Shown here: positions 1-64,000 of the stretch, piece after piece
Layout: each line of letters begins with the position of its first letter
Numbering within the stretch: position 1 is the stretch's first letter
Assembly (NCBI RefSeq): GCF_029167365.1
Contig: NZ_JARFNM010000001.1
Span: 62,001-126,000 of the forward strand
Direction of reading: 5' to 3'
Length of the DNA: 64,000 bases
Source of the DNA: Amygdalobacter nucleatus
Lineage (GTDB): Bacteria; Bacillota; Clostridia; Saccharofermentanales; Fastidiosipilaceae
Notes under the pieces: generated by a model
What the model saw: the letters and a program-made list of their open reading frames with translations, nothing else
Told to the model about the DNA's origin: nothing
The model's database searches: none
Translations under genes and position numbers: made by a program

Positions 1-1200
1 ACTAACAGTTGGCACAACAATTTTTGCTTCCTTAACCTGTGCAATTGCCTGGCCTAAAATTTTAGTTGTAGCATCAGAACTCTTCTCTGCCAATTCCTTA
101 ACGTTGATATTCTGGTTGGATGGGTTAGCACCTACTTTTTCAAAGATAACTTTTTGAACTTCATCACTTATCATATAGCGCAAGAATTCAAGTGCTAGTT
201 TCTTTTTGGCATCAGACATCTTGTTGGAAATTGTGATACCACCGCCTGAAGAGCTAATTGCTACACCGCAAGGATAGATACCAGGTTGCAAGCTTGGGTT
301 TTTAGACATGCCACCAGCAGCCCAAACGCCGTTGAAGAATACGGCAGACTTGCCTTCTTCAAAATCTTTTGAATAGGCGTTAGCGTCACCACCAGCATTC
401 TTTGAACCGTTAGCTTGCATTTCAGTCATAACAGCTTTCAACGTATCAGCAAAAGCCTTGGACTCAATGCCTTCCTTGGTCAAAGGTTCAGCCAATAATT
501 TTCTGCCCTCTTCTGTAACACCTAACAACGTGTTAAACAAGCGAATAGATGGTTCACCAGCACCAAAGGCATAAATACCATTCACTTTTCTCACAGTTGC
601 CATAGCTGCTGTGAAATCTTCCCAAGTTGCCCACTGATCAGGTGTTTTGGCGTTAGCTTTAGCGAAAATATCCTTGTTATACCACAAGCCCATGGTGAAC
701 AGCTGTTCATGGACAGTGTAAATTTTGCCATCTTTCAAATTCTGCTCATAGTTGATACCAGCATTTTTCTCTAATTTATTCTCATCAATGAATGGTTTTA
801 AATCTACGACTAAGCCTTGATTAATAGCTGCCAATGATACAGCATTACCTGCTAAGTCTATTACATCAGGGAATTCGCCGCTGGCAACTTTATTTTTCAT
901 TATATCTTTTAGATCGCCACTAACAGGAATTGGCTTGAATTCAACATTTTCGCCTTTATGTTGTTCAGCAAATTTCTCATACAAGTCACGCATGACTTTC
1001 GCAACTGGCCATTCTTTTTCAGCATGATGATAACCGTGATAAAATTCCAAAACCTCTTTTTCGGAAGAAGCATTAGCTGTCTCTTGTACAGTTTTTTCGT
1101 TTGCTGCCTTTCCGCTCGGTTCAGTTTTCTTAACTTGACAAGCAGTTAACCCTAAAGCTAATACTAAGCTTCCTGCTACAATTCTTAAAGACTTTTTCAT
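1..1200 (-). CDS. Extracellular solute-binding lipoprotein of a sugar ABC transporter (partial, C-terminus beyond left edge)
   Basis: The frame is open from an ATG at 1200 down to base 1, giving 400 codons with no stop, so the C-terminus lies outside the window. The N-terminus is a lipoprotein signal: MKKS, a hydrophobic stretch, then the lipobox LTAC with the Cys near residue 21. The mature part has the look of family 1 solute-binding proteins, with segments such as FPDVIDLAG, LWYNKDIF and FFNGVWAAGG. It should be lipid-anchored outside the membrane and deliver a sugar or oligosaccharide to an ABC permease, presumably encoded to the left. A GGAGGT ribosome site precedes the ATG. A LacI-type repressor gene and a GH36 glycosidase lie just upstream on the same strand, so an alpha-galactoside-type substrate is plausible but inferred. 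Confidence 0.9.
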   Translation of the reverse strand, partial: MKKSLRIVAGSLVLALGLTACQVKKTEPSGKAANEKTVQETANASSEKEVLEFYHGYHHAEKEWPVAKVMRDLYEKFAEQHKGENVEFKPIPVSGDLKDIMKNKVASGEFPDVIDLAGNAVSLAAINQGLVVDLKPFIDENKLEKNAGINYEQNLKDGKIYTVHEQLFTMGLWYNKDIFAKANAKTPDQWATWEDFTAAMATVRKVNGIYAFGAGEPSIRLFNTLLGVTEEGRKLLAEPLTKEGIESKAFADTLKAVMTEMQANGSKNAGGDANAYSKDFEEGKSAVFFNGVWAAGGMSKNPSLQPGIYPCGVAISSSGGGITISNKMSDAKKKLALEFLRYMISDEVQKVIFEKVGANPSNQNINVKELAEKSSDATTKILGQAIAQVKEAKIVVPTVS

Positions 1201-1304
1201 GACAGACCTCCATGTCGATATTTATAGTCTTTTCCAACTGTATACAAACATGTTTATTCAGCAGTCTGACAACAAAACGCATTTATATAGCAGCTGTTTT
1301 GTAC

Positions 1305-1340
1305 AGTATAGCACAAAGCAAGCAAAAGTGAACCGTTTCA
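1305..1340 (-). promoter_or_regulatory. Candidate promoter and LacI-family operator for the solute-binding protein gene
   Basis: On the minus strand TGAAACGGTTCA (1329-1340) is a near-perfect palindrome with a central CG, the usual form of LacI/GalR-family operators. A TATACT box lies at 1305-1310. A weak TTCACT -35 at 1327-1332 overlaps the operator. The repressor gene ends about 50 bp upstream, so the neighbouring LacI-type protein is the natural candidate to bind here. Confidence 0.5.
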
Positions 1341-1386
1341 TTTTTATTTTTGCAATTTTTTTATGAATTTCTTATTTCGTAAAAAA

Positions 1387-2388
1387 TTAAAGTTTGCGAA
1401 TGCTTTCTGTGTAATGCATGCTTGGCTTATGATAAATAATTCGGGGATAATCTGAATAATCTCCACAAATACGTCTATACAAAAGTTTGCCAGCTTCGAT
1501 GCCCATCTGATTAGTCGGTTGTTCAGCAAACGAAAGTGGTGGATTTACCACATTTGCAAGTGGTGAATTGTCAAAGCCAATTACAGAAATATCGTCAGGT
1601 ATTTTTAACTTCAAATAGTTAATGGCTAGATAAGCTCCGATCGTCATATCATGGTTACTGATAAACACAGCTGATGGTCGGGTGGGCAAAGCCCATAAAC
1701 GCAACATAGCATTGTAGCCACCATCGACACTGTAATCACCACATTGAATGTACGCTGTTTGATTGCTTATCCCACTTTCTTGCATAGCTCGTTTATAACC
1801 AGCTAAACGTCCAACGGTTGTATAGTGGCTAAAATCACCTGTAATAATGGCTATATTTTTATGACCTTGTTCAATCAAATATCTGGTTGATTCATAACCA
1901 GCTTTTTCGTTATCCAAAACAACGCAATCAGTAGGCCAGTCCTTGATAACTTGGTCTAAAAGCACTAAAGGTATATTGTTTTTCTGAATAATCTCAATCT
2001 GCCTACCATCTACCCCATAGGGTATTAAAATTATGCCGTCCACTAAACGATCGATCAGAAACTGAGTTTTACGCAATTCCACCTCTGCATCGTTATGGCA
2101 TTCACAAACGATAACGCTATAGCCAAGGGGTAGCAACGTAGCCTCAATAGATGAAATCATGGAGGTACAAAACATGGAACTCAGCATCGGTAACAAAACT
2201 GCAACTGAAAATGATTTAGCATTACGTAAACCCTTAGCAATACTGTTCGGGCGAAAATTTAAATCTTTAACAGCTGCTTCAATAGCCAAACGAGTATTAT
2301 TTTTGACTGTTTTGCCATTAATATATTTCGAAACAGTACCTACTGAAAGCCCAGCGCGAGCTGCCACATCACGAATAGTTGAAGCCAA
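1387..2388 (-). CDS. LacI/GalR-family transcriptional repressor
   Basis: The protein of about 333 residues starts with the LacI helix-turn-helix (STIRDVAARAGLSVGTVSKY) and hinge helix (RPNSIAKGLR). A periplasmic-binding-protein-like effector domain follows, with the family segments DGIILIPYG, GHKNIAIITG and DISVIGFDNSPLA. A TTG at 2394 sits only one base from the AAAGGAG ribosome site. The TTG two codons later (2388) has normal spacing, so I chose it. The gene begins 13 bp after the GH36 gene and is followed by the solute-binding protein gene, whose leader carries a palindromic operator. It is probably a local sugar-responsive repressor. The ligand is unknown but likely derives from the glycoside cleaved by the GH36 enzyme. 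Confidence 0.92.
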   Translation of the reverse strand: MASTIRDVAARAGLSVGTVSKYINGKTVKNNTRLAIEAAVKDLNFRPNSIAKGLRNAKSFSVAVLLPMLSSMFCTSMISSIEATLLPLGYSVIVCECHNDAEVELRKTQFLIDRLVDGIILIPYGVDGRQIEIIQKNNIPLVLLDQVIKDWPTDCVVLDNEKAGYESTRYLIEQGHKNIAIITGDFSHYTTVGRLAGYKRAMQESGISNQTAYIQCGDYSVDGGYNAMLRLWALPTRPSAVFISNHDMTIGAYLAINYLKLKIPDDISVIGFDNSPLANVVNPPLSFAEQPTNQMGIEAGKLLYRRICGDYSDYPRIIYHKPSMHYTESIRKL

Positions 2389-2401
2389 AGTCAATCTCCT
2401 T

Positions 2402-4288
2402 TTATTTTTGCCAAATAGCTATCGTATATGGAGCTAGTTCTACCCAACCATCAGCCAAATGTGTAACTTTTTCTTGCCCGATAATCAGATCATTAGCTGC
2501 TAAATGCAAATTAGTTAATTGAATTTTTTGCTTGCTATCAGTTGGATTTCGCAAAGAAACAATAATTTCGTTGCTCTTTGGTTCCTTACAGTAATAGCCA
2601 TACACAGCCTTATTACGTGCTTCTCTGCCCAACAATTGACTATGTCTAAGCACGTGCCAATTTGCTTCTATCCACTTAACAGCTCTTGCATTAGCTTGCC
2701 AACGCAAGTCATCAAACATCGTATGTGAATAATAGAATTCAAACAAAGCTTGACCACGTGTTGCAATAAACATTAAATAATGTTCAAAATCTTCAGTTTC
2801 CGCAAAGAATGGATGACCTAAGAAAGTCGGCATAAGCTTCTTTCCATAAATAGGTTCATGGTTATAAATAGCCCAAAGCGGTAATTGCAAGCCTCTTTCA
2901 ACAAAGAATTCATAGTATTTGCTGTCACGATATGTCAGCATGCTATTCAAATCATCACCCGCATTTGTGCTAAAACCAACGTCCTGAGATGTTTGCAGCC
3001 AAAGGCTATTTACCCACTTCAGGAACCACGGGCTAGGATTCACATATGAGGTCAAATTAATCCAATAGTCAGCTCTACCGCTTGCCTGTCTAAGCTCTGT
3101 CAGCATCTTAAGTAAAAACTCATATACAGGTGTCATTAACCACATGCCATGTGGATCACTTGGTTCATTGGTGTCTGGCTTCAGTAACCAGCCGTCAATT
3201 TTCCAATAACTAATTCCATAGTCAGCCTGTAACTTCAGCATTCGCTCTTTAAGCGCCATTAAATAGCGAAAATCGCCCACATTAACATCATTGGACTTCT
3301 TATTTTTGCTGCCTAAGCCTAATTCAGCATGTGTTTCCAGCCAATTACTCATCGTAATTTCGGTACCGCCATAGCCGCCACGTGGGCCTATCCATAAACC
3401 CAAAGCAGCATTCATTTCATCTAATTCAGCTTTTATGTTGGTAAATCCGTTAGAGAATTTAGCATTAAACTCCCAGAAGCTGTCATATTTGGGCCAGCCA
3501 TCATCGACTACATAAGCATCTAACTGTACACCGTAGTCATTAAATCCCTTATGAATAGCTGCAAAGCTCTGCAAGATATTTTCCTCGTTAATATCTGTCA
3601 TATGATCGTACCATGAGTTATATTGTTTACGCAAATATATTGCTTGGGCAATGCTAGCTATATAGTCATAGAAAGCTGTTTGCACGACTTCTTTATCTGT
3701 CCCACAAGCTGCACCTAATATAGTTGGCCAAATAACTTTAGGTTCATCAAGCTTAACCTTTTGACCGACATAATAACGGGAAAAGAAGCGCTGTTGGCAA
3801 ACTCTATTTTCGCCTAAAGGAAACTCCATGCCACTAAAAAATGATTTAATATAAACAGGTTGGCCTAATTCTACGTAATAGCCTGAAAAATTGGCCATTT
3901 CTTTAATATCAGCCTGTTTCGGTACTGTATACACTTCATCCAAATCAGATAAATTTAAGCATTCAACATCGATGTAATTAATAGCTTGATCGGCTCTGAC
4001 AATTTTTGCTTGCTTTCTTAAAAGCTGTTTCCCCACACTATATGTAACTTCCAAATCGGCTAAGGTACTATGAAAAGCAACTACTATTTCAGCGTCTGTA
4101 TTTTGCTTAATTACAGCCTGCATATTAGAACTTGCTAATTTGCTGCCATCAATAAATTGAAGCAAAAACTCATCATTGCCACAATTCTGCAAACTTATAT
4201 TACTTAATTTATTGTGAATACAAGCTGTGTAGAATTTAACTCCATCATAGCTAAACTCCCGACTCAAATTAGCGTTTTCTAAGACCAT
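2402..4288 (-). CDS. GH36-family alpha-galactosidase or alpha-N-acetylgalactosaminidase
   Basis: The 628-residue protein has no signal peptide and is probably cytoplasmic. An N-terminal beta-rich domain is followed by a TIM barrel with GH36/GH27 hallmarks: NSWYDH near 225, YVVDDGW near 260 and YWKIDGW near 361-367, in which Asp365 is the expected nucleophile. A later SQDVGF segment may hold the acid/base Asp (inference). The length and the WYDH/KIDGW style resemble the clostridial alpha-N-acetylgalactosaminidases of family GH36 as I recall them, so either alpha-Gal or alpha-GalNAc specificity is possible. A GAGAAGGG ribosome site lies upstream. It appears co-transcribed with the LacI-type repressor (13 bp gap) and is probably fed by the ABC binding protein downstream. 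Confidence is high for the family and low for the substrate. Confidence 0.85.
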   Translation of the reverse strand: MVLENANLSREFSYDGVKFYTACIHNKLSNISLQNCGNDEFLLQFIDGSKLASSNMQAVIKQNTDAEIVVAFHSTLADLEVTYSVGKQLLRKQAKIVRADQAINYIDVECLNLSDLDEVYTVPKQADIKEMANFSGYYVELGQPVYIKSFFSGMEFPLGENRVCQQRFFSRYYVGQKVKLDEPKVIWPTILGAACGTDKEVVQTAFYDYIASIAQAIYLRKQYNSWYDHMTDINEENILQSFAAIHKGFNDYGVQLDAYVVDDGWPKYDSFWEFNAKFSNGFTNIKAELDEMNAALGLWIGPRGGYGGTEITMSNWLETHAELGLGSKNKKSNDVNVGDFRYLMALKERMLKLQADYGISYWKIDGWLLKPDTNEPSDPHGMWLMTPVYEFLLKMLTELRQASGRADYWINLTSYVNPSPWFLKWVNSLWLQTSQDVGFSTNAGDDLNSMLTYRDSKYYEFFVERGLQLPLWAIYNHEPIYGKKLMPTFLGHPFFAETEDFEHYLMFIATRGQALFEFYYSHTMFDDLRWQANARAVKWIEANWHVLRHSQLLGREARNKAVYGYYCKEPKSNEIIVSLRNPTDSKQKIQLTNLHLAANDLIIGQEKVTHLADGWVELAPYTIAIWQK

Positions 4289-4338
4289 AAATATACCATT
4301 ACCCTTCTCTTAATTGTGCAAATCATATCACACTCGCC

Positions 4339-5742
4339 TTACCCCTCGCCCTTGATTCTTTCCAAATCGTCGCTGATGATTGAATGCCAAGGCGTGAACA
4401 GGAGCATTATTACGATAATGATCGCTGCCAAATAATTGGACACGAGATTGCCGTAGAACACGGCATCGACACCCATCTTTTTGATGAAAATGCGAATGAA
4501 AATATAGCGAATTAACCAGATACGTAAGACGCCGGCAAATAGTGGCACTTTTGTGCGGCCGAGAGCCACGAACACCGCCTGTACCACGCAGAAAATACCA
4601 AACGGGATTATCGACCAAGTATAAATATCCAACGCCCGCCCAGCTACTTCCAGAATTTCTGGATCATCTCTGAAGAAACGGATGAAGAAGGTACTATTTG
4701 GAATGAAAATCAAGCAGATAATGACTGAAGTTACCAAGCTGATCAGACAAGCTTTGATGCAAATTTGCTTAGCCCGTTTCTCCTGCTCAATACCAATGTT
4801 GATAGCTACCATCGTTGTAACAGTTGTCGCAATGGAAGCTGGCAAGTTAAAGCAAAGAGAGTTGACGTTGGAGGCAATTGCTTGTGCATTCAAAGTCACA
4901 GGGCCGAAGCTCTCGACATCCATCGAAATTAGGAAGAGGCCGAAATAAACCAAAGCTTGGTTCAGCATTGACGGCACGCCGATTTTGAACAATGAGCCAA
5001 GCACAATTTTATCTGGCTTAATGTCATGAATGTCCAACTGATCCTCACTCACAACAATATACAGATCATAGAACATCCAAATGCCGAGGATAAAATAGGA
5101 ACAGAACGAGCTCAAAACAGCACCAAATTCATTCCAACGTAAATATGAAAGGAAAATGCTGTTAAAGATCAATTTCAAGATAAACAGAAAAATCATTCTG
5201 GTGAAAGTTGCTTCTGGTCTGCCGACACTATCTTTAAGGGCATTAAAAATAGCGGCCATAAACAAAAACGGGATAACGAAAGCATACAAACTCAAGTAAT
5301 TAAAAAGCGGCCCTGCAACTTCTGGATTAACATGTTTACTCAAAATAAAAGCAATCAAAACCAAAAACGGTGCTAAAGCCACGCCGAGCAAGAATGAATA
5401 CACCATAACTTGTGACTGAACGTGCTTAACCTTGCTAATAGCGCCCTGACCATATAACTGGCCAATCATACTTCTCGCAGCAATGCCCAAACCTAAAGAT
5501 AAAGAATTGACGGTGTTAATGATAGATGCTGCAAAACCAATTGCACCTGCAACGGCATTAGATGCGGTATTGTTCAAAAATAGGCCATCTGACAAAGTAA
5601 TCATTGATGACACAATCGTCATTAATATCGTTGGCGAGGATAGAAAAAGTAAGGCCTTAACGATACTACCATGTTGAATTAAACCACGACGGTCGGCTGT
5701 ACTGGCACTTAGTTGGCGCAGCCATGCTCTAACGCTTAACAT
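4339..5742 (-). CDS. MATE-family multidrug/Na+-type efflux transporter (first of two)
   Basis: The 467-residue protein is very hydrophobic, with about twelve membrane segments in two halves as in MATE exporters (PF01554). Family-like segments include GSIVKALLFLSSPTILMTIV at the start, LFLNNTASNAVAGAIGFA, and IPSMLNQALVYFGL-type sequence opening the second half. The ATG at 5742 is preceded by AAAGGAG. The glycosidase gene follows after 50 bp on the same strand, so they may share a transcript, though no functional tie is evident. The substrate cannot be assigned from sequence. The 451-residue MATE protein encoded at 7909-9264 is a separate, diverged paralogue. Confidence 0.9.
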   Translation of the reverse strand: MLSVRAWLRQLSASTADRRGLIQHGSIVKALLFLSSPTILMTIVSSMITLSDGLFLNNTASNAVAGAIGFAASIINTVNSLSLGLGIAARSMIGQLYGQGAISKVKHVQSQVMVYSFLLGVALAPFLVLIAFILSKHVNPEVAGPLFNYLSLYAFVIPFLFMAAIFNALKDSVGRPEATFTRMIFLFILKLIFNSIFLSYLRWNEFGAVLSSFCSYFILGIWMFYDLYIVVSEDQLDIHDIKPDKIVLGSLFKIGVPSMLNQALVYFGLFLISMDVESFGPVTLNAQAIASNVNSLCFNLPASIATTVTTMVAINIGIEQEKRAKQICIKACLISLVTSVIICLIFIPNSTFFIRFFRDDPEILEVAGRALDIYTWSIIPFGIFCVVQAVFVALGRTKVPLFAGVLRIWLIRYIFIRIFIKKMGVDAVFYGNLVSNYLAAIIIVIMLLFTPWHSIISDDLERIKGEG

Positions 5743-6164
5743 CTTGGCACAATCTCCTTTAGCACTATTAATTTAACTTTACATTTGGGGTGTTAATTTA
5801 ATTAATTTTAGTCGTTTGGTAGAATTTCGCAAGTATACAAAATGTATCATTTGGGTTACTTAAAATTAGTTCCAAGCTACGTTCTAAATAGCAGTCTACC
5901 TACTGTCTAACGTACAGGGTTTATGCTAGAAGCATAGATCCCCTCCATACAGCAAAAGGCGCTTACCAAGCTTGTAGCAAGCACATCACGAAACAATTAT
6001 TGTAAGCCTAACATCTGCAAGGAATTTTTGCGGAAATCCGCATTTATTCTCTCCCGAGAATCTAAAATTCATCCCTAAGGCTCATTTTGCTCCTTAAATC
6101 TGACTTTACCCTAAGCTTAAATTGCTCCTAAGCTAAATTAAGCCTCTAAAACTAAACCTAGACC
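5743..6164. other. 422-bp intergenic region without a supported gene
   Basis: No frame of useful length with a ribosome site is present. The part next to 5742 is AT-rich (TTAATTTAATTAATTTTAG) and probably carries the MATE promoter, but no convincing -35/-10 pair stands out. TATGCT-AGA-AGCATA at 5922-5936 is a perfect short hairpin without a T-run. From 6040 to 6160 loose CTAAG/CTAAA-type repeats occur and look like sequence drift. Confidence 0.4.
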
Positions 6165-6458
6165 CTATTGACGCCAAATGCGTTTACGCACAAACAGCAA
6201 AACATCTATCGTTTGCATAATAATTATGAAGCTTAAAAGCCAGCCAAAGTGAATTAGTCCTAGCACAACCAATAGCACAAGCCCGATATTTACGCTCAGT
6301 AGGAAGAACCACACATAAACATATTTACTTTTTCTAAGCGCTGCTAGTTCAGAATAAAAGTTATATTGCCAGCCAAGCTTATGACGCGTGTAAAAACACG
6401 CTACCAGATTGAAAACTTGTAGGCCAAATAGGCAACAGATGAACCACATTTTATGCAT
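6165..6458 (-). CDS. Small three-helix membrane protein of unknown function
   Basis: The 97-residue protein has about three predicted membrane helices, near residues 4-21, 48-70 and 72-90. Aromatic and basic residues lie between them (YTRHKLGWQYNFYSEL) and the C-terminus is basic (RKRIWRQ). A GGGGGAG ribosome site lies about 8 bases before the ATG. I do not recognise the family. It is an isolated gene, with a 140-bp gap from the phosphofructokinase gene upstream and more than 400 bp to the next gene downstream. Expression is supported only by the ribosome site and clean frame. Confidence 0.55.
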   Translation of the reverse strand: MHKMWFICCLFGLQVFNLVACFYTRHKLGWQYNFYSELAALRKSKYVYVWFFLLSVNIGLVLLVVLGLIHFGWLLSFIIIMQTIDVLLFVRKRIWRQ

Positions 6459-6601
6459 ATAGCGCTCCCCCTATACATCGCATATCGTAATATAAGTATT
6501 GCTAAATTCATCTTACAAGCTCAAGGCTGAACTTACAAACAATCTAGGCTCTTTCTTATAAACAAATTTTCTACAAGTTAAACTCTCTACAACTTAAGCT
6601 T

Positions 6602-7852
6602 CTATAACAAGTTTCGCTCTAACTTAGCAAAGTCAGGCAAACCATTTGAAGTTAGTTTCAATTCTAATGGTGCTTTGGCATGATCGATATTGCTGATTAA
6701 TGGTAAACAATAATTAATAAAATCTGCCGTCACATCGTTACCAGCCGCATTGATCCACTCTCTTGGCACCAATTTTTCGGCATTGGCTACCTCATCTAAA
6801 TCCACTAAACCATATGTCGTTTCGTAAGTGTCGGCTTCTTTTCGCTTGATTGTCACCATCTTGCCACTCACGCCATTTACCGCCTGTAATACAGCTTCTC
6901 TGCCTACTTGATATGCCTCACACAAATCAACTTCAGAGGCCAAATGATTAGCTGCCCGCTGCAAAAGTGAAAACTCAATGCCTCGCACCTTGGTATTTAA
7001 GCGCTTCTTCAAAATCTCAGCCAAGATATGACCAGCGCCACCCTGCTGCTTGTGGCCAAACACATCATCTTCTTCATCTTCGCCCGACAAGTCAGTGATA
7101 AATCTGCCATCTGCTAAATGCAAGCTCTCGGCCACCGCAATTATAATTAAGCGTTTTTGCTTGCGTAAAGCCTGCACTTCTTCGATAAATTTCTCTATGT
7201 CAAACACAACTTCTGGCAAATAGATCAAATCTGGTCCAAAGCCTGTTAAACGAGCCAAGCTGCTACTTGCAGCCAACCAGCCAGCATTTCTACCCATAAT
7301 TTCAAAGACAATTATCTGTTCACTTGTATAGCTGTTAGCATCGCAAGCTACTTCTGAAATCATGGTACTAATGAATCTAGCCGAACTTGCATAACCTGGG
7401 CAATGGTCTGTCTCAACTAAGTCATTGTCGATGGTTTTAGGTACGCCAATTACATAGCACTCATAATCAACCTGCTTAAAAAAAGCGGCCAACCTCGAAC
7501 AAGTGTCCATGGAGTCATTGCCACCATTGTAAAGAAAATAACGAATATTATATTTTTGAAAAACGGCTAACACTTTCGCAAAATCAGCATCCGTATCAGC
7601 GTGTAATTTGTAACGGCAGCTACCTAAGGCTGCACCTGGGGTTGATTTTAGCTTAGCTGTCTCTTGTTTATTCTCCAAGCCTAGCTCAAACAGAGTCTTT
7701 GCTAAGATGCCCTCGACGCCATGGTAGGCTGCATAGATATGCTCAATTTGCGGACATTTACAGGCTGTTTCTAAGGCGCCTTGAACACTACTATTGATCA
7801 CAGCTGTCGGACCGCCAGATTGTGCATACAACAAATTACCACTTTTTTTCAT
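6602..7852 (-). CDS. pfp: Diphosphate-dependent type 6-phosphofructokinase
   Basis: This 416-residue member of the phosphofructokinase family phosphorylates fructose 6-phosphate in glycolysis. The phosphoryl-donor loop reads YNGGNDSMDT (about residues 99-108) and the catalytic loop reads GVPKTIDNDL. ATP-dependent enzymes have GGDGS and PGTIDND. The Asp after GGN and the Lys in PKTIDND are the two signature changes of pyrophosphate-dependent enzymes, so PPi is the likely donor and the reaction reversible. The N-terminal AQSGGPTAVIN loop and MGRNAGW are also typical. The usual first Asp of GGDD is Asn here. The gene stands alone on the minus strand, 56 bp after the second MATE gene. Confidence 0.9.
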   Translation of the reverse strand: MKKSGNLLYAQSGGPTAVINSSVQGALETACKCPQIEHIYAAYHGVEGILAKTLFELGLENKQETAKLKSTPGAALGSCRYKLHADTDADFAKVLAVFQKYNIRYFLYNGGNDSMDTCSRLAAFFKQVDYECYVIGVPKTIDNDLVETDHCPGYASSARFISTMISEVACDANSYTSEQIIVFEIMGRNAGWLAASSSLARLTGFGPDLIYLPEVVFDIEKFIEEVQALRKQKRLIIIAVAESLHLADGRFITDLSGEDEEDDVFGHKQQGGAGHILAEILKKRLNTKVRGIEFSLLQRAANHLASEVDLCEAYQVGREAVLQAVNGVSGKMVTIKRKEADTYETTYGLVDLDEVANAEKLVPREWINAAGNDVTADFINYCLPLISNIDHAKAPLELKLTSNGLPDFAKLERNLL

Positions 7853-7908
7853 AAAATTCTCACTTTACTTTTTAGTCATACCGCATAAGTCTAGCGCTAA
7901 GCACCTTA

Positions 7909-9264
7909 TCATTGCAAACTGTAATCGCTTTTTAGCTTACCAATTGCCGCTACCATGAAGCAGCACAAGACTAAGCACAAGATAATTGAGCAGATGCTGA
8001 GCGCCCACCAAATACCGCGTATTCCATAAATTGAAGACAGATACAAGGCTAATGGGATACGCGCAGCTGTGCAAACAACGCCCACGATAGCTGGAATAGT
8101 CGTGCGACCAAAGCCATTAAAGACGGCACAGATAACAATTTCGGTACACATAAAGACCTGCGAATAAGCAATGATTTGGAGGTAATTAATGCCATGTTTA
8201 ATTACATCCTTGTCGTTGGTAAATATCTTTAGCAATAAATCAGGATAGAAATACAGCAAGCAGGTAGTGAAACAAGCGAAAATGACGATGAACGTTAATG
8301 CCCGCTTGATGACACTATATGTGCGTTTCATATGCTCAGCTGCGTAATTCTGAGCAACCATCGCTGTTACAGCACCGCCGAAGCTGTCAGCTGTCAACCA
8401 AGATAATGACTCAATCTGCACACCTAAGCGCTGCGCTGCGATAGCTGATTCAGAAAAATTATTCACAATTCTAGTGATAGCCATCGCCACCATACTTACT
8501 AAAACTGTTTGCAAAGCTACTGGTGTACCTAAGCGAATATTCTCACACCAAGTATGCCAATTAAATTTTTCTAAGAAATTCAAGTGCTTGAAATTCTCTT
8601 GTTGAAGTAGGAAATAGAACATCAACAGTGCCCCAACCATTTGCGCCATAATCGTTGCCCAAGCAGCACCAGCTACTCCCCAATTGAAAACGAAAATAAA
8701 AATCGGGTCAAAAATAATATTCAGCACCAAACCCACACAGCTAACCAAAAACGGCATTTTGCTATTGCCGTTAGCCATACTTGCCGCACTCGAAGAAGCT
8801 GATAGGAAAGTAAAAGGGATACCGAAGCTGACGATGACAAGGTATGTCCTAGCCAAATGAATTGTCAATGGATTTTGGAAATGGAAAAAACCGATAATCT
8901 GCCGATTGAACAGACAGAAGACAAGGCAAATAAGCAAGGCAATCGAAACGGTACTTTTTAGAGAAATGACGACATTTTCGCGTGCTTTGGCGATATTTTT
9001 ACGGCCCAAATGGGCAGCTGTATTAACTGAGGCACCAATTTTAGCTAGAGCACTAAAGCCCTCACAGAGCCAGAGCAAAATACCACATGTACCTGCTGCA
9101 ACTAAGCCACTTTCGACCTTAGCTAACCAGAAAACGTCCGTTAGGCTATATGCCATGTACATAAAACCTGTCGTCATGATTGGCAAGGCGAGGCGGATCA
9201 ATGTACTCATAATCGGGCCGGTTAAAAGGTCTAAGCTCTTCTGTTCACGCTTCCAAAAACTCAC
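7909..9264 (-). CDS. MATE-family efflux transporter (second of two)
   Basis: The 451-residue polytopic protein has MATE features: LIRLALPIMTTGFMYMAYSLTDVFWLAKV at the N-terminus (family-typical 'P-x-M...D..W'), two halves of about six helices, and VGVVCTAARIPLALYL near the C-terminus. The start is GTG. Its first G is also the last base of the TAG stop of the preceding ATPase gene, so the two genes overlap by one base and are translationally coupled. The coupling puts an exporter in the same transcript as the YhaN/YhaO-like repair pair, with no obvious functional reason. The substrate is unknown. Confidence 0.88.
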   Translation of the reverse strand: MSFWKREQKSLDLLTGPIMSTLIRLALPIMTTGFMYMAYSLTDVFWLAKVESGLVAAGTCGILLWLCEGFSALAKIGASVNTAAHLGRKNIAKARENVVISLKSTVSIALLICLVFCLFNRQIIGFFHFQNPLTIHLARTYLVIVSFGIPFTFLSASSSAASMANGNSKMPFLVSCVGLVLNIIFDPIFIFVFNWGVAGAAWATIMAQMVGALLMFYFLLQQENFKHLNFLEKFNWHTWCENIRLGTPVALQTVLVSMVAMAITRIVNNFSESAIAAQRLGVQIESLSWLTADSFGGAVTAMVAQNYAAEHMKRTYSVIKRALTFIVIFACFTTCLLYFYPDLLLKIFTNDKDVIKHGINYLQIIAYSQVFMCTEIVICAVFNGFGRTTIPAIVGVVCTAARIPLALYLSSIYGIRGIWWALSICSIILCLVLCCFMVAAIGKLKSDYSLQ

Positions 9265-11939
9265 TATATCGCTGTTCCTTTCTCTTGTGTCTGCATAATC
9301 TGCCAGCTTTTAACTCCGCTAGCTGCTAACACTTCTGTCATATAAGAGTGACATGTAAAAAGTAAAATCTGACTATGTTTAGCTTCCGCAAAATTAGATA
9401 AAGTCTGCAAGGCTACCATCTGATGTTCACGATCAAATTGCACCAAACAATCGTCTAATAAAAGTGGTAATTTCTGTTCACCAACTAAAAGATCGCACAA
9501 GGCTAAACGTAAAGCTAAATATACTTGCTCATAAGCAGCCCCTGATAAATATTCAGCCACATGCCAAGCCTGATCTTCTTTGTATCGTAATTGCAAATGC
9601 AGCTTTTTGTCAACTGTCAATTCTGTGTAGTGGCCTAAGCTTAATTGCTGCAAATAATAGCTGCAACGTTCCCGTAATTTAGGGCTGAAATCATTTTGTA
9701 ATTGCGTAAACAAACTCGTCAACAATTTGTTAGCCAGCTCCAACTGCTCCTCTTGCTGCTTGTAACTAGCTAAAGCTTGGTTGGTAGTTTTCAGTTCACT
9801 TTTTGCTAATTGCAAATTATTAGCTAAATTTGCCTGCTCTTTTACTTTTAGCATCGCTGCGCTCAACTCAGCATGTTGTTGATTCAAGCTAGCGTGCAAT
9901 TTTTCCAGTTCTTCATTTAAGGCAACTTGGACATTTGTCAGTTTGTTAAGAAGTTCTGCATAACTTAGCTCTGGCCAGCTATGCCTATCACATACTTCTC
10001 TGACATTATTGTCTAATTCGCTCTGCAATTTGGTACTTTTTTGCTCTAAAGCTACTTGCGATTGCTTAATGAATTTCTCATTATCCTCAACTAATTGTTT
10101 CTGCTCATTCGCCTTTAATTGCGCCTGTTTAAGCTCTGCTTCCACATGGCTCTGCAAAAGCTGCTTAGCTTGCCGTTCGTTGTTTTGCTCGTTAATTTCT
10201 TGTTCAGCTTGTGCTAATTCAGTTTGCAAATCAGCAACATCACGCTGGCTAGCTTCTTTTGCTAAGAGCAAATTGTCTAGGTAATTGTGCTTGTTTTGAC
10301 TAATTAGCTCTAATTTTTGCGCCGTGTAATCTATCTCAGCCTGTTTGCAGGTTAAAAGTTGCCGTTCAATGTCTGCCAAGCTCAGGCCAATTTGTTCAAG
10401 CTCTTTTTTACTCTGCAAAAAAGCAGGCACTTTTCGTTTGACCAAGCTAAAGCCAACAGCCAAGCCTAAAGTCAGCACCAATAAGCTGATAGGCACGAAA
10501 CAACTTAGCTGACTGGAGAGATAAATCGCACCGCTTATAAGCGTGCAAATCAAGCTCAGCAAAGCTGCCCAGGCTAATTTTTTCGCCTGATTTTGTTTAT
10601 TGACAGCTTGTAATATCTGAATTGTCAGCTTTTCTTTTTTGCTCTGTAATTCACTCTGCGTTTGCTGCAAATGAGTCAATTTCTCGCTATTTTCTGTAAG
10701 TGCTGCTACGCACTCCTTAATAGCCCCTTCACCTGCTTGCAAGCGTTCTGCTTCTGTCTGAATTAATTGGTCTTGTTCAACTAGATGTTGCTGCCAATTT
10801 TGTAATTTCGTTTTGTTCGCTAATTGCCGTTGACTTGTCTTTTTGCGTTGGACATTCAACGTTTCTAATGTCTGTTTAATTAAATTCAGTTCATTCTCCA
10901 AGCGTGACACTTTGCTTGCCAAATTAAAAGACTTAGCCATTTGGGCCTTGTATTCAGCTTCATTGGCAGCTTTAGCCTGGTACTGTTGATCTAGCAAATC
11001 AGCCTGTTCACGTTCTAAACTAGCTAAGTTTCGCTGTTCTTGCTCAAGCGCTTGCTTATTTTGGGTTAAAAGCTGTAACGTTTGCTCACTCTTAGCTAAA
11101 TTAGCACTCAAAGCGTTAAGTTGGAGCTGATCTTTGTTATAGGCTTGGCATTGTTCAGTTAGAGATCTAATTTGCTCATTCAAGCTAGCAATTTTCTGTT
11201 CACAAGCAAAAATCAGGCCGCCTTGGCCTCGCTTAAAGCGCAATGTTTTCAGCTGTTCTTCAATGTTTAGCTGGGCTTTTTGCACATTTACTGAGCTGTT
11301 ACCCGTTAGGCCCAAATTGGTCAAAGCCTCGACAATATCAGGCGCCGAGCTTGTGCTTGGCAAAGTTAAGCTCATCTGTTCAACTAGCAAGGAATTAATA
11401 AACTGCTCCTCTGTCAGCGCAAACAAAAAATAGCCTGGCTCAGTTTCGCCTATATCGACTTGTTCGCCACTTGTTAGGTTGAGCAAAGTAATTTTGTCGC
11501 TCCGATTAGTTTTGCCAAAATAGCGGCCAAGTTCGTACTGGCAGCCTGCATGGCTGAATTTCAAGCTAGCTTCACTTGGCTGCTTATTAAAGTTGAGATA
11601 TTGCTGTCTTCTTGCCAAATTTTTGCTGCTGTTATTGCCTAAGCCATAGAAAAGGGCTCGGATACAGGCAACAATTGTCGATTTACCCGATTCGTTAGGC
11701 CAAATAAGCAAGGTCTTTGTCGGCTCTTGATTGGTGGCTGACTCAGCTGGTTGATTCGGCGTTTTAGCTTGAGTCATCTGCATAGCTGGTCCCTGATTTG
11801 CAGTCGTTAGAGCTTGATTTGCCGCTGTTGGCTCTTGATTTGCAGCAGGTTCTGACTTTACAGTCGTTAGCTCAACAAAGGCTAATTTGAAGTTTTGCAG
11901 CTGACCAAAGGATTTAATGTCGATACTTTGTAAATACAT
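9264..11939 (-). CDS. YhaN/SbcC-like SMC-type ATPase with an inserted Gln/Ala/Thr-rich segment
   Basis: The 891-residue protein has the SMC/Rad50 plan. An N-terminal ATPase lobe carries Walker A PNESGKST at 81-88. Long Gln/Glu/Leu coiled coils follow, with a hydrophobic hairpin near 455-500 (WAALLSLICTLISGAIYL...). The C-terminal lobe has the signature YLSGAAYEQVYLALRLAL and Walker B LPLLLDDCLVQFD. YhaN of Bacillota has the same mid-protein hydrophobic hairpin. The partner nuclease gene is 12 bp upstream, matching yhaO-yhaN. The oddity is about 55 residues (22-75), rich in A/N/Q/T/P with repeated AANQ and TTANQ, placed just before Walker A where relatives have a short beta-turn. The pair probably acts in double-strand end processing (inferred from SbcCD/Rad50-Mre11). 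Confidence 0.88.
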   Translation of the reverse strand: MYLQSIDIKSFGQLQNFKLAFVELTTVKSEPAANQEPTAANQALTTANQGPAMQMTQAKTPNQPAESATNQEPTKTLLIWPNESGKSTIVACIRALFYGLGNNSSKNLARRQQYLNFNKQPSEASLKFSHAGCQYELGRYFGKTNRSDKITLLNLTSGEQVDIGETEPGYFLFALTEEQFINSLLVEQMSLTLPSTSSAPDIVEALTNLGLTGNSSVNVQKAQLNIEEQLKTLRFKRGQGGLIFACEQKIASLNEQIRSLTEQCQAYNKDQLQLNALSANLAKSEQTLQLLTQNKQALEQEQRNLASLEREQADLLDQQYQAKAANEAEYKAQMAKSFNLASKVSRLENELNLIKQTLETLNVQRKKTSQRQLANKTKLQNWQQHLVEQDQLIQTEAERLQAGEGAIKECVAALTENSEKLTHLQQTQSELQSKKEKLTIQILQAVNKQNQAKKLAWAALLSLICTLISGAIYLSSQLSCFVPISLLVLTLGLAVGFSLVKRKVPAFLQSKKELEQIGLSLADIERQLLTCKQAEIDYTAQKLELISQNKHNYLDNLLLAKEASQRDVADLQTELAQAEQEINEQNNERQAKQLLQSHVEAELKQAQLKANEQKQLVEDNEKFIKQSQVALEQKSTKLQSELDNNVREVCDRHSWPELSYAELLNKLTNVQVALNEELEKLHASLNQQHAELSAAMLKVKEQANLANNLQLAKSELKTTNQALASYKQQEEQLELANKLLTSLFTQLQNDFSPKLRERCSYYLQQLSLGHYTELTVDKKLHLQLRYKEDQAWHVAEYLSGAAYEQVYLALRLALCDLLVGEQKLPLLLDDCLVQFDREHQMVALQTLSNFAEAKHSQILLFTCHSYMTEVLAASGVKSWQIMQTQEKGTAI

Positions 11940-11951
11940 CTACGCTTCCTC

Positions 11952-13637
11952 CTAGTCTGTCTGCAACGCTTGCCATGCTAATTTCAAGCTAGCTTGCTGG
12001 TCTTCTACGCTAGAAGCTGAAAATTTCGGTTCGTGTTTGGCTACATCTAATAGAAGTGCCGCTAAGCTATCAGTTTTTGCTAGTTCGTCCCAATCAATGG
12101 CTTTAGTAATTTGCGCTTTCAGTTCTAATTGTGGACAAGCTAATTGCAATTTGGCCGCCAAAGTCTGGATATCTAGGCTTTCCTCTATGCCTAATTCGCC
12201 CTGCAAAGTAAGACGATACAAATTCTGTTTGTAATCCTTAAACGTCTGCAAATTTCCTAAAATGAGCTTAGCGAGCTTATCCGTAGTCACTGTCGCACCT
12301 GAAATTTGTTTGCGTAAATTGGCTAAGTCATACTCAAGCTGCCAGAACTGCCTTAGTCCGTTACTATACCAGGCTAATTGCAAGTGGCCTTTTGAAGCTG
12401 CCTCTAGGTTGGCAGCTAGCTCTAGGCTTTTAGTTTGAGTTGAAGTTTGGGCCAAATCCTGTGCTTCTCCTTGCTCAACTACTATGGTGGCCTCTTGAGC
12501 TTGCATTTTAGCTGACATTTCTGCTTCTGCTTGGGCTGTTACTGGAACTTTTATTTGCGCTAGTATTTGAGCTTCTTCTATCTCCGCTCCTGGCGCTTGT
12601 GCTGCTCTTGAAGTCTCTGTCTGGGCGTCTGTTTGAGCCGCTGTCTGGCCCTTTGACTGGGCCATTTTTTCAACTCCTAAATTGCCTACGAAGCAGCCTC
12701 GATATCCACTTTCGCCGAAGTTACGGCCAATTAAGTTGCCTGGCCACATCATTAAGGTTCCGTTTAGCGTTGGAATATCAAGCTGCCTATCACTATTTGC
12801 ATGGCTAGATTTACTCAGTTCCAAATCGCCCTTATCTGTAAAGTCATAATTCAGCTCATACATCTTATAGCCAAACACCTGCTTCTCTTCACGCATTAAA
12901 GCCATTTCTCTATCTAAAGTAGTGTAATCATCAGGCGTATAGCGGCTGACAATTGGCTTGTGGAAATGCCCCAACGCAAGATAATCTACATTCGCAGCTT
13001 CAATTTGCTCAACACGCAAGGGATTGTAGTGATAATCATCCTCACGCACTGAGAAAGCTGGGTGTACAGGTGAAGCATGCACCAAACTCAGCTTAAAACA
13101 GTTAGCACTCAAATTACTTAATTCCGTTTCACTTGGCTGCCACGGCGCCATCTCAGCTAATGAATCACCGTTTCGCACACAATAAAAACTTGTACTATGC
13201 TTAATTTCCGGCAAAACGCCCTCATCTTGATAAAGCGAGGCGAAGCTAAAGCCAGAAACAACTGTCTGTAAATTGGCGAAATAAATGCTCTCGACAGCCT
13301 TATTAAAAAGGTGGAAATTCGTTAATTTCTGTTTAAGCACCGTCTGCCATGGGAAACTAGCTGTAAGTGGATCATGATTGCCAGCCACGGCTAAAATATA
13401 GCAACGTTTCGGCAACTTAAGGCACGCAATAAAGCGCTCAAGTTCGCTTGCACTCAGCGTACTTGGTTCAAAGACATCGCCAGCTAATAGGCATAAGTCA
13501 ATCTGCTCACTATCTAAGTTACTAAAAAGCTGCTCTAAATAGAGCCACATTTTCTCCTTAGCTTGGGCGCATAATTCAGCATCACCTGTTTGTAGCTTAG
13601 AGCCTATATGTAAATCAGCTAAGTGTAAGAAGCGCAT
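11952..13637 (-). CDS. YhaO/SbcD-like metallophosphoesterase (DNA repair exonuclease subunit)
   Basis: The 561-residue protein has the five calcineurin-type metal motifs in order: LADLHIG near 6, LAGDVFE near 51, AGNHDP near 85, LVHASPVHP near 185 and LGHFHKP near 222. This is the Mre11/SbcD/YhaO nuclease fold, which uses two Mn2+ ions. It is longer than the usual 400 or so residues, mainly because of a low-complexity stretch at about 325-415 with AQT, AQAEA and QTSTQT repeats, followed by a normal C-terminal domain. The SMC-type ATPase follows after 12 bp, so the two form an operon and probably a complex that trims or opens DNA ends. The start ATG at 13637 has a modest upstream ribosome site. 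Confidence 0.88.
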   Translation of the reverse strand: MRFLHLADLHIGSKLQTGDAELCAQAKEKMWLYLEQLFSNLDSEQIDLCLLAGDVFEPSTLSASELERFIACLKLPKRCYILAVAGNHDPLTASFPWQTVLKQKLTNFHLFNKAVESIYFANLQTVVSGFSFASLYQDEGVLPEIKHSTSFYCVRNGDSLAEMAPWQPSETELSNLSANCFKLSLVHASPVHPAFSVREDDYHYNPLRVEQIEAANVDYLALGHFHKPIVSRYTPDDYTTLDREMALMREEKQVFGYKMYELNYDFTDKGDLELSKSSHANSDRQLDIPTLNGTLMMWPGNLIGRNFGESGYRGCFVGNLGVEKMAQSKGQTAAQTDAQTETSRAAQAPGAEIEEAQILAQIKVPVTAQAEAEMSAKMQAQEATIVVEQGEAQDLAQTSTQTKSLELAANLEAASKGHLQLAWYSNGLRQFWQLEYDLANLRKQISGATVTTDKLAKLILGNLQTFKDYKQNLYRLTLQGELGIEESLDIQTLAAKLQLACPQLELKAQITKAIDWDELAKTDSLAALLLDVAKHEPKFSASSVEDQQASLKLAWQALQTD

Positions 13638-13755
13638 GATAAGTCCTCGTTTTGGTTATTTACATATATTCTAGCATTTTGTCTTTAGTTCGTTTTTTGA
13701 GAAAAAGAACAAAAATTCGTAAATTCGTCTCAGAGCTCCTATCACTAACTTTGCA

Positions 13756-13815
13756 AAATTGCGACTAGCTAAATTGCAGCTAGCTAAATTACGGTTAGCT
13801 AAATTGCAGCTAGCT
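13756..13815. repeat. Tandem repeat, four copies of a 15-bp unit
   Basis: Four consecutive 15-bp units: AAATTGCGACTAGCT, AAATTGCAGCTAGCT, AAATTACGGTTAGCT and AAATTGCAGCTAGCT. Copies two and four are identical. A partial fifth (AATTA) follows. Each unit contains GCTAGC or a near copy, a small palindrome. The array lies in the intergenic region just downstream of the ABC permease gene and upstream of the YhaO-like gene. Confidence 0.85.
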
Positions 13816-13845
13816 AATTATTAAGTCGTGCTAGGGCCTTAGCCC

Positions 13846-15300
13846 TTATTCTGTGCGCAATGCCTCCAAAGCTGACAGACGCATTGCTCTTAAAGCTGGG
13901 AATAAGCCAGCTATCATGCCGATGCCCGTTGCAAACAATAAAGCAAAGGCGTACAACCAAAGCGGTATAACTGAGACTTTGGCCGCCACTTCACCATCCA
14001 TCGGACCCATATTGCCTAAGAGCATACCCAAAATTGGTAAGTGGTTAATGGCATACGACAATATCGTGCTTAACAGTAAGCCAATTGCGCCACCGATAAA
14101 GCCAATGGCTCCGGCTTCAATCAAGAACATATTGCGAATTTGACGAATTGGGCAGCCTAAGACTTTGAACACGCCAATTTCTTTCGTACGTTCATAGATA
14201 GCCATCATCATGGTATTTGCAATGCCAATAGCGGCTACCAGCAAGGCAATTCCGCCGATGCTGCCGAACATAACTTGCGAACGGCGCTGCTGTTTTTGCA
14301 TCTCGTTGATGAAAGATGCTGCTGAATTAGCCTCATAGCCCATACCTTTGATTACGTCCATTAAAGTTTGTGAATCAGTCAAAGTAGCTGTGCGCACGAT
14401 AATTTTTGAATAGCTAATATCGCCACGCCAGCGCCCGCTTTTCGTCCTTTTCTGCCCCTCAAAGCCACGACCACGGAAATCTTTCTTAAGCTGTTCCACA
14501 AACGGCTCTAAGCGAGTGTAAACTTGCCAGGCTGTCTGATAATCAAACTTGCTCTTTTTCTGAATTTCGCCAAACACATGTGCCACTCGCCGAATTGGTT
14601 TAACTGTGACAACTTGTTCTGAGCTTCCACCTTCATCGCTCATTGGTTTGCTTTGCATAGCTTCCGGGTCTAAATAATAAGCCAAATTGTCACTAAAAGG
14701 GTCAATTTCGGGCGGATTCTTGTAATCTTGGTGGCGGGCATTTGCTTTATAAAAATTCGTCTTAAACTCACTTCCGACGACAAACTCTATTCCGTTTTTG
14801 GAAAAATTCTTTACGTCCAAATCTTTTACTTCGCCCTGTTTGTCCATAACTTTCAATTTCAAGTCAGCTAAACCTGCTTCGGGCAATGCTGCCACCTGTT
14901 GATAGGAATTTTCATAAGGGCCTGTTTTGAACATCACTCGTTTGTTAAGAATTGGATACACCAGCTTAACGCCAGTCAAGCTGGCTAATTCCTGCAGAGA
15001 TTCATCAGTTAGATACTGTTTTTTCTCAACCTGGCCCATCGCACTATTAGAACTATTCGAACCATCTTCAACCATATAGCGCCCGTTGCCGCCAGATTCG
15101 TTAGCAAAGACTTCAATTGTCGTCAATTCATTGTTCTGGTTCATCATCTCGTAGAAATACGCACTTTGGCCGATGGCAATCGATACCATCACCACGATGG
15201 AGGTCGTACCAATCGTGACGCCTAGGACGGTCAAAAAAGTCCTCAGTTTGCGCCGCCAAAGGTTGCGTGAGCTCAGCTTGATTAAGTCACTAACTTTCAT
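13846..15300 (-). CDS. MacB/FtsX-type ABC transporter permease
   Basis: The 484-residue protein has the MacB/FtsX architecture: one N-terminal membrane helix (FLTVLGVTIGTTSIVVMVSIAIG, about 23-45), a large extracytoplasmic domain of about 300 residues, then three C-terminal helices. The segment TMMMAIYERTKEIGVFKVLGCPIRQI between helices is the conserved FtsX-domain coupling region. The protein ends in RLSALEALRTE, typical of the family. It is the last gene of a three-gene operon after an ATPase and a membrane-anchored extracellular protein (8 bp gap). MacB-type permeases often drive extracytoplasmic work rather than transport across the bilayer. The substrate is unknown. Confidence 0.9.
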   Translation of the reverse strand: MKVSDLIKLSSRNLWRRKLRTFLTVLGVTIGTTSIVVMVSIAIGQSAYFYEMMNQNNELTTIEVFANESGGNGRYMVEDGSNSSNSAMGQVEKKQYLTDESLQELASLTGVKLVYPILNKRVMFKTGPYENSYQQVAALPEAGLADLKLKVMDKQGEVKDLDVKNFSKNGIEFVVGSEFKTNFYKANARHQDYKNPPEIDPFSDNLAYYLDPEAMQSKPMSDEGGSSEQVVTVKPIRRVAHVFGEIQKKSKFDYQTAWQVYTRLEPFVEQLKKDFRGRGFEGQKRTKSGRWRGDISYSKIIVRTATLTDSQTLMDVIKGMGYEANSAASFINEMQKQQRRSQVMFGSIGGIALLVAAIGIANTMMMAIYERTKEIGVFKVLGCPIRQIRNMFLIEAGAIGFIGGAIGLLLSTILSYAINHLPILGMLLGNMGPMDGEVAAKVSVIPLWLYAFALLFATGIGMIAGLFPALRAMRLSALEALRTE

Positions 15301-15308
15301 ACCTACTA

Positions 15309-17387
15309 TTAATAATCCTCGCCGATAACTTTTGCGCGTTTAGCTTTTTTCTTGGCCTTGAAATGGCGATATAAAAAGAAAGCTACACCAAGCAAAATAA
15401 GTACCAGAATAACAATGATGGCAATTAGCCAAGGTGAAAGGCCTTTTTTTTGCTGGCCCATGCCACCCATACCATCCATGTTGTCCATATCACCTATACC
15501 CTCTGGCATAGAGCCTTCAGGCATAGGCGCTTCGTCCTCGATATTTAAGTCAAATTCATGTTCTAATGTCGATGCATTACCGTTTTCATCCTCGTAATGT
15601 AAGACGAATTTGCTCTTGCCACTAAATGGCTGCTTGGCTTTAAGCGTTGCATCAATCGATTTGTTGGCACCAGCTTCAACATTGCCCAAATAAACTGGTT
15701 CCATCTCATAAGGCGCATCGTCCGGGGCGCAAATTTCGGCATTGTAAAGGGAAACTCGGCCCTTGTTAATAAGCTGGCAATAGGCATTCAATTCACCACC
15801 GACTTGCGCTGTTTCTGGTTGCAATTCAAATTTGCTGAAATCAACTCTAACTTTTTGATGCACATACAGCGAAACTTGTTCCTGCGTATTGTAAGAATTA
15901 GACGCATCGTCCTGATACTCTAAGCCCAAATTCAAAGGATAGGCCTTTTGATTCAAAGAAGCTGCCGAAACTAATTTCAGCTTATATTCAATCATTTTGC
16001 CAGCTGGAATGTTTTTAATGAAATAAGCTGTTGCGCCTGATTGAGGCAAAAAAGCTGTTTCGACCTTTTCAGTACCCTGACTGCTGATATTCAAGCGCAT
16101 GTTGCTGACTGCCGTCATTTCAGAGGTATTGCGCAATTTCAAAGTCAAAGTGAACGGCTCACCACCCATGATCTTTTTCGGTTCTGTTTCAAAGCCCTCA
16201 ACCAAGATACGCGGCATCATTTTTTGGCCACCTGCACCACCTAAGACTTCAATATAGGTGTTTACCGTTTCTTTTTTCAGTGTTTGCATCGCATCGAGAT
16301 AGGTAATTTCAAAGGCTATCGGCTGCGTGCCACTGGCTGCTGACTTGCTAATTTCAAAGGTTCCGTAATCTACCTCAATCTGCGTACCGTTATTGAAATC
16401 AGGCTCATTGTAGTAACGACCAGTCAATGGCAAAAGCGGCTGTTCAACAATCGCTGTCTGATCTACTTGGCGGAAAACTAAAGGGCTACCTTGCATTTGC
16501 AATGTCACATTCAAAATCGTCACACGGTCCAAGCCGAAGTTAGCCAAATTGAGCTTAATTGGCACCCACTGACCAGGCGCACCTTTTGGCACATTGGCAT
16601 TGACGGCTTTGAATAAAACTTGGGCATCTTTGGGCGTTGGCGCACCTTGCATGTCAACATAGGCTGTCAAAACTTCGCTTTTGAGTTTGTCACTAGCTCC
16701 CTCTGTGTAATTAACCACAAAGTCAACGGTATAGACTTGGCTCTTAACGTCTTTACGCACCAAAAGGCCACTAAAGCTAACTTGCCAATCTACGCCATTC
16801 CCACTGACTATGCCGGGATACTCTTGCATGGTCAAAACGAAAGGGAAATCAGCGGAATTATTATGTTTCAAATAAACTGATTGTACTTTCTTGTTAGCGC
16901 TACTGAAACTAGCAGCTAAACCTGTATGCGGATCTCGTTCGACAAAGCTCAAATCCAAGTTAAAGCCTGAGCCATAGAAAGCTGCTTTGACGCTTTCTGC
17001 TTTCAACATGAAAGCATTGCCCATGTTACTTTGCTGAGCTTCCGCATTTTCATTTGGCTTAGTTCTCTGCGTGTCTGAACCTACTTGTGCACCAGAGCCA
17101 GGCTGTACACCTGAGCCATTATTCTGCGTGCCCGAGCCATTGCTTTGTGCTCCAGAACCAGCCCCTGCCTGCTGCTTATTGGAAGCGGCTTGTTTAGAAT
17201 TATCACTTCTGTCTGCACCTGTAAGTAAATTGCCCGCTGATAATAAAGGCTTGGCTTGGCCACTTGCATAAGTTATATGGCCACACATTGGCCCAACTAA
17301 GCTGATAACTAAGCCCAGACTGAGCACCTGACTAAACAATGCTAATTTTGCTTTGTTCACACTACTATGTTTTTGTTGATAAGCCAT
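15309..17387 (-). CDS. Large membrane-anchored extracellular protein with COG1361/CARDB-like beta domains, partner of ABC transporter
   Basis: The 692-residue protein has an N-terminal hydrophobic signal segment (about 15-42). A Gly/Ser/Asn/Gln-rich linker follows at about 60-115 (NGSGTQNNGSG, QPGSGAQ). Then come several immunoglobulin-like beta domains with phrases such as PFTLTLKLRNTSEMTA, MSISSQGT-like strands and AYCQLINKGRVSLYNAEI, as in COG1361/CARDB proteins. A MPEGSMPEG/GMGGMG linker, one C-terminal helix (WLIAIIVILVLILLGVAFFLY) and a basic cytoplasmic tail end the protein. It is thus a cell-surface protein anchored at its C-terminus. The gene lies between the ATPase (14 bp) and permease (8 bp) genes, so it probably works with the MacB-like transporter. 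No sortase motif is present. Family assignment is by style only. Confidence 0.75.
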   Translation of the reverse strand: MAYQQKHSSVNKAKLALFSQVLSLGLVISLVGPMCGHITYASGQAKPLLSAGNLLTGADRSDNSKQAASNKQQAGAGSGAQSNGSGTQNNGSGVQPGSGAQVGSDTQRTKPNENAEAQQSNMGNAFMLKAESVKAAFYGSGFNLDLSFVERDPHTGLAASFSSANKKVQSVYLKHNNSADFPFVLTMQEYPGIVSGNGVDWQVSFSGLLVRKDVKSQVYTVDFVVNYTEGASDKLKSEVLTAYVDMQGAPTPKDAQVLFKAVNANVPKGAPGQWVPIKLNLANFGLDRVTILNVTLQMQGSPLVFRQVDQTAIVEQPLLPLTGRYYNEPDFNNGTQIEVDYGTFEISKSAASGTQPIAFEITYLDAMQTLKKETVNTYIEVLGGAGGQKMMPRILVEGFETEPKKIMGGEPFTLTLKLRNTSEMTAVSNMRLNISSQGTEKVETAFLPQSGATAYFIKNIPAGKMIEYKLKLVSAASLNQKAYPLNLGLEYQDDASNSYNTQEQVSLYVHQKVRVDFSKFELQPETAQVGGELNAYCQLINKGRVSLYNAEICAPDDAPYEMEPVYLGNVEAGANKSIDATLKAKQPFSGKSKFVLHYEDENGNASTLEHEFDLNIEDEAPMPEGSMPEGIGDMDNMDGMGGMGQQKKGLSPWLIAIIVILVLILLGVAFFLYRHFKAKKKAKRAKVIGEDY

Positions 17388-17401
17388 ATAAATTCCTTCC
17401 T

Positions 17402-18334
17402 TTACTCGGCAGCTTGATAAGCCTCTTTGCCCTTAGCCACTGCAATCAATTTGCCATCTCTGATATGAAAGATGCGATCAGCATATTGGGCCAAATGATC
17501 ATCATGCGTAACCATAATGACTGTCTGTTTCTTAGCCTTAGAAATTTTTTGCATCAAAAGCATCGTTTCTTTAGCTGATTTGGAGTCTAAGTTACCAGTT
17601 GGTTCATCGGCATAAATAATGCGTGGGTTCACTATCAAAGCCCTAGCAATACCTATGCGCTGTTGCTGACCACCTGACATTTGGTTCGGTAAATGCTTGA
17701 GATGCGATTTTAAGCCTAGCTGAGTCAAAACAACTTTGGCCGCTTGTCTACGTTTCTTTACACTAATTCCCTTAAAAACTAAGGGCAGACTGACATTCTC
17801 AACAGCTGATAATGTTTTGATCAGATTAAATGACTGGAAAATAAAACCGATATTGTGTAAACGAAATTTAACTAGTTCATTCTCCGTCATGTCTGAAATA
17901 TTCTCGCCAAAGACTTTGACATAGCCAGCGGTGGCTGGTTCTAAGCCAGCCAGTTGATTCAAGAGAGTCGATTTGCCAGAGCCAGAAGTGCCAACAATGG
18001 CGCAAAATTCGCCAACTTTAACGTCAAAGCTGACGCCATCCAACGCTTTAACAACTGTATTGCCTGTCTGATAATACCGATAAATGCTACGCACGCGTAA
18101 GGCCAAATCTTCGGACTTAACATCTGCATAGATAGCCTCAGGCAAAGCTTCGGCTTTTTGGAATGTCATATCCTCAATACGACAATTCAGCTCATCACTC
18201 GCCTGATTCACGGCAATTTCGGGCAAATTGAACATAGTCAAATCAAGCGCTTTTTCTTCACGCTCCTCAGCCTGTTTCTCCTTAGACTCAGGCCATAAAT
18301 GCTTTAATTTTGCCCAAAATATACTCCTAGCCAC
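17402..18334 (-). CDS. ABC transporter ATP-binding protein (LolD/MacB-N type)
   Basis: The 310-residue protein has a complete nucleotide-binding domain: Walker A GTSGSGKSTLLNQLAG (about 133), Q-loop in FIFQSFNLI, signature MSGGQQQRIGIARAL, Walker B IIYADEPTGNLDS and switch VMVTHD. These match the LolD/MacB subfamily that pairs with FtsX-type permeases. Before the domain is an extension of about 85 residues, acidic and charged (KEKQAEEREEKAL), of unknown role. It is the first gene of the three-gene operon. Its start at 18334 faces the RNase Z gene across a 304-bp divergent region. Confidence 0.93.
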   Translation of the reverse strand: MARSIFWAKLKHLWPESKEKQAEEREEKALDLTMFNLPEIAVNQASDELNCRIEDMTFQKAEALPEAIYADVKSEDLALRVRSIYRYYQTGNTVVKALDGVSFDVKVGEFCAIVGTSGSGKSTLLNQLAGLEPATAGYVKVFGENISDMTENELVKFRLHNIGFIFQSFNLIKTLSAVENVSLPLVFKGISVKKRRQAAKVVLTQLGLKSHLKHLPNQMSGGQQQRIGIARALIVNPRIIYADEPTGNLDSKSAKETMLLMQKISKAKKQTVIMVTHDDHLAQYADRIFHIRDGKLIAVAKGKEAYQAAE

Positions 18335-18638
18335 TTCGTCTCTCTACCTGAAATTGCAATTTGCACACAATTAATTGGTCTCATCATAACAAAGTACCTA
18401 AGGCCATATATTGCAGCCTGATTACAAAAGTTCTAAGAAATAACTTATTTTACTAGCATAGTGTCGTTTTTAGCGGCCTGAATTTAGGCAAATATTCAAA
18501 AAAAATACAAGCAAATGGCTTTTGTTAAGTGTATTTTGCAGATTAATAGCAAATAAGTTAAGCTACAATTCAGCTATTTTTAGCGCAAATAGGCAAATAT
18601 TTGTTAAACTGTAGGAAAAGCTTTTTTATAAGGAAATC
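18335..18638. other. 304-bp divergent intergenic region (promoters of ABC operon and of RNase Z)
   Basis: The region is very AT-rich and must hold promoters in both directions. For the plus strand TACAAT lies near 18564-18569 and AAGGAAA is a ribosome site before 18639. No clear -35 could be fixed for either direction. No coding frame, repeat or structured RNA was recognised. Confidence 0.4.
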
Positions 18639-20024
18639 ATGTTCAAACTAGAATTTGCCGGCACAGGCGGTGCAGTGCCTTTAAAGAACCGCAATTTGAG
18701 TGCTGCCTTGCTCAGTTATGAGGGGCGCAAATTTCTCTTCGATGTAGGAGAGGGAACGCAACAAAGTTTGCTGAAGCTGCACAGTGGTTTTGCAAATATC
18801 GATATTATCTGTTTATCCCACCTCCACGGTGACCACGTCTTTGGATTGCCAGGCTTACTATGCACGATGGGCATGGCGAAGCGGACAAATGACCTCTTAA
18901 TTCTTGCGCCTAAAGGTTCCCGCCAATTATTGAATCAGTTCGTTTGCTTAGTTGGTCGGCAAGATTTCAGCGTTTATGTGCTTGAATTTAATAGCAATTT
19001 AGACCTGGAGAATAAAGCAAATGGCGCTAATATGCGAGAAGGTAGTTCGCTAAAAGCTAAGCAGCCTAAGGCTTTAGCATTACGCCTGACCAAATTTGGT
19101 TACAAGATTGATCTCTCGCTAAGTGACCCTAAGCTCTTAAATCCTGATAATTTTTACTGCCTTTTAAATCGCAAAGATTTAGAAGCAAATTCAACAGTAA
19201 CTACAGCTTTGGGCTCTTGTGCCAAATTGGCCGAGGGCAAGGTTGAGCAAGCTAATTTGAGCCAAATTTTCCCAAATTGTAATCTGTTTTATCAGGCGGA
19301 TGATCCAAGTAAGTTACTGAACAACAGCCGTTTGCAAAAGAAATTACATCGCTATGAGAATTTAAAGTTGACTTATGCCCCAAACACGCCAGCGTCGCTC
19401 TATATCACGTCGGCCCCGCAAAAGCACAGTGTGAATTGTATTGCTTTCCGGTTTGATTGGTTCAAAGCTGGGCGTTTCCATGCTGAGCAAGCTAAGGCCA
19501 AGGGGATATTTGAAAGTTTCTGGTCCTATCTCCAAAATGGCTATTCGATAAGCTATACATGTAACAAGCAGGCTTTCAAATTTACACCAGCTTCTGTGGT
19601 AAGTCCGCCCGTTCAGTTATTTAGTCTAGGCTATGTAACAGATAGTAGGCCATTACCGAGTAATCCTGAGTTTTTGCAAGGTGTGCAGGTCTTAATTTCG
19701 GAGGCTAACTATCTTGATGAAAGCAAAAAAGATTTAGCTGTCAAGAATCGGCATATGACACTCCAAGAAGCGTGTGCGCAAGCTAAGGCTGCTCATGCTA
19801 AGATTCTTATTCTGACGCACTTCTCTGCCAGTATTACTGAACCTGATTTGTACATAGATACTGCTCATAAGCTGTTCGAAGATTGCTATTTTGCGCATGA
19901 TTTGGATTCATTTGTCTTTAACTGTGCTAAGCGGCAATTAAATAGCGAAACCAGGCGCGAGTATGTGCTAACTGAACTTACTAACTTGAGCGAAACGGGA
20001 GATTACGAAAATGCTACAAACTAA
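18639..20024 (+). CDS. rnz: Ribonuclease Z family tRNA 3'-processing endonuclease with a large insertion
   Basis: This metallo-beta-lactamase-fold nuclease of 461 residues is much longer than the usual 300 or so. The N-terminus GTGGAVPLKNRNLSA and DVGEGTQQ are RNase Z hallmarks. The metal motif LSHLHGDHVFGLPGL holds His61, His63, Asp65 and His66. The other expected ligands are present as His263 (QKHSV), Asp335 (TDSRP, for GDTR) and the His of LILTHFSA near the C-terminus. Between about residues 118 and 250 there is roughly 120 residues of extra sequence without recognisable motifs. The function should be removal of pre-tRNA 3' trailers, which fits tRNA-Leu in this window lacking an encoded CCA. 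The gene overlaps the dGTPase gene by 14 bp. Confidence 0.85.
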   Translation: MFKLEFAGTGGAVPLKNRNLSAALLSYEGRKFLFDVGEGTQQSLLKLHSGFANIDIICLSHLHGDHVFGLPGLLCTMGMAKRTNDLLILAPKGSRQLLNQFVCLVGRQDFSVYVLEFNSNLDLENKANGANMREGSSLKAKQPKALALRLTKFGYKIDLSLSDPKLLNPDNFYCLLNRKDLEANSTVTTALGSCAKLAEGKVEQANLSQIFPNCNLFYQADDPSKLLNNSRLQKKLHRYENLKLTYAPNTPASLYITSAPQKHSVNCIAFRFDWFKAGRFHAEQAKAKGIFESFWSYLQNGYSISYTCNKQAFKFTPASVVSPPVQLFSLGYVTDSRPLPSNPEFLQGVQVLISEANYLDESKKDLAVKNRHMTLQEACAQAKAAHAKILILTHFSASITEPDLYIDTAHKLFEDCYFAHDLDSFVFNCAKRQLNSETRREYVLTELTNLSETGDYENATN

Positions 20025-21600
20025 TTTTTTGCAATGGGACAAGTTGCTTAGTCCAATTAGAGCGAGGGCAAGTCATAACACCCCAGATAACGCAGACAAA
20101 GTGATAGATTTGCGCAAAGACTTTGAGAAAGATTTTCAGCGGGTAATTTTGTCAGCTTCTTTTCGTAGGTTGCAGGATAAGACACAAGTTTTTCCACTTG
20201 ATAAAAGCGATTTCGTGCGTACAAGGTTGACGCACTCTTTGGAAACAGCTTCTTTTGCTAAGAGCATCTGTAAACTTTGCTTTACAAAATTGAATGCTGA
20301 TTGGTCAAATGCCAATTTGCCAGATGGTCTTTCGCTGCCTAAGCCTGAGTATTTAGCTTATTGGGAGAATATTCTTTTGACAGCTGGTTTGTTGCACGAT
20401 ATTGGTAATCCCCCTTTTGGTCATTATGGCGAAACGACGATTCGGGCATGGTTTAAGAACAATTTGCCGCGCTTGAATTTTCACGAAAAAAGTTTGAGTG
20501 AATGGTTGACGCCTAAGATGCAGGCAGATTTACTGAACTTTGAGGGCAATGCTCAGGCTTTGAGGCTTTTAACTAAGTTACATTTCATTGTCGATGAGCA
20601 TGGCATGAATTTGAGCTACCCGGTACTGCATTGTTTGATCAAATATCCTGTACACTCACTTGCTATAAGCGAGCAGGCTCTCGATGTGGGGCGGGCTAAT
20701 AATTCGGTCAACAATTTGGAGCTTCAAGATGTTGCGCATCACAAACTAGGTTATTTCTATGCTGAAAGGGAAATTTTCCGTGATATTAGTCTCTCACTAG
20801 GTACGGCTCTAGGTGGTAATTTGGAGCCAACTACTAATCAAGCCAATGCCCAGCTTAGCTACAATTACCCTGAAACGCGGGGCGAAATTGCTTGTCGGCA
20901 CCCGCTATCTTTTTTGCTCGAAGCTTGCGACGATATTGCCTATCGTACGGCTGATATTGAAGATGCTTTGCGAAAGGGCAAGTTGAGTTATCACACGCTC
21001 TTACACGAGTTAAATCAAGCGGTGGCCAAGCAAGCTGAGCTTAAAGTGGATTTGGATAATCTGCTTTATTTCTATAATCTGGCTGAAACTAAGCATTATG
21101 TAGAGCCTGAGCTTTACGCTGTGCAAAACTGGCTCATTCAGGCGCAATCTCGGTTGTTAACGGATGTGGCAGCTTCCTTTAGCGAAAATTACGTAGCTAT
21201 CATGCAGGGGCAATTTCGCTATCCGCTTGCATATAAGCGTTACAGTGCTAGTTTGTTAGATTTGCTCGGTGATATTGCGTATCGTTATGTGTTCACTTCT
21301 AAAGATATTGTCAGTTTGGAGGTGGCTTGCGATACAGTGTTAAGAGGGTTACTTGATCTGTTCATTCCTGCCTGTATCTACTTTGAGAAAAGTTCTGTCA
21401 ATAAGCAGCCGGTGCATGAGCGTTTGATGCGTCTAGTTTCTAAAAATTATATGCAGAGTTATCACTTCCAAGCTGCGCATAAAGATGAGAAGGAGCAGCT
21501 TTATCTCAGGCTCTTGTTAATCACGGATTATATCTGTGGTATGACAGATAACTACGCACGGGATCTTTATCAACAGCTCAAAGGGATTAGTGAGGTGTAA
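20011..21600 (+). CDS. dgt: Deoxyguanosinetriphosphate triphosphohydrolase (HD-domain dNTPase)
   Basis: The 529-residue protein has the HD-domain motifs of the Dgt family: SASFRRLQDKTQVFPLD, then RLTHSLETASFA with the first His, LLHDIGNPPFGHYGE with the HD pair, and EACDDIAYRTADIEDALR with the last metal Asp. Dgt enzymes split dGTP or other dNTPs to the nucleoside and tripolyphosphate, lowering dNTP pools. The start at 20011 lies inside the RNase Z gene (14-bp overlap), so translation is coupled. A CGGGAG-like ribosome site precedes it. A strong hairpin lies 33 bp after the stop. Confidence 0.92.
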   Translation: MLQTNFLQWDKLLSPIRARASHNTPDNADKVIDLRKDFEKDFQRVILSASFRRLQDKTQVFPLDKSDFVRTRLTHSLETASFAKSICKLCFTKLNADWSNANLPDGLSLPKPEYLAYWENILLTAGLLHDIGNPPFGHYGETTIRAWFKNNLPRLNFHEKSLSEWLTPKMQADLLNFEGNAQALRLLTKLHFIVDEHGMNLSYPVLHCLIKYPVHSLAISEQALDVGRANNSVNNLELQDVAHHKLGYFYAEREIFRDISLSLGTALGGNLEPTTNQANAQLSYNYPETRGEIACRHPLSFLLEACDDIAYRTADIEDALRKGKLSYHTLLHELNQAVAKQAELKVDLDNLLYFYNLAETKHYVEPELYAVQNWLIQAQSRLLTDVAASFSENYVAIMQGQFRYPLAYKRYSASLLDLLGDIAYRYVFTSKDIVSLEVACDTVLRGLLDLFIPACIYFEKSSVNKQPVHERLMRLVSKNYMQSYHFQAAHKDEKEQLYLRLLLITDYICGMTDNYARDLYQQLKGISEV

Positions 21601-21633
21601 GGTAAGTAGCAGCTACCACTATTTTTCGTCTTT

Positions 21634-21662
21634 AAAGTGAGTCTGGTTTCATAGACTCACTT
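21634..21662 (+). terminator. Hairpin terminator after dgt
   Basis: AAGTGAGTCT and AGACTCACTT form a perfect 10-bp stem with an 8-base loop, 33 bp after the dgt stop. The downstream T-tract is poor (TTAACATTTC). It also faces the small minus-strand frame at 21694-21864 and could act in both directions. Confidence 0.6.
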
Positions 21663-21693
21663 AACATTTCATCGCACTTAACTTGACAAGTTA

Positions 21694-21864
21694 TCACTTA
21701 AAAATACATTTTGCCCTCTTTTTTAATAGTTCTGTAATCGAAGAAATTAAGATTGATACGCCAATAGAGATTATCCATATAAAAACGCCATAATGTTTGC
21801 TTAGTTCATAAAAAGTAGCTAAACAATTAGCATAGCAAATAGCTAGCATTGTTTTGATTAGCAT
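21694..21864 (-). CDS. Possible 56-residue membrane peptide
   Basis: An ATG-initiated frame of 56 codons encodes a largely hydrophobic peptide with two likely membrane segments (LIKTMLAICYANCLA and VFIWIISIGVSILISSI) and a basic end (LLKKRAKCIFK). This is typical of small bacterial membrane proteins. Against it, the AGAGGT ribosome-like site is only one base from the ATG and no promoter is evident. No family is recognised; it could be a chance frame. Confidence 0.25.
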   Translation of the reverse strand: MLIKTMLAICYANCLATFYELSKHYGVFIWIISIGVSILISSITELLKKRAKCIFK

Positions 21865-22155
21865 AACCTCTGCTACTCGAATAGCAGCATAAACGCATCA
21901 AAAAACAATAATTACCGATTTTTATTAGTCAAAAACGCAGTGCTCATGTTTTATTGTTTACAACGTATGATGTATAAGTAATAGAGCCATTCTCAAAAAT
22001 CACTTTTTATCTACTACATTGTAAGTAGTTTGGTCTTTAACTCAAGGAAATATCAAAGGCTACGATAAGCGAACACATTAATACAGCTCTTAAAGAGGTA
22101 TGCTCAAAGCTTGTAGCTTAAAGCTAATCTACAAGTCAAAAGCGCCAACATTCGC

Positions 22156-22161
22156 TATAAT
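22156..22161 (+). promoter_or_regulatory. -10 box of the deacetylase-like gene, eight bases before its ATG
   Basis: A perfect TATAAT lies at 22156-22161 and the ATG is at 22170. Transcription would begin about at the start codon, giving a leaderless or nearly leaderless mRNA. No Shine-Dalgarno sequence is present between the box and the ATG. Confidence 0.45.
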
Positions 22162-22169
22162 AGTTAATT

Positions 22170-24014
22170 ATGAAGAAGCATGCAAACCGTAGAACTCAAG
22201 TTAGACCTGTAAGACCAAATGTAATTAGTCAGCCAGTGCAAGTTCGCCCAGTTGACTCTGATTTACGCACGCCCAATGAACAGCCGAAAAGTACAACTAA
22301 CAGCCAGTTGGTCCATTTAGATAGTGTACTTTTCAGCGAACAAGTGAAAATCGTTAAACACCCAACCTTTATCGCTAAACCACAGACTAAAACTAAACAA
22401 CTTAATGAGCCTAAAAGCGAACTAAATAACGAGCCTAAAAACAAATCTGTACAAACAGAAATTAAGCAAGCTGTTTTAGAAACAGAACAGGTAAAAACTA
22501 GCGTTAGCCAAACTGCTTCTAAGAGAAACGAAGAAGCTGTAACTAAGCCTGCTACACCTAGCGCACAAACTGCCAACGCTAAGCCAGAACTTAAGCAAAC
22601 GGCAGCGTTATTAAACCCGTCTACAATCATAGATGCGCAACTTCGCCAATATGAACAACTGCCAAAAATCAGACGGCACAAGAAACAATTTGATCTTGGC
22701 AATCTGCTTATATATGTACTTGGCTTTTTCCTACTTGTCGGCTTAACTTTCGCCCTGTGGCCCAAAGATGACGTGTTTGCACCCAGCAAACTGCAAAAAG
22801 AAGATGAAGCCGAATTGGCCGTACACAATCATATGCTAAAAGTCACCGATAAAGCTGTCAGTACAGAAACACCAGAAATGACGGTTGCGATGACGACAGA
22901 AGCTGTCGATGAAATTAGCAAATCGGCTAACGGTAATATTTATTACAGCCAGTCTATCGGTCCAAAGCTCTGCAAAAATTCAGCCAAAGATCTGAAATTG
23001 CCACACTTGGCACCTTTGACTTATCGACCAGACAAGCTCAACCAAAAATACAAAGAATGGGGTATTCAGCACTCTAAGCAGACTAAAGATGGCGAACGTT
23101 TGCCTGTAATTGACGATGAATGCAATAACTATGTTGTCAATTATAATGTCCTATTCGATCTCAACCGCGAAGTCATGCAAGATGTTTCTTCACGCTATGC
23201 CTCTTATTTAGCAGATGAACAAGCAAAAGCTCATAACCAAGCTAAACAGGCTAACCAAACTGGTGAGACTGAGGTTGAGCCAAGCCAAAGCCAAGTAAAG
23301 AATAAACAACAGGAACTTTCAGCCGCTCAGAAAGCAAATGCCAAATATCGGCCGAACAAGGTTGTCTATTTGACCTATGATTTCCCGACAACTGAACTTT
23401 TGCATGCTAAATCTGTTTTGGATACCTTGGAATTGTACCAAGCCAGTGCCACTTTCTTCATAAGTGGTGAGTTCCTGACCGAAGCGCCTAATCTGGTGTT
23501 GCGTATGCAAAAAGAGGAACACGCTATCGGCTCACTTGGTTGGGAACCAATTGATGCAGCTCGCTTGGCTATCCGCAACGAAAACACTTTCCTTAACCAT
23601 CTAACGAAACTGGATAAAAACTTCCAATTATTAACTGGCCGGCCTTTGGACAGTTTCTTTAGACCTAGCGAGGGATCATACAGCGAACAGGCACTTTTCT
23701 TAATTAGAAACGCTGGCTATTACCCGACATTCTGGGGCGTAGAATTGCATAATTTCTGGCCTGATTCCAAAGATACCTTGAATTACCGCTATGACAATCT
23801 CCGTAACCGTAATTTCAACATTGATCCTTACCCATTCACCGTTGAGCAGGCAATCAATCGCATCATGCAGGACTTACATGACGGCCTTATCATTCGTTTG
23901 GACGGGCGTTCCAAAGTCGATGTAGCACTCTTGGAGCCGCTTATCAAGAAATTGCAAGCAAAGGGCTATCGTTGTCTCAATCTGAACGAAATTCCACTGA
24001 ACGTGATAGGCTAA
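22170..24014 (+). CDS. Membrane-anchored polysaccharide-deacetylase-like protein with degenerate active site
   Basis: The 614-residue protein has a long basic, Thr/Lys/Gln-rich cytoplasmic N-terminus (1-175), one membrane helix (about 177-197, LIYVLGFFLLVGLTFALW) and a large outer part. The outer part ends in a NodB-type domain (about 397-610). The fold phrases are clear: VVYLTYDFPTTE, ASATFFISGEFL, HAIGSLGWEP, SFFRPSEGSYSE and KKLQAKGYRCLNLNEI. However, TFDDG reads TYDFP (only Asp404 kept), the HTxxH metal pair is lost (SLGWEP) and the LLH motif reads IRLDG. It is probably not an active Zn-dependent deacetylase and may bind glycan instead (inference). An SDR gene follows after 10 bp. The start is set by the first in-frame ATG after TATAAT. 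Confidence 0.75.
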   Translation: MKKHANRRTQVRPVRPNVISQPVQVRPVDSDLRTPNEQPKSTTNSQLVHLDSVLFSEQVKIVKHPTFIAKPQTKTKQLNEPKSELNNEPKNKSVQTEIKQAVLETEQVKTSVSQTASKRNEEAVTKPATPSAQTANAKPELKQTAALLNPSTIIDAQLRQYEQLPKIRRHKKQFDLGNLLIYVLGFFLLVGLTFALWPKDDVFAPSKLQKEDEAELAVHNHMLKVTDKAVSTETPEMTVAMTTEAVDEISKSANGNIYYSQSIGPKLCKNSAKDLKLPHLAPLTYRPDKLNQKYKEWGIQHSKQTKDGERLPVIDDECNNYVVNYNVLFDLNREVMQDVSSRYASYLADEQAKAHNQAKQANQTGETEVEPSQSQVKNKQQELSAAQKANAKYRPNKVVYLTYDFPTTELLHAKSVLDTLELYQASATFFISGEFLTEAPNLVLRMQKEEHAIGSLGWEPIDAARLAIRNENTFLNHLTKLDKNFQLLTGRPLDSFFRPSEGSYSEQALFLIRNAGYYPTFWGVELHNFWPDSKDTLNYRYDNLRNRNFNIDPYPFTVEQAINRIMQDLHDGLIIRLDGRSKVDVALLEPLIKKLQAKGYRCLNLNEIPLNVIG

Positions 24015-24024
24015 AAGGTTATTT

Positions 24025-24957
24025 ATGACAGAAAATTATTTTATGCTCAAGCGTACACACACACCTAAAATAAATCCAGGCTCTAACAAAGTGGCACTCA
24101 TCACGGGCGCTGATGGCTATTTGGGCCAAGAGTTCACACGCAATTTGGCCAAAAGCGAATTAAGCCAAGCTGTCAATTATTTTGTCTTAGTGGGAAAAAG
24201 TTTGCTTACAACTTATAGAACGGATCTAGCCTGGCAAGCAGAATTAGCAAACTTAGTCGATAGCAAAGACCAATTTGTCGCCTTTCTCCTCATAAATTTA
24301 GATTTTTCTAAGGCGGAAGCTATAACAAAATTAATCAGTTTAATGGATACATTAATTGGTCCAAACTGGCAACTTAGTTGGCTCATCAACAATGCTGGAC
24401 TTGGCTTCAAGGGCCCTTTGGAAATTCAAAGTATAGCAGCCACCCAAACTTGTTTGGCCGTCAACATACTATTTCCGACTTTGCTCATAAATACGTTGCT
24501 TAATCAACAAAAATTCACACCTGAAAAGGCCTATATCCTGAACACAGCCTCATCTTCTGCCTTTAGTCCGCAGGCTAATTTTGCTGTTTATAGTGCCACA
24601 AAAAGCTATCTCTTTCATCTAAGCCAAGCTCTTAGGGCTGAGTGGCAGGCAAGGGGCTTAAATCTCAACTGCACAGTGGCTTGTCCAGGCCCAATGCCTA
24701 GCCAATTTCTAAAGCAAGCAGCTCGCTTTACAGAGGCTAATTCAAATAGCGCTGAGGCAAATGCTATGCAAAAATTAGTCTGGTACAAACAGTTAGCCAT
24801 GGAAAATGCTAGTCAGGTGGCCAAAGCAGCCCTCAAAGCCTGTTACAAAAATAAGGCCGTCAGCTATTCAAGCCCAATCACCTATGTTTTTCGCCTGTTA
24901 AGTAAAATTCTGCCAAGTAGTTTGTTCGCCTATCTGACGAGTCGCGGTAAGGCGTAA
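24025..24957 (+). CDS. Short-chain dehydrogenase/reductase family protein
   Basis: This classical SDR of about 310 residues has the cofactor loop TGADGYLGQEF near 28-38, INNAGLGFKGPLE, the catalytic Ser in NTASSSAFSP and YSATKSYLFHL (Tyr and Lys, YxxxK), then the ACPGPMPSQF loop. All catalytic residues are in place. It resembles the DltE-like/YqjQ-type SDRs often annotated as general ketoacyl-type reductases, but the substrate cannot be told. An N-terminal stretch of about 20 residues precedes the Rossmann fold; a later start is possible but has no ATG with a better ribosome site. It follows the deacetylase-like gene by 10 bp and is probably in its transcript. Confidence 0.88.
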   Translation: MTENYFMLKRTHTPKINPGSNKVALITGADGYLGQEFTRNLAKSELSQAVNYFVLVGKSLLTTYRTDLAWQAELANLVDSKDQFVAFLLINLDFSKAEAITKLISLMDTLIGPNWQLSWLINNAGLGFKGPLEIQSIAATQTCLAVNILFPTLLINTLLNQQKFTPEKAYILNTASSSAFSPQANFAVYSATKSYLFHLSQALRAEWQARGLNLNCTVACPGPMPSQFLKQAARFTEANSNSAEANAMQKLVWYKQLAMENASQVAKAALKACYKNKAVSYSSPITYVFRLLSKILPSSLFAYLTSRGKA

Positions 24958-25002
24958 AGAAAGCATATAGTTAGTATTAACTTTCTTACAACATAGGCAC
25001 GA

Positions 25003-25025
25003 TATAATATGCGAAACGTGGGAGG
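25003..25025 (+). promoter_or_regulatory. -10 box and ribosome site of the RelB-like antitoxin remnant
   Basis: A perfect TATAAT lies at 25003-25008 and a strong GGGAGG ribosome site at 25020-25025, followed by a TTG start at 25031. The expression signals of the broken gene are thus still intact. No good -35 is present at 17 bp. Confidence 0.5.
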
Positions 25026-25030
25026 TCAAT

Positions 25031-25257
25031 TTGGCTACGATTAAAATATTCTTAAATGAAGAACAAAAATTGCTATTAAAAGTTATTCAGCATTAAACAA
25101 TATCAGCGTTTCAGAGGCCGTCTTATCCTCTATTTTAGAAAAGATTGAAAATGAGGAAGATTACAAACTAGCTTTAGAAGCTTCTAAGTCGCCGCTTTGT
25201 GCAGCTTCAGTTGCAGATTTAGCCAAGGAATGTAACATCGACTATGAAAAATTATAG
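25031..25257 (+). pseudogene. RelB/DUF6290-like ribbon-helix-helix antitoxin, broken by a frameshift
   Basis: From TTG 25031 the frame reads LATIKIFLNEEQKLLLK, then hits TAA after VIQH. A one-base shift near 25080 restores a continuous frame: SYSALNNISVSEAVLSSILEKI followed by ENEEDYKLALEAS and ending DLAKECNIDYEKL at a TAG (25255-25257). Together the two parts match the usual 75-residue antitoxins of the RelB/DUF6290 type, in which an N-terminal beta strand and two helices bind DNA and the tail binds a RelE-like toxin. No toxin gene follows; an IS3-family element begins 35 bp further on. The reconstruction is from sequence; the family name is by similarity of style. Confidence 0.75.
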
Positions 25258-25338
25258 AATCACCTGCATGAATACACCCTCTTTACGATATTGATATGTA
25301 CCCCTTTTACTGGACACAACCAGTGAAAGGGGTTTTGT

Positions 25339-25902
25339 ATGAAATACGATTATGCTTTTAAACTTAATGCTGTAGAACTATATCGCTCTGGTCAGTGGAT
25401 TGAGACACCAGAAGGTATAAGTCAAAAGAATTTTAGAAAAAGAATTGTACAATGGTCAAGAATTGCAGATATATATGGTCTTGATTCTCTTCGGCATCCA
25501 ACTACATGTAAAGAACGTTCGGCTGAATGTAGATATCAGTTAGTAGCTCGTGTACTTGCTGGTGAATCACAAAAATCTGTTGCTATTAGTGCAGGAATTG
25601 ATAGTGGATTATTGTCTAAATGGGTTCAGACATATAAAGTTAAAGGGTATGAAGGATTAAATCTCAAAAAAGGCAGAAAAAGTAAGAAGGAAGCAAACGT
25701 GAGCAAGAAATCCAAACCCACTGATTTAACCCCATCAGAACGTGAAGAATTAATTCGTCTTAGAGCAGAAACTGAATACTTAAAAACGGAGAATGAAGCA
25801 ATAAAAAAATTAATCGCCTTGAGACACGAAAAATGGGCTGCGGAACTCAAGGCGAAAAAGCAGCAATCATCAAAGAACTCCGTGAAAAAGGATACCAATT
25901 AA
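25339..25902 (+). CDS. IS3-family transposase OrfA
   Basis: The 187-residue protein carries helix-turn-helix regions (VARVLAGESQKSVAISAGIDSGLLSKWVQTYK-like) for binding the IS ends. A basic KKGRKSKKEANVSKK stretch and a coiled coil (EREELIRLRAETEYLKTENEAIKKLIAL) follow, the leucine-zipper-like part typical of IS3 OrfA. It overlaps orfB by 70 bp. An A AAA AAA run at 25803-25809, in the correct phase (ATA AAA AAA), is a good -1 slippery site that would give an OrfAB fusion. Confidence 0.92.
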   Translation: MKYDYAFKLNAVELYRSGQWIETPEGISQKNFRKRIVQWSRIADIYGLDSLRHPTTCKERSAECRYQLVARVLAGESQKSVAISAGIDSGLLSKWVQTYKVKGYEGLNLKKGRKSKKEANVSKKSKPTDLTPSEREELIRLRAETEYLKTENEAIKKLIALRHEKWAAELKAKKQQSSKNSVKKDTN

Positions 25903-26720
25903 AATATCTCTTAAAAGCTATTGGCATGTCTAAATCAACTTATTATTTTGAGATTAACAAATCAGATGTAGTTGCTGATCGCAATGAAGAATTACTGATT
26001 GTTATTAGAGAAATATTTGAAAAAAACAAGCATAGATATGGTGTTCGTAGAATTTATCATGAATTACTAAATCGTGGATATCATATAAATCATAAGCGAG
26101 TTCAACGCCTTATGCATAAAGCAGGATTAGCTGGTAAGCGTCCAAAGGAAAAATATCATTCTTATAAGGGCGAAGTAGGTAAGATTGCTGATAATGTAAT
26201 AAATAGGGATTTCAGTACAACAGCACCATTGCAGAAATGGACAACAGATGTCTCTCAGTTTAATTTTTCATGGGGGAAATGCTATATCTCTCCAGTACTG
26301 GATATGAATACGAATGAAATCATTTCATATAATTTATCAACAAGCCCGAATCTTGAGCAGGTATCAAGAATGCTGGATAGAGCTTTTGAAAAATTCCCAT
26401 CTGTTGAAGGGCTTATATTTCATTCAGACCAAGGTTGGCAGTATATGCATGCCTATTTTAGAAATACCTTACAGAAACACGGTATTGTACAGTCTATGTC
26501 GCGAAAAGGTAATTGTTATGACAACTGTATAATGGAAACCTTCTTCGGAAGACTAAAGAATGAGATGTATTACGGCTATGAGAAAGATTATTCCTCCTTC
26601 GAAGAATTCTCAAAAGCAGTTGAAGAATATATAGATTACTATAATAATAAAAGAATTCAGGCAAAAACAAAATGGATGCCTCCTGTACAATACAGGATAG
26701 CATCCATGTGTCCAGCCTAG
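25833..26720 (+). CDS. IS3-family transposase OrfB (rve/DDE integrase core)
   Basis: The 295-residue frame has the HTH_21 segment RHRYGVRRIYHELLNRGY-like sequence and then the DDE catalytic core: WTTDVSQF (first Asp), FHSDQGWQYMH (second Asp) and NCYDNCIMETFFGRLKNEM (Glu). The core ends with YIDYYNNKRIQAKTKW. All three catalytic acids are present and the frame is intact. It is in the -1 frame relative to OrfA; the frame is open upstream of its ATG to the A7 run, so the natural product is probably OrfAB by frameshifting. Confidence 0.93.
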   Translation: MGCGTQGEKAAIIKELREKGYQLKYLLKAIGMSKSTYYFEINKSDVVADRNEELLIVIREIFEKNKHRYGVRRIYHELLNRGYHINHKRVQRLMHKAGLAGKRPKEKYHSYKGEVGKIADNVINRDFSTTAPLQKWTTDVSQFNFSWGKCYISPVLDMNTNEIISYNLSTSPNLEQVSRMLDRAFEKFPSVEGLIFHSDQGWQYMHAYFRNTLQKHGIVQSMSRKGNCYDNCIMETFFGRLKNEMYYGYEKDYSSFEEFSKAVEEYIDYYNNKRIQAKTKWMPPVQYRIASMCPA

Positions 26721-26803
26721 TTCATAAATATGTGTCCAGTATTCTGGGTACATATCATATAAGCAAAGAGGGCACTTTAATCGCGCTGATCTTTTAAGCT
26801 AAA

Positions 26804-26823
26804 GAGCGTTTTTAAGCACGCTC
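26804..26823 (-). terminator. Possible weak terminator after the MurE-like gene
   Basis: On the minus strand GAGCGT and ACGCTC form a 6-bp stem with an 8-base loop, about 80 bp after the MurE-like stop, followed by TTTAGCTTAAAA. The T-tract is short, so efficiency is doubtful. Confidence 0.4.
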
Positions 26824-26904
26824 CCTTTTAAGCGCACAACCAATTTAACCACATTGCCTTTTTATGTGTGCTTTATGCTTTTGCTTGTGAGGAAATCTCT
26901 AGCC

Positions 26905-28611
26905 TCAAGCTTTAGATGCACCAGCAAATAATTTATCTTTGTTCGTCGCTTCGTCAGACTGACCGCAGATTCTATCTTTGACAACAGCCATAATGACAGA
27001 TGCATCTAATTCAGCGTGTTTAGCACAGATTGCTTCTAAGCAGAGCCGAGCGCCTGCATCCATGCCCTGACAACCAGCTAAGAGAATAACATCGTTAGCT
27101 TCAACTTTAGTTAAAGCAACCTCTAACGCCTGCGTTAATTCTGGATACAAAGTGTAATCCTGGCCTATATCGTGCATAGCAGCTTGGAACGCTGCCAATT
27201 CTTCATCCGTCACAGTATCATAATGACCGACTACATCTTTAGAAGTGGTGGCAATGAAATTAGCTAAGCGCAACTTAGGGAGATAATCTTTGAGCGTATA
27301 AATATTTTCACTATTGACAGTTACACCTCTTTTGCCGCGAATAGCATAAACAATATGAAGCTTGCGATAATCCATCTGACACAAGGAATTTAACGAGAAG
27401 CAAATGTTGCCTGGATTAGCAAAATGATCATCATAAATTTGGTAATCAATATATTTCTGCCACGGCGAATTTGCAGGAATTGTGCCTGGGGCTAAGATGC
27501 GTTGAAAGCGGCGTTCGATACCTGTATAAGCTTCTAGGCCACGCACGATCTCATCTAAGCTAAAACCAACTGCCAAGGCTAAACTGGCGGCCGACAAAGC
27601 ATTCATAACCGAATGATAGCCTGGAACTTGTAACTTAACCGGCTTAACGACGAAAGCTTCTGCTGCATTATCAGCTTGGCCCAAAATTTCACGTTTAACT
27701 ACTAAATTGAAGTTCGCCGTACCCTTACTTAAATCAATCTGGGCAGCTAGAACTTGTGGGCAATCTTTAGCTGCTAGGCTGTTTAGCTTACTATCTGGCC
27801 AATTCTTAGCATCGGCAAAGCCAATGATGGGGCCTTTGGCTAATTCACGCTTAGCATAAATTGCCGCATCATCAAAATTGAGAATAACTTTGGTCTTACT
27901 ATCGGCACATTCTGTAATTAATTTGAGTTTGGCTTCCAAGTAGGCGACAAATGAGCCATGATAATCTAAATGCTCGCGGCTAATATTGTTGAATGCCACA
28001 GCCTTGTATTTAACGGCATAATTTCTGTACTGGTCTAGGCCAATTGACGAACACTCCATGACAGCTTTTTCATAGTTGTTATCACGCATCTCAGCGAGTA
28101 GGCTTTGCAATTTAACAGCGTCTGGCGTTGTTAAATGGCTCATCTCCTCACGTTTAGCTGTTTCGTAGCTAACTGTACCTATCAAGCCACAATTAAAGCC
28201 AGCAGCTTTGACAATTGACTTATACATTAGGCTAGTTGAGGTTTTGCCGTTAGATGCCGTAATTCCAACTAATTGCAAATTAGCTGACGGTTCATCGTAG
28301 AAATAATTCGCCGAAATGGCCAACGCTTTGCGGGTATTGTCTACCTTGAACACATAAGCTGGGAAAGTGGCCAAATTCAAATTAGCTGGCCAATATGTTA
28401 CAAAGACAGCTAGAGCACCTTTATTAGCAGCTTTCTCAAGATAATCATGTCCATCTGCCTCTAAGCCTTTAATTGCAAAGAAAATATCGTCCTTGTTTAC
28501 GAAACGTGAATCAAATTGTGGCGATGCAAAAGTAAAGTTAGCTCCTATCTCCCGTGCTTGTAATAATTCAGCCTGCATTAAGTGCGCTAGTTCTAGCAAA
28601 TTGTGCGCCAT
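26905..28611 (-). CDS. MurE-like Mur ligase of uncertain amino-acid specificity
   Basis: This is a protein of about 568 residues of the Mur ligase family. The N-terminal domain has the MurE pattern (FDSRFVNKDDIFFAIKGLEADGHDYLEKA). The ATP loop reads GITASNGKTSTS, where MurE usually has GTNGKTT. ECSSIGLDQYR, FNNISREHLDYHG and the C-terminal RFQRI region follow. Two standard MurE motifs are altered: DYAHTPD reads YDDHFANPGN, and the DNPR motif that marks diaminopimelate enzymes is replaced (TTSKDVVGHYD). The end reads LLAGCQGMDAG instead of AGKGHE. It may be a second, divergent MurE-type ligase rather than the main one. I chose ATG 28611, with AGGAGG six bases upstream; an upstream ATG at 28653 would run through the tRNA terminator. 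Confidence 0.8.
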   Translation of the reverse strand: MAHNLLELAHLMQAELLQAREIGANFTFASPQFDSRFVNKDDIFFAIKGLEADGHDYLEKAANKGALAVFVTYWPANLNLATFPAYVFKVDNTRKALAISANYFYDEPSANLQLVGITASNGKTSTSLMYKSIVKAAGFNCGLIGTVSYETAKREEMSHLTTPDAVKLQSLLAEMRDNNYEKAVMECSSIGLDQYRNYAVKYKAVAFNNISREHLDYHGSFVAYLEAKLKLITECADSKTKVILNFDDAAIYAKRELAKGPIIGFADAKNWPDSKLNSLAAKDCPQVLAAQIDLSKGTANFNLVVKREILGQADNAAEAFVVKPVKLQVPGYHSVMNALSAASLALAVGFSLDEIVRGLEAYTGIERRFQRILAPGTIPANSPWQKYIDYQIYDDHFANPGNICFSLNSLCQMDYRKLHIVYAIRGKRGVTVNSENIYTLKDYLPKLRLANFIATTSKDVVGHYDTVTDEELAAFQAAMHDIGQDYTLYPELTQALEVALTKVEANDVILLAGCQGMDAGARLCLEAICAKHAELDASVIMAVVKDRICGQSDEATNKDKLFAGASKA

Positions 28612-28638
28612 TTTCAGCCTCCTGTAAAAGCTCTCATA

Positions 28639-28666
28639 AAGTAAAAGCCGCACTTCAAGTACGGCT
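28639..28666 (-). terminator. Rho-independent terminator of tRNA-Leu
   Basis: On the minus strand AGCCG and CGGCT pair, with ACTT/AAGT stacked inside around a single G, and TTTTACTTT follows. It lies 9 bp after the tRNA 3' end and before the MurE-like ribosome site, so it ends the tRNA transcript. Confidence 0.8.
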
Positions 28667-28674
28667 CATTCAGA

Positions 28675-28756
28675 TGCGGTCGACAGGACTCGAACCTGCA
28701 TGACGTGAATCACTGGAACCTAAATCCAGCGTGTCTACCAATTTCACCACGACCGC
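28675..28756 (-). tRNA. tRNA-Leu (anticodon UAG)
   Basis: The 82-nt cloverleaf has a 7-bp acceptor stem (GCGGTCG with CGACCGC) and discriminator A. The D-arm contains GGTAGACAC, the anticodon stem is CTGGA/TCCAG with loop TTTAGGT (anticodon TAG), a class II variable arm is present and the T-arm reads GGTTCGAGTCC. The long variable arm and the discriminator A fit leucine. No CCA is encoded; the 3' end is followed by TCTG, so trailer processing and CCA addition are needed. Confidence 0.95.
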
Positions 28757-28768
28757 GATAGCGAGTTA

Positions 28769-28797
28769 ATTATAGCAAACTATGCGCTAAATGAAAA
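28769..28797 (-). promoter_or_regulatory. Promoter of tRNA-Leu
   Basis: On the minus strand TTTTCA (28792-28797) and TATAAT (28769-28774) are exactly 17 bp apart. The box ends 12 bp before the tRNA 5' end. Confidence 0.7.
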
Positions 28798-28849
28798 TAA
28801 CTAGCTAGCGGCTGTAGTTAAGCAGTGATAATTTCAGCTCTGTAAGTAA

Positions 28850-30015
28850 TCACTTAAAAGCAAAATGGTAGTGATAAGCTGGTTCTTGATAGTGCTCATT
28901 GGTCACCCAAAAAGCCGTTTTCTTCGTCAGGTTATAAATTACTGAATGGGTTGTAATACAATTTTCATCGTCATTAGGCCAATTTCTTCCGGCAACTTGG
29001 CCTAACAAATTCATCGCTTCTGTTTCATCATTTAACTTATAGGCTTTTTTCGCAAGCTCTGTTTGCAACAAAGTATAGCGATCTAGGCCTTTTTTATCAG
29101 CAGCTTGGTCGTAATAATCTTTCCGCAGCACAAAATTGGTCACAATTTGGCCTTTTTTACTTATCTCAGGGTCATTGTACTGTACTTTAAGCTGACGCTT
29201 AGTAGGATCAGTGTCTGTCGCATCTTTCTCGCCAACATATTCAAGTACAGCACTCTTGCCACTTGGATCTGCGACCATGTAATGGAAGGAAGATTTAGCG
29301 GAATATGCATATCATAGCTTTGCGCAATCTGGATAGCTTCATCAACGGTGGCGGCTTTATCCAACATCAGCCGTAACAAAATAGTTGATGTGATGTCTTT
29401 TTTGTCTGTCTGTTGATCTGTGGCAATGTTGCCCTTTTTGCCTGGGCCTTGATACGTCATGCAAATACCGACACTCAAACCTTTTTCGTTTATGCCATCC
29501 AAAGGTGTGTAAGCAGCTGCCAAAAGATTGATTTTTTTCTTAAGTTGCAGAGGCTCATCAGCTTTCTTTATGCCCAAAAGGATAAATCGACTGTTGAAAT
29601 TGAAGCATAGTCATTTTTCGGATGTGTTTCCACTAAAGCGATGTGTGTTTCCTTCATGTCATAGTTTCTAGCAAAACATGTTTCAGCATTTTCACTCTGA
29701 GCTGTGTAGGAAGAACAGGCTATCTTTGCTTGTTGAATGGACAATTTTAACAGTCCATTGGTGATTTTGCGAGTGGAAAAGTCAATCAATTCTCTGTCGT
29801 TATTAACACCGCCTTCGTTTAAGAAGTCATCAAGATAATAGTTACCTTTCACTTTCAGCGAAAGAACTCTTCCGTCTTGATGGGTTTTATTGGCTGGCAT
29901 AATTTCCTTAACTGAGAGAGGTGTCGAAATTTCATTACCCCATAAATAAGCAATTGCTAGGATAAACACTATAAGCAGTCCCACAAGACCTATTCCCAAT
30001 TTTTAATCGTTGCAT
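28850..30015 (-). pseudogene. Choloylglycine-hydrolase/penicillin-acylase-like Ntn hydrolase, three frameshifts
   Basis: The reading frame starts with AAGGAGG and ATG 30015 (MQRLK), then shifts at an A-run so that the signal helix (LVGLLIVFILAIAYLWG) lies in another frame. Part one holds IACSSYTAQSENAETCFARNYDM, where the Cys is the expected N-terminal-type nucleophile and FARNYD the usual motif. It ends at STVDLSFWA; a second shift at a T-run leads to GIKKADEPLQ and NEKGLSVGICMTYQG. A third shift near 29280 leads to YMVADPSGKSAVLEYVG and the C-terminus. Each break is next to a short homopolymer or repeat. The intact ancestor would have been a membrane-anchored amide hydrolase of about 385 residues. 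A sequencing-error explanation is possible, but three breaks in one gene favour decay. Confidence 0.8.
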
Positions 30016-30124
30016 ACTAAAGATCCTCCTTGGGATTATATAGTTTTGTTTACTATTATAGAGGAATCTGTTTTTAATTACCTTTGCTAATTTGTTCAGA
30101 CTTTTCAGCTAATAAAGCAAATAT

Positions 30125-30694
30125 TTAGTAGACAGTTACTATAAGCAAGCGGGCATTTTGTCGCTCATAAGTGCATGTGATTAGGCAAACTAGCTTGTCT
30201 TCTGGCTGCAACGCATAATTAGCTGTTTTAATTGCCTGTGGCTGTAACCAAGCATAAAACTGCTCTCGTTTGTTAAAATCCGCATAGTCTTTGGGTTTAA
30301 TCAGAGTTTCACCTGGAATGATGGCCACCAAGACAGCTTTCGTCTTGAACTTCGTATTGGCAGCGCCAAAGAAGGTAAATTCAGCCCCCAATTGTTCAGC
30401 TTTGTTGGTGCGTAAGGGGCCAAACATGGTGCCATTGTCCGTATCATGCCCATAAACAAGCACAAAAGGGTCTTCTAAGGATTCGTTTCGATAGTCTAAG
30501 AAAATAGCCCCAAGCAAATTAGCTGTACCGTCAGCTGCATGGGTCAAATATTTGTGGTTATCTTTGGCTTTGGCGATAGGATAATCAAGTTTGCCATCTT
30601 CTGTTTTGGTCTTAGCTTCCTTGCCATCTTTGTGCTTGCTTGTAACGACTTGGAAAACCTTGAATGTAACTTCTTGCCATCTCCACGATTCTAA
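30125..30694 (-). pseudogene. Class B sortase, 5'-truncated
   Basis: The readable frame runs from a TAA at 30695-30697 to the stop at 30125 with no ATG or plausible ribosome site near its beginning. It holds the sortase B core: LDYPIAKAKDNHKYL, GAIFLDYRNE, the catalytic-His segment VYGHDTDNGTMFGPL, and the Cys and Arg segment LITCTYERQNARLLIV at the C-terminus. The membrane helix and first strands of the enzyme are missing. The three catalytic residues (His, Cys, Arg) remain. A TTG at 30547 could give a 140-residue fragment but is preceded by nothing useful. I regard it as a truncated remnant next to another broken gene. Confidence 0.75.
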
Positions 30695-30832
30695 TTATCG
30701 GGTATTTGTACCCTCATACCAGTATGGACCGATATTTCAGCTTTCTCAAATTAAGCACCAATACTCTTAGAAATTCCGCGAAATATAACATATTCAGCAC
30801 AATAGTTAGCCTGAATATCTGTTTGGCTGCAA

Positions 30833-30862
30833 ATTAAAAGGCGTAGAAACTATCTCTACGCC
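30833..30862 (-). terminator. Terminator of the LemA-DUF2207 operon (bidirectional type)
   Basis: GGCGTAGA and TCTACGCC form an 8-bp stem with a 7-base loop, 30 bp after the DUF2207 stop. TTTTAATTT follows on the minus strand and CAGTTTTT on the plus strand. Confidence 0.8.
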
Positions 30863-30892
30863 CAGTTTTTGCGTTTGCTTAAAGCAAATTGT

Positions 30893-32725
30893 TTACCGAG
30901 AGCCACCGCCTGAACCGCCACCTGAAAAGCCGCTTTTACCACCGCCAAAGGAGCTAAAGCCCCCTGAACCGCCTGATCTTGCACTATGCGCCTGACTGAT
31001 GCCTGAACTGAAGCTCCGCTGGAAACTGTTAGCTAAGTAAATGTAATTAAGCTGATTATAAAAATTGCCGTCAGCATCTAACCTCGTTTCTTTGGCAAAC
31101 GCATAGTCTGGCACCAGTTGCTTGAACTCTTTCTCCACTTTCGCGGCTATGCCAAAAATCGAAGCAAAAATGAGGTAATTATCCCAAAGGCCAACTTCAA
31201 CTGCCTGCCGCTCGTTAATGATAGTAAAATCACGAAGATAATTTTTCAGGCCGTACAAATTCTGTAAGTTATAAATACCTGCTTCAGTCAGGCTGATGCG
31301 GCTACTTTTCTTATCTGCAAAGCTAATTAAGCCCTGTCTCAAAGAAGTTGTCTTGCACGTTTTTAGTGCTATTTTGAAAGCCTTGCTTAGCTCCGTGTCG
31401 TGCTTATTGGCATAAGCCTCCAACTCACCAGCCGTCAGTACGTTGTCGTCAGAAGCTAGCTGAATCGTCATCCAAGTTACACGCTCCAACTCCTCTTTGC
31501 ATTCAGGCTCACCGACTAACTCTAGCCCCTCTTCCTCTTTAGCGTATTTGATGAGCAAGAAACGTTTCGTTGCCTGATATTTGCAAGGTCTAATGACACC
31601 AGCTTTAATCCAACGTAAAATATACGCTGCAATGAATCCACGCTGCGTATCGTCCGTCAAACCGTAGATCATCTCACCGAAATACTCAGCTAAATCAATT
31701 TGGCCCTTGAACGGAATGTCCCGATAATAATATTTTTTGTCAAGCTTAACGGCTTTCAAATTGATCGGTTTTGTCTTAGAACTGGACACAAAACTAGATA
31801 TAAGTGCGACTAAACCAGATAAAGCAAATATTATGAAGCTCATCGGCATAGTTTTTAGTAAAAATAGGTGCGAAAAAAACTTGCGTTTGTACGGCACGTC
31901 ATAACGCAAAACCAACTTATCCTCCACTTGTTTGTTTGGGCTTTTATCTAAATTCGTGTAATTAGAGCCTTGGAAAGCTTGGTCTTTAATCTCATTAAAA
32001 GTCCTATTATCTGGCTTTAATGCAGACATTTGAGTATCAGGCAAATTAAGCACTTTTAGCAAAATTGTAATGTGATGTTGACCAGAAAAGCTGAATGCTT
32101 CCGTCGTATAAGCCTGCTTCGTAGCTTTTAAATCTGCCTCGAAGCCAAATCCCCAGATTTTCGCCTGCACTTTCTCTCCCAGCTCGTGATAATCAATAGC
32201 AAAACTCGCTCGTTTAGGTGCGGGCTTCATTTTGTCATTAACGAAACGGAAATAAAGAAACGGGACGCCGTCTTTGCTTTTTTTCAAAACGTGCGTGATT
32301 TTATAGCTTACATTGTAAGTCATATCGCCCATTTCACTTTTGCCAAAGCAAAGTTCTTTACCTTTGCTTGCTTCGTTTAGGCCACATTTATAACTTTTGT
32401 CAGCAAAGCTAGCATTTACGTCCCAATCATTCAAAGTCGTAAACTCTTTATTTCCAGTGCTTACCTTGAGATCCTCTATATCTGAATCGGAATCTAAATT
32501 GTACATTGGCACGAACCACTCTGTACCTGAGCTATTCTTGCACTGCCAAGCTTGTTGAATTGTAACACTAGCATCAGCATTTAATACAACTTTAGTATCT
32601 AAACTCTGTATCTTGTCACTTGCAAAGCTGATATTAACTAAGCAGGCAAAAGTCAAAGTAAACAAAAAAGCAAATAAAGTATGCTTAAATATGCGTTGCC
32701 ATGTGAAAGTTTCCCCCTGTACCAT
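30893..32725 (-). CDS. DUF2207-family membrane protein
   Basis: The 610-residue protein has a signal-type N-terminal helix (about 12-35, LFAFLFTLTFACLVNISFA) and an outer beta-rich domain beginning IQSLDTKVVLNADASVTIQQAWQ, the opening typical of DUF2207. A membrane helix (SFIIFALSGLVALISSFVS) and a cytoplasmic domain with winged-helix-like segments (QRGFIAAYILRWIKAG) follow. The C-terminal tail is Gly/Ser-rich (GGSGGFSSFGGGKSGFSGGG), the hallmark of this family. LemA is encoded 71 bp upstream on the same strand, the common LemA-DUF2207 arrangement. The function is unknown beyond membrane localisation. Confidence 0.9.
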   Translation of the reverse strand: MVQGETFTWQRIFKHTLFAFLFTLTFACLVNISFASDKIQSLDTKVVLNADASVTIQQAWQCKNSSGTEWFVPMYNLDSDSDIEDLKVSTGNKEFTTLNDWDVNASFADKSYKCGLNEASKGKELCFGKSEMGDMTYNVSYKITHVLKKSKDGVPFLYFRFVNDKMKPAPKRASFAIDYHELGEKVQAKIWGFGFEADLKATKQAYTTEAFSFSGQHHITILLKVLNLPDTQMSALKPDNRTFNEIKDQAFQGSNYTNLDKSPNKQVEDKLVLRYDVPYKRKFFSHLFLLKTMPMSFIIFALSGLVALISSFVSSSKTKPINLKAVKLDKKYYYRDIPFKGQIDLAEYFGEMIYGLTDDTQRGFIAAYILRWIKAGVIRPCKYQATKRFLLIKYAKEEEGLELVGEPECKEELERVTWMTIQLASDDNVLTAGELEAYANKHDTELSKAFKIALKTCKTTSLRQGLISFADKKSSRISLTEAGIYNLQNLYGLKNYLRDFTIINERQAVEVGLWDNYLIFASIFGIAAKVEKEFKQLVPDYAFAKETRLDADGNFYNQLNYIYLANSFQRSFSSGISQAHSARSGGSGGFSSFGGGKSGFSGGGSGGGSR

Positions 32726-32796
32726 AAGTCCCCCACATATATAAAAATGCTAGCTACTTTGTGTGTATCCAGCAAGAAGTCATATTAATCTGCTAC

Positions 32797-33348
32797 TTAT
32801 AAATCCAAGTCTGGCATTGCACTCGAAGCTTGTTCAAACTCTAGATAATTTTCTTCGGTAAAGTGCAAAAGGTTTGCCACAATACTAGATGGTAACTGTT
32901 TGACCAAACGATTGTATTGAGTTACACAATCATTGTAGACTTGACGAGATAATCTGACCTTGTCTTCGTAGCCATTAATCGAACTCATCGTCTGAGCGTA
33001 TAAGCCATCGGCTTTAAGTTCTGGATAGGCTTCAACAACAACATTCAGGTTATGTAAGGCTGCCAAGAAATCTTTGTCGGAAGCTTGCACCTCTTTGGCA
33101 CTTGTTGCAACTTTGCCCGAGCGAGCAGCGGTTAAATTAACTAAAGTTTCAGCCTCATGCAGCTTGTACGCTTTGGCAGATTTGGCTATCTGCTTCAACG
33201 CGTCCCAACGAGATTTCTGCTGCACAGCAATATTTGAAAGGGCGTTCTTGATCTTCTCCTGCCAACTAATGAAGCTGCGCTGGCAGCTGATGAAATAAAG
33301 TACTAAGATGGCTAAAATTGCCAATATTATGATAAGAGCCATATTCAA
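32797..33348 (-). CDS. lemA: LemA family protein
   Basis: The 183-residue protein has a short outer N-terminus, one membrane helix (ALIIILAILAILVLYFISC), then a helical bundle. Family-typical sequences are QEKIKNALSNIAVQQKSRWDALKQ and LNVVVEAYPELKAD, and the end is NRLVKQLPSSIVANLLHF. LemA homologues are widespread membrane proteins, often encoded with DUF2207 proteins as here. A TATAAT on the minus strand at 33388-33393 is the likely -10 box, followed by a GCGC inverted repeat in the leader. Confidence 0.93.
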   Translation of the reverse strand: MNMALIIILAILAILVLYFISCQRSFISWQEKIKNALSNIAVQQKSRWDALKQIAKSAKAYKLHEAETLVNLTAARSGKVATSAKEVQASDKDFLAALHNLNVVVEAYPELKADGLYAQTMSSINGYEDKVRLSRQVYNDCVTQYNRLVKQLPSSIVANLLHFTEENYLEFEQASSAMPDLDL

Positions 33349-33409
33349 ATCCCCTTCCCCTAAGCGCTATTAGTGGCGCTTTTACTAATTATAGCATGTT
33401 AAACTATGC

Positions 33410-33780
33410 CTAAATTGGAATATATTTCATATGACGTGGAGCTGTTTTTTCAACTTTTTTGATCAACTTATTTTTGCATGCTTCTTTTATAATCCGTGAA
33501 ATACTTACAGAAGATTTTTCGGTTAATCCAAATCTCATTCTTAATGAGCTATTTGTTAAAAACTCTCCTTGAATATATTTTATACAAGCATGCATATAAC
33601 ATGCCCATAATTGGAGGATTATCCACAATCCTTAATATATCTACCAAAGGAATACCGAATTTGTGATTTCTATTCTATCACTGAAAATTTCAATCTTTAC
33701 ACTTGTTCCCGTAATAGAAAAATCTTGATGAATTAAAGCATTTGCAATAGCTTCTCTTACACCACCTTTTATAGTAACTA
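33410..33780 (-). pseudogene. Remnant of an AAA_4/RecG-like DNA-binding regulator
   Basis: Pieces in different frames read GGVREAIANALIHQDFSITG, then VKIEIFSDRIEITNS, a shift to GIPLVDILRIVDNPPIMGML, and finally EFLTNSSLRMRFGLTEKSS followed by VSISRIIKEACKNKLIKKVEK with a stop at 33410. The order matches the C-terminal part of the AlbA_2/AAA_4 proteins ('putative ATP-binding/RecG-like HTH' proteins): REAIxNALIHRDY, EITNPG, then a winged helix. The N-terminal half is gone and the middle has a frameshift and apparent loss of about 30 residues. Confidence 0.7.
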
Positions 33781-33825
33781 AGCATATGCTAATAAATAAC
33801 ATATTATATTTTATAACATAAAGAA

Positions 33826-33853
33826 ACAAAAAAGCCTGTTCAAACGAACAGGC
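33826..33853 (-). terminator. Terminator of the panE-like operon
   Basis: GCCTGTTC and GAACAGGC form an 8-bp stem with a 4-base loop, extended by weaker pairs. The minus strand continues with TTTTTTGTTTC. It lies 28 bp after the reductase stop. Confidence 0.88.
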
Positions 33854-33880
33854 CTTGTTAAGCTAGAAACAAGCAATAAA

Positions 33881-34804
33881 TTACTTAATTTCCAAAATGC
33901 TCTCTTTAGCATGAATGAGATCTGTGATCATCTGGCAGTATGGAGTAGCGATACCCAAACGTACGCCCTTACGAGCAACAGCACCGTTGATGTAGTCAAT
34001 CTCAGTCAAACGATGGTTCTGGATCAAGTCCTGATGCATGGAAGGATAGTGATTAGCAGCAATCTCAGCTGTATGCATAACATAATCAACAATCTCTTGT
34101 TCATTCAACTTAACGCCTTCAGCTGTACCAACCAAAACGAACTCATGAATGATTGTCTTAACGATGCGGATAGCAGCTTCGCTACCGAAGAATTGACCGA
34201 TCTTAGAATCTGTCAAAGCGCATGTTGAGTTCATTGTGCCGTTGACGCAAGCTTTACGCCAGATAGATGGTACAACATCATTATCATAGATAACGTTCAA
34301 GCCCGCAGCGTTCATTGTGTCAACAATGTCCTTAACAGCAGCTTCGCCTTGGCTTGAGAAGCTTTGCAAATTGATAGTACCTTTGCCTTGTAGGAAGACA
34401 ACACCTGGGTTCTTCAAACCAGCTGTCCAAACTGTAACACCCATCATGATATTTTCTTGTGGAACAAACTCACGAATTGTATCTTCGTGGCCCAAACCGT
34501 TCAAGAGGCAGAGAACCTTTGTCTTCGCACCGATAATAGACTTAATATCTGTCAACATAGCTTTGAGTTGCATAGCCTTTGTGAACAAGATGATGAAATC
34601 AGCTTCTCTTGTAGCTTCTGTTGGATGCATGATTGTCATCGGATACATCAAATCTTCGTCACCTGTAATATGTAAACCATTAGCTTTAATAGCATCAATA
34701 TGAGCTTGCCAGTTATCCAACAAAATAACTTCGTTACCGCTCTTTTGTAATTGGTAACCGAAACGGCAACCCATAGCACCAGCACCTGCAATATAAATAA
34801 ACAT
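33881..34804 (-). CDS. panE: Ketopantoate reductase (2-dehydropantoate 2-reductase) family protein
   Basis: The 307-residue protein begins with a dinucleotide-binding loop (IYIAGAGAMGCRFGYQL) and has the ApbA/PanE pattern: DFIILFTKAMQL, VLCLLNGLGHEDTI, then a C-terminal helical domain with WRKACVNGTMNSTCALTD. WRKACVNGTMN holds the catalytic Lys and Asn of the family. PanE makes pantoate for coenzyme A using NADPH, but many homologues reduce other 2-oxo acids. It follows a PTS_EIIC_2-type membrane protein by 33 bp and shares its promoter and terminator, which suggests a joint role in uptake and reduction of a substrate. The symbol is by family only. Confidence 0.8.
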   Translation of the reverse strand: MFIYIAGAGAMGCRFGYQLQKSGNEVILLDNWQAHIDAIKANGLHITGDEDLMYPMTIMHPTEATREADFIILFTKAMQLKAMLTDIKSIIGAKTKVLCLLNGLGHEDTIREFVPQENIMMGVTVWTAGLKNPGVVFLQGKGTINLQSFSSQGEAAVKDIVDTMNAAGLNVIYDNDVVPSIWRKACVNGTMNSTCALTDSKIGQFFGSEAAIRIVKTIIHEFVLVGTAEGVKLNEQEIVDYVMHTAEIAANHYPSMHQDLIQNHRLTEIDYINGAVARKGVRLGIATPYCQMITDLIHAKESILEIK

Positions 34805-34837
34805 TGCTATATTCTCCTTTTTTATTTTTTCATTAAA

Positions 34838-35911
34838 TTAATTTGCTTTAGATTTGAAAATATCGTTCTTGTAAAGATGCAAAACATCAACGAACAAACG
34901 ATCGATCAAGAAGCCAACTACGAATGGTACGACAACCCATGTTACAACGATCATCAAAATACCAACGTTGGATGAGTTCATAGCAGCCAATGGGCTAACG
35001 AAACCAACCAACCCGAAACCAGCACTAGCAGGTGTACCGCCCATGCCCAAGAATGGGATAGACAAGCTACTGATTGCAGCTGTCAAAGCAGCGCCCAAGC
35101 CGATAATTGGATTAGTCATAAAGTTAGGCATCATCATCTTCATAGCACCAAGTGCGATGGCCACTGGCACACCTGGCTTGTTGACACGCAAAGTAGCGCA
35201 TACAAGGAAAGCTGCACAAGCAGCAACGCCCATACCAGCAGCTGCTGAACCAATACCTGTTAAGCCGATTGCCAAACCGATAGCCACAGTTGAAATAGGG
35301 CTGATAATAATGATAGCGAAGGACATTGCAATCAAGACTGTCATCAAAATTGGTTGTAATGTTGTAAAGGAATTAATGCCTTGGCCAATGATGTAAGTGA
35401 GCTTAGCTACGAAAGGTAAAATCTTCCAGCCGATATAACCCACACCAGTACCTGCGATAATTGGCAAGAAAACAATAGACAAGGATCCCATCTTGTTGCC
35501 AATCCAACGCAAAACAATAACTGTCAAAGCAGCTGTGATCATGGTGTTGATAACATCACCGATACCAGCTAATTGGAACAAGCTAACTGTTTTTTCATTG
35601 ATTGTAGCCTGAGCTACGAAACGCCAAGCCCCTGAGCCTAAGAAAGCTGCACCACCAACGATGACTGAATGCATCGGAATCATCTTGAATTGGTTAGCAA
35701 TCAAGACACCGGCCATCAAAGGGGTAAAAAATTGGAATACTTGCACTATATGTAATAATTCCATACAAAAGACGGAACTACTTGCAAATGGCTTCAAAAA
35801 AGTAGCTAAAATTGCATTCGGGATCAAGGCAACGACGATTGCAACCGTTGCACCATTCAAAACTTTAAGAAGAAAAGAACCAGTCGTTTCCTTCTGTACC
35901 TGCTCAGACAT
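34838..35911 (-). CDS. PTS_EIIC_2-like polytopic membrane protein
   Basis: The 357-residue, Gly/Ala/Ile-rich protein has about ten membrane segments. Segments such as PNAILATFLKPFA, HSVIVGGAAFLGSGAW, GVGYIGWKILPFV and MGGTPASAGFGLVGFVSP are typical of the PTS transporter IIC-like family PF13303. No EIIA or EIIB phosphorylation domain is encoded nearby, so it may act as a channel or secondary carrier. It is the first gene of a two-gene operon with a ketopantoate-reductase-like gene. The ribosome site is AGGAGG before ATG 35911. Substrate unknown; pantoate- or oxo-acid-like compounds are one guess from context. Confidence 0.8.
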   Translation of the reverse strand: MSEQVQKETTGSFLLKVLNGATVAIVVALIPNAILATFLKPFASSSVFCMELLHIVQVFQFFTPLMAGVLIANQFKMIPMHSVIVGGAAFLGSGAWRFVAQATINEKTVSLFQLAGIGDVINTMITAALTVIVLRWIGNKMGSLSIVFLPIIAGTGVGYIGWKILPFVAKLTYIIGQGINSFTTLQPILMTVLIAMSFAIIIISPISTVAIGLAIGLTGIGSAAAGMGVAACAAFLVCATLRVNKPGVPVAIALGAMKMMMPNFMTNPIIGLGAALTAAISSLSIPFLGMGGTPASAGFGLVGFVSPLAAMNSSNVGILMIVVTWVVVPFVVGFLIDRLFVDVLHLYKNDIFKSKAN

Positions 35912-35980
35912 AAAGTCCTCCTTATAGATGTTAAAAATCGCTGCAATTAGACATTATTGTGCATCTATCGCAGCTCATTA

Positions 35981-36009
35981 ATTATAAAATAAATAATTAT
36001 CTTGTGCAA
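35981..36009 (-). promoter_or_regulatory. Promoter of the EIIC-like/panE operon
   Basis: On the minus strand TTGCAC (36004-36009) and TATAAT (35981-35986) are exactly 17 bp apart, a near-consensus sigma-A-type promoter. The leader to the ATG at 35911 is about 60 bases. Confidence 0.8.
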
Positions 36010-36116
36010 TGTCTATTTCTTCATTCTGTACATAAAATCATCTCAACGTTCTTTTTGTTTAAGTTTTGATAATTAACCAAGCTCTTATGCGCTGGTTTAT
36101 TTAATTCGTTTTTCTG

Positions 36117-36150
36117 CTAAAATGGAAAAGAGCAGGCTCTCACCTGCTCT
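36117..36150 (-). terminator. Main terminator after the surface-protein gene
   Basis: AGAGCAGG and CCTGCTCT form an 8-bp stem with loop CTCTCA. The minus strand continues TTTTCCATTTTAGC. It is 110 bp after the CDS stop. Confidence 0.8.
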
Positions 36151-36217
36151 CCATCATTTTCCTGTTAGGCTAGTTAGCTTATTTCGAATTCAATCTAACT
36201 AGCTTTAACATATAGAG

Positions 36218-36243
36218 GACAGGCAACTTTTTAGTCGCCTGTC
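36218..36243. terminator. Second hairpin right after the surface-protein gene
   Basis: GACAGGC and GCCTGTC pair, with ACT/AGT inside and a TTTT loop, 17 bp after the stop. The minus strand has no T-tract after it, so it may stabilise the mRNA 3' end rather than terminate. On the plus strand TTTA follows. Confidence 0.5.
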
Positions 36244-36259
36244 TTTACGTATCATCAGA

Positions 36260-37282
36260 TTAATGACGCTTTGTTGCTAACACAACACCAGCCAATGTCA
36301 TCAAAGCACCGATACCTGTTGCTACTGTTGCAACTTCACCTGTCTTACCAACTTGACCTGGTTTTGTTGTTGTCTTGCCGTCTTTACCTGTCCATACCTT
36401 GTGCTTAGCTACTGTATAAACAGCTGTGATAACACGGTTACCACCTTCGCTTGTCTTACCGAAGTATTGAGGTTTCTTGTTAGCTTCTACATCAGCTAAT
36501 ACCCAGTAACCATCAACATCGTCTACCAAAGCAACACCCTTCTTGAATGTCAAAGCCTTAGCAGCAACCTTCTCAGCTGTTACCCAACCACGTGATGCAT
36601 ACAAACCAACATTAACTTCATAGTTACCGAGTTCCAAACCATCTTCGCTGATAGCACGAACCTTAATAGGATATTGTTGAACTACAGCAACCTTAACTGT
36701 TGCAACTTTGAGTTCCTTAACCTCTACAAGTCTATCTTGATCATCAGCAGCAACTACGTTCTCCAAACCAAAATGTTTAATCAAAGAATTAACTGTGTAA
36801 ACACCAGCCTTTACGAAACCGCTAACATCCTTACCATCAGCTACGTTCATGTATACATAACCATAACCTGGCTTGTATTCATCATATGATGGTTTTTCAA
36901 CAACTGGGCTCAACTTAGCCTTGAGTAAAGTTAATTCAGCCTTCAAAACAGCAAGCTCATCTTCTTTTGTTTCACGATCTGTTTTTTTCTGATCTAATGC
37001 TGTTTTTTTAGCTGCTTTATCACCTTCGGCAGCTGCGTCATAGGCATTCTGAGCCTTTTGTTCTTCTACCTTAGCTGTTGCTAATTCAACTTCTTTTTCC
37101 TTAATTTGAGTTTCTTTATTCTTAATTTGAGTCTTAACAAGTTCTTCCTTTTCGTGCTTGCTTTGCATAGCATCAATTTGGTCTTGCAACTTCTTGATAT
37201 CGTCTTTGAAATCAGCCTTTGGCAATACTGTCAAACCCAAAGTCATAACAGCAGCTAATGCCAATGTAACAATCTTTTTCAT
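36260..37282 (-). CDS. Secreted coiled-coil surface protein with C-terminal anchor
   Basis: The 340-residue protein has a signal peptide (MKKIVTLALAAVMTLGLTVLP). A charged coiled coil rich in K/E/Q/A follows (about 25-125, with KDDIKKLQDQIDAMQ and EDELAVLKAELTLLKAKL). A beta-rich region with PGYGYVYMNV and GYWVLADVEANKKPQYFG comes next. The end is KPGQVGKTGE, a hydrophobic stretch (VATVATGIGALMTLAGVVLA) and TKRH. This last arrangement is that of a sortase sorting signal, except that LPxTG is replaced by VGKTG. A strong ribosome site (AGGAGG) precedes ATG 37282. It is a single gene between terminators, with 11-bp-spaced TCACA repeats upstream. I recognise no named family. Confidence 0.8.
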   Translation of the reverse strand: MKKIVTLALAAVMTLGLTVLPKADFKDDIKKLQDQIDAMQSKHEKEELVKTQIKNKETQIKEKEVELATAKVEEQKAQNAYDAAAEGDKAAKKTALDQKKTDRETKEDELAVLKAELTLLKAKLSPVVEKPSYDEYKPGYGYVYMNVADGKDVSGFVKAGVYTVNSLIKHFGLENVVAADDQDRLVEVKELKVATVKVAVVQQYPIKVRAISEDGLELGNYEVNVGLYASRGWVTAEKVAAKALTFKKGVALVDDVDGYWVLADVEANKKPQYFGKTSEGGNRVITAVYTVAKHKVWTGKDGKTTTKPGQVGKTGEVATVATGIGALMTLAGVVLATKRH

Positions 37283-37382
37283 TGTGTTTTCCTCCTAAAA
37301 TTTCTGGCTAGATGATGGACTAGCTCTTGGATGACTTCACTTTAGCAAAGCAAGCTTTTTCCCTCCCTCTTTTCAAGAAAAT

Positions 37383-37448
37383 CTCACAAACTTCTCACCC
37401 CCCCGCATTTCTTCACAATTGCCTCACATTTGACGTTGTTCTTTCACA
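37383..37448. promoter_or_regulatory. Cluster of TCACA direct repeats upstream of the surface-protein gene
   Basis: TCACA or TCACC occurs at 37384, 37395, 37413, 37424 and 37444. The first two and the third and fourth are spaced exactly 11 bp, i.e. one helical turn, a pattern typical of OmpR/PhoB-type response-regulator sites. The cluster lies 100-165 bp before the surface-protein start. The nearby strand also has a run of seven C (37398-37404). Confidence 0.4.
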
Positions 37449-37480
37449 TTTTGTGGGAGCACAGCTTGCTAATAAGGCGC

Positions 37481-37510
37481 AAAAAAGCCGCCTACCATAA
37501 CGGCAGACGG
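37481..37510 (-). terminator. Terminator of the SDR/permease operon
   Basis: On the minus strand CCGTCTGCC and GGTAGGCGG form a 9-bp stem with two wobble pairs, followed by CTTTTTTG. It lies 30 bp after the SDR stop. Confidence 0.85.
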
Positions 37511-37540
37511 TTAAATTCACCAAACTAAACTATGTCTGAA

Positions 37541-38338
37541 TTAGTTTGTACCCATACTCATTGTCTCAGGCAATGTAGCACCACCATCGATAACGAACTG
37601 ACCACCTGTGATGTATGAAGCTTCATCGCTACCTAAGAAGGCAAAGAGTTCACCAACCTCGATTGGTTTAGCCAAACGTTGCATAGGTACGTTAGCAGCA
37701 ATAGCCCTGATTGCACTTTCTGGATCCTCAGGATTGGATTCAACAGCCATCTTCTCAACCATTGGTGTACGAGCATAACCTAATTGTGAACAGTTGACAC
37801 GAATGTTACGTGTAGCATATTCAACAGCTAAGCATTTTGTTAAGCCAACCAAGGCCGCCTTAGTCATTGCATAAGCAGCTTCACCACCATCAGCAACCAA
37901 ATCACCTGTAACAGAAGAAGCAATGACGATTGCGCCACCTTTGTTAGCCAACAATTCTGGGATAGCAGCTTGGCATGTATTCCAAACACCCTTGATATTG
38001 ACATCGATATGGAAATCGCGCATTTCATCACTCATTTGCTCAAATGGAGCCAAACGGCAAACACCTGCATTAGCGCAGACAACATCCAACTTGCCGAACT
38101 TCTCAACTGTTTGCTTAACGGCAGCCTTCATATCTTCTTTCTTAGCCACGTTACCAACGAAAGTAATAATCTCAGCGCCATATTCTTTACGCAACTTTTC
38201 AGCTGTTTGCTCAACCTCTTTAGCCAGGTCAACTAAGCACAACTTTGCGCCGTACTTAGAATAAGCCTCTGCAATGCCTGCACCCAAACCAACTGCTGCG
38301 CCTGTAACGAGTGCAACTTTACCTGTTAATTTAGCCAT
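37541..38338 (-). CDS. SDR-family oxidoreductase, UcpA-like
   Basis: The 265-residue classical SDR has the cofactor loop VTGAAVGLGAGIAEAY, an Asp after beta-2 (CLVDLA) that favours NAD over NADP, CANAGVCRLAPF, the catalytic Ser (IASSVTGDL) and YAMTK, and the closing QFVIDGGATLPE. It resembles sorbitol-6-phosphate 2-dehydrogenase/UcpA-type SDRs in length and segments, but the substrate is not certain. A terminator follows it. It lies 43 bp after an APC-family permease gene on the same strand, so the permease may import its substrate or a related amino acid. Confidence 0.88.
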   Translation of the reverse strand: MAKLTGKVALVTGAAVGLGAGIAEAYSKYGAKLCLVDLAKEVEQTAEKLRKEYGAEIITFVGNVAKKEDMKAAVKQTVEKFGKLDVVCANAGVCRLAPFEQMSDEMRDFHIDVNIKGVWNTCQAAIPELLANKGGAIVIASSVTGDLVADGGEAAYAMTKAALVGLTKCLAVEYATRNIRVNCSQLGYARTPMVEKMAVESNPEDPESAIRAIAANVPMQRLAKPIEVGELFAFLGSDEASYITGGQFVIDGGATLPETMSMGTN

Positions 38339-38381
38339 AATACATCTCCTTTATTGCTTAATTTACTAAATTATTAATTGT

Positions 38382-39788
38382 TTAGAATTCTTGCTTACCA
38401 TCAGGTGTTTCGATAACAACCCTAGAATGACGCCATTTGACGAGCACCATCCAGAGCCAGATCAAAACGCCAACGCTCATATAGACGCCGAACGAAATCC
38501 ATGAACCTCTACCTTGACCCAAAGTACAGAAGTAAGCGATTGCCACCATAATGACCATAGCTAAGATACGCAAAGCGTTACCGCCAACTACCGTGCTATG
38601 ACTATTAGCATACCACTTCGCATGCTTGCTCCGCATGACGATAGCGGAAATCATAGTCAAAGCATAAGCGCAAGCACAACCGAAAGACATCAAGTTGAAG
38701 AAGTCGTTCATGAAAGTTGTAGCATTTTGCATCAAAACGAAGGTCAAAGTCAAAAGTAATAGGAAGACGTTTGGCACGATTGGTTGTTGATGCTTGTTCA
38801 ACTTAGTAACAATGCTTGGTAAGAAGTTCTTCTGACCCATAGCATAGAGCATACGGACGATGGACATCCAGAAGCCCAAGATAGAAGCTGTCATACCTAA
38901 CAAAATAGAAACTAGACCATAGATAAGTGGCCAAATCTGCCAACCTAAGAGATTTTTCATCGCATTGATCGTCATGAAACCATCTTGACCGCCAGCCAAC
39001 AAAGTCTGGAAGCTGTCCAAACCAGCTACACAGAAGAAGAAGAAGGTGTAAATTGCACCGCAAGTCAAAACTGAACCGCAGATTGCTTTCTTAGTATTAG
39101 AAATAGGGAAGTCGCCCTCCTCAACCATCTGAGGCACTGTTTCAAAGCCGAAAAACGGTGTGATCAAAAGCGCCATACCAATGACCCAACCAGGGATACC
39201 ACTGATAGATTCCAAATTTGTCTGGAAGAGAGGTGAAAGGTTGCTCAAATGCCAATGACCTGAACACAACAGCAAAACACCTGTAAGCAAAGTAGTTGTA
39301 ATATTTGCAAACAAGCAGAAAGCCTGTGCCTTAACGAGGAATTGAATATCCTGCAAACTCATGAAGAACACGATCAACAAAATAACAATTGCAATCAACA
39401 TGATCTTCTGGAAATCCAAAGCCAAGCCAAATGTACGGCTAATAAATGTAGCAATAGCCATAACAACTGCCGGTGGAACAGAAATCCAAGCCGCCATGAT
39501 CAACCATGACGCAAAGAAACCTGCATGCTTATTCAAAGCAACAGTATTGTAGATGAGTTCACCACCTGCTGTATGGAACAGTGAGGACAATTCACTATAA
39601 ACCAACGCAACTGGCAAAATGGCAAGTGACATCAAAGCAAAAGCCAAGAATGTACCTGGTCCACAATAATTAAAGAAGACTGAATCCCAGTAACTGACGT
39701 AGGTGAAAATGGAACCTGTAGCTACCGTGTAAACAAAGATTAATGCCAAGCTTTTCTTTAAGCCAGCCTGACTCTTTTCATTTTCCAT
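38382..39788 (-). CDS. APC-superfamily amino-acid permease
   Basis: The protein of about 468 residues has about twelve membrane helices. Segments such as LIFVYTVATGSIFTYVS, FFAFALMSLAILPVALVYSELSSLF-type sequence and LITPFFGFETVPQMVEEGDFPISNTKKAI are typical of APC amino-acid transporters. The frame extends upstream to 39836, but the ATG at 39788 (MENEKSQAG) has AAAGGGAG nine bases before it and is the better start. It is the first gene of an operon with an SDR. Which amino acid or amine it carries cannot be told. Confidence 0.85.
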   Translation of the reverse strand: MENEKSQAGLKKSLALIFVYTVATGSIFTYVSYWDSVFFNYCGPGTFLAFALMSLAILPVALVYSELSSLFHTAGGELIYNTVALNKHAGFFASWLIMAAWISVPPAVVMAIATFISRTFGLALDFQKIMLIAIVILLIVFFMSLQDIQFLVKAQAFCLFANITTTLLTGVLLLCSGHWHLSNLSPLFQTNLESISGIPGWVIGMALLITPFFGFETVPQMVEEGDFPISNTKKAICGSVLTCGAIYTFFFFCVAGLDSFQTLLAGGQDGFMTINAMKNLLGWQIWPLIYGLVSILLGMTASILGFWMSIVRMLYAMGQKNFLPSIVTKLNKHQQPIVPNVFLLLLTLTFVLMQNATTFMNDFFNLMSFGCACAYALTMISAIVMRSKHAKWYANSHSTVVGGNALRILAMVIMVAIAYFCTLGQGRGSWISFGVYMSVGVLIWLWMVLVKWRHSRVVIETPDGKQEF

Positions 39789-39898
39789 AGTATGAAACTC
39801 CCTTTCTCTCAATACTAAAATGATACACCCAAACATATCTCAATAAAGGCCAAATTTGTTCCATATTTATTCATGCTAATTAGACATTAGCCACGAAA

Positions 39899-40864
39899 TT
39901 AATCTTCCCGTGCCACAATATAAATCGGTCGCTTCTGATTTGCGCGATAAATTCTAGCTAAATAGGCTGTCTGCCACAATTTGCTTAACATGACGCTCAC
40001 GAACATCATTAAAACAACGAACAAGAGATAATCGACTTTGTCCAAGTGATACCCAAAGCCAAGGCCAGCAATTAGCCAATAAATAATTTGAATTCCGAAC
40101 AAAGCACATGCCACAATCGTCAACAGTAATTGCCCAAGTTCCGGCAATCTGGAATAGCCAAAGAAAATATCATTGGCCAGATTAACCTTGCTTGTAAATG
40201 ACCATTTGGAAACACCAAGTTCACGTTCAGCCACTTCAAATTTGACTTCAGCATGCTTGAAGCCAATCCAGCTCGTCATGCCACGGAAAAACCGTTCATG
40301 TTCTGGCAAAGCTAAAAGCTGCTCTCTCACCCGCCTGCTAATCAGCTTAAAATCGGCCATATCACGCAGCTTGATGCGGCTGTGCTTATCGAAGAAATTA
40401 TAAAAAGTATTCGTAATGAAGCGATTCAAAGCAGATTCTTCGCCTCTATCACTCTTAACAGCATCAACCACATCTGCCCCGCTTGCCTCGAAGCATTCAA
40501 TCAGCTTCGGAATTAAGCTTAAAGGATGCTGCAAGTCAGCATCCAAAACAATTGTCGCCTCACTATCTGCACTAACTTTATTTAGGCCCGCAAGCATAGC
40601 GGCCTCTTTGCCGAAATTGCGCGAAAAAGAGATGAGATTCACCTTAACTGGCAATGAGCAAGTTGCCAATTTAGCTAAGAAAATCTGTTTACCTGTTAAA
40701 AGTTGTTCCCATGTATCATCTTTGGAGCCATCGTCAACAGCGACCACTTGTAATCTATCAACAAGTTCTGGCAAATTCGCTAACGTGAAATCAGCCAAGC
40801 GTTCGAACGTCGTAAGCATCTGTTTAGATTCATTGTAACAAGGTAAGACCAAACTTAAATTCAT
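39899..40864 (-). CDS. Family 2 glycosyltransferase (DPM1/GtrB-like, membrane-bound)
   Basis: The 321-residue protein has a GT-A catalytic domain (LSLVLPCYNES, VVAVDDGSKDDTWE, the DxD-type VLDADLQHPL near residue 110, RNFGKEAAMLAG) and two C-terminal membrane helices. This is the architecture of GtrB/YkcC-like enzymes that load a sugar onto undecaprenyl phosphate at the inner membrane face. SRLPELGQLLLTIVACALFG and VDYLLFVVLMMFVSVML are the helices. It is a single gene with no polysaccharide cluster nearby; the sugar is unknown. Confidence 0.9.
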   Translation of the reverse strand: MNLSLVLPCYNESKQMLTTFERLADFTLANLPELVDRLQVVAVDDGSKDDTWEQLLTGKQIFLAKLATCSLPVKVNLISFSRNFGKEAAMLAGLNKVSADSEATIVLDADLQHPLSLIPKLIECFEASGADVVDAVKSDRGEESALNRFITNTFYNFFDKHSRIKLRDMADFKLISRRVREQLLALPEHERFFRGMTSWIGFKHAEVKFEVAERELGVSKWSFTSKVNLANDIFFGYSRLPELGQLLLTIVACALFGIQIIYWLIAGLGFGYHLDKVDYLLFVVLMMFVSVMLSKLWQTAYLARIYRANQKRPIYIVARED

Positions 40865-41011
40865 TTCTATTTCCTCAAATCCTAAAAGTAAAAATATGCA
40901 CCAATCTCAGGTCTTTTCGCAAGTCAAAGCATGCTCATTCTAGTCTAAACAAAGTTAAATTTCTATCTTGCAAATTTTTAAGAGCTTGTAACTTATAGCC
41001 TAATAAGCGCT

Positions 41012-41042
41012 AAAAAGCCCCGATGCAAGCTTGCACCGGAGC
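41012..41042 (-). terminator. Terminator after the PepC gene
   Basis: On the minus strand a 12-bp stem with two wobble pairs (GCTCCGGTGCAA with TTGCATCGGGGC) is followed by TTTTTAGC, about 73 bp after the peptidase stop. Confidence 0.85.
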
Positions 41043-41114
41043 ATAATTAAGCTTTTCGAACTATCATCAACCATTAAATGTAATTACAGCACTTAACTGT
41101 ATTACCTAATTACA

Positions 41115-42608
41115 TTACTTGATTGGCTGGCAGATCATCTTCCAAGGCTCAACTACAACTGGCTCTTTCTTTAAGCCGGCCAAAATGTCAGCTGAAACGT
41201 ACTTCTTGTTGACAATCACTTGGTAAGTGTTAGCCTCGAACCACTTCTGGCTCATGCTAAACACGCCCTTGCTGCCCATATCTTCGCCCCAGCTATTCTC
41301 GACCTTCCATTTTTTGACAGAGCCATCAGCATTAAGATCTACGCCGCAGAGCAACATGGCATGATTGAGCTGAGTCTCGCCGATAATTGTGCGATCTTTC
41401 TTAGAAAACTCGCCAACTTCCGTCAAGATCAAATCTGTTAGGTAAGTTTCATCATCTAACAAACCTTTTTTGCGGTCAGAAGATTTGCCCACATCGCAAG
41501 CAAACCACATTGGTTCACCAGCCTTGATGGACTTAACAGCCGCCTGGGTCAACTCACTCATTGGTGCTAAGAGTTGGGCCAAACCCTTACCCTCCATCAC
41601 AACTTGAGAATATTTATAAGTCAAAACTGTACCATCAGGGAAACGCTCAGTTGGATCATTCGTCAAAACAACCATATCTTCAAGTGGCAAGCCGCAATAC
41701 TTTTCATAGAATTCCTTCGGGCTTAAGCCTGTGATAGTTTGTTTCTTCTTATCCTTATCTGTGTAAGCATAATTAACCACTGTTGGTGGCACGCCTAGAG
41801 CCTTCACACAAATGTTGTAAACCTCGCTCAAGCAAGCATTCTTCTTTGCCCGCATCTCAGCCAAAAATTCACAACTTGGCTCGCCTTGTTCAGGATACTT
41901 AGCCTCATAAGCATGTCTCATCTGCATAGCTGTCCGCATCAAGCGCTCGTTCAAGGCCTCCACCAAAACATGAGTATTGGAAGAGTGATATGTCTCAGGC
42001 ATACAGGACTTTGGGACAACGCCATATTTGGTAACCAAGTCAGCGTACCATTCAAAGAAGCCACCGTCATTAGCGGCATTCTCTTTGACGTAACTAAAGT
42101 CACGGCTATAAACATCCTTGTCCAAAGTAGCGATAATGTTCTCCAAATAAGTGTTCGATTTCTCTAATTTCTCATAGAAGCAAAGATAGTTCTCGGACAA
42201 TTCAAAATCGTCCAAATGCAAAGTTTCCATGATGCTCACACGCGCTGAGTTCAAAGCGGCAAACAACCAGCAACGACCTGATTGCTTCTGATTCGTGGTA
42301 TTGCCGCGCTTCGTCTCGTTCGAAAAAATAAAGCGATCTTCACGCAAAACATTGTTGTTAAAGCTAGCTTCGTTGATACCTACGTTAGCAATTGCGTTAG
42401 CTACCATGCTATTGCCCTTATTTTTAGCAAAATCAGTGGCAAACTTGCTATATAAATCACTAGTTATGGTCTGTTCACTTGTCAACGCCTGCAAATTAGG
42501 TAAAGTATATTTTTTTAGTCTAATTGCTTTTGCCTTTTTGGCGCAAGTTTTCTTTGTGTCTGTTTCTTTCTTTTCTTCCGCTTCACTGGCGGCTAAAAAT
42601 TGAGCCAT
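41115..42608 (-). CDS. pepC: Aminopeptidase C/bleomycin hydrolase (C1B cysteine peptidase)
   Basis: The protein of about 497 residues is of the PepC/bleomycin-hydrolase family, hexameric cytosolic aminopeptidases. The active-site segment NQKQSGRCWLFAALNSAR holds the Cys. The His is in TQLNHAMLLCGVDL and the Asn in KWKVENSWGEDMGSKG. Other family sequences are FELSENYLCFYEKLEKSN and NDGGFFEWYADLVTKYGVVPKS. A basic, Lys/Ala-rich extension of about 40 residues (TDTKKTCAKKAKAIRLKK) precedes the usual start. The GTG at 42617 lies inside the ribosome-site region (GAGGTGG), so the ATG at 42608 is the better start. Single gene with its own terminator. Confidence 0.9.
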   Translation of the reverse strand: MAQFLAASEAEEKKETDTKKTCAKKAKAIRLKKYTLPNLQALTSEQTITSDLYSKFATDFAKNKGNSMVANAIANVGINEASFNNNVLREDRFIFSNETKRGNTTNQKQSGRCWLFAALNSARVSIMETLHLDDFELSENYLCFYEKLEKSNTYLENIIATLDKDVYSRDFSYVKENAANDGGFFEWYADLVTKYGVVPKSCMPETYHSSNTHVLVEALNERLMRTAMQMRHAYEAKYPEQGEPSCEFLAEMRAKKNACLSEVYNICVKALGVPPTVVNYAYTDKDKKKQTITGLSPKEFYEKYCGLPLEDMVVLTNDPTERFPDGTVLTYKYSQVVMEGKGLAQLLAPMSELTQAAVKSIKAGEPMWFACDVGKSSDRKKGLLDDETYLTDLILTEVGEFSKKDRTIIGETQLNHAMLLCGVDLNADGSVKKWKVENSWGEDMGSKGVFSMSQKWFEANTYQVIVNKKYVSADILAGLKKEPVVVEPWKMICQPIK

Positions 42609-42947
42609 GCTTTCCACCTCATATAATATTTGCCCTATTTTAGCGTATTTGGCCTACTTTGTCATGCTAAGTTCACAATTTCTGTAGTTCATCAGTGCTA
42701 ATTTCAAGCCTAAAACAAGCTAAATTTCGCTGACAATAAGCCATTGTTGTAACGCCACTTCAAGTTAGCTTAAATCAGCAGCTGTCAGGCTCAAAGCTAA
42801 GTTCGTTAGGACTAGGTCCTCGGGTGATTTCATTCAATTTTCACAAACTAGCTTCCCTAACTTGTGCAATGCTGTATAATCATGCTTAAGTTCGTTTACA
42901 GCTCATGACGACGAACACATTAAATTAGAAACGGAGGGTATTTGTTC
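42609..42947. other. Divergent intergenic region before the ECF S-component gene
   Basis: No coding frame is seen. A palindrome AGGACTAGGTCCT lies near 42818-42830. TATAAT at 42875-42880 is the -10 box of the plus-strand gene, with a poor -35 at 17 bp. The resulting leader of about 60 bases contains a hairpin (GTTCGT at 42890-42895 with ACGAAC at 42911-42916) before the GGAGGG site. The leader matches no riboswitch consensus I know. Confidence 0.45.
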
Positions 42948-43571
42948 ATGCCACAAATCCCTAATTCAAGCAGCGAAAAGCGTTCTGACGTTATGCTGTT
43001 CCACTTGGTTCTCGCCGCCTTATTTGGAGCTCTCAGTTATGTCGTCTTTGCATTCATGCGTGTTGACATTAACATCGGTCTCGTCAAAACATCATTCCAC
43101 GCTGCTAACACAATTGTTGTGCTGTGTCCTTTATTTGCAGCCGCGCCTTTTGGTCTTTTAGGACCAGCTTTGGGCCTCTTTCTCTCTGATGTTTTCACCG
43201 GTTATGCGCATGTGGCAGCCGAAACATTCATCTTGAAATTTTTGATGGCTTTAATTACTTATAGTTGCTACAAACGTTTGCAAAAAAGCTCACTCGCTGG
43301 CAACACTCTCTCAGATAAGCACTGCTTCTTTAACGCTAGCTTGTCCATGGGTGCTGGCTTGCTGTTCAACTTAGTCTTTGCTCCTATCTCTAGCTACCTT
43401 TATCACCGCTATCTCTTAGGCGTGAATACAGATGCAGCCAAGATTTTCATCAAGATCACAAGTGGTGTCGTCTTGTTCAACGCCATCTTATCTTTGGTCT
43501 TAGGCGTCATTCTTTACATCGCTCTCTATAAAGCTTTGAGCAACAGTAAGTTAAAGAATTTGTTCAAGTAA
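42948..43571 (+). CDS. ECF transporter S component (substrate unknown)
   Basis: The protein of about 207 residues has six membrane segments. The segments LAALFGALSYVVFAFMRVDI, CPLFAAAPFGLLGPALGLFLSDVFTG and AETFILKFLMALITY are typical of integral S components that bind a vitamin or precursor for energy-coupling-factor transporters. The ATPase and T subunits are not in the window, so it must use a shared ECF module. ATG 42948, nine bases after GGAGGG, is preferred to TTG 42942. Vitamins or precursors such as thiamine parts or queuosine precursors are typical of this size, but nothing here decides. Confidence 0.75.
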   Translation: MPQIPNSSSEKRSDVMLFHLVLAALFGALSYVVFAFMRVDINIGLVKTSFHAANTIVVLCPLFAAAPFGLLGPALGLFLSDVFTGYAHVAAETFILKFLMALITYSCYKRLQKSSLAGNTLSDKHCFFNASLSMGAGLLFNLVFAPISSYLYHRYLLGVNTDAAKIFIKITSGVVLFNAILSLVLGVILYIALYKALSNSKLKNLFK

Positions 43572-43598
43572 TTAGTTTTATTTTAGTTACAAAAATTT

Positions 43599-43632
43599 GA
43601 AAAGCAGCTTAGTTTTAAGCTGCTTTTCTTTT
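43599..43632. terminator. Bidirectional terminator between the S-component gene and the EF-G-like gene
   Basis: GAAAAGCAGCTTA and TAAGCTGCTTTTC form a perfect 13-bp stem with loop GTTT. T-rich sequence follows on the plus strand (TTTTG) and A/T-rich on the minus strand. It lies between convergent genes. Confidence 0.9.
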
Positions 43633-43673
43633 GTTCATAAATTTATCTAGGCAATAGATAAAAATTTCCAATA

Positions 43674-45746
43674 TTATTCGGCATCTTTCGTCTGCCGTTT
43701 GCTAATCACCTTATCAGCATATTCTTTTGGCATCTGCTCATAGCGTAAGAAGTCGATTGTGTACCAGCCACGGCCCTGCGTCATTGAACGTAAGTCAGTA
43801 GCATAACGAGCCATCTCGCTAGTTGGTACTTCACACGAAATCACGCTAAACTCGCCCTTGTGTTCAATACCAACGATGCGGCCACGGCGCTTATTAATAT
43901 CGCCCATGACATCACCCATGTTGTTCTCAGGCACATGCACTTCAACTTGTGAGATAGGTTCCATCAAAACTGGTGAAGCTTTCTCTAAACCAGCTTTGTA
44001 AGCTAATGAAGCGGCAATCTTAAATGCCATTTCAGATGAGTCAACTTCGTGGTAAGAACCATCAACCAAAGTAGCCTTCAAATTAACTACTGGATAGCCC
44101 GCTAAAATACCACTCTGGCAAGCTTCTCTTAAGCCTTTCTCAACAGCTGGGAAGTAATTCTTTGGCACAGCTCCACCGAAGACTTTCTCTTCAAAGACTA
44201 ATTCTTCTTGCTCTGGATTTGGTTCAAATTCGATCCAAACATCACCGAACTGACCATGACCACCTGATTGTTTCTTGTGGCGGCCTTGAGCTTTAACTTT
44301 CTTACGAATTGTCTCACGATAAGGCACTTCTGGCTCTTCCAAGCGAGCAGACACTTTGTACTTGTTCTTCAGCTTGGAGACCAAGACATCTAACTGCATC
44401 TCGCCCAAACCAGAAATTATCATCTGTTTGGTCTCTTTATTCGTATGATATGTAAAGGTTGGATCTTCTTCTCTCAGTTTAGCCAAGCCTTGTGCAATCT
44501 TCTCTTCTTCGCCCTGTTTCTCTGGGAAAATAGCCATACTCAAGCAAGGGACTGGCAAAACGATGGATGGCAAGCTAAGTGGCTGGCTCTTGTCTGACAA
44601 CGTGTCACCTGTCTGTGTTTCGGTCAATTTGGTCAAAGCGCCAATGTCACCAGCTGAAACTTCTTGTGTTTCATATTGCTTCTTACCAACTATGAATGAC
44701 AAGTTCGCAATTCTCTCTTCTTTCTCGCGGTTAGCGTTGTAAACAGTTGAACCATTCTTCAATTTACCACTGTATACACGGAACAATGAAATCTTACCGA
44801 CAAATGGGTCAGCGATGGTCTTAAAGACTAAAGCAGCCAAAGGGCCGTTCGGATCTGACGTCAATTCAACATTCGTGCCATCTGGCGTCAAAGCTTGCAC
44901 AACTTTGTGTGTAGCATTTGGGAAGTAGTCAAGTAAGAGGTCTAATACAGACTTGACGGCCAAATTCAGAGTCGATGAGCAAACGAGAATTGGCAACAAG
45001 TGACGATGCAAAATGCGCTCCTGCAAGCCGGCTTTGAACTCTTCTTCTGTAAACTCATCACCGTTGAAGAATTTCTCCATAAATTCATCAGAACTCTCAG
45101 CAGCTTGTTCAACTAATTCACCGTGATATTGCTCCAACATATCTACTAAGTCAGCTGGTACATCACAAGTTGTTAAGTCGCCGTTCTTGGCGAAACGATA
45201 AGCTGTCTTGGTTAAAACATTGACAAAGCCGACAAACTTGCGATTCTCGCGAATTGGTAACATGAACGGCACAATATTGCGTCCGTACTGGTTCTTCAAA
45301 TCGAGTATGCAACGTGAGAAATCAGCATTCTCATCGTCCATGCCATTGACTAAGAAGCCATATGGGATGCCTGGGCGTTGCAGATAGCGAACAGATTTCT
45401 CTACGCCAACTTCAATACCGCTCTTGGCACTAACCAAAATCAAAGCTGAACCAGCTACGCGCAAAGCTTGTTGCACTTCACCCATAAAGTCGAAATCACC
45501 TGGCGTATCGATAAAGCTTAAAACGGCATTGCGCCACTCACAAGAAGCAACGGAGGTATTAATCGTTATATGGCGACGCATCTCTTCAGCGTCAAAGTCC
45601 ATAACCAAGTTACCTTCATTAGATTTGCCCATGCGGTCAATATTGCCACAGTTAAAAAGCACAGCTTCAATAAAGCTGCTCTTACCGCTACCGCTATGTC
45701 CTAATAGAGCTATATTACGCACTCTGTCTGCTGTATACTTTTGCAT
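43674..45746 (-). CDS. Elongation-factor-G-like GTPase (EF-G2 type paralogue)
   Basis: The 690-residue protein has the five-domain plan of EF-G. The G1 loop reads GHSGSGKSS (EF-G has AHVDAGKTT). G2 is near ITINTS, G3 reads DTPGDFDFMGE near residue 80, where EF-G has DTPGH, and G4 reads NGMDDE instead of NKMD. Domain IV has the GHGQFGDVWIE and SGILAGYPVVNLKATLVDGSYHEVDSSEMAFK segments, and domain V ends RGWYTIDFLRYEQMP. These features mark the EF-G-like family of Bacillota/Actinobacteria, not the main FusA. The catalytic His in G3 is Asp84. It may act in recycling, stress or ribosome quality control rather than bulk elongation. AAGGAGG precedes ATG 45746. Confidence 0.85.
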   Translation of the reverse strand: MQKYTADRVRNIALLGHSGSGKSSFIEAVLFNCGNIDRMGKSNEGNLVMDFDAEEMRRHITINTSVASCEWRNAVLSFIDTPGDFDFMGEVQQALRVAGSALILVSAKSGIEVGVEKSVRYLQRPGIPYGFLVNGMDDENADFSRCILDLKNQYGRNIVPFMLPIRENRKFVGFVNVLTKTAYRFAKNGDLTTCDVPADLVDMLEQYHGELVEQAAESSDEFMEKFFNGDEFTEEEFKAGLQERILHRHLLPILVCSSTLNLAVKSVLDLLLDYFPNATHKVVQALTPDGTNVELTSDPNGPLAALVFKTIADPFVGKISLFRVYSGKLKNGSTVYNANREKEERIANLSFIVGKKQYETQEVSAGDIGALTKLTETQTGDTLSDKSQPLSLPSIVLPVPCLSMAIFPEKQGEEEKIAQGLAKLREEDPTFTYHTNKETKQMIISGLGEMQLDVLVSKLKNKYKVSARLEEPEVPYRETIRKKVKAQGRHKKQSGGHGQFGDVWIEFEPNPEQEELVFEEKVFGGAVPKNYFPAVEKGLREACQSGILAGYPVVNLKATLVDGSYHEVDSSEMAFKIAASLAYKAGLEKASPVLMEPISQVEVHVPENNMGDVMGDINKRRGRIVGIEHKGEFSVISCEVPTSEMARYATDLRSMTQGRGWYTIDFLRYEQMPKEYADKVISKRQTKDAE

Positions 45747-45884
45747 TTGTCATAACCTCCTTGAATCACTCCAAATCTACATTCAATTATAATGCAGTCT
45801 ATTTTGTTAAACTAGGGGTAATGGCTCTAATTTTTTTACGATGTTTTTGTACAAATTGCACAATAAATATTGCATTTTAGTCGC

Positions 45885-46757
45885 TTAGCGAACTTCAAGC
45901 GGTGCAAATGAAAGTGCATCAGCCGAGACCAAACTATACTTAATATTTGCTTTTTCGCCCGTAAAAGCTTCCTTGATACCTAAGCCGTGTAGGTGTCCGT
46001 AAAGCACATGAACCTGCTTAAATATTGCGGCTAATTCTTGATAAAATTGCGTATATTTGCTTGTCTGATAGGTTTTTAGAAGTGGAGGATAGTGGCTCAA
46101 GCCAATTAGTTCAAGCTCACTAGGTACAAGTTTAAGCATTTCCAACAGTAATAGGCCCTGTTCATAGCTATAAGTTAAGCGCTGAAATTCTCTATAAGCC
46201 AGTTCTGCATCATGTTGATCGTTAAATTCAGGCTTCAACAAATAGCCCTTGCACCCAATGAGCAAATAAAATTTGTGCTTGTTTAATTTGGCTCGCTCAA
46301 CTTCCTTAATCGCAGCTGCTTGTTCAGCCAAATTGGCTCTAAGTAAGGTGTCTGAAGCGTAAATCAGCGGATATTTATCTGATATTTGCCTATCTGCGTC
46401 TGCTCTAGCTTGACTGATTAGATAGGCGTTATTCTGCATAAAATATAAGCTTGACCAATTTTCAGCTTGAGCTAAATTGCGCATTTTGTTCAGAGTTGAC
46501 CACCAATAATCATGATTACCTCTAAGCAAAATTTTCGAACCTGGTATGGCAGCCAAAAAAGCTAAATCTTGTTTGGCTTGTTCTAGTTTGCTTGCCCAAG
46601 ACAAGTCGCCCGGTAATAGTAAAATATCGTCATCCTGCATTTTATCGAGGCAATTTTGCCTGATTTTGTCTGGGTGCTTATGCCAAATTGAGCCAAATTT
46701 GTCCATCGGCTTATTGCTGTTGAAGCTTAAATGTGTGTCACTTAAAGCAAAAATCAA
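45885..46757 (-). CDS. Calcineurin-like metallophosphoesterase
   Basis: The 290-residue protein has the metal motifs of the superfamily: ALSDTHLS, LPGDLSWA, LRGNHDYWW, then HYPPL and LYGHLHGLG. It is a predicted phosphohydrolase of the YkuE/'putative phosphohydrolase' kind. The start is TTG, seven bases after AGAGGA. It sits before the uvrC gene on the same strand in reading order (uvrC ends 49 bp upstream), so both may be co-transcribed. Substrate unknown. Confidence 0.88.
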   Translation of the reverse strand: MIFALSDTHLSFNSNKPMDKFGSIWHKHPDKIRQNCLDKMQDDDILLLPGDLSWASKLEQAKQDLAFLAAIPGSKILLRGNHDYWWSTLNKMRNLAQAENWSSLYFMQNNAYLISQARADADRQISDKYPLIYASDTLLRANLAEQAAAIKEVERAKLNKHKFYLLIGCKGYLLKPEFNDQHDAELAYREFQRLTYSYEQGLLLLEMLKLVPSELELIGLSHYPPLLKTYQTSKYTQFYQELAAIFKQVHVLYGHLHGLGIKEAFTGEKANIKYSLVSADALSFAPLEVR

Positions 46758-46806
46758 AGTTTAATCCTCTTTTCAGCTATGTTTGGTCCTTTTGGCTAGC
46801 CTAAAT

Positions 46807-48954
46807 TCACTGGCGCAAGCGATAGTATTCGTAAATTTGTTCGGCATTATTGTGGCTGATACCTTTAACTTGTTCTAATTCAGCTACACTTGCTAGCTTA
46901 ACAGCTTCCGTCGACTTAAAATGCTTGAGCAAAAGCTGACATTTCTTCGGTCCAATGCCTGGTATGTCCTGTAACTCATAATGCAAAATCCGCTTCTTCT
47001 GCAATTTGCGATAGTAGTCGTTAGCTAAGCGATGCACCTCATCTTGCACTTTAGTGAGTAAACGCAACAAATTCACCGCCTCCTCGGTACTCTGCTTAGT
47101 TCCATTCTGGCTCGTTAGGAAAATGTCCGTCCCTTTTCTCTCCACGTTCAAAGCAGGCATCAATTCTAATTGCTCACCTTCTGCTGTCAGTAAAGCTCTA
47201 GTTTCATGCTTATCATTTTTGACCATACCTGCAATTTTGAGTCGCTTGCTGATTGACTGCCTCGACCAATTAAAGTTTTGCTCCAAAGCCTTTAATACCG
47301 CTTGCTGATGTCCACGCCCACCATCTAACAAAATTAAATCTGGTTCGCTCTCCAAATTATCAGCTTTTTTGAGAAGCTCCATCGCTCCTGGCTTGGCAAG
47401 CGAATTTACTGCCTCTAAAGTGGCTAAATGTTTCAAACGCCTGACAAGCACGGTTGACATAGCCAAATAGTCATCTTGCTGGTTTTGGTTGGGTAATTTG
47501 AACAGCAGGCTATTTTTGGGTGTATAAACGCCATCAATAAAGCAGACCATCGCTGCACAGAGATCATCATTTCCCAAGTTTGCCACATCGTAAGCTTCGA
47601 TGCGATGCGGGATAGTTTTCAGATTATTTAACTTTTGCAAGCTCAACAGCGCTGTCTCTCGGTTGCTAATTTTGCTACCAAGCATCAAGAGCTTCTTACT
47701 TAAAGCCTCTCTAGCATTATTCAGAGCTAGCTTGCCCCATTCATAGCGTTCACCGCGCTTAGCTTGCTCAAAGTTACACTTTTGGCCAGTGATAGCTATG
47801 AAGTCACGTTTTAGCTGTGCTAAAATGCTTTCATTCAGGGAATTTGCGAGCAATATGTTAGGTGGTTTGTTGTCAATTTCGGCATAGTGTTGGCTAAAAA
47901 ACAGCTCTAACAGGGCCGTGACAGACTGTTCATCTTCCGTCAAGCTAGCTAAGCTACCAGTGCTTTTATTAGGTAGCAGCGCCACTTCTTTAGAAATTGC
48001 TTTATCAGTTTGCATATTTGAACTTGCGTCTACATCAGGTAATTTCTCATCACTCCCGAACAAGCTGTAACTTAAATCTTCGACTGAAATAAAGAAATTG
48101 CTAGCGCCTGTGATTTTACCCTGGCGAATCTCCAGCTTCTGAATACAATAAAGCAAATTTTGCTGACAAATAGCTAAAACATCCAAATCGATTGCTTGCT
48201 GACTGACAATGCGCTGCGTTGCGTGTAAGGCTTTCAGAGCAAAGAGCCTGTCTCTAAAAAAAGCAGCCTGTTCAAACTTGCCTTGTGAAGCAGCCTCATT
48301 CATAGCCTCCGTTAAATAGCTTAATACACCCTGTGTATCGCCATTCAGATACTTACAGACACGTTCGATGACTTTAAGATAATCATCCCTTGTCGCTACT
48401 TTGCAGCAAGTGCCAATGCACTTACCAATCTGATAATTCAAGCAAGGTACAAAGCGTTTCAACTTAGAAGGATCGCAGCTTGCAAGCGGGAAAATCTGTT
48501 CCAAGCTCCTTAACGCCATCTGCAATTGACTGTTCAGATAAGGCCCGTAGTATTTAGCTCCAAAGGCCCGATCACTTCCGACACGATAGGCCTTCGTCAC
48601 CCTAGGCCAGCTTTCATTCAAAGAAACTTTGATATATGGATAGTCGTGATCATCCTTCAAAAGAATGTTGTAGAACGGTTGATGGCGCTTAATTAAATTC
48701 GATTCAAGAATTAAAGCTTCCTGCTCATTTTGGCAAATAATGTACTGAAAGTCATAAATTTTGGCTATCATCATGGCTACTTTCAGGCTAGGTTGCGACC
48801 TATTATCGCCAAAGTAACACTGCAAGCGATTTTTCAACTTAATTGCCTTGCCAACATAAATCACGCTCCCCTTGGCATCGTACATGATGTAGACACCTGG
48901 GTTTTTGGGCACCAGTTTTAATTTTTGCTGCAGATATGCTTTACGTTTCGTCAT
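46807..48954 (-). CDS. uvrC: UvrABC system protein C (excision nuclease subunit)
   Basis: The 715-residue protein begins with the GIY-YIG domain (NPGVYIMYDAKGSVIYVGKA), has a UvrB-binding UVR motif near 210-240, the RNase-H-like domain with RIEAYDVANLGND and DLILLDGGRGHQQAV, and C-terminal HhH motifs (LQDIPGIGPKKCQLLLKHF). It makes both incisions in nucleotide excision repair. A stretch of about 60 residues between domains is low in similarity (LPNKSTGSLASLTED). No strong ribosome site is visible before the ATG; the HPr-like gene lies 119 bp upstream. Confidence 0.95.
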   Translation of the reverse strand: MTKRKAYLQQKLKLVPKNPGVYIMYDAKGSVIYVGKAIKLKNRLQCYFGDNRSQPSLKVAMMIAKIYDFQYIICQNEQEALILESNLIKRHQPFYNILLKDDHDYPYIKVSLNESWPRVTKAYRVGSDRAFGAKYYGPYLNSQLQMALRSLEQIFPLASCDPSKLKRFVPCLNYQIGKCIGTCCKVATRDDYLKVIERVCKYLNGDTQGVLSYLTEAMNEAASQGKFEQAAFFRDRLFALKALHATQRIVSQQAIDLDVLAICQQNLLYCIQKLEIRQGKITGASNFFISVEDLSYSLFGSDEKLPDVDASSNMQTDKAISKEVALLPNKSTGSLASLTEDEQSVTALLELFFSQHYAEIDNKPPNILLANSLNESILAQLKRDFIAITGQKCNFEQAKRGERYEWGKLALNNAREALSKKLLMLGSKISNRETALLSLQKLNNLKTIPHRIEAYDVANLGNDDLCAAMVCFIDGVYTPKNSLLFKLPNQNQQDDYLAMSTVLVRRLKHLATLEAVNSLAKPGAMELLKKADNLESEPDLILLDGGRGHQQAVLKALEQNFNWSRQSISKRLKIAGMVKNDKHETRALLTAEGEQLELMPALNVERKGTDIFLTSQNGTKQSTEEAVNLLRLLTKVQDEVHRLANDYYRKLQKKRILHYELQDIPGIGPKKCQLLLKHFKSTEAVKLASVAELEQVKGISHNNAEQIYEYYRLRQ

Positions 48955-48984
48955 TTATTGCTACCGTTCATTGCTAAAATATGG

Positions 48985-49035
48985 AAAAAGGAGCACGGCG
49001 ACCTAAGCACACAATTGTACTTCAATCACGGCTCC
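48985..49035 (-). terminator. Possible terminator after the HPr-like gene
   Basis: On the minus strand GGAGC and GCTCC, with further GCCGTG-type pairs, enclose a long loop and are followed by CTTTTTCC. The stem is short relative to the loop. Confidence 0.45.
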
Positions 49036-49073
49036 CTTTAATTATCAGTTTTAAGCAGAAATCAGATCAAGTC

Positions 49074-49325
49074 CTACTTTGATAAATAGCCAACTAAATC
49101 CTCAATTGCTTCATTCTCATCAGCTCCATCACATGTAATTGTGATTTCACAATCGTCTTGCATGCCTAATGACATCATGCCCAACAAGGACTTGCAATTT
49201 GCCTTGCGGCCATTGGTTTCCAAACTGATATGTGATTGATAACCACTGGCTTTTTGAATCAAATTTGCAACTAATTTCATTTGCTCATTAGCATGACAAT
49301 GAAACTTCACTACCTTCTGTACCAT
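49074..49325 (-). CDS. HPr paralogue of Crh type (Gln at position 15, Ser46 kept)
   Basis: The 83-residue protein aligns with HPr of Bacillus without gaps up to residue 50. At position 15, where HPr has the phosphorylated His, it has Gln (HANEQMKL). Arg17 and Pro18 of the HARP motif are also absent. The regulatory Ser46 region is intact (NCKSLLGMMSLGM), as is the end GADENEAIEDLVGYL. This is the same set of changes seen in Crh of Bacillus, which cannot carry PTS phosphate but is phosphorylated on Ser46 by HPr kinase and helps CcpA in carbon catabolite repression. Function here is inferred. GGAGG precedes ATG 49325. It lies 54 bp after rpoC on the same strand, an unusual place for an HPr-type gene. 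Confidence 0.8.
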   Translation of the reverse strand: MVQKVVKFHCHANEQMKLVANLIQKASGYQSHISLETNGRKANCKSLLGMMSLGMQDDCEITITCDGADENEAIEDLVGYLSK

Positions 49326-49379
49326 ACAGTTCCTCCACGTTCACAATAATAACTAGGCATAATTAGCATGTCAATGTAA

Positions 49380-52300
49380 CTACACTAATTTGGCTTCGTG
49401 TTCTTTTACAGTTTCCAACGTAGACTCAAGAATTTCACGGTTATCCTCGACCACTGGCACTGGCACTAACTTGCGATAACGTTTCAAGCCTGTACCAGCT
49501 GGGATCAATGTACCAATAATCGTGTTTTCCTTCAAGCCACGCAATGTATCGCTCTTGCCTTTGCATGCAGCATCGGTTAAGACACGGGTTGTCTCTTGGA
49601 ATGATGCAGCTGACAACCAACTCTCTGTTGCCAAAGAAGCCTTCGTAATACCGAGCAACTCACGTGTGCCCTTAGCTGGAGTCTTGCCTGCAGCAACAGC
49701 CTTTTCGTTAGCTTCTTCAAAGTCCATAATGTCGACCAAGTTACCTGTTGGCAAGTCTGTCTCGCCTGGATCATCGACGCAAACCATACGCATCATCTGA
49801 CGAGCAATGATTTCAACGTGTTTATCGTTAATCTCAACACCGTTGTTCTCATAAACTTTGATAACTTCAGCGATGATATAGCGTTGTACAGCCTGAATAC
49901 CACCAACTTTGAGAATATCATGTGGATTAATTGAACCTTTAGTGATCAAATCACCTGGTTTAACATGGCTACCATCTTGAACATACAAGGAAGCTGCGTA
50001 AGGAACAGAGTAAATCATTTCTTCGCCACTCTCGGAATGAATGGTAATCTCACGTTTACGCTTGTTAGCTGAATCTTGGATAGAAACAACACCCTCCATC
50101 TCGCACATGATAGCTTGGCCCTTAGGTTTACGAGCTTCGAACAATTCCTCAACACGTGGCAAACCTTGTGTAATATCATCACCTGAGTTAGCGATACCAC
50201 CAGTATGGAATGTACGCATCGTCAACTGAGTACCAGGTTCACCGATAGCTTGTGCAGCCACGATACCGACAGCCTCACCGATAGAAACTACGGAAGCGAC
50301 AGCCAAATCTAAGCCATAGCAACGAGCGCAAATACCATGTCTTGCATGACAGGTCAAAATTGTTCTGATAAAGCAGGACTTAACGCCCGCATTCTCAATT
50401 GTTTCAGCCAATTCTGGGCCGACTAAAGTGTTAGCGAAAGCAAGCACTTCGCCAGTCTTTGGATCTAAGACATCCTTACCTAAGTAACGACCACTCAAGC
50501 GATCCTTCAAAGGCTTCAAGATACGTTTAGCTTCTGTATCTGTACCAGCTGTAATTGCACTAACTTCAAAGCAATCTGTCGTACCGCAATCTTCTTCTGT
50601 GACAGCAACATCTTGGGAAACATCGACCAAACGACGAGTCAAGTAACCAGAGTCAGCTGTCTTCAAAGCCGTATCAGACAAAGCTTTACGCGCACCGTGG
50701 GATGAAATGAAGAACTCCAATACGTTCATACCTTCACGCAGGTTAGACTTGATTGGGATTTCAATCGTACGACCTGACGTATCAGCCATGTTACCACGCA
50801 TACCAGCCAACTGTTTGATCTGGGAAATAGAACCACGCGCACCAGACTTACTCATCATGTTGATTGGGTTGTACTCATCCAAGTTTTCTTCCAAAGCATG
50901 GGTAATTGTATCGGTTGTTTCACGCCAGACTTTAATCGTTGCATTACGACGTCCTTCTTCATTCAGCAAGCCACGACGATATTGCTTAGCGATGAACTCA
51001 ACCTTCTTCTCAGCTTCAGCCAAGTACTTCTGCTTAACCTCAGGAACATCCATATCGAAGATACCGATTGAAATACCAGCTGTGGTTGAATTCTTGTAAC
51101 CTAAAGCCTTGATCTTATCCAAAGTCTTACTTGCAATTGACAAACCGTTCTTACGGATACAACGGTCAATGATTTGCTTCAATTTGCCCTTGTCAACTAA
51201 GAAATCACATTCAGGTACGCAATAATTCTCTGGCTTGCTACGATCCACAAAGCCTAAGTTCTGTGGAATGATGGAGTTGAAAATCAAGCGGCCATAAGTT
51301 GTTTCGACAAGTTGTGTATGTTTTTGGTGATTTACTTCGCAAGTCAAGCGCACCTTTATCTTGCAATGCAAGCCCAAATCATTGTTAAAGTTGGCCATTT
51401 CAGCTTCTTCAATTGAGCTATAAACATTGCCCTCACCTGTCTCGCCTGGCTTCAACATTGTTAAGTAATAGCAGCCCAAAATCATATCCTGAGATGGAAC
51501 TGTAACAGGCTTACCATCTTGTGGTTTCAACAAGTTGTTAGCAGCCAACATCAAGAAACGAGCTTCAGCTTGTGCTTCTGGTGTTAATGGCAAGTGTACA
51601 GCCATCTGGTCGCCATCGAAGTCGGCATTGAACGGTGTACAACTCAATGGATGCAACTTAATTGCACGGCCTTCAACCAAAACAGGCTCATAAGCTTGAA
51701 TACCCAAGCGGTGCAATGTAGGGGCGCGGTTCAAGAGAACAGGATGGTCTTGAATGACCTCTTCCAAAATGTTCCAAATTTCATCGTTAGCACGCTCAAT
51801 CAAACGTTTAGCAGCCTTGATATTCAAAGCTAAGCCGCGCTTAACCAACTCACGCATAACAAATGGCTTAAACAATTCGATAGCCATCTCTTTTGGCAAA
51901 CCGCATTGATTCATCTTTAATTCAGGACCAACAACGATTACGGAACGACCGGAATAGTCAACACGTTTACCTAAGAGGTTCTGACGGAAACGACCTTGCT
52001 TACCTTTCAAGACATCAGACAAGCTCTTCAAAGGACGATTACCAGCACCTGTAACAGCTCTACCACGACGACCATTATCGATCAAAGCATCGACAGCTTC
52101 TTGCAACATACGCTTTTCATTGCGCACGATAATTTGTGGAGCGCCCAAACTGAGCAACTTCTTCAAACGGTTGTTACGGTTGATTACACGACGATACAAA
52201 TCATTCAAATCAGATGTGGCAAAACGACCACCATCCAACTGAACCATTGGTCTTAAATCTGGTGGCAAAACAGGCAAGACGTCCAACACCATCCATTCAG

Positions 52301-52970
52301 GACGATTGTGTGAGTCTAAGAAAGCCTCGACAACTTGCATACGCTTTATCAATTTAACACGCTTCTGACCAGTTGCATCCTTGAATTGTTCTTTCAATTC
52401 AGCAGCCAACTTGCGCACATCAATCTCTTGCAAGAGTTTCTTAATTGTTTCAGCACCCATACCTGCTTTGAAAGCATTACGACCATATGTTTTAAAAGCT
52501 TCGTTGTACTCGCTATCGGTCAAAATCTGCTTATAAGCTAAGTCTGTTTCACCTGGATCTGTTACGATGTAGGAAGCGAAATAAAGCACACGCTCCAAAT
52601 TACGTGGGGTAATATCCAAAATCAAGCCCATACGGGAAGGAATACCACGGAAATACCAAATGTGCGAAACAGGTGTTGCGAGCTTGATATGGCCCATACG
52701 CTCACGTCTGACTTTACTTGATGTAACTTCAACGCCACAACGATCGCAAACAATACCACGATAACGTACTTTCTTATATTTACCACAGTGACATTCATTA
52801 TCCTTGGCCGGTCCGAAAATACGCTCACAGAACAAACCGTCGCGCTCTGGTTTTAATGTGCGGTAGTTAATAGTTTCCGGCTTCGTCACCTCGCCACACG
52901 ACCACTCCAGAATACGTTCTGGTGAGGCCAAATGAATGGAAATAGATTCAAAAATCTGATCTGTAGCCAT
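49380..52970 (-). CDS. rpoC: DNA-directed RNA polymerase subunit beta'
   Basis: The 1196-residue subunit is complete and of normal length. The zinc-binding N-terminus reads CHCGKYKK and CDRCGVEV. The catalytic metal loop [12 protein letters not shown] is intact, followed by the bridge-helix region and the second Zn site ([13 protein letters not shown]). The trigger-loop region [24 protein letters not shown] is also present. The gene follows rpoB by 14 bp. Its ribosome site is GGAAGGGAG before ATG 52970. Confidence 0.98.
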
Positions 52971-52984
52971 AGCTTACTCCCTTC

Positions 52985-55900
52985 CTAGTTTTCATCCGAC
53001 ATAACAGAGTTATTCATAGATTTCTTGTTAGCTTCGTTGACGCTGTCAACTGCTTGCTTCATAGACTCTGTCAACTCCATATGTTTTTTACGCTCAATTT
53101 CATTCTCTTCAGCCAAAGTCTTGTCTGTTTCCAAGCGTAAATGCTGATAACGATTCATTCTGTAAAGTTTCTTCCGCTCATCTGAATCGCTGTTTTCATC
53201 AGTATCTTCTTGATTAGGATCAGACAACATAGCCTTCTCTTGCTCCAATTGAAGCTCAGCAAAGCCGTTAGCCTGTCTAGCGTTAGCCTCAGTTGTAATC
53301 ACAGGAATGTTGTTGATAACTTTCTGCATATACAAGCTATCTAAAGCGTGGCTGACATTGCTGTCAGCTTCTTGCTTTTCTTCTGTTTCAGCTGGTTCAG
53401 TTTCAGCAGCTTGGCCTAACTTGAGTGCAGACTGTTTAGCAATCTCATCTAACTTAGTAGCTAAATCCTTGCCAGCCTCTTGATCAATTAAGGTGTTCAT
53501 ACCGCCGTTTGTCATCATTTCGCTATCTTCATCCACACCATGAATATCGATGTCCAGAGCCAGAGATTGTAATTCTTTGACCAAGACTTTGAAGGACTCT
53601 GGTGTACCAGCTTCTGTAATATTCTCGCCTTTGACGATGGATTGATATGCTTTTTCACGACCGTTAACGTCATCTGACTTAAAGGTCAAGATTTCACGCA
53701 AAGCGTAAGCAGCACCATAAGCTTGCAATGCCCAAACTTCCATCTCACCGAAACGCTGACCACCGAACTGAGCTTTACCACCCAATGGTTGCTTCGTAAC
53801 TAAGGAGTAAGGACCAGTTGAACGTGCGTGGATTTTATCATCGACCAAGTGAGCCAACTTCAAGTAATACATGATACCGACTGTAATACGGTTATCGAAC
53901 GGATTACCTGTACGACCATCATAAAGCACAGTCTTACCATCTGGATCAATACCAGCTTTAGCGAAGGCTTCTTGAATTTCTTTTTCGTTAGCGCAGTCGA
54001 ATGATGGCACAGCTACATGCCAGCCTAAGATACGAGCTGCATGACCTAAGTGAACTTCCAACAACTGACCGATATTCATACGAGAAGGCACGCCCAAAGG
54101 ATTCAATACAATATCCAATGTACGACCATCTTTCATAAATGGCATGTCCTCTTCTGGCAAGATACGGGAAACAACACCTTTGTTACCGTGACGACCAGCC
54201 ATCTTATCACCGACAGACAACTTACGTTTCTGAGCAATGTAAACACGCACCATCTTATTTACGCCGTGTTTCATTTCATCGTTGTTTTCACGTGTAAATA
54301 CTTTAGCATCAACGACGATACCAGACTCACCGTTTGGCACACGTACGGATGTATCACGAACTTCACGTACCTTTTCGCCGAAGATTGCGCGGTACAATCT
54401 CTCTTCAGCCGTTAATTCAGTTTCACCCTTTGGTGTAACTTTACCGACCAAAATATCACCTGTATTGACTTCAGCACCGATACGAATAATACCGTTTTCG
54501 TCAAGATCTTTGATCGCATCATCGCTGACGTTAGGAATTTCTCGGGTAATTTCTTCTGGTCCTAACTTCGTGTCACGAGCTTCACATTCAAATTCATCAA
54601 TGTGAATAGAGGTGTAAACATCGTCACGCACGATGCGTTCGTTAATCAAAACAGCATCCTCGTAGTTGTAACCTTCCCAAGTCATGAATCCGATCAATAC
54701 GTTCTTACCTAAAGCTAACTCACCTTGATCAGTAGCTGGACCATCGGCAATTGTGTCACCCTTTTCAATCTTGTCGCCATATTTAACGATTGGGCGTTGG
54801 TTGATACAGGTGTTCTGGTTAGAACGGCGATACTTAATCAACTTATAACGATCAATTTCGCCATCGTCTGTCTTGATGCAAATTTCATCGCCACTTACAA
54901 AATCAACATGGCCACCACGCTTAGCAATGATGCAAGCACCAGAGTCATGAGCGGCATGATATTCCATACCAGTACCGATGATTGGCGCATCAGTTGTAAT
55001 CAATGGCACAGCCTGTCTCTGCATGTTGGAACCCATCAAAGCACGGTTAGCATCATCGTTGGACAAGAATGGAATCAATGAAGTTGCAACAGATACAACC
55101 TGCTTTGGCGAAACATCCATCAAGTCTACGCGCTGAGGCTCAACTTCAATGAACTTATCAAGGTAACGGACAAGCACTTTCTTCTCTGTGAAACGGCCCT
55201 CGTCATCAATTGATTCGTTAGCCTGTGCTACGTAATAATAATCTTCCTCATCAGCTGTCATGTAACGAACTTCATTCGTAACAATACCTTTTTCTTTATC
55301 ATAGATACGATAAGGCGTTTCGATGAAGCCATACTTATTGACCTTAGCATAAGAAGCCAAAGAGTTGATCAAACCGATGTTTGGACCTTCAGGTGTTTCA
55401 ATCGGGCAAATACGACCATAGTGTGAGGAGTGAACGTCACGCACTTCAAAGTTAGCACGATCACGCGACAAGCCACCAGGTCCCAAAGCTGATAGACGAC
55501 GTTTGTGTGTCAATTCAGCCAAGAGGTTCGGTTGATCTAAGAATTGTGAAAGTTGGGAACTACCGAAGAACTCCTTAATAGCTGCAGAAATTGGACGAGC
55601 ATTGACTAATTGTTGTGGGCTTGCAGAATCAATATCTGGCAAAGAACCCATACGCTCACGGGCTACACGCTCCATACGTGAGAAACCGACACGCATTTGG
55701 TTCTGTAATAATTCACCAACTGAACGAACACGTCTGTTACCCAAATGGTCAATATCATCGATTGTGCCAACGCCAAATGGTAAGCCCATGAAATAGGAGA
55801 TAGAAGCTAAAATATCTTCCATGGTCAAATGTTTTGGCATCAAATCAGTCAGATTCTGCTTGATCAATTTGGCGAGAATTTCGGCCTTGCCGACATATTC

Positions 55901-57112
55901 ATCCTCAGCCATGTCTGCTGTTTCCTTAGCATATTTTTCAACAACATCTCGCAAAACTGGCAACAATACTTGCTCGTTGATCCCGCATTTCTCTAAGTCA
56001 ATTAAGTCTAAAACAGCTTGCTCAATGTAAAGTTGGCAATATGGTATTAGATCAACGCGTGCGTTGGAAACAACCCTAACAACATTCTCACCCTCTACGA
56101 TCGAATCACCAATTTTCTGAACTGGGTGAATGTTAACTTCGGTAACACCTAAGTTCTGGATCTGATTAGCTTTCTTAGTTGTGATTGTTTCATCAGCTGC
56201 AACGATAATTTCGCCATCAACACTTGTAATTGTTTCAGCAGCCTTGTGCCCAACCAAACGACCAGCCAAAGATAACTTCTTGTTGAGTTTGTAGATACCA
56301 ACTCTAGCCAAATCATAACGGCGAGCATCGAACAAAAGTTGATTAATTAATGTACTAGCACCCTCAGTACTGATAGGCTCACCTGGGCGCAATTTGCGGT
56401 ATAACTCTTGCAGACCTTCGTCTTGATTGTGGCAAGGATCTTTCTCTAAAGTAGCTTGAACACGTTCGTCATCGCCTAAAAGTTCAATCAAATCTTCGTT
56501 GCTGCCATAGCCTAAAGAACGCAACAAAACAGTCAATGGGAACTTACGAGCTCTATCCAAACGCACATAAATTACGTCATTGGCATCCATCTCATATTCC
56601 AACCAAGAACCACGGTTAGGGATAACTTGTGAAGAATAAAGTGTTTTGCCAGTCTTAGGGTCTTGACTCTCCAAGAAGTAAGCGCCTGGTGAACGCACCA
56701 ACTGTGAAATAATGACACGTTCAGCACCGTTGATGATAAACGTACCGTTATCTGTCATAATCGGGAAATCGCCGATATAAATCTGCTGTTCCTTAATTGT
56801 GTTGGAACGCTTGTTGACCAAACGGACCTTAATTCTTAATGGAGCAGCATAATTGGCATCACATTCCCTAGCCTGTTCTGTATCATGAACAGGTTTCTTA
56901 GGATCGAATTCTTTGCTTAAAAAATGTAGTTCAATGTCGCCTGAATGATCGATAATTGGTGAATAATCTTTAAAAACGTCATCAAGGCCTTCATCGATAA
57001 ACCACTTATAAGAATTTTTCTGAACTTCAAGAAGATCTGGTAAATCCAAAACTTCCTTCAGTCTCGAATAAGACATTCTCTCTGTCTTACCGAATTTTAC
57101 GGGATGTACCAT
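52985..57112 (-). CDS. rpoB: DNA-directed RNA polymerase subunit beta with an unusual C-terminal extension
   Basis: The 1375-residue subunit has all beta domains: [28 protein letters not shown], the rifampicin region ([38 protein letters not shown]), [28 protein letters not shown] and the C-terminal [19 protein letters not shown]. The conserved core ends near residue 1188 ([16 protein letters not shown]). About 187 more residues follow, acidic and rich in E/D/K/Q/N with no known domain; beta normally ends here. In the rifampicin region DQPNLL differs from the common DQNNPL. The ribosome site is AAAGGAT before ATG 57112. rpoC follows after 14 bp. Confidence 0.97.
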
Positions 57113-57221
57113 AGTCCAATCCTTTCTTCAACTTAGCAAACTAGACAATTGCTCAATAATCAAAATATATATCAAGTAGTTTAACAAAATAAAGTTATAT
57201 ACCTTATAAATTTGTCAAGAT
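57113..57221 (-). promoter_or_regulatory. Leader and probable promoter of rpoBC
   Basis: On the minus strand TTGACA (57213-57218) follows the upstream terminator directly. TATAAC lies 14 bp further on, short of the ideal spacing; an alternative -10 among the TATATA repeats cannot be excluded. No coding frame is seen. Confidence 0.35.
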
Positions 57222-57257
57222 AAAAAAGTGCAAAATGGAATATTCTCCATTTTGCAC
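57222..57257 (-). terminator. Terminator after the SurA-like gene
   Basis: GTGCAAAATGGA and TCCATTTTGCAC form a perfect 12-bp stem with a 6-base loop. The minus strand continues with TTTTTTATC. It separates the foldase gene from the rpoB promoter. Confidence 0.92.
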
Positions 57258-57336
57258 AATTTTGAGTACTTTATTCTAGTAAATTTGTGAAAAGCACTAA
57301 TTGATTTTTAGTCTTATTTCACAAGTAACACTCTCA

Positions 57337-59127
57337 TTATTTAGTCGTTGTAGCTGTTACTTGGCTAGTTACAGGTCTTTTAGCTTGCTCAGATTGCTTA
57401 GCTGCTTGGCTAGCTTGTGGCTTGTTAGCTTCAGCTTTAGCAACTACTCGTTTCAAGAATGGTGCACGATCAACCAGCTTATTAGCGAAAGCGTGAACAA
57501 CTTTGTTCTCAGGCTTCTCTAACAAGGCTTGAAAATCTTTATCAATCTTAGCTTTTGATTCTTTGTATGAAACAGTTGATTGCCATGCAGCCTTTGGTAA
57601 GCGCTCCAAGAATGTAACACCATACAAGCCTAACCTGTCATCTTGGAAGATGTTAGTGTCGCCAGCCTTTCTTGACTCAGTTTCTAACCATTCGCCTAGC
57701 TCAGCAACAAATGGGCTTGTGCTTGGCACGAAGTCTACCATATCCATGAAGGAAGATTTATAGTCTTTAATCTCTGTCTTCTTCATAGCTTCCAAACTGT
57801 TGTTCTCAGCTAGATATGCTTGCAAAGCATCATTGGCAGCCTGCATAGCTTCTTTGGCTTGTGCATCAGTCAACTTGTCGCTAATCTTCTTAGCCGTCTT
57901 GTATTGTTGCTCGATTGTGCGCTTTTGAATCATACGTAAAGTTGCATGTATAGTAGCGCTCTCATCTCTTTGACGACCTAAATACAAGCCGAGATTAATT
58001 ATACTTGTATTATCTTTACTCTTTGTATAGACATCATTAGCCTTGCGTTTAGCATCACTTACGAATTTGGCAAAGTCAGCATTTGTGATCATGTCTTTCA
58101 AGCGCTTATAGCGATAAGGTGCAACTGGACGCATGCCATTTTCTGATTGATAAATGTTTTTGTATTTATCAACAAATGCGACGAATGAAGCTTGATCTTT
58201 GATTGCAGCCTTTGCTTCTTTCTCGATAGTCTTTACTTTTTCGTTAGCGGCCTTTTTAGCCTTTTCTAACTTTGCTCTGTATTCTTTTTGCAATTTAGCA
58301 GACTCTTCATTGATCTGTTTCAATTTCTCTTTGTCTGTTTCCTTGCCTCGTTCAGGCATCTTAGGCTGCTCAACTTTTTCAGGTTTCACAACTAAGCTGG
58401 CATAGAGGAAATCGTAAACGTCATATTCATCTTTCTTAGCTTGATATAACTTCTCTAATTCATCATCACTGTATTTAACAGACTTTGGGGCTTCTTTCTT
58501 GTACTTTTCAGCAATTGTCTGTTTGCGCAACAATTCACGGAACAAGTTCTCTGTTACACCCTTACCATAGTTAGTAGCCAAAGCTTCATTTAAGGTTGTC
58601 TTATTGGCAACTAATTTTTGCTTATAGTTGTCGATCATCTTATCAAGTTCAGCTTGTTCTTTCTCATCCAACTTGATACCGTTCTTCACAGCTTCTTCGT
58701 AAGCTAAAACAAATGACTGGACTTGCTTATCAGCAACTTCACTAATCATCTCACCCCATGTTTGCCCTTTTTTCTCAGAGAAAGCAGCTGGATCATTCAA
58801 ATTAATCTGCTGGCCCATACGTTGAGCGTAGCGATTAACTTGACTTGCGATTGTGTTATAGAAAAAGTTATACTCTGCAACTGTTACAGTATGTGAGCTG
58901 ACTTTAGCTGCCGGTAAGTATTTCTGGGCAAAACCAAAAGAAATACTGCTATATAGCAACACAACCACTAAGATGAGTGCTACAACTACTGTTGCAACAT
59001 AGTTCACACTCTTTTTGAGTTTGAGCGGTGCTTTTTGACCATCCTTATTTTCGCTAGCTAAGCGCTCTTCTCTCGCTTCTCTAGATAACTCCGTTTTTGA
59101 TTTCATCTCATTTTTGTCTTCTTGCAT
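57337..59127 (-). CDS. SurA/PrsA-like membrane-anchored foldase
   Basis: The 596-residue protein has a charged cytoplasmic N-terminus (about 40 residues), one membrane helix (about 43-65, YVATVVVALILVVVLLYSSISFG) and a large outer domain. The part after the helix (VSSHTVTVAEYNFFYNTIASQV, ...FVLAYEEAVKNGIKLDEKEQAELDKMI) matches the SurA_N/PrsA-type chaperone domain. A long K/E-rich helical part and a C-terminal region (about 460-560) that could be a degenerate prolyl-isomerase domain follow. No clear PpiC core motif was recognised. It probably helps fold secreted proteins at the membrane. The ATG at 59127 could be replaced by an ATG eight codons later. Confidence 0.7.
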   Translation of the reverse strand: MQEDKNEMKSKTELSREAREERLASENKDGQKAPLKLKKSVNYVATVVVALILVVVLLYSSISFGFAQKYLPAAKVSSHTVTVAEYNFFYNTIASQVNRYAQRMGQQINLNDPAAFSEKKGQTWGEMISEVADKQVQSFVLAYEEAVKNGIKLDEKEQAELDKMIDNYKQKLVANKTTLNEALATNYGKGVTENLFRELLRKQTIAEKYKKEAPKSVKYSDDELEKLYQAKKDEYDVYDFLYASLVVKPEKVEQPKMPERGKETDKEKLKQINEESAKLQKEYRAKLEKAKKAANEKVKTIEKEAKAAIKDQASFVAFVDKYKNIYQSENGMRPVAPYRYKRLKDMITNADFAKFVSDAKRKANDVYTKSKDNTSIINLGLYLGRQRDESATIHATLRMIQKRTIEQQYKTAKKISDKLTDAQAKEAMQAANDALQAYLAENNSLEAMKKTEIKDYKSSFMDMVDFVPSTSPFVAELGEWLETESRKAGDTNIFQDDRLGLYGVTFLERLPKAAWQSTVSYKESKAKIDKDFQALLEKPENKVVHAFANKLVDRAPFLKRVVAKAEANKPQASQAAKQSEQAKRPVTSQVTATTTK

Positions 59128-59291
59128 GTCTAACTCCTTGTATAGAAAACTTTTTTGATTATATGAGTTTCTCAGCTAAATAACAAGAATAGCTGCCTTT
59201 TTCCAGCGCTTTGCTATTGATTGTTCAAACTTGCTTTACTTTTTTTTCATCGCCCTTTTATAAGCTTCAGTATCGGCTATTTTACGGGCAA

Positions 59292-60905
59292 TTACTCATG
59301 TTCTTTTCTAATTTCACTGTAATTGGGATTAGCAAATTCTCTAACAAAAGATGCGTTTGTTGATTCTAATAAGTACTTATAAAGTTGAGCATAAAGTTTG
59401 CTCTGTACTTCTTCATTAGCATTTTCCTCAGACTCATCAGTATCTTCTAATTTGTTCTCAGCTTCTACCTTCTGCCAAGCCTTCGTTAAATCTTGCTCGC
59501 GATACCATTTGATGCCTAGCTGAATTTTGGCAATGCGGTTATCTTCCATCTCAATCACATGGAAAATGAAGCGGTCATCCTCGACATAAGGCAATTCATC
59601 TGGCTCAGGTATTCTATCCAAGCGCTGCAAGACAAGCCCAGCAATTGTATCAAAATCGTTTTTGTCATCTTCACTGAATGCTAATTCAGCTGTACCTTTG
59701 CGGTATGTGCCATCTTTTTGCTCATTGATTATATTAATCTTTTCCTCAACTTCTTCCAAAGACAACATACCATTCACGATATATGAACCATCAGGCTGTA
59801 AGATGATATTGCTCTCATCATCATCATATTCATCCTCGATATTGCCGACAATTTCCTCTAATACATCCTCCAATGTCACCAAACCAGCTGTGCCACCATA
59901 TTCATCAATTACGATAGCCAAAGAAACGTGGTCACGCTGCATATCTTTCAACAAAGCGTCGACTGATTTTGACTCAGGCACACGATATGGTTCACGCATA
60001 ATTGCCCGAATATTAAAGTTAGCTCTATCGTTGCTGATCATGTATTGCACGATGTCTTTGATGCTGACAACGCCGATAATATCATCAATATCTTCTTCAT
60101 AAATTGGTACACGACTGTACTTCTCTTCAGACAAAATCTCAGTCAATTCTTCAAATGAAGCTGTGACAGGCAAGGCAACAATATTCGTACGATGCGTCAT
60201 AATCTCACTTGCTTCTGTATCATTCAATTCAAAGATATTGTCGATCATCTCCCCCTCTGTCTCGTGAATGTTACTTGAGGAACTCGAGATATCCACCAAC
60301 ATACGAATTTCTTCCTCAGTCACTTCTTCTTTCGGCTTTTCGACTGGAATTTTCAAGAGATGCAAAACGGAATTGGCCGTTAAATTAAGTAACTCAGCCA
60401 TCGGTCTTAACAGGAAATCAGCTATACGCAAAATATGAGCAAAGCGTCTGGCAAATTTATCAGGGTTATTCATTGCCATTCTTTTTGGCACCAATTCACC
60501 AAAGACTAAGGATAAATAAGAAATTAAGACAGTAATAACAATCAAGCAGATGTTATCTAACCATAGTGTCGTATGGTTTGGGTCCAAATAAGCTGCTAAG
60601 CGGCGGGCGAATTTGTCAGCACCGAAGGAAGCTGAGAGAAAACCAGCTAAAGTGATACAAACTTGAATCGTGGCTAAAAATTTGCCTTGATTATCTAAAA
60701 AATAAAGCAACTTGCGGGCAATAATATTGCCTTCTTCGGTCTCTTTGCGCAGCTTGGCGTCTTTCAAATTAATAATTGCCATTTCGGCTGCTGAGAAAAA
60801 GCCGTTAATAAAAACTAACAGCAAAATAATAAATATATCTAAGCCTACATGACTAGCATCTAAATGGTTTTGGACTAATAAACTAAATATCCAGGGATCA
60901 TCCAC
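59292..60905 (-). CDS. CNNM/CorC-HlyC family membrane protein
   Basis: The 537-residue protein has the DUF21/CNNM membrane domain (about four helices, GFFSAAEMAIINLKDAKLRKE near the start), two CBS domains (MTHRTNIVALPVTASFEELTEIL and MREPYRVPESKSVDALLKDM), and the CorC_HlyC C-terminal domain (VIDEYGGTAGLVTLEDVLEEIVGNIEDEYD). Such proteins are linked to Mg2+/Co2+ efflux or homeostasis. The tail of about 90 residues is acidic. The start is GTG with AAGGAGG upstream. Confidence 0.93.
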   Translation of the reverse strand: MDDPWIFSLLVQNHLDASHVGLDIFIILLLVFINGFFSAAEMAIINLKDAKLRKETEEGNIIARKLLYFLDNQGKFLATIQVCITLAGFLSASFGADKFARRLAAYLDPNHTTLWLDNICLIVITVLISYLSLVFGELVPKRMAMNNPDKFARRFAHILRIADFLLRPMAELLNLTANSVLHLLKIPVEKPKEEVTEEEIRMLVDISSSSSNIHETEGEMIDNIFELNDTEASEIMTHRTNIVALPVTASFEELTEILSEEKYSRVPIYEEDIDDIIGVVSIKDIVQYMISNDRANFNIRAIMREPYRVPESKSVDALLKDMQRDHVSLAIVIDEYGGTAGLVTLEDVLEEIVGNIEDEYDDDESNIILQPDGSYIVNGMLSLEEVEEKINIINEQKDGTYRKGTAELAFSEDDKNDFDTIAGLVLQRLDRIPEPDELPYVEDDRFIFHVIEMEDNRIAKIQLGIKWYREQDLTKAWQKVEAENKLEDTDESEENANEEVQSKLYAQLYKYLLESTNASFVREFANPNYSEIRKEHE

Positions 60906-61027
60906 GTGATACCTTCCTCCTTGTATAAGCGTCTACTTATTTCATGCTGATATTATACAGATTTTTCGCTATTTTTGTGTAAATGGATGCAATTAAATAC
61001 ATAAGCTTGCAGAAATAAGCTAAGCTC

Positions 61028-62011
61028 CTAATCGTCAAGCTTAACGCCTATTTTGAGCAAAATCTGGTCCAACTCATCGTAATTGTTGAAAGCCAAAATC
61101 AATTTGCCTTTGCCTTTCTGCTCAGTTATTTTGACTTTTTGGCCAAAGAAATGCATCAGTCTATCTTCTAATCTAGCTTGCTCACGCCGAGCCATGAGTT
61201 CAAGCTCACTGACAGTCTGCTCTTGTTTTTCTTCTTCAGCTAGGGCCAATAATTCTTTGACCTTTTTCTCAACCTCACGCGCTGACCAATCATTCTCAAT
61301 CGTCAATTTGGCTAGCTTAAGGCAATTTTCTTCATCTTTCAAAGCTAAAAGTGGTTTGGCTTGACCAACAGTTAATGTCTTCTCACTCAACAATTTTTTA
61401 ACAGAAGCTGGTAACTTCAAAAGGCGCTGCATATTCGTGATAACTGGGCGACTTTTACCAGTCATAGCCGCAATTTCGGCCTGACTTAAACTAAATTCTG
61501 AATTTAGCTTGTCATAAGCTTCTGCTTCTTCAATTGGATTTAAATCTTCACGCTGCACATTTTCAACCAAAGCTTGCTTCAACAAGGTAGCTGTATCTAA
61601 CTCTTTCTGACACACCAAGACAGGCACTTCCGTTAAATTCGCCTGATGGCAAGCTCGCCAGCGTCTTTCACCGGCAATTATTTGGTAGATTTGCTTATCA
61701 CCGTGTTTGGTAATTGGCTGAACTAAAATTGGCTGTAACAAGCCATATTCTTTGATTGAAGCGGCCAAACTTTGCAATTTGTCCTCAGCAAAATAAGCAC
61801 GTGGCTGTTGTTTGTTCGGCACAATATCAGAAATTGCCACTGTCTGCAAAGACGTGTTCTCCACAGCCTTAAAATCAAGCTTTTCAACCTTATTTTCATC
61901 TGCCTTACTTAAAAGTAAGTCACTACTAATCAGGGCGCTTAAGCCACGGCCTAAACGACTGGCTGGTTTTGTTTTAGTTGAATTAACTTTATTGGACTTA
62001 CCTTTGCTCAT
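61028..62011 (-). CDS. parB: Chromosome-partitioning protein ParB/Spo0J
   Basis: The 327-residue protein has the ParB/Spo0J layout: basic N-terminus with RLGRGLSALIS (ParA-contact motif), the CTPase domain (IVPNKQQPRAYFAEDKLQSLAASIKEYGLLQPILVQP, QIIAGERRWRAC), the helix-turn-helix (QAEIAAMTGKSRPVITNMQRLLKL) and a C-terminal dimerisation part. It binds parS near the origin and loads SMC. It begins 5 bp after parA. No convincing parS was seen in the window. Confidence 0.96.
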   Translation of the reverse strand: MSKGKSNKVNSTKTKPASRLGRGLSALISSDLLLSKADENKVEKLDFKAVENTSLQTVAISDIVPNKQQPRAYFAEDKLQSLAASIKEYGLLQPILVQPITKHGDKQIYQIIAGERRWRACHQANLTEVPVLVCQKELDTATLLKQALVENVQREDLNPIEEAEAYDKLNSEFSLSQAEIAAMTGKSRPVITNMQRLLKLPASVKKLLSEKTLTVGQAKPLLALKDEENCLKLAKLTIENDWSAREVEKKVKELLALAEEEKQEQTVSELELMARREQARLEDRLMHFFGQKVKITEQKGKGKLILAFNNYDELDQILLKIGVKLDD

Positions 62012-62016
62012 TGATC

Positions 62017-62814
62017 TTACTCCTCAGCCTGACTACGCTTAATTACCTCTTTGGCCAACTTAGTATAAGCCAAGGAGCCCTTGGAAATCCAAGCATATTC
62101 AATAATTGCTTGCCCATAACTTGGCGCTTCACTCAAGCGAACATTGCGTGGAATAACAGTTTGAAAAATCTTATCGGGGAAGAAATTTTTCACTTCATCA
62201 TAAACTTGTTTACTAAGTTGTGTTCGACTATCATACATCGTCACTAAAACGCCAAATATATCAAGTTTTGGGTTAGAACTAGCCTTAACGAGTTCAATTG
62301 TTTTCAATAATTGTGAAACACCTTCCAAAGCGTAATACTCAGCTTGAATTGGAATTAAGACACTATTAGATGCTGTAAGGGCATCAATTGTCAACAAGCT
62401 CAAAGATGGCGGACAGTCAATGATGACAAAATCATACTTATAGGTTTTGTCATTTTCAGCCAAGTCTTTGACAATCTGCAAAGCCTTTTTTAGTCTTAAT
62501 TCTCTCTCATCAGCCGTAGCTAATTCTACCTCAGCCCCTGCCAAATCGATGCTCGAAGCTATAAGATCCAAATTTGGCCGATTCTGCTTGATAATAGCTG
62601 CCTCAATTGACTTTGCATCTAAAAGCACATCATAAATAGACTTATCAACAGCTTGTTTATCTACTCCCAAGCCGCTTGTCGTATTACCTTGTGCGTCCAA
62701 ATCAATCAAAAGTACTTTTTTCTTCTTAGCTGCCAAACAAGCTGCCAAATTAATACAGCTAGTTGTTTTGCCAACCCCACCTTTTTGATTAACAATTGCT
62801 ATTACTTTCATCAT
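62017..62814 (-). CDS. parA: Chromosome-partitioning ATPase ParA/Soj
   Basis: The 265-residue protein has the deviant Walker A (NQKGGVGKTTSCINLA), the LLIDLDAQGNTTSGLG loop and the IIDCPPSLSLLTIDAL Walker B. This is the Soj-type chromosomal ParA. The start is ATGATG after AGGTG, 15 bp from the gyrB stop, so gyrB, parA and parB probably form one transcript. Confidence 0.97.
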   Translation of the reverse strand: MMKVIAIVNQKGGVGKTTSCINLAACLAAKKKKVLLIDLDAQGNTTSGLGVDKQAVDKSIYDVLLDAKSIEAAIIKQNRPNLDLIASSIDLAGAEVELATADERELRLKKALQIVKDLAENDKTYKYDFVIIDCPPSLSLLTIDALTASNSVLIPIQAEYYALEGVSQLLKTIELVKASSNPKLDIFGVLVTMYDSRTQLSKQVYDEVKNFFPDKIFQTVIPRNVRLSEAPSYGQAIIEYAWISKGSLAYTKLAKEVIKRSQAEE

Positions 62815-62829
62815 TACACCTGTTACAAA

Positions 62830-64000
<1,171 letters not shown>

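Follow-up and report, generated by a model that had tools for sequence, protein, structure and literature searches.

A predicted membrane-anchored PdaA-type NodB protein of Amygdalobacter nucleatus that has lost its metal ligands

The window analyzed here, a stretch of 64,000 nucleotides from Amygdalobacter nucleatus (contig NZ_JARFNM010000001.1, positions 62,001 to 126,000; G+C 40.9%), carries on its forward strand, at 22170..24014, an open reading frame of 614 amino acids that, according to the ORF list, PF01522, TIGR02884 and a fold match, reads as a PdaA-derived pseudoenzyme of the NodB fold. The ORF begins with an ATG, placed two codons into the open frame, has zero internal stops, and lies within the range of the 25 other window ORFs in both codon usage and GC3. 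Its start is uncertain, since in-frame GTG/TTG alternatives occur at residues 23, 47 and 59, and inspection by eye upstream of the ATG at 22170 did not reveal a clear ribosome site. A TATAAT at 22156-22161 (+) ends 8 bases 5' of the ATG; used as a -10 box it would give a near-leaderless transcript, and no -35 box for it was seen by eye. Ten bases past the stop codon is a short-chain dehydrogenase/reductase (SDR) gene (24025..24957, +, identified by Pfam), which, to judge by the spacing, is probably co-transcribed with the pseudoenzyme gene.

Just downstream of the SDR gene are two overlapping transposase-like frames (25339-26720, +), and a matching transposase copy is located near the second CE4 gene of this genome, described below (L068:979-2369, -); we take both to be of the IS3 type. 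The window also contains three long ORFs with no Pfam match at 1e-5 (9264-11939, 15309-17387 and 57337-59127 (-), encoding 891, 692 and 596 amino acids), with an FtsX-like permease gene near the first two. A search of the whole window against Rfam at gathering thresholds returned one tRNA and nothing else.

The original prediction described a long basic cytoplasmic N-terminus preceding a lone membrane helix, and our analysis bears out the basic N-terminus and the helix. Residues 1-175 (22170..22694, +) form a basic, low-complexity tail (30 K/R versus 17 D/E) that is mostly disordered, with pLDDT below 50 in the model at residues 9-126 and 128-149. The single predicted membrane helix, modelled at residues 176-195 (22695..22754, +), coincides with the only hydrophobic stretch in the hydropathy windows (residues ~172-199); its flanks are positive on the N side and acidic on the C side, so that an N-inside, C-outside orientation, with the tail in the cytoplasm, is predicted. 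A mostly disordered linker outside the membrane (residues 196-278; 22755..23003, +; pLDDT below 50 at 201-251 and 265-278) leads to the ectodomain, which according to alignment and model opens with a PdaA-type N-terminal segment bearing a conserved W297 (residues 279-332; 23004..23165, +). This is followed by an inserted helical hairpin (residues 333-393; 23166..23348, +; modelled helices 333-363 and 373-393), where relatives mostly have a gap, and by the NodB domain itself (residues 394-614; 23349..24011, +; PF01522, model and fold match), in which the alignments place an insertion of ~21 residues between motifs 4 and 5 (23772..23834, +), modelled with partly low confidence.

The prediction of a NodB fold is well founded. 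PF01522 matches residues 394-518 (E 7.2e-15; 55.5 bits against a cut-off of 23.1), and residues 270-614, modelled with 76 relatives (pLDDT 85.4, pTM 0.82), match Bacillus subtilis PdaA (1ny1) at Z 29.8 and rmsd 2.1, with 232 residues aligned of the 235-residue chain. The structural alignment begins at model residue 21 (protein residue 290), and the likeness to PdaA (1ny1/1w17; TIGR02884) extends across nearly the whole of PdaA and takes in its type of N-terminal segment. TIGR02884, the PdaA model, is also the best NCBIfam model for the protein, at 110.6 bits and under its curated cut-off of 298; three canonical relatives score 298.2, 304.2 and 351.2 bits. In a 33-row tree, drawn without the row L090 and eight weak or other-type rows, the protein falls on a long branch inside a 23-row PdaA-like fork (support 94/87).

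What separates the window protein from PdaA, apart from the lower score and the added membrane anchor with its long inner tail, hairpin and loop, is the loss of both metal His residues, the motif-4 Asp and the motif-5 His. Motif 2 (residues 451-460; 23520..23549, +) reads HAIGSLGWEP, so that IGSLGWEP stands against IGNHSWSHP in the alignments and the metal His pair is lost to L456 and P460; motif 5 (residues 573-581; 23886..23912, +) reads LIIRLDGRS, with IRLDG aligned to LLHxxS, the His replaced by Asp578 and a Leu by Arg576. Both of these losses were foreseen, and the alignments add a further one that the original prediction did not include, the change of the motif-4 Asp to Asn528 (WGVELHNF, residues 522-529; 23733..23756, +). 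For the other two motifs the earlier account holds in part. Motif 1 (TYDFPTTE, residues 402-409; 23373..23396, +) is altered from TFD(D/N/E)G and has lost its metal-side position, in a register that varies after D404 between alignments, but T402 and the first Asp (D404, the catalytic base) are kept, and the change at the second position is not telling because most of the PdaA-type relatives observed already carry E or N there. Motif 3 (RPSEG, residues 498-502; 23661..23675, +) was thought to be kept; its Arg, R498, is retained, but the second Pro of RPPxG, which is Pro in 122/125 relatives, is Ser.

The contrast with these relatives is uniform. In the multiple alignment the window protein shows H456L, H460P, D528N and H578D, while the relatives have H, H, D and H at these positions in 125 of 125 cases, a result that is unchanged when they are grouped into 121 clusters at 98% identity or 111 at 90%. 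The motif-3 Arg is present in every one of the 125 as well as in the window protein, and the D404 position is D in 119, N in four and uncovered in two. The 125 are the non-identical members of 131 aligned sequences, which combine the best 80 of 470 fetched by DNA pattern with those 51 of 53 other loci that gave a tblastn match, and they exclude the pseudo proteins of the same genome and of the family genome G005. One of the two DNA patterns contains the motif-1 Asp, so that among the 80 pattern-fetched sequences retention of this residue is partly selected; neither pattern covers the motif-2, motif-4 and motif-5 positions, and their retention is therefore not an effect of the search. With H, H, D and H in all 125 non-identical relatives, chance does not explain the loss in the window protein.

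A second alignment (A2) of 76 relatives, which leaves out L148, L151, L176 and the duplicate L105 from the best 80 of 470, contains 58 columns that are at least 90% conserved; the window protein matches 36 of them, a count that could move by one or two because A2 and the 125-relative alignment disagree on the register just past D404. The changes fall mainly within the motif zones, where 19 of 37 conserved columns differ, versus 3 of 21 elsewhere (Fisher p 0.006, which is indicative only, as the zones were drawn by eye after the alignment had been viewed and the columns are not independent). Read from sequence and model, this pattern is one of chemistry lost and fold retained. Deacetylation needs a metal and a general acid, neither of which can form here as in PdaA, and we are highly confident that the window protein is not a metal-dependent deacetylase. 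The pseudoenzyme originally proposed is well supported, in that the fold is kept while the metal ligands and general acid found in 125/125 relatives are gone. The glycan-binding or regulatory role suggested alongside it would hold by analogy with BA0330/BA0331, described below.

Searches for an orthologue gave consistent negative results. The full-length protein was used in exact-peptide-word scans, whose reach is limited to close relatives; neither the genome contigs nor the viral contigs yielded a relative, and no congeneric orthologue was found in the searched set, where the genus is represented by one genome. Around the HD-domain neighbor, the genes read in six further genomes of the family (L062-L067, of which two are short stretches) include no PdaA-like or SDR gene, so that synteny yields no orthologue either. 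An order-wide search matched 65 of 188 genomes at 1e-5; 20 places were turned into loci, namely the window protein's own (L184) and 19 others (L187, L192 and L198 being re-cut from earlier places), and all 19 of these stronger matches keep the motif-2 His pair and the motif-5 His, some of them after an odd pairwise view that the multiple alignment resolved.

In the host assembly (95.5% complete; 1,614,203 bases in 3 contigs), PF01522 matches two proteins, the window protein and a second CE4 protein (L002/L068), and the PF04748 deacetylase family matches none. A single Amidase_3 frame of 472 amino acids in the same genome is a possible partner. The second CE4 protein is encoded by an intact 746-aa frame at L068:5793-8030 (-), in contig C1 at ~895.8-898.0 kb, and a long N-terminal part precedes its one clear membrane helix; another hydrophobic window, at 358, is weak. 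Its motifs are TFDHLP, a motif 2 without His, RLNK in place of RPPxG and ELT at the motif-5 His, and its PdaC-like region is barely detectable (E 0.33); judged by these motifs it also reads as a dead CE4 protein.

Site loss is also seen elsewhere in the family. In G005, which belongs to a related genus, L087 (L102:5628-6674, -) is without the motif-2 His pair but keeps the motif-5 His, and L095 (L101:1623-3311, -; a 563-aa frame), a PdaC-like and dead protein, has lost both; L095 directly adjoins an intact CE4 gene, L076 (L101:3257-5749, -; an 831-aa frame). The second host protein pairs weakly with L095 in the tree (support 78/41) and the window protein lies in the PdaA-like fork, so the site was probably lost more than once. 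No other branches of the tree are as long as those of the four pseudo-NodB proteins (6.37, 3.65, 2.71 and 2.05; median 0.56). In the family survey behind these comparisons, 30 of 31 PF01522 places were extracted; one row, L090, is a neighbor's frame, and a further eight, weak or of another type, were left unclassified.

A different change was observed in four PdaA-like proteins from four family genomes (L015, L033, L035 and L036, from G010, G002, G003 and G009), where the motif-1 Asp is Asn, as in SwsB, and all His are kept. Going by these residues, they might be lactam cyclases acting outside sporulation. Their genomes have no SpoIVA match, and the same is true of all 12 family genomes searched, some of which are incomplete (control matches were obtained in B. 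subtilis and Thermotoga).

CE4 pseudoenzymes are already known, and the window protein is a further variant of them; among the papers listed by our search of the literature on inactive CE4/NodB proteins and on an Amygdalobacter deacetylase, there are CE4 pseudoenzymes from Bacillus and from other sources, but none on the window protein itself. SwsB/YlxY and BA3943 (7bkf, 6hm9, 6hpa) are deacetylase-dead relatives of PdaA, BA3943 presumably being the SwsB orthologue; the model matches the BA3943 structures, two of which are mutants, at Z 22.9-23.8. The nearest structural precedent is BA0150 of Bacillus anthracis (4M1B), which the model matches at Z 24.1. BA0150 is described as a metal-free NodB pseudoenzyme for which an origin from a MurNAc deacetylase is proposed, with a predicted N-terminal membrane anchor and altered motifs 1 and 2 (PMC6115787, PMC10967932). 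All 21 members of its NodB1.1 group, as that account describes them, conserve the second motif-3 Pro, the motif-4 Asp and the motif-5 His (PMC10967932). The window protein has lost all three and so goes further than BA0150, here compared by its published description; it is also much longer (614 versus 254 amino acids). The nearest functional precedent, by analogy, is BA0330/BA0331, two CE4 proteins that also have a membrane anchor. Deacetylase activity is reported to be undetectable in them, although they bind to purified peptidoglycan, and a role in stabilizing the wall has been proposed for both (PMC4505593). They are described as lipoproteins of NodB2 topology with an Fn3 domain, whereas the window protein is predicted to be bitopic, and with its different topology BA0330 serves as a precedent by function only (PMC10967932).

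On balance we lean, with some reserve, toward the window protein being a non-catalytic, membrane-tethered pseudoenzyme that binds or scaffolds the wall, comparable to BA0330/BA0331 and derived from a PdaA-type MurNAc deacetylase. Its outer domain would have descended from such a peptidoglycan deacetylase and given up the deacetylase role, and the metal center appears to have been replaced by a metal-free arrangement in which D404 and R498 are kept and R576 and D578 are new. With such an arrangement at the old center, both deacetylation and lactam cyclization would be unlikely. By analogy, either the old groove or the new hairpin may still bind a partner, be it glycan or an enzyme of the wall, and a wall-stabilizing or scaffolding outer domain may in this way be tethered to the membrane by the helix and its basic inner tail. 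The position of the four pseudo-NodB proteins on the four longest branches counts against this reading, as it would fit relaxed constraint too.

Relaxed selection is in fact the alternative that we take most seriously, while considering it rather unlikely: sporulation would have been lost, and with it the need for PdaA-type chemistry, and the protein would still be made, functionless and drifting. The absence of SpoIVA matches from the family genomes, the description of Amygdalobacter as non-spore-forming (PMC11318147), the long branch of the window protein and the lack of a catalytic site in both CE4 proteins found in its genome are all consistent with such a relic. A drifting relic is harder to reconcile with 614 intact codons of ordinary usage, with the retention of 18 of 21 conserved columns outside the motif zones, and with a protein that has gained sequence (hairpin, loop and long tail) rather than eroded. 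Furthermore, the His pair and the motif-5 His persist in PdaA-like proteins of other family members that lack a SpoIVA match, so that loss of sporulation alone does not cause loss of the site.

Two further alternatives would leave the protein a catalyst. A metal-independent enzyme of other chemistry, such as a muramic-delta-lactam cyclase like SwsB, is suggested by the published account of SwsB, a relative of PdaA that no longer deacetylates and that acts as a cyclase with no transition metal (PMC12444981), by PdaA being the best NCBIfam model, by the retention of D404 and by the occurrence in the family of the four PdaA-like proteins with the SwsB-type Asn at that position. In the same account, mutation of the motif-5 His abolishes cyclase activity in PdaA and SwsB (PMC12444981), and the window protein has D578 there. 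SwsB, moreover, is described as having lost the Asp, Thr and Arg while keeping the metal-binding motif and the motif-5 His, and the window protein, with T402, D404 and R498 kept, is its mirror image; nor would a spore cortex be expected in this SpoIVA-negative family. We regard such an enzyme as very improbable, and a SwsB-like cyclase was rejected as the main reading because the required motif-5 His is Asp578. A deacetylase with a metal site rearranged from D404, D578, E525 and H527 could draw on the new acidic residues at 525 and 578 and the His at 527, and seems to us scarcely credible, as all of the compared relatives keep the standard site and hence provide no intermediate.

A broader and quite speculative proposal, to which we give little credence at present, is that CE4 deacetylation has been abandoned in this genome, that both of its NodB proteins (one PdaA-type, one PdaC-type) are bitopic, non-catalytic wall receptors whose inner tails link the state of the wall to the cell inside or to wall hydrolases, and that G005, where one copy is intact and two are pseudo copies, is part-way there.

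The CE4 pseudoenzymes in the literature consulted come mostly from Bacillus; the window protein provides a clear case outside that genus. Its host is a small-genome anaerobe, probably a vaginal bacterium, and labels such as PF01522 or PdaA-like would falsely predict peptidoglycan deacetylation in it. Since neither of the two CE4 proteins detected in the genome has the site, the role of a dead deacetylase can be addressed in this organism with no known active paralogue interfering.
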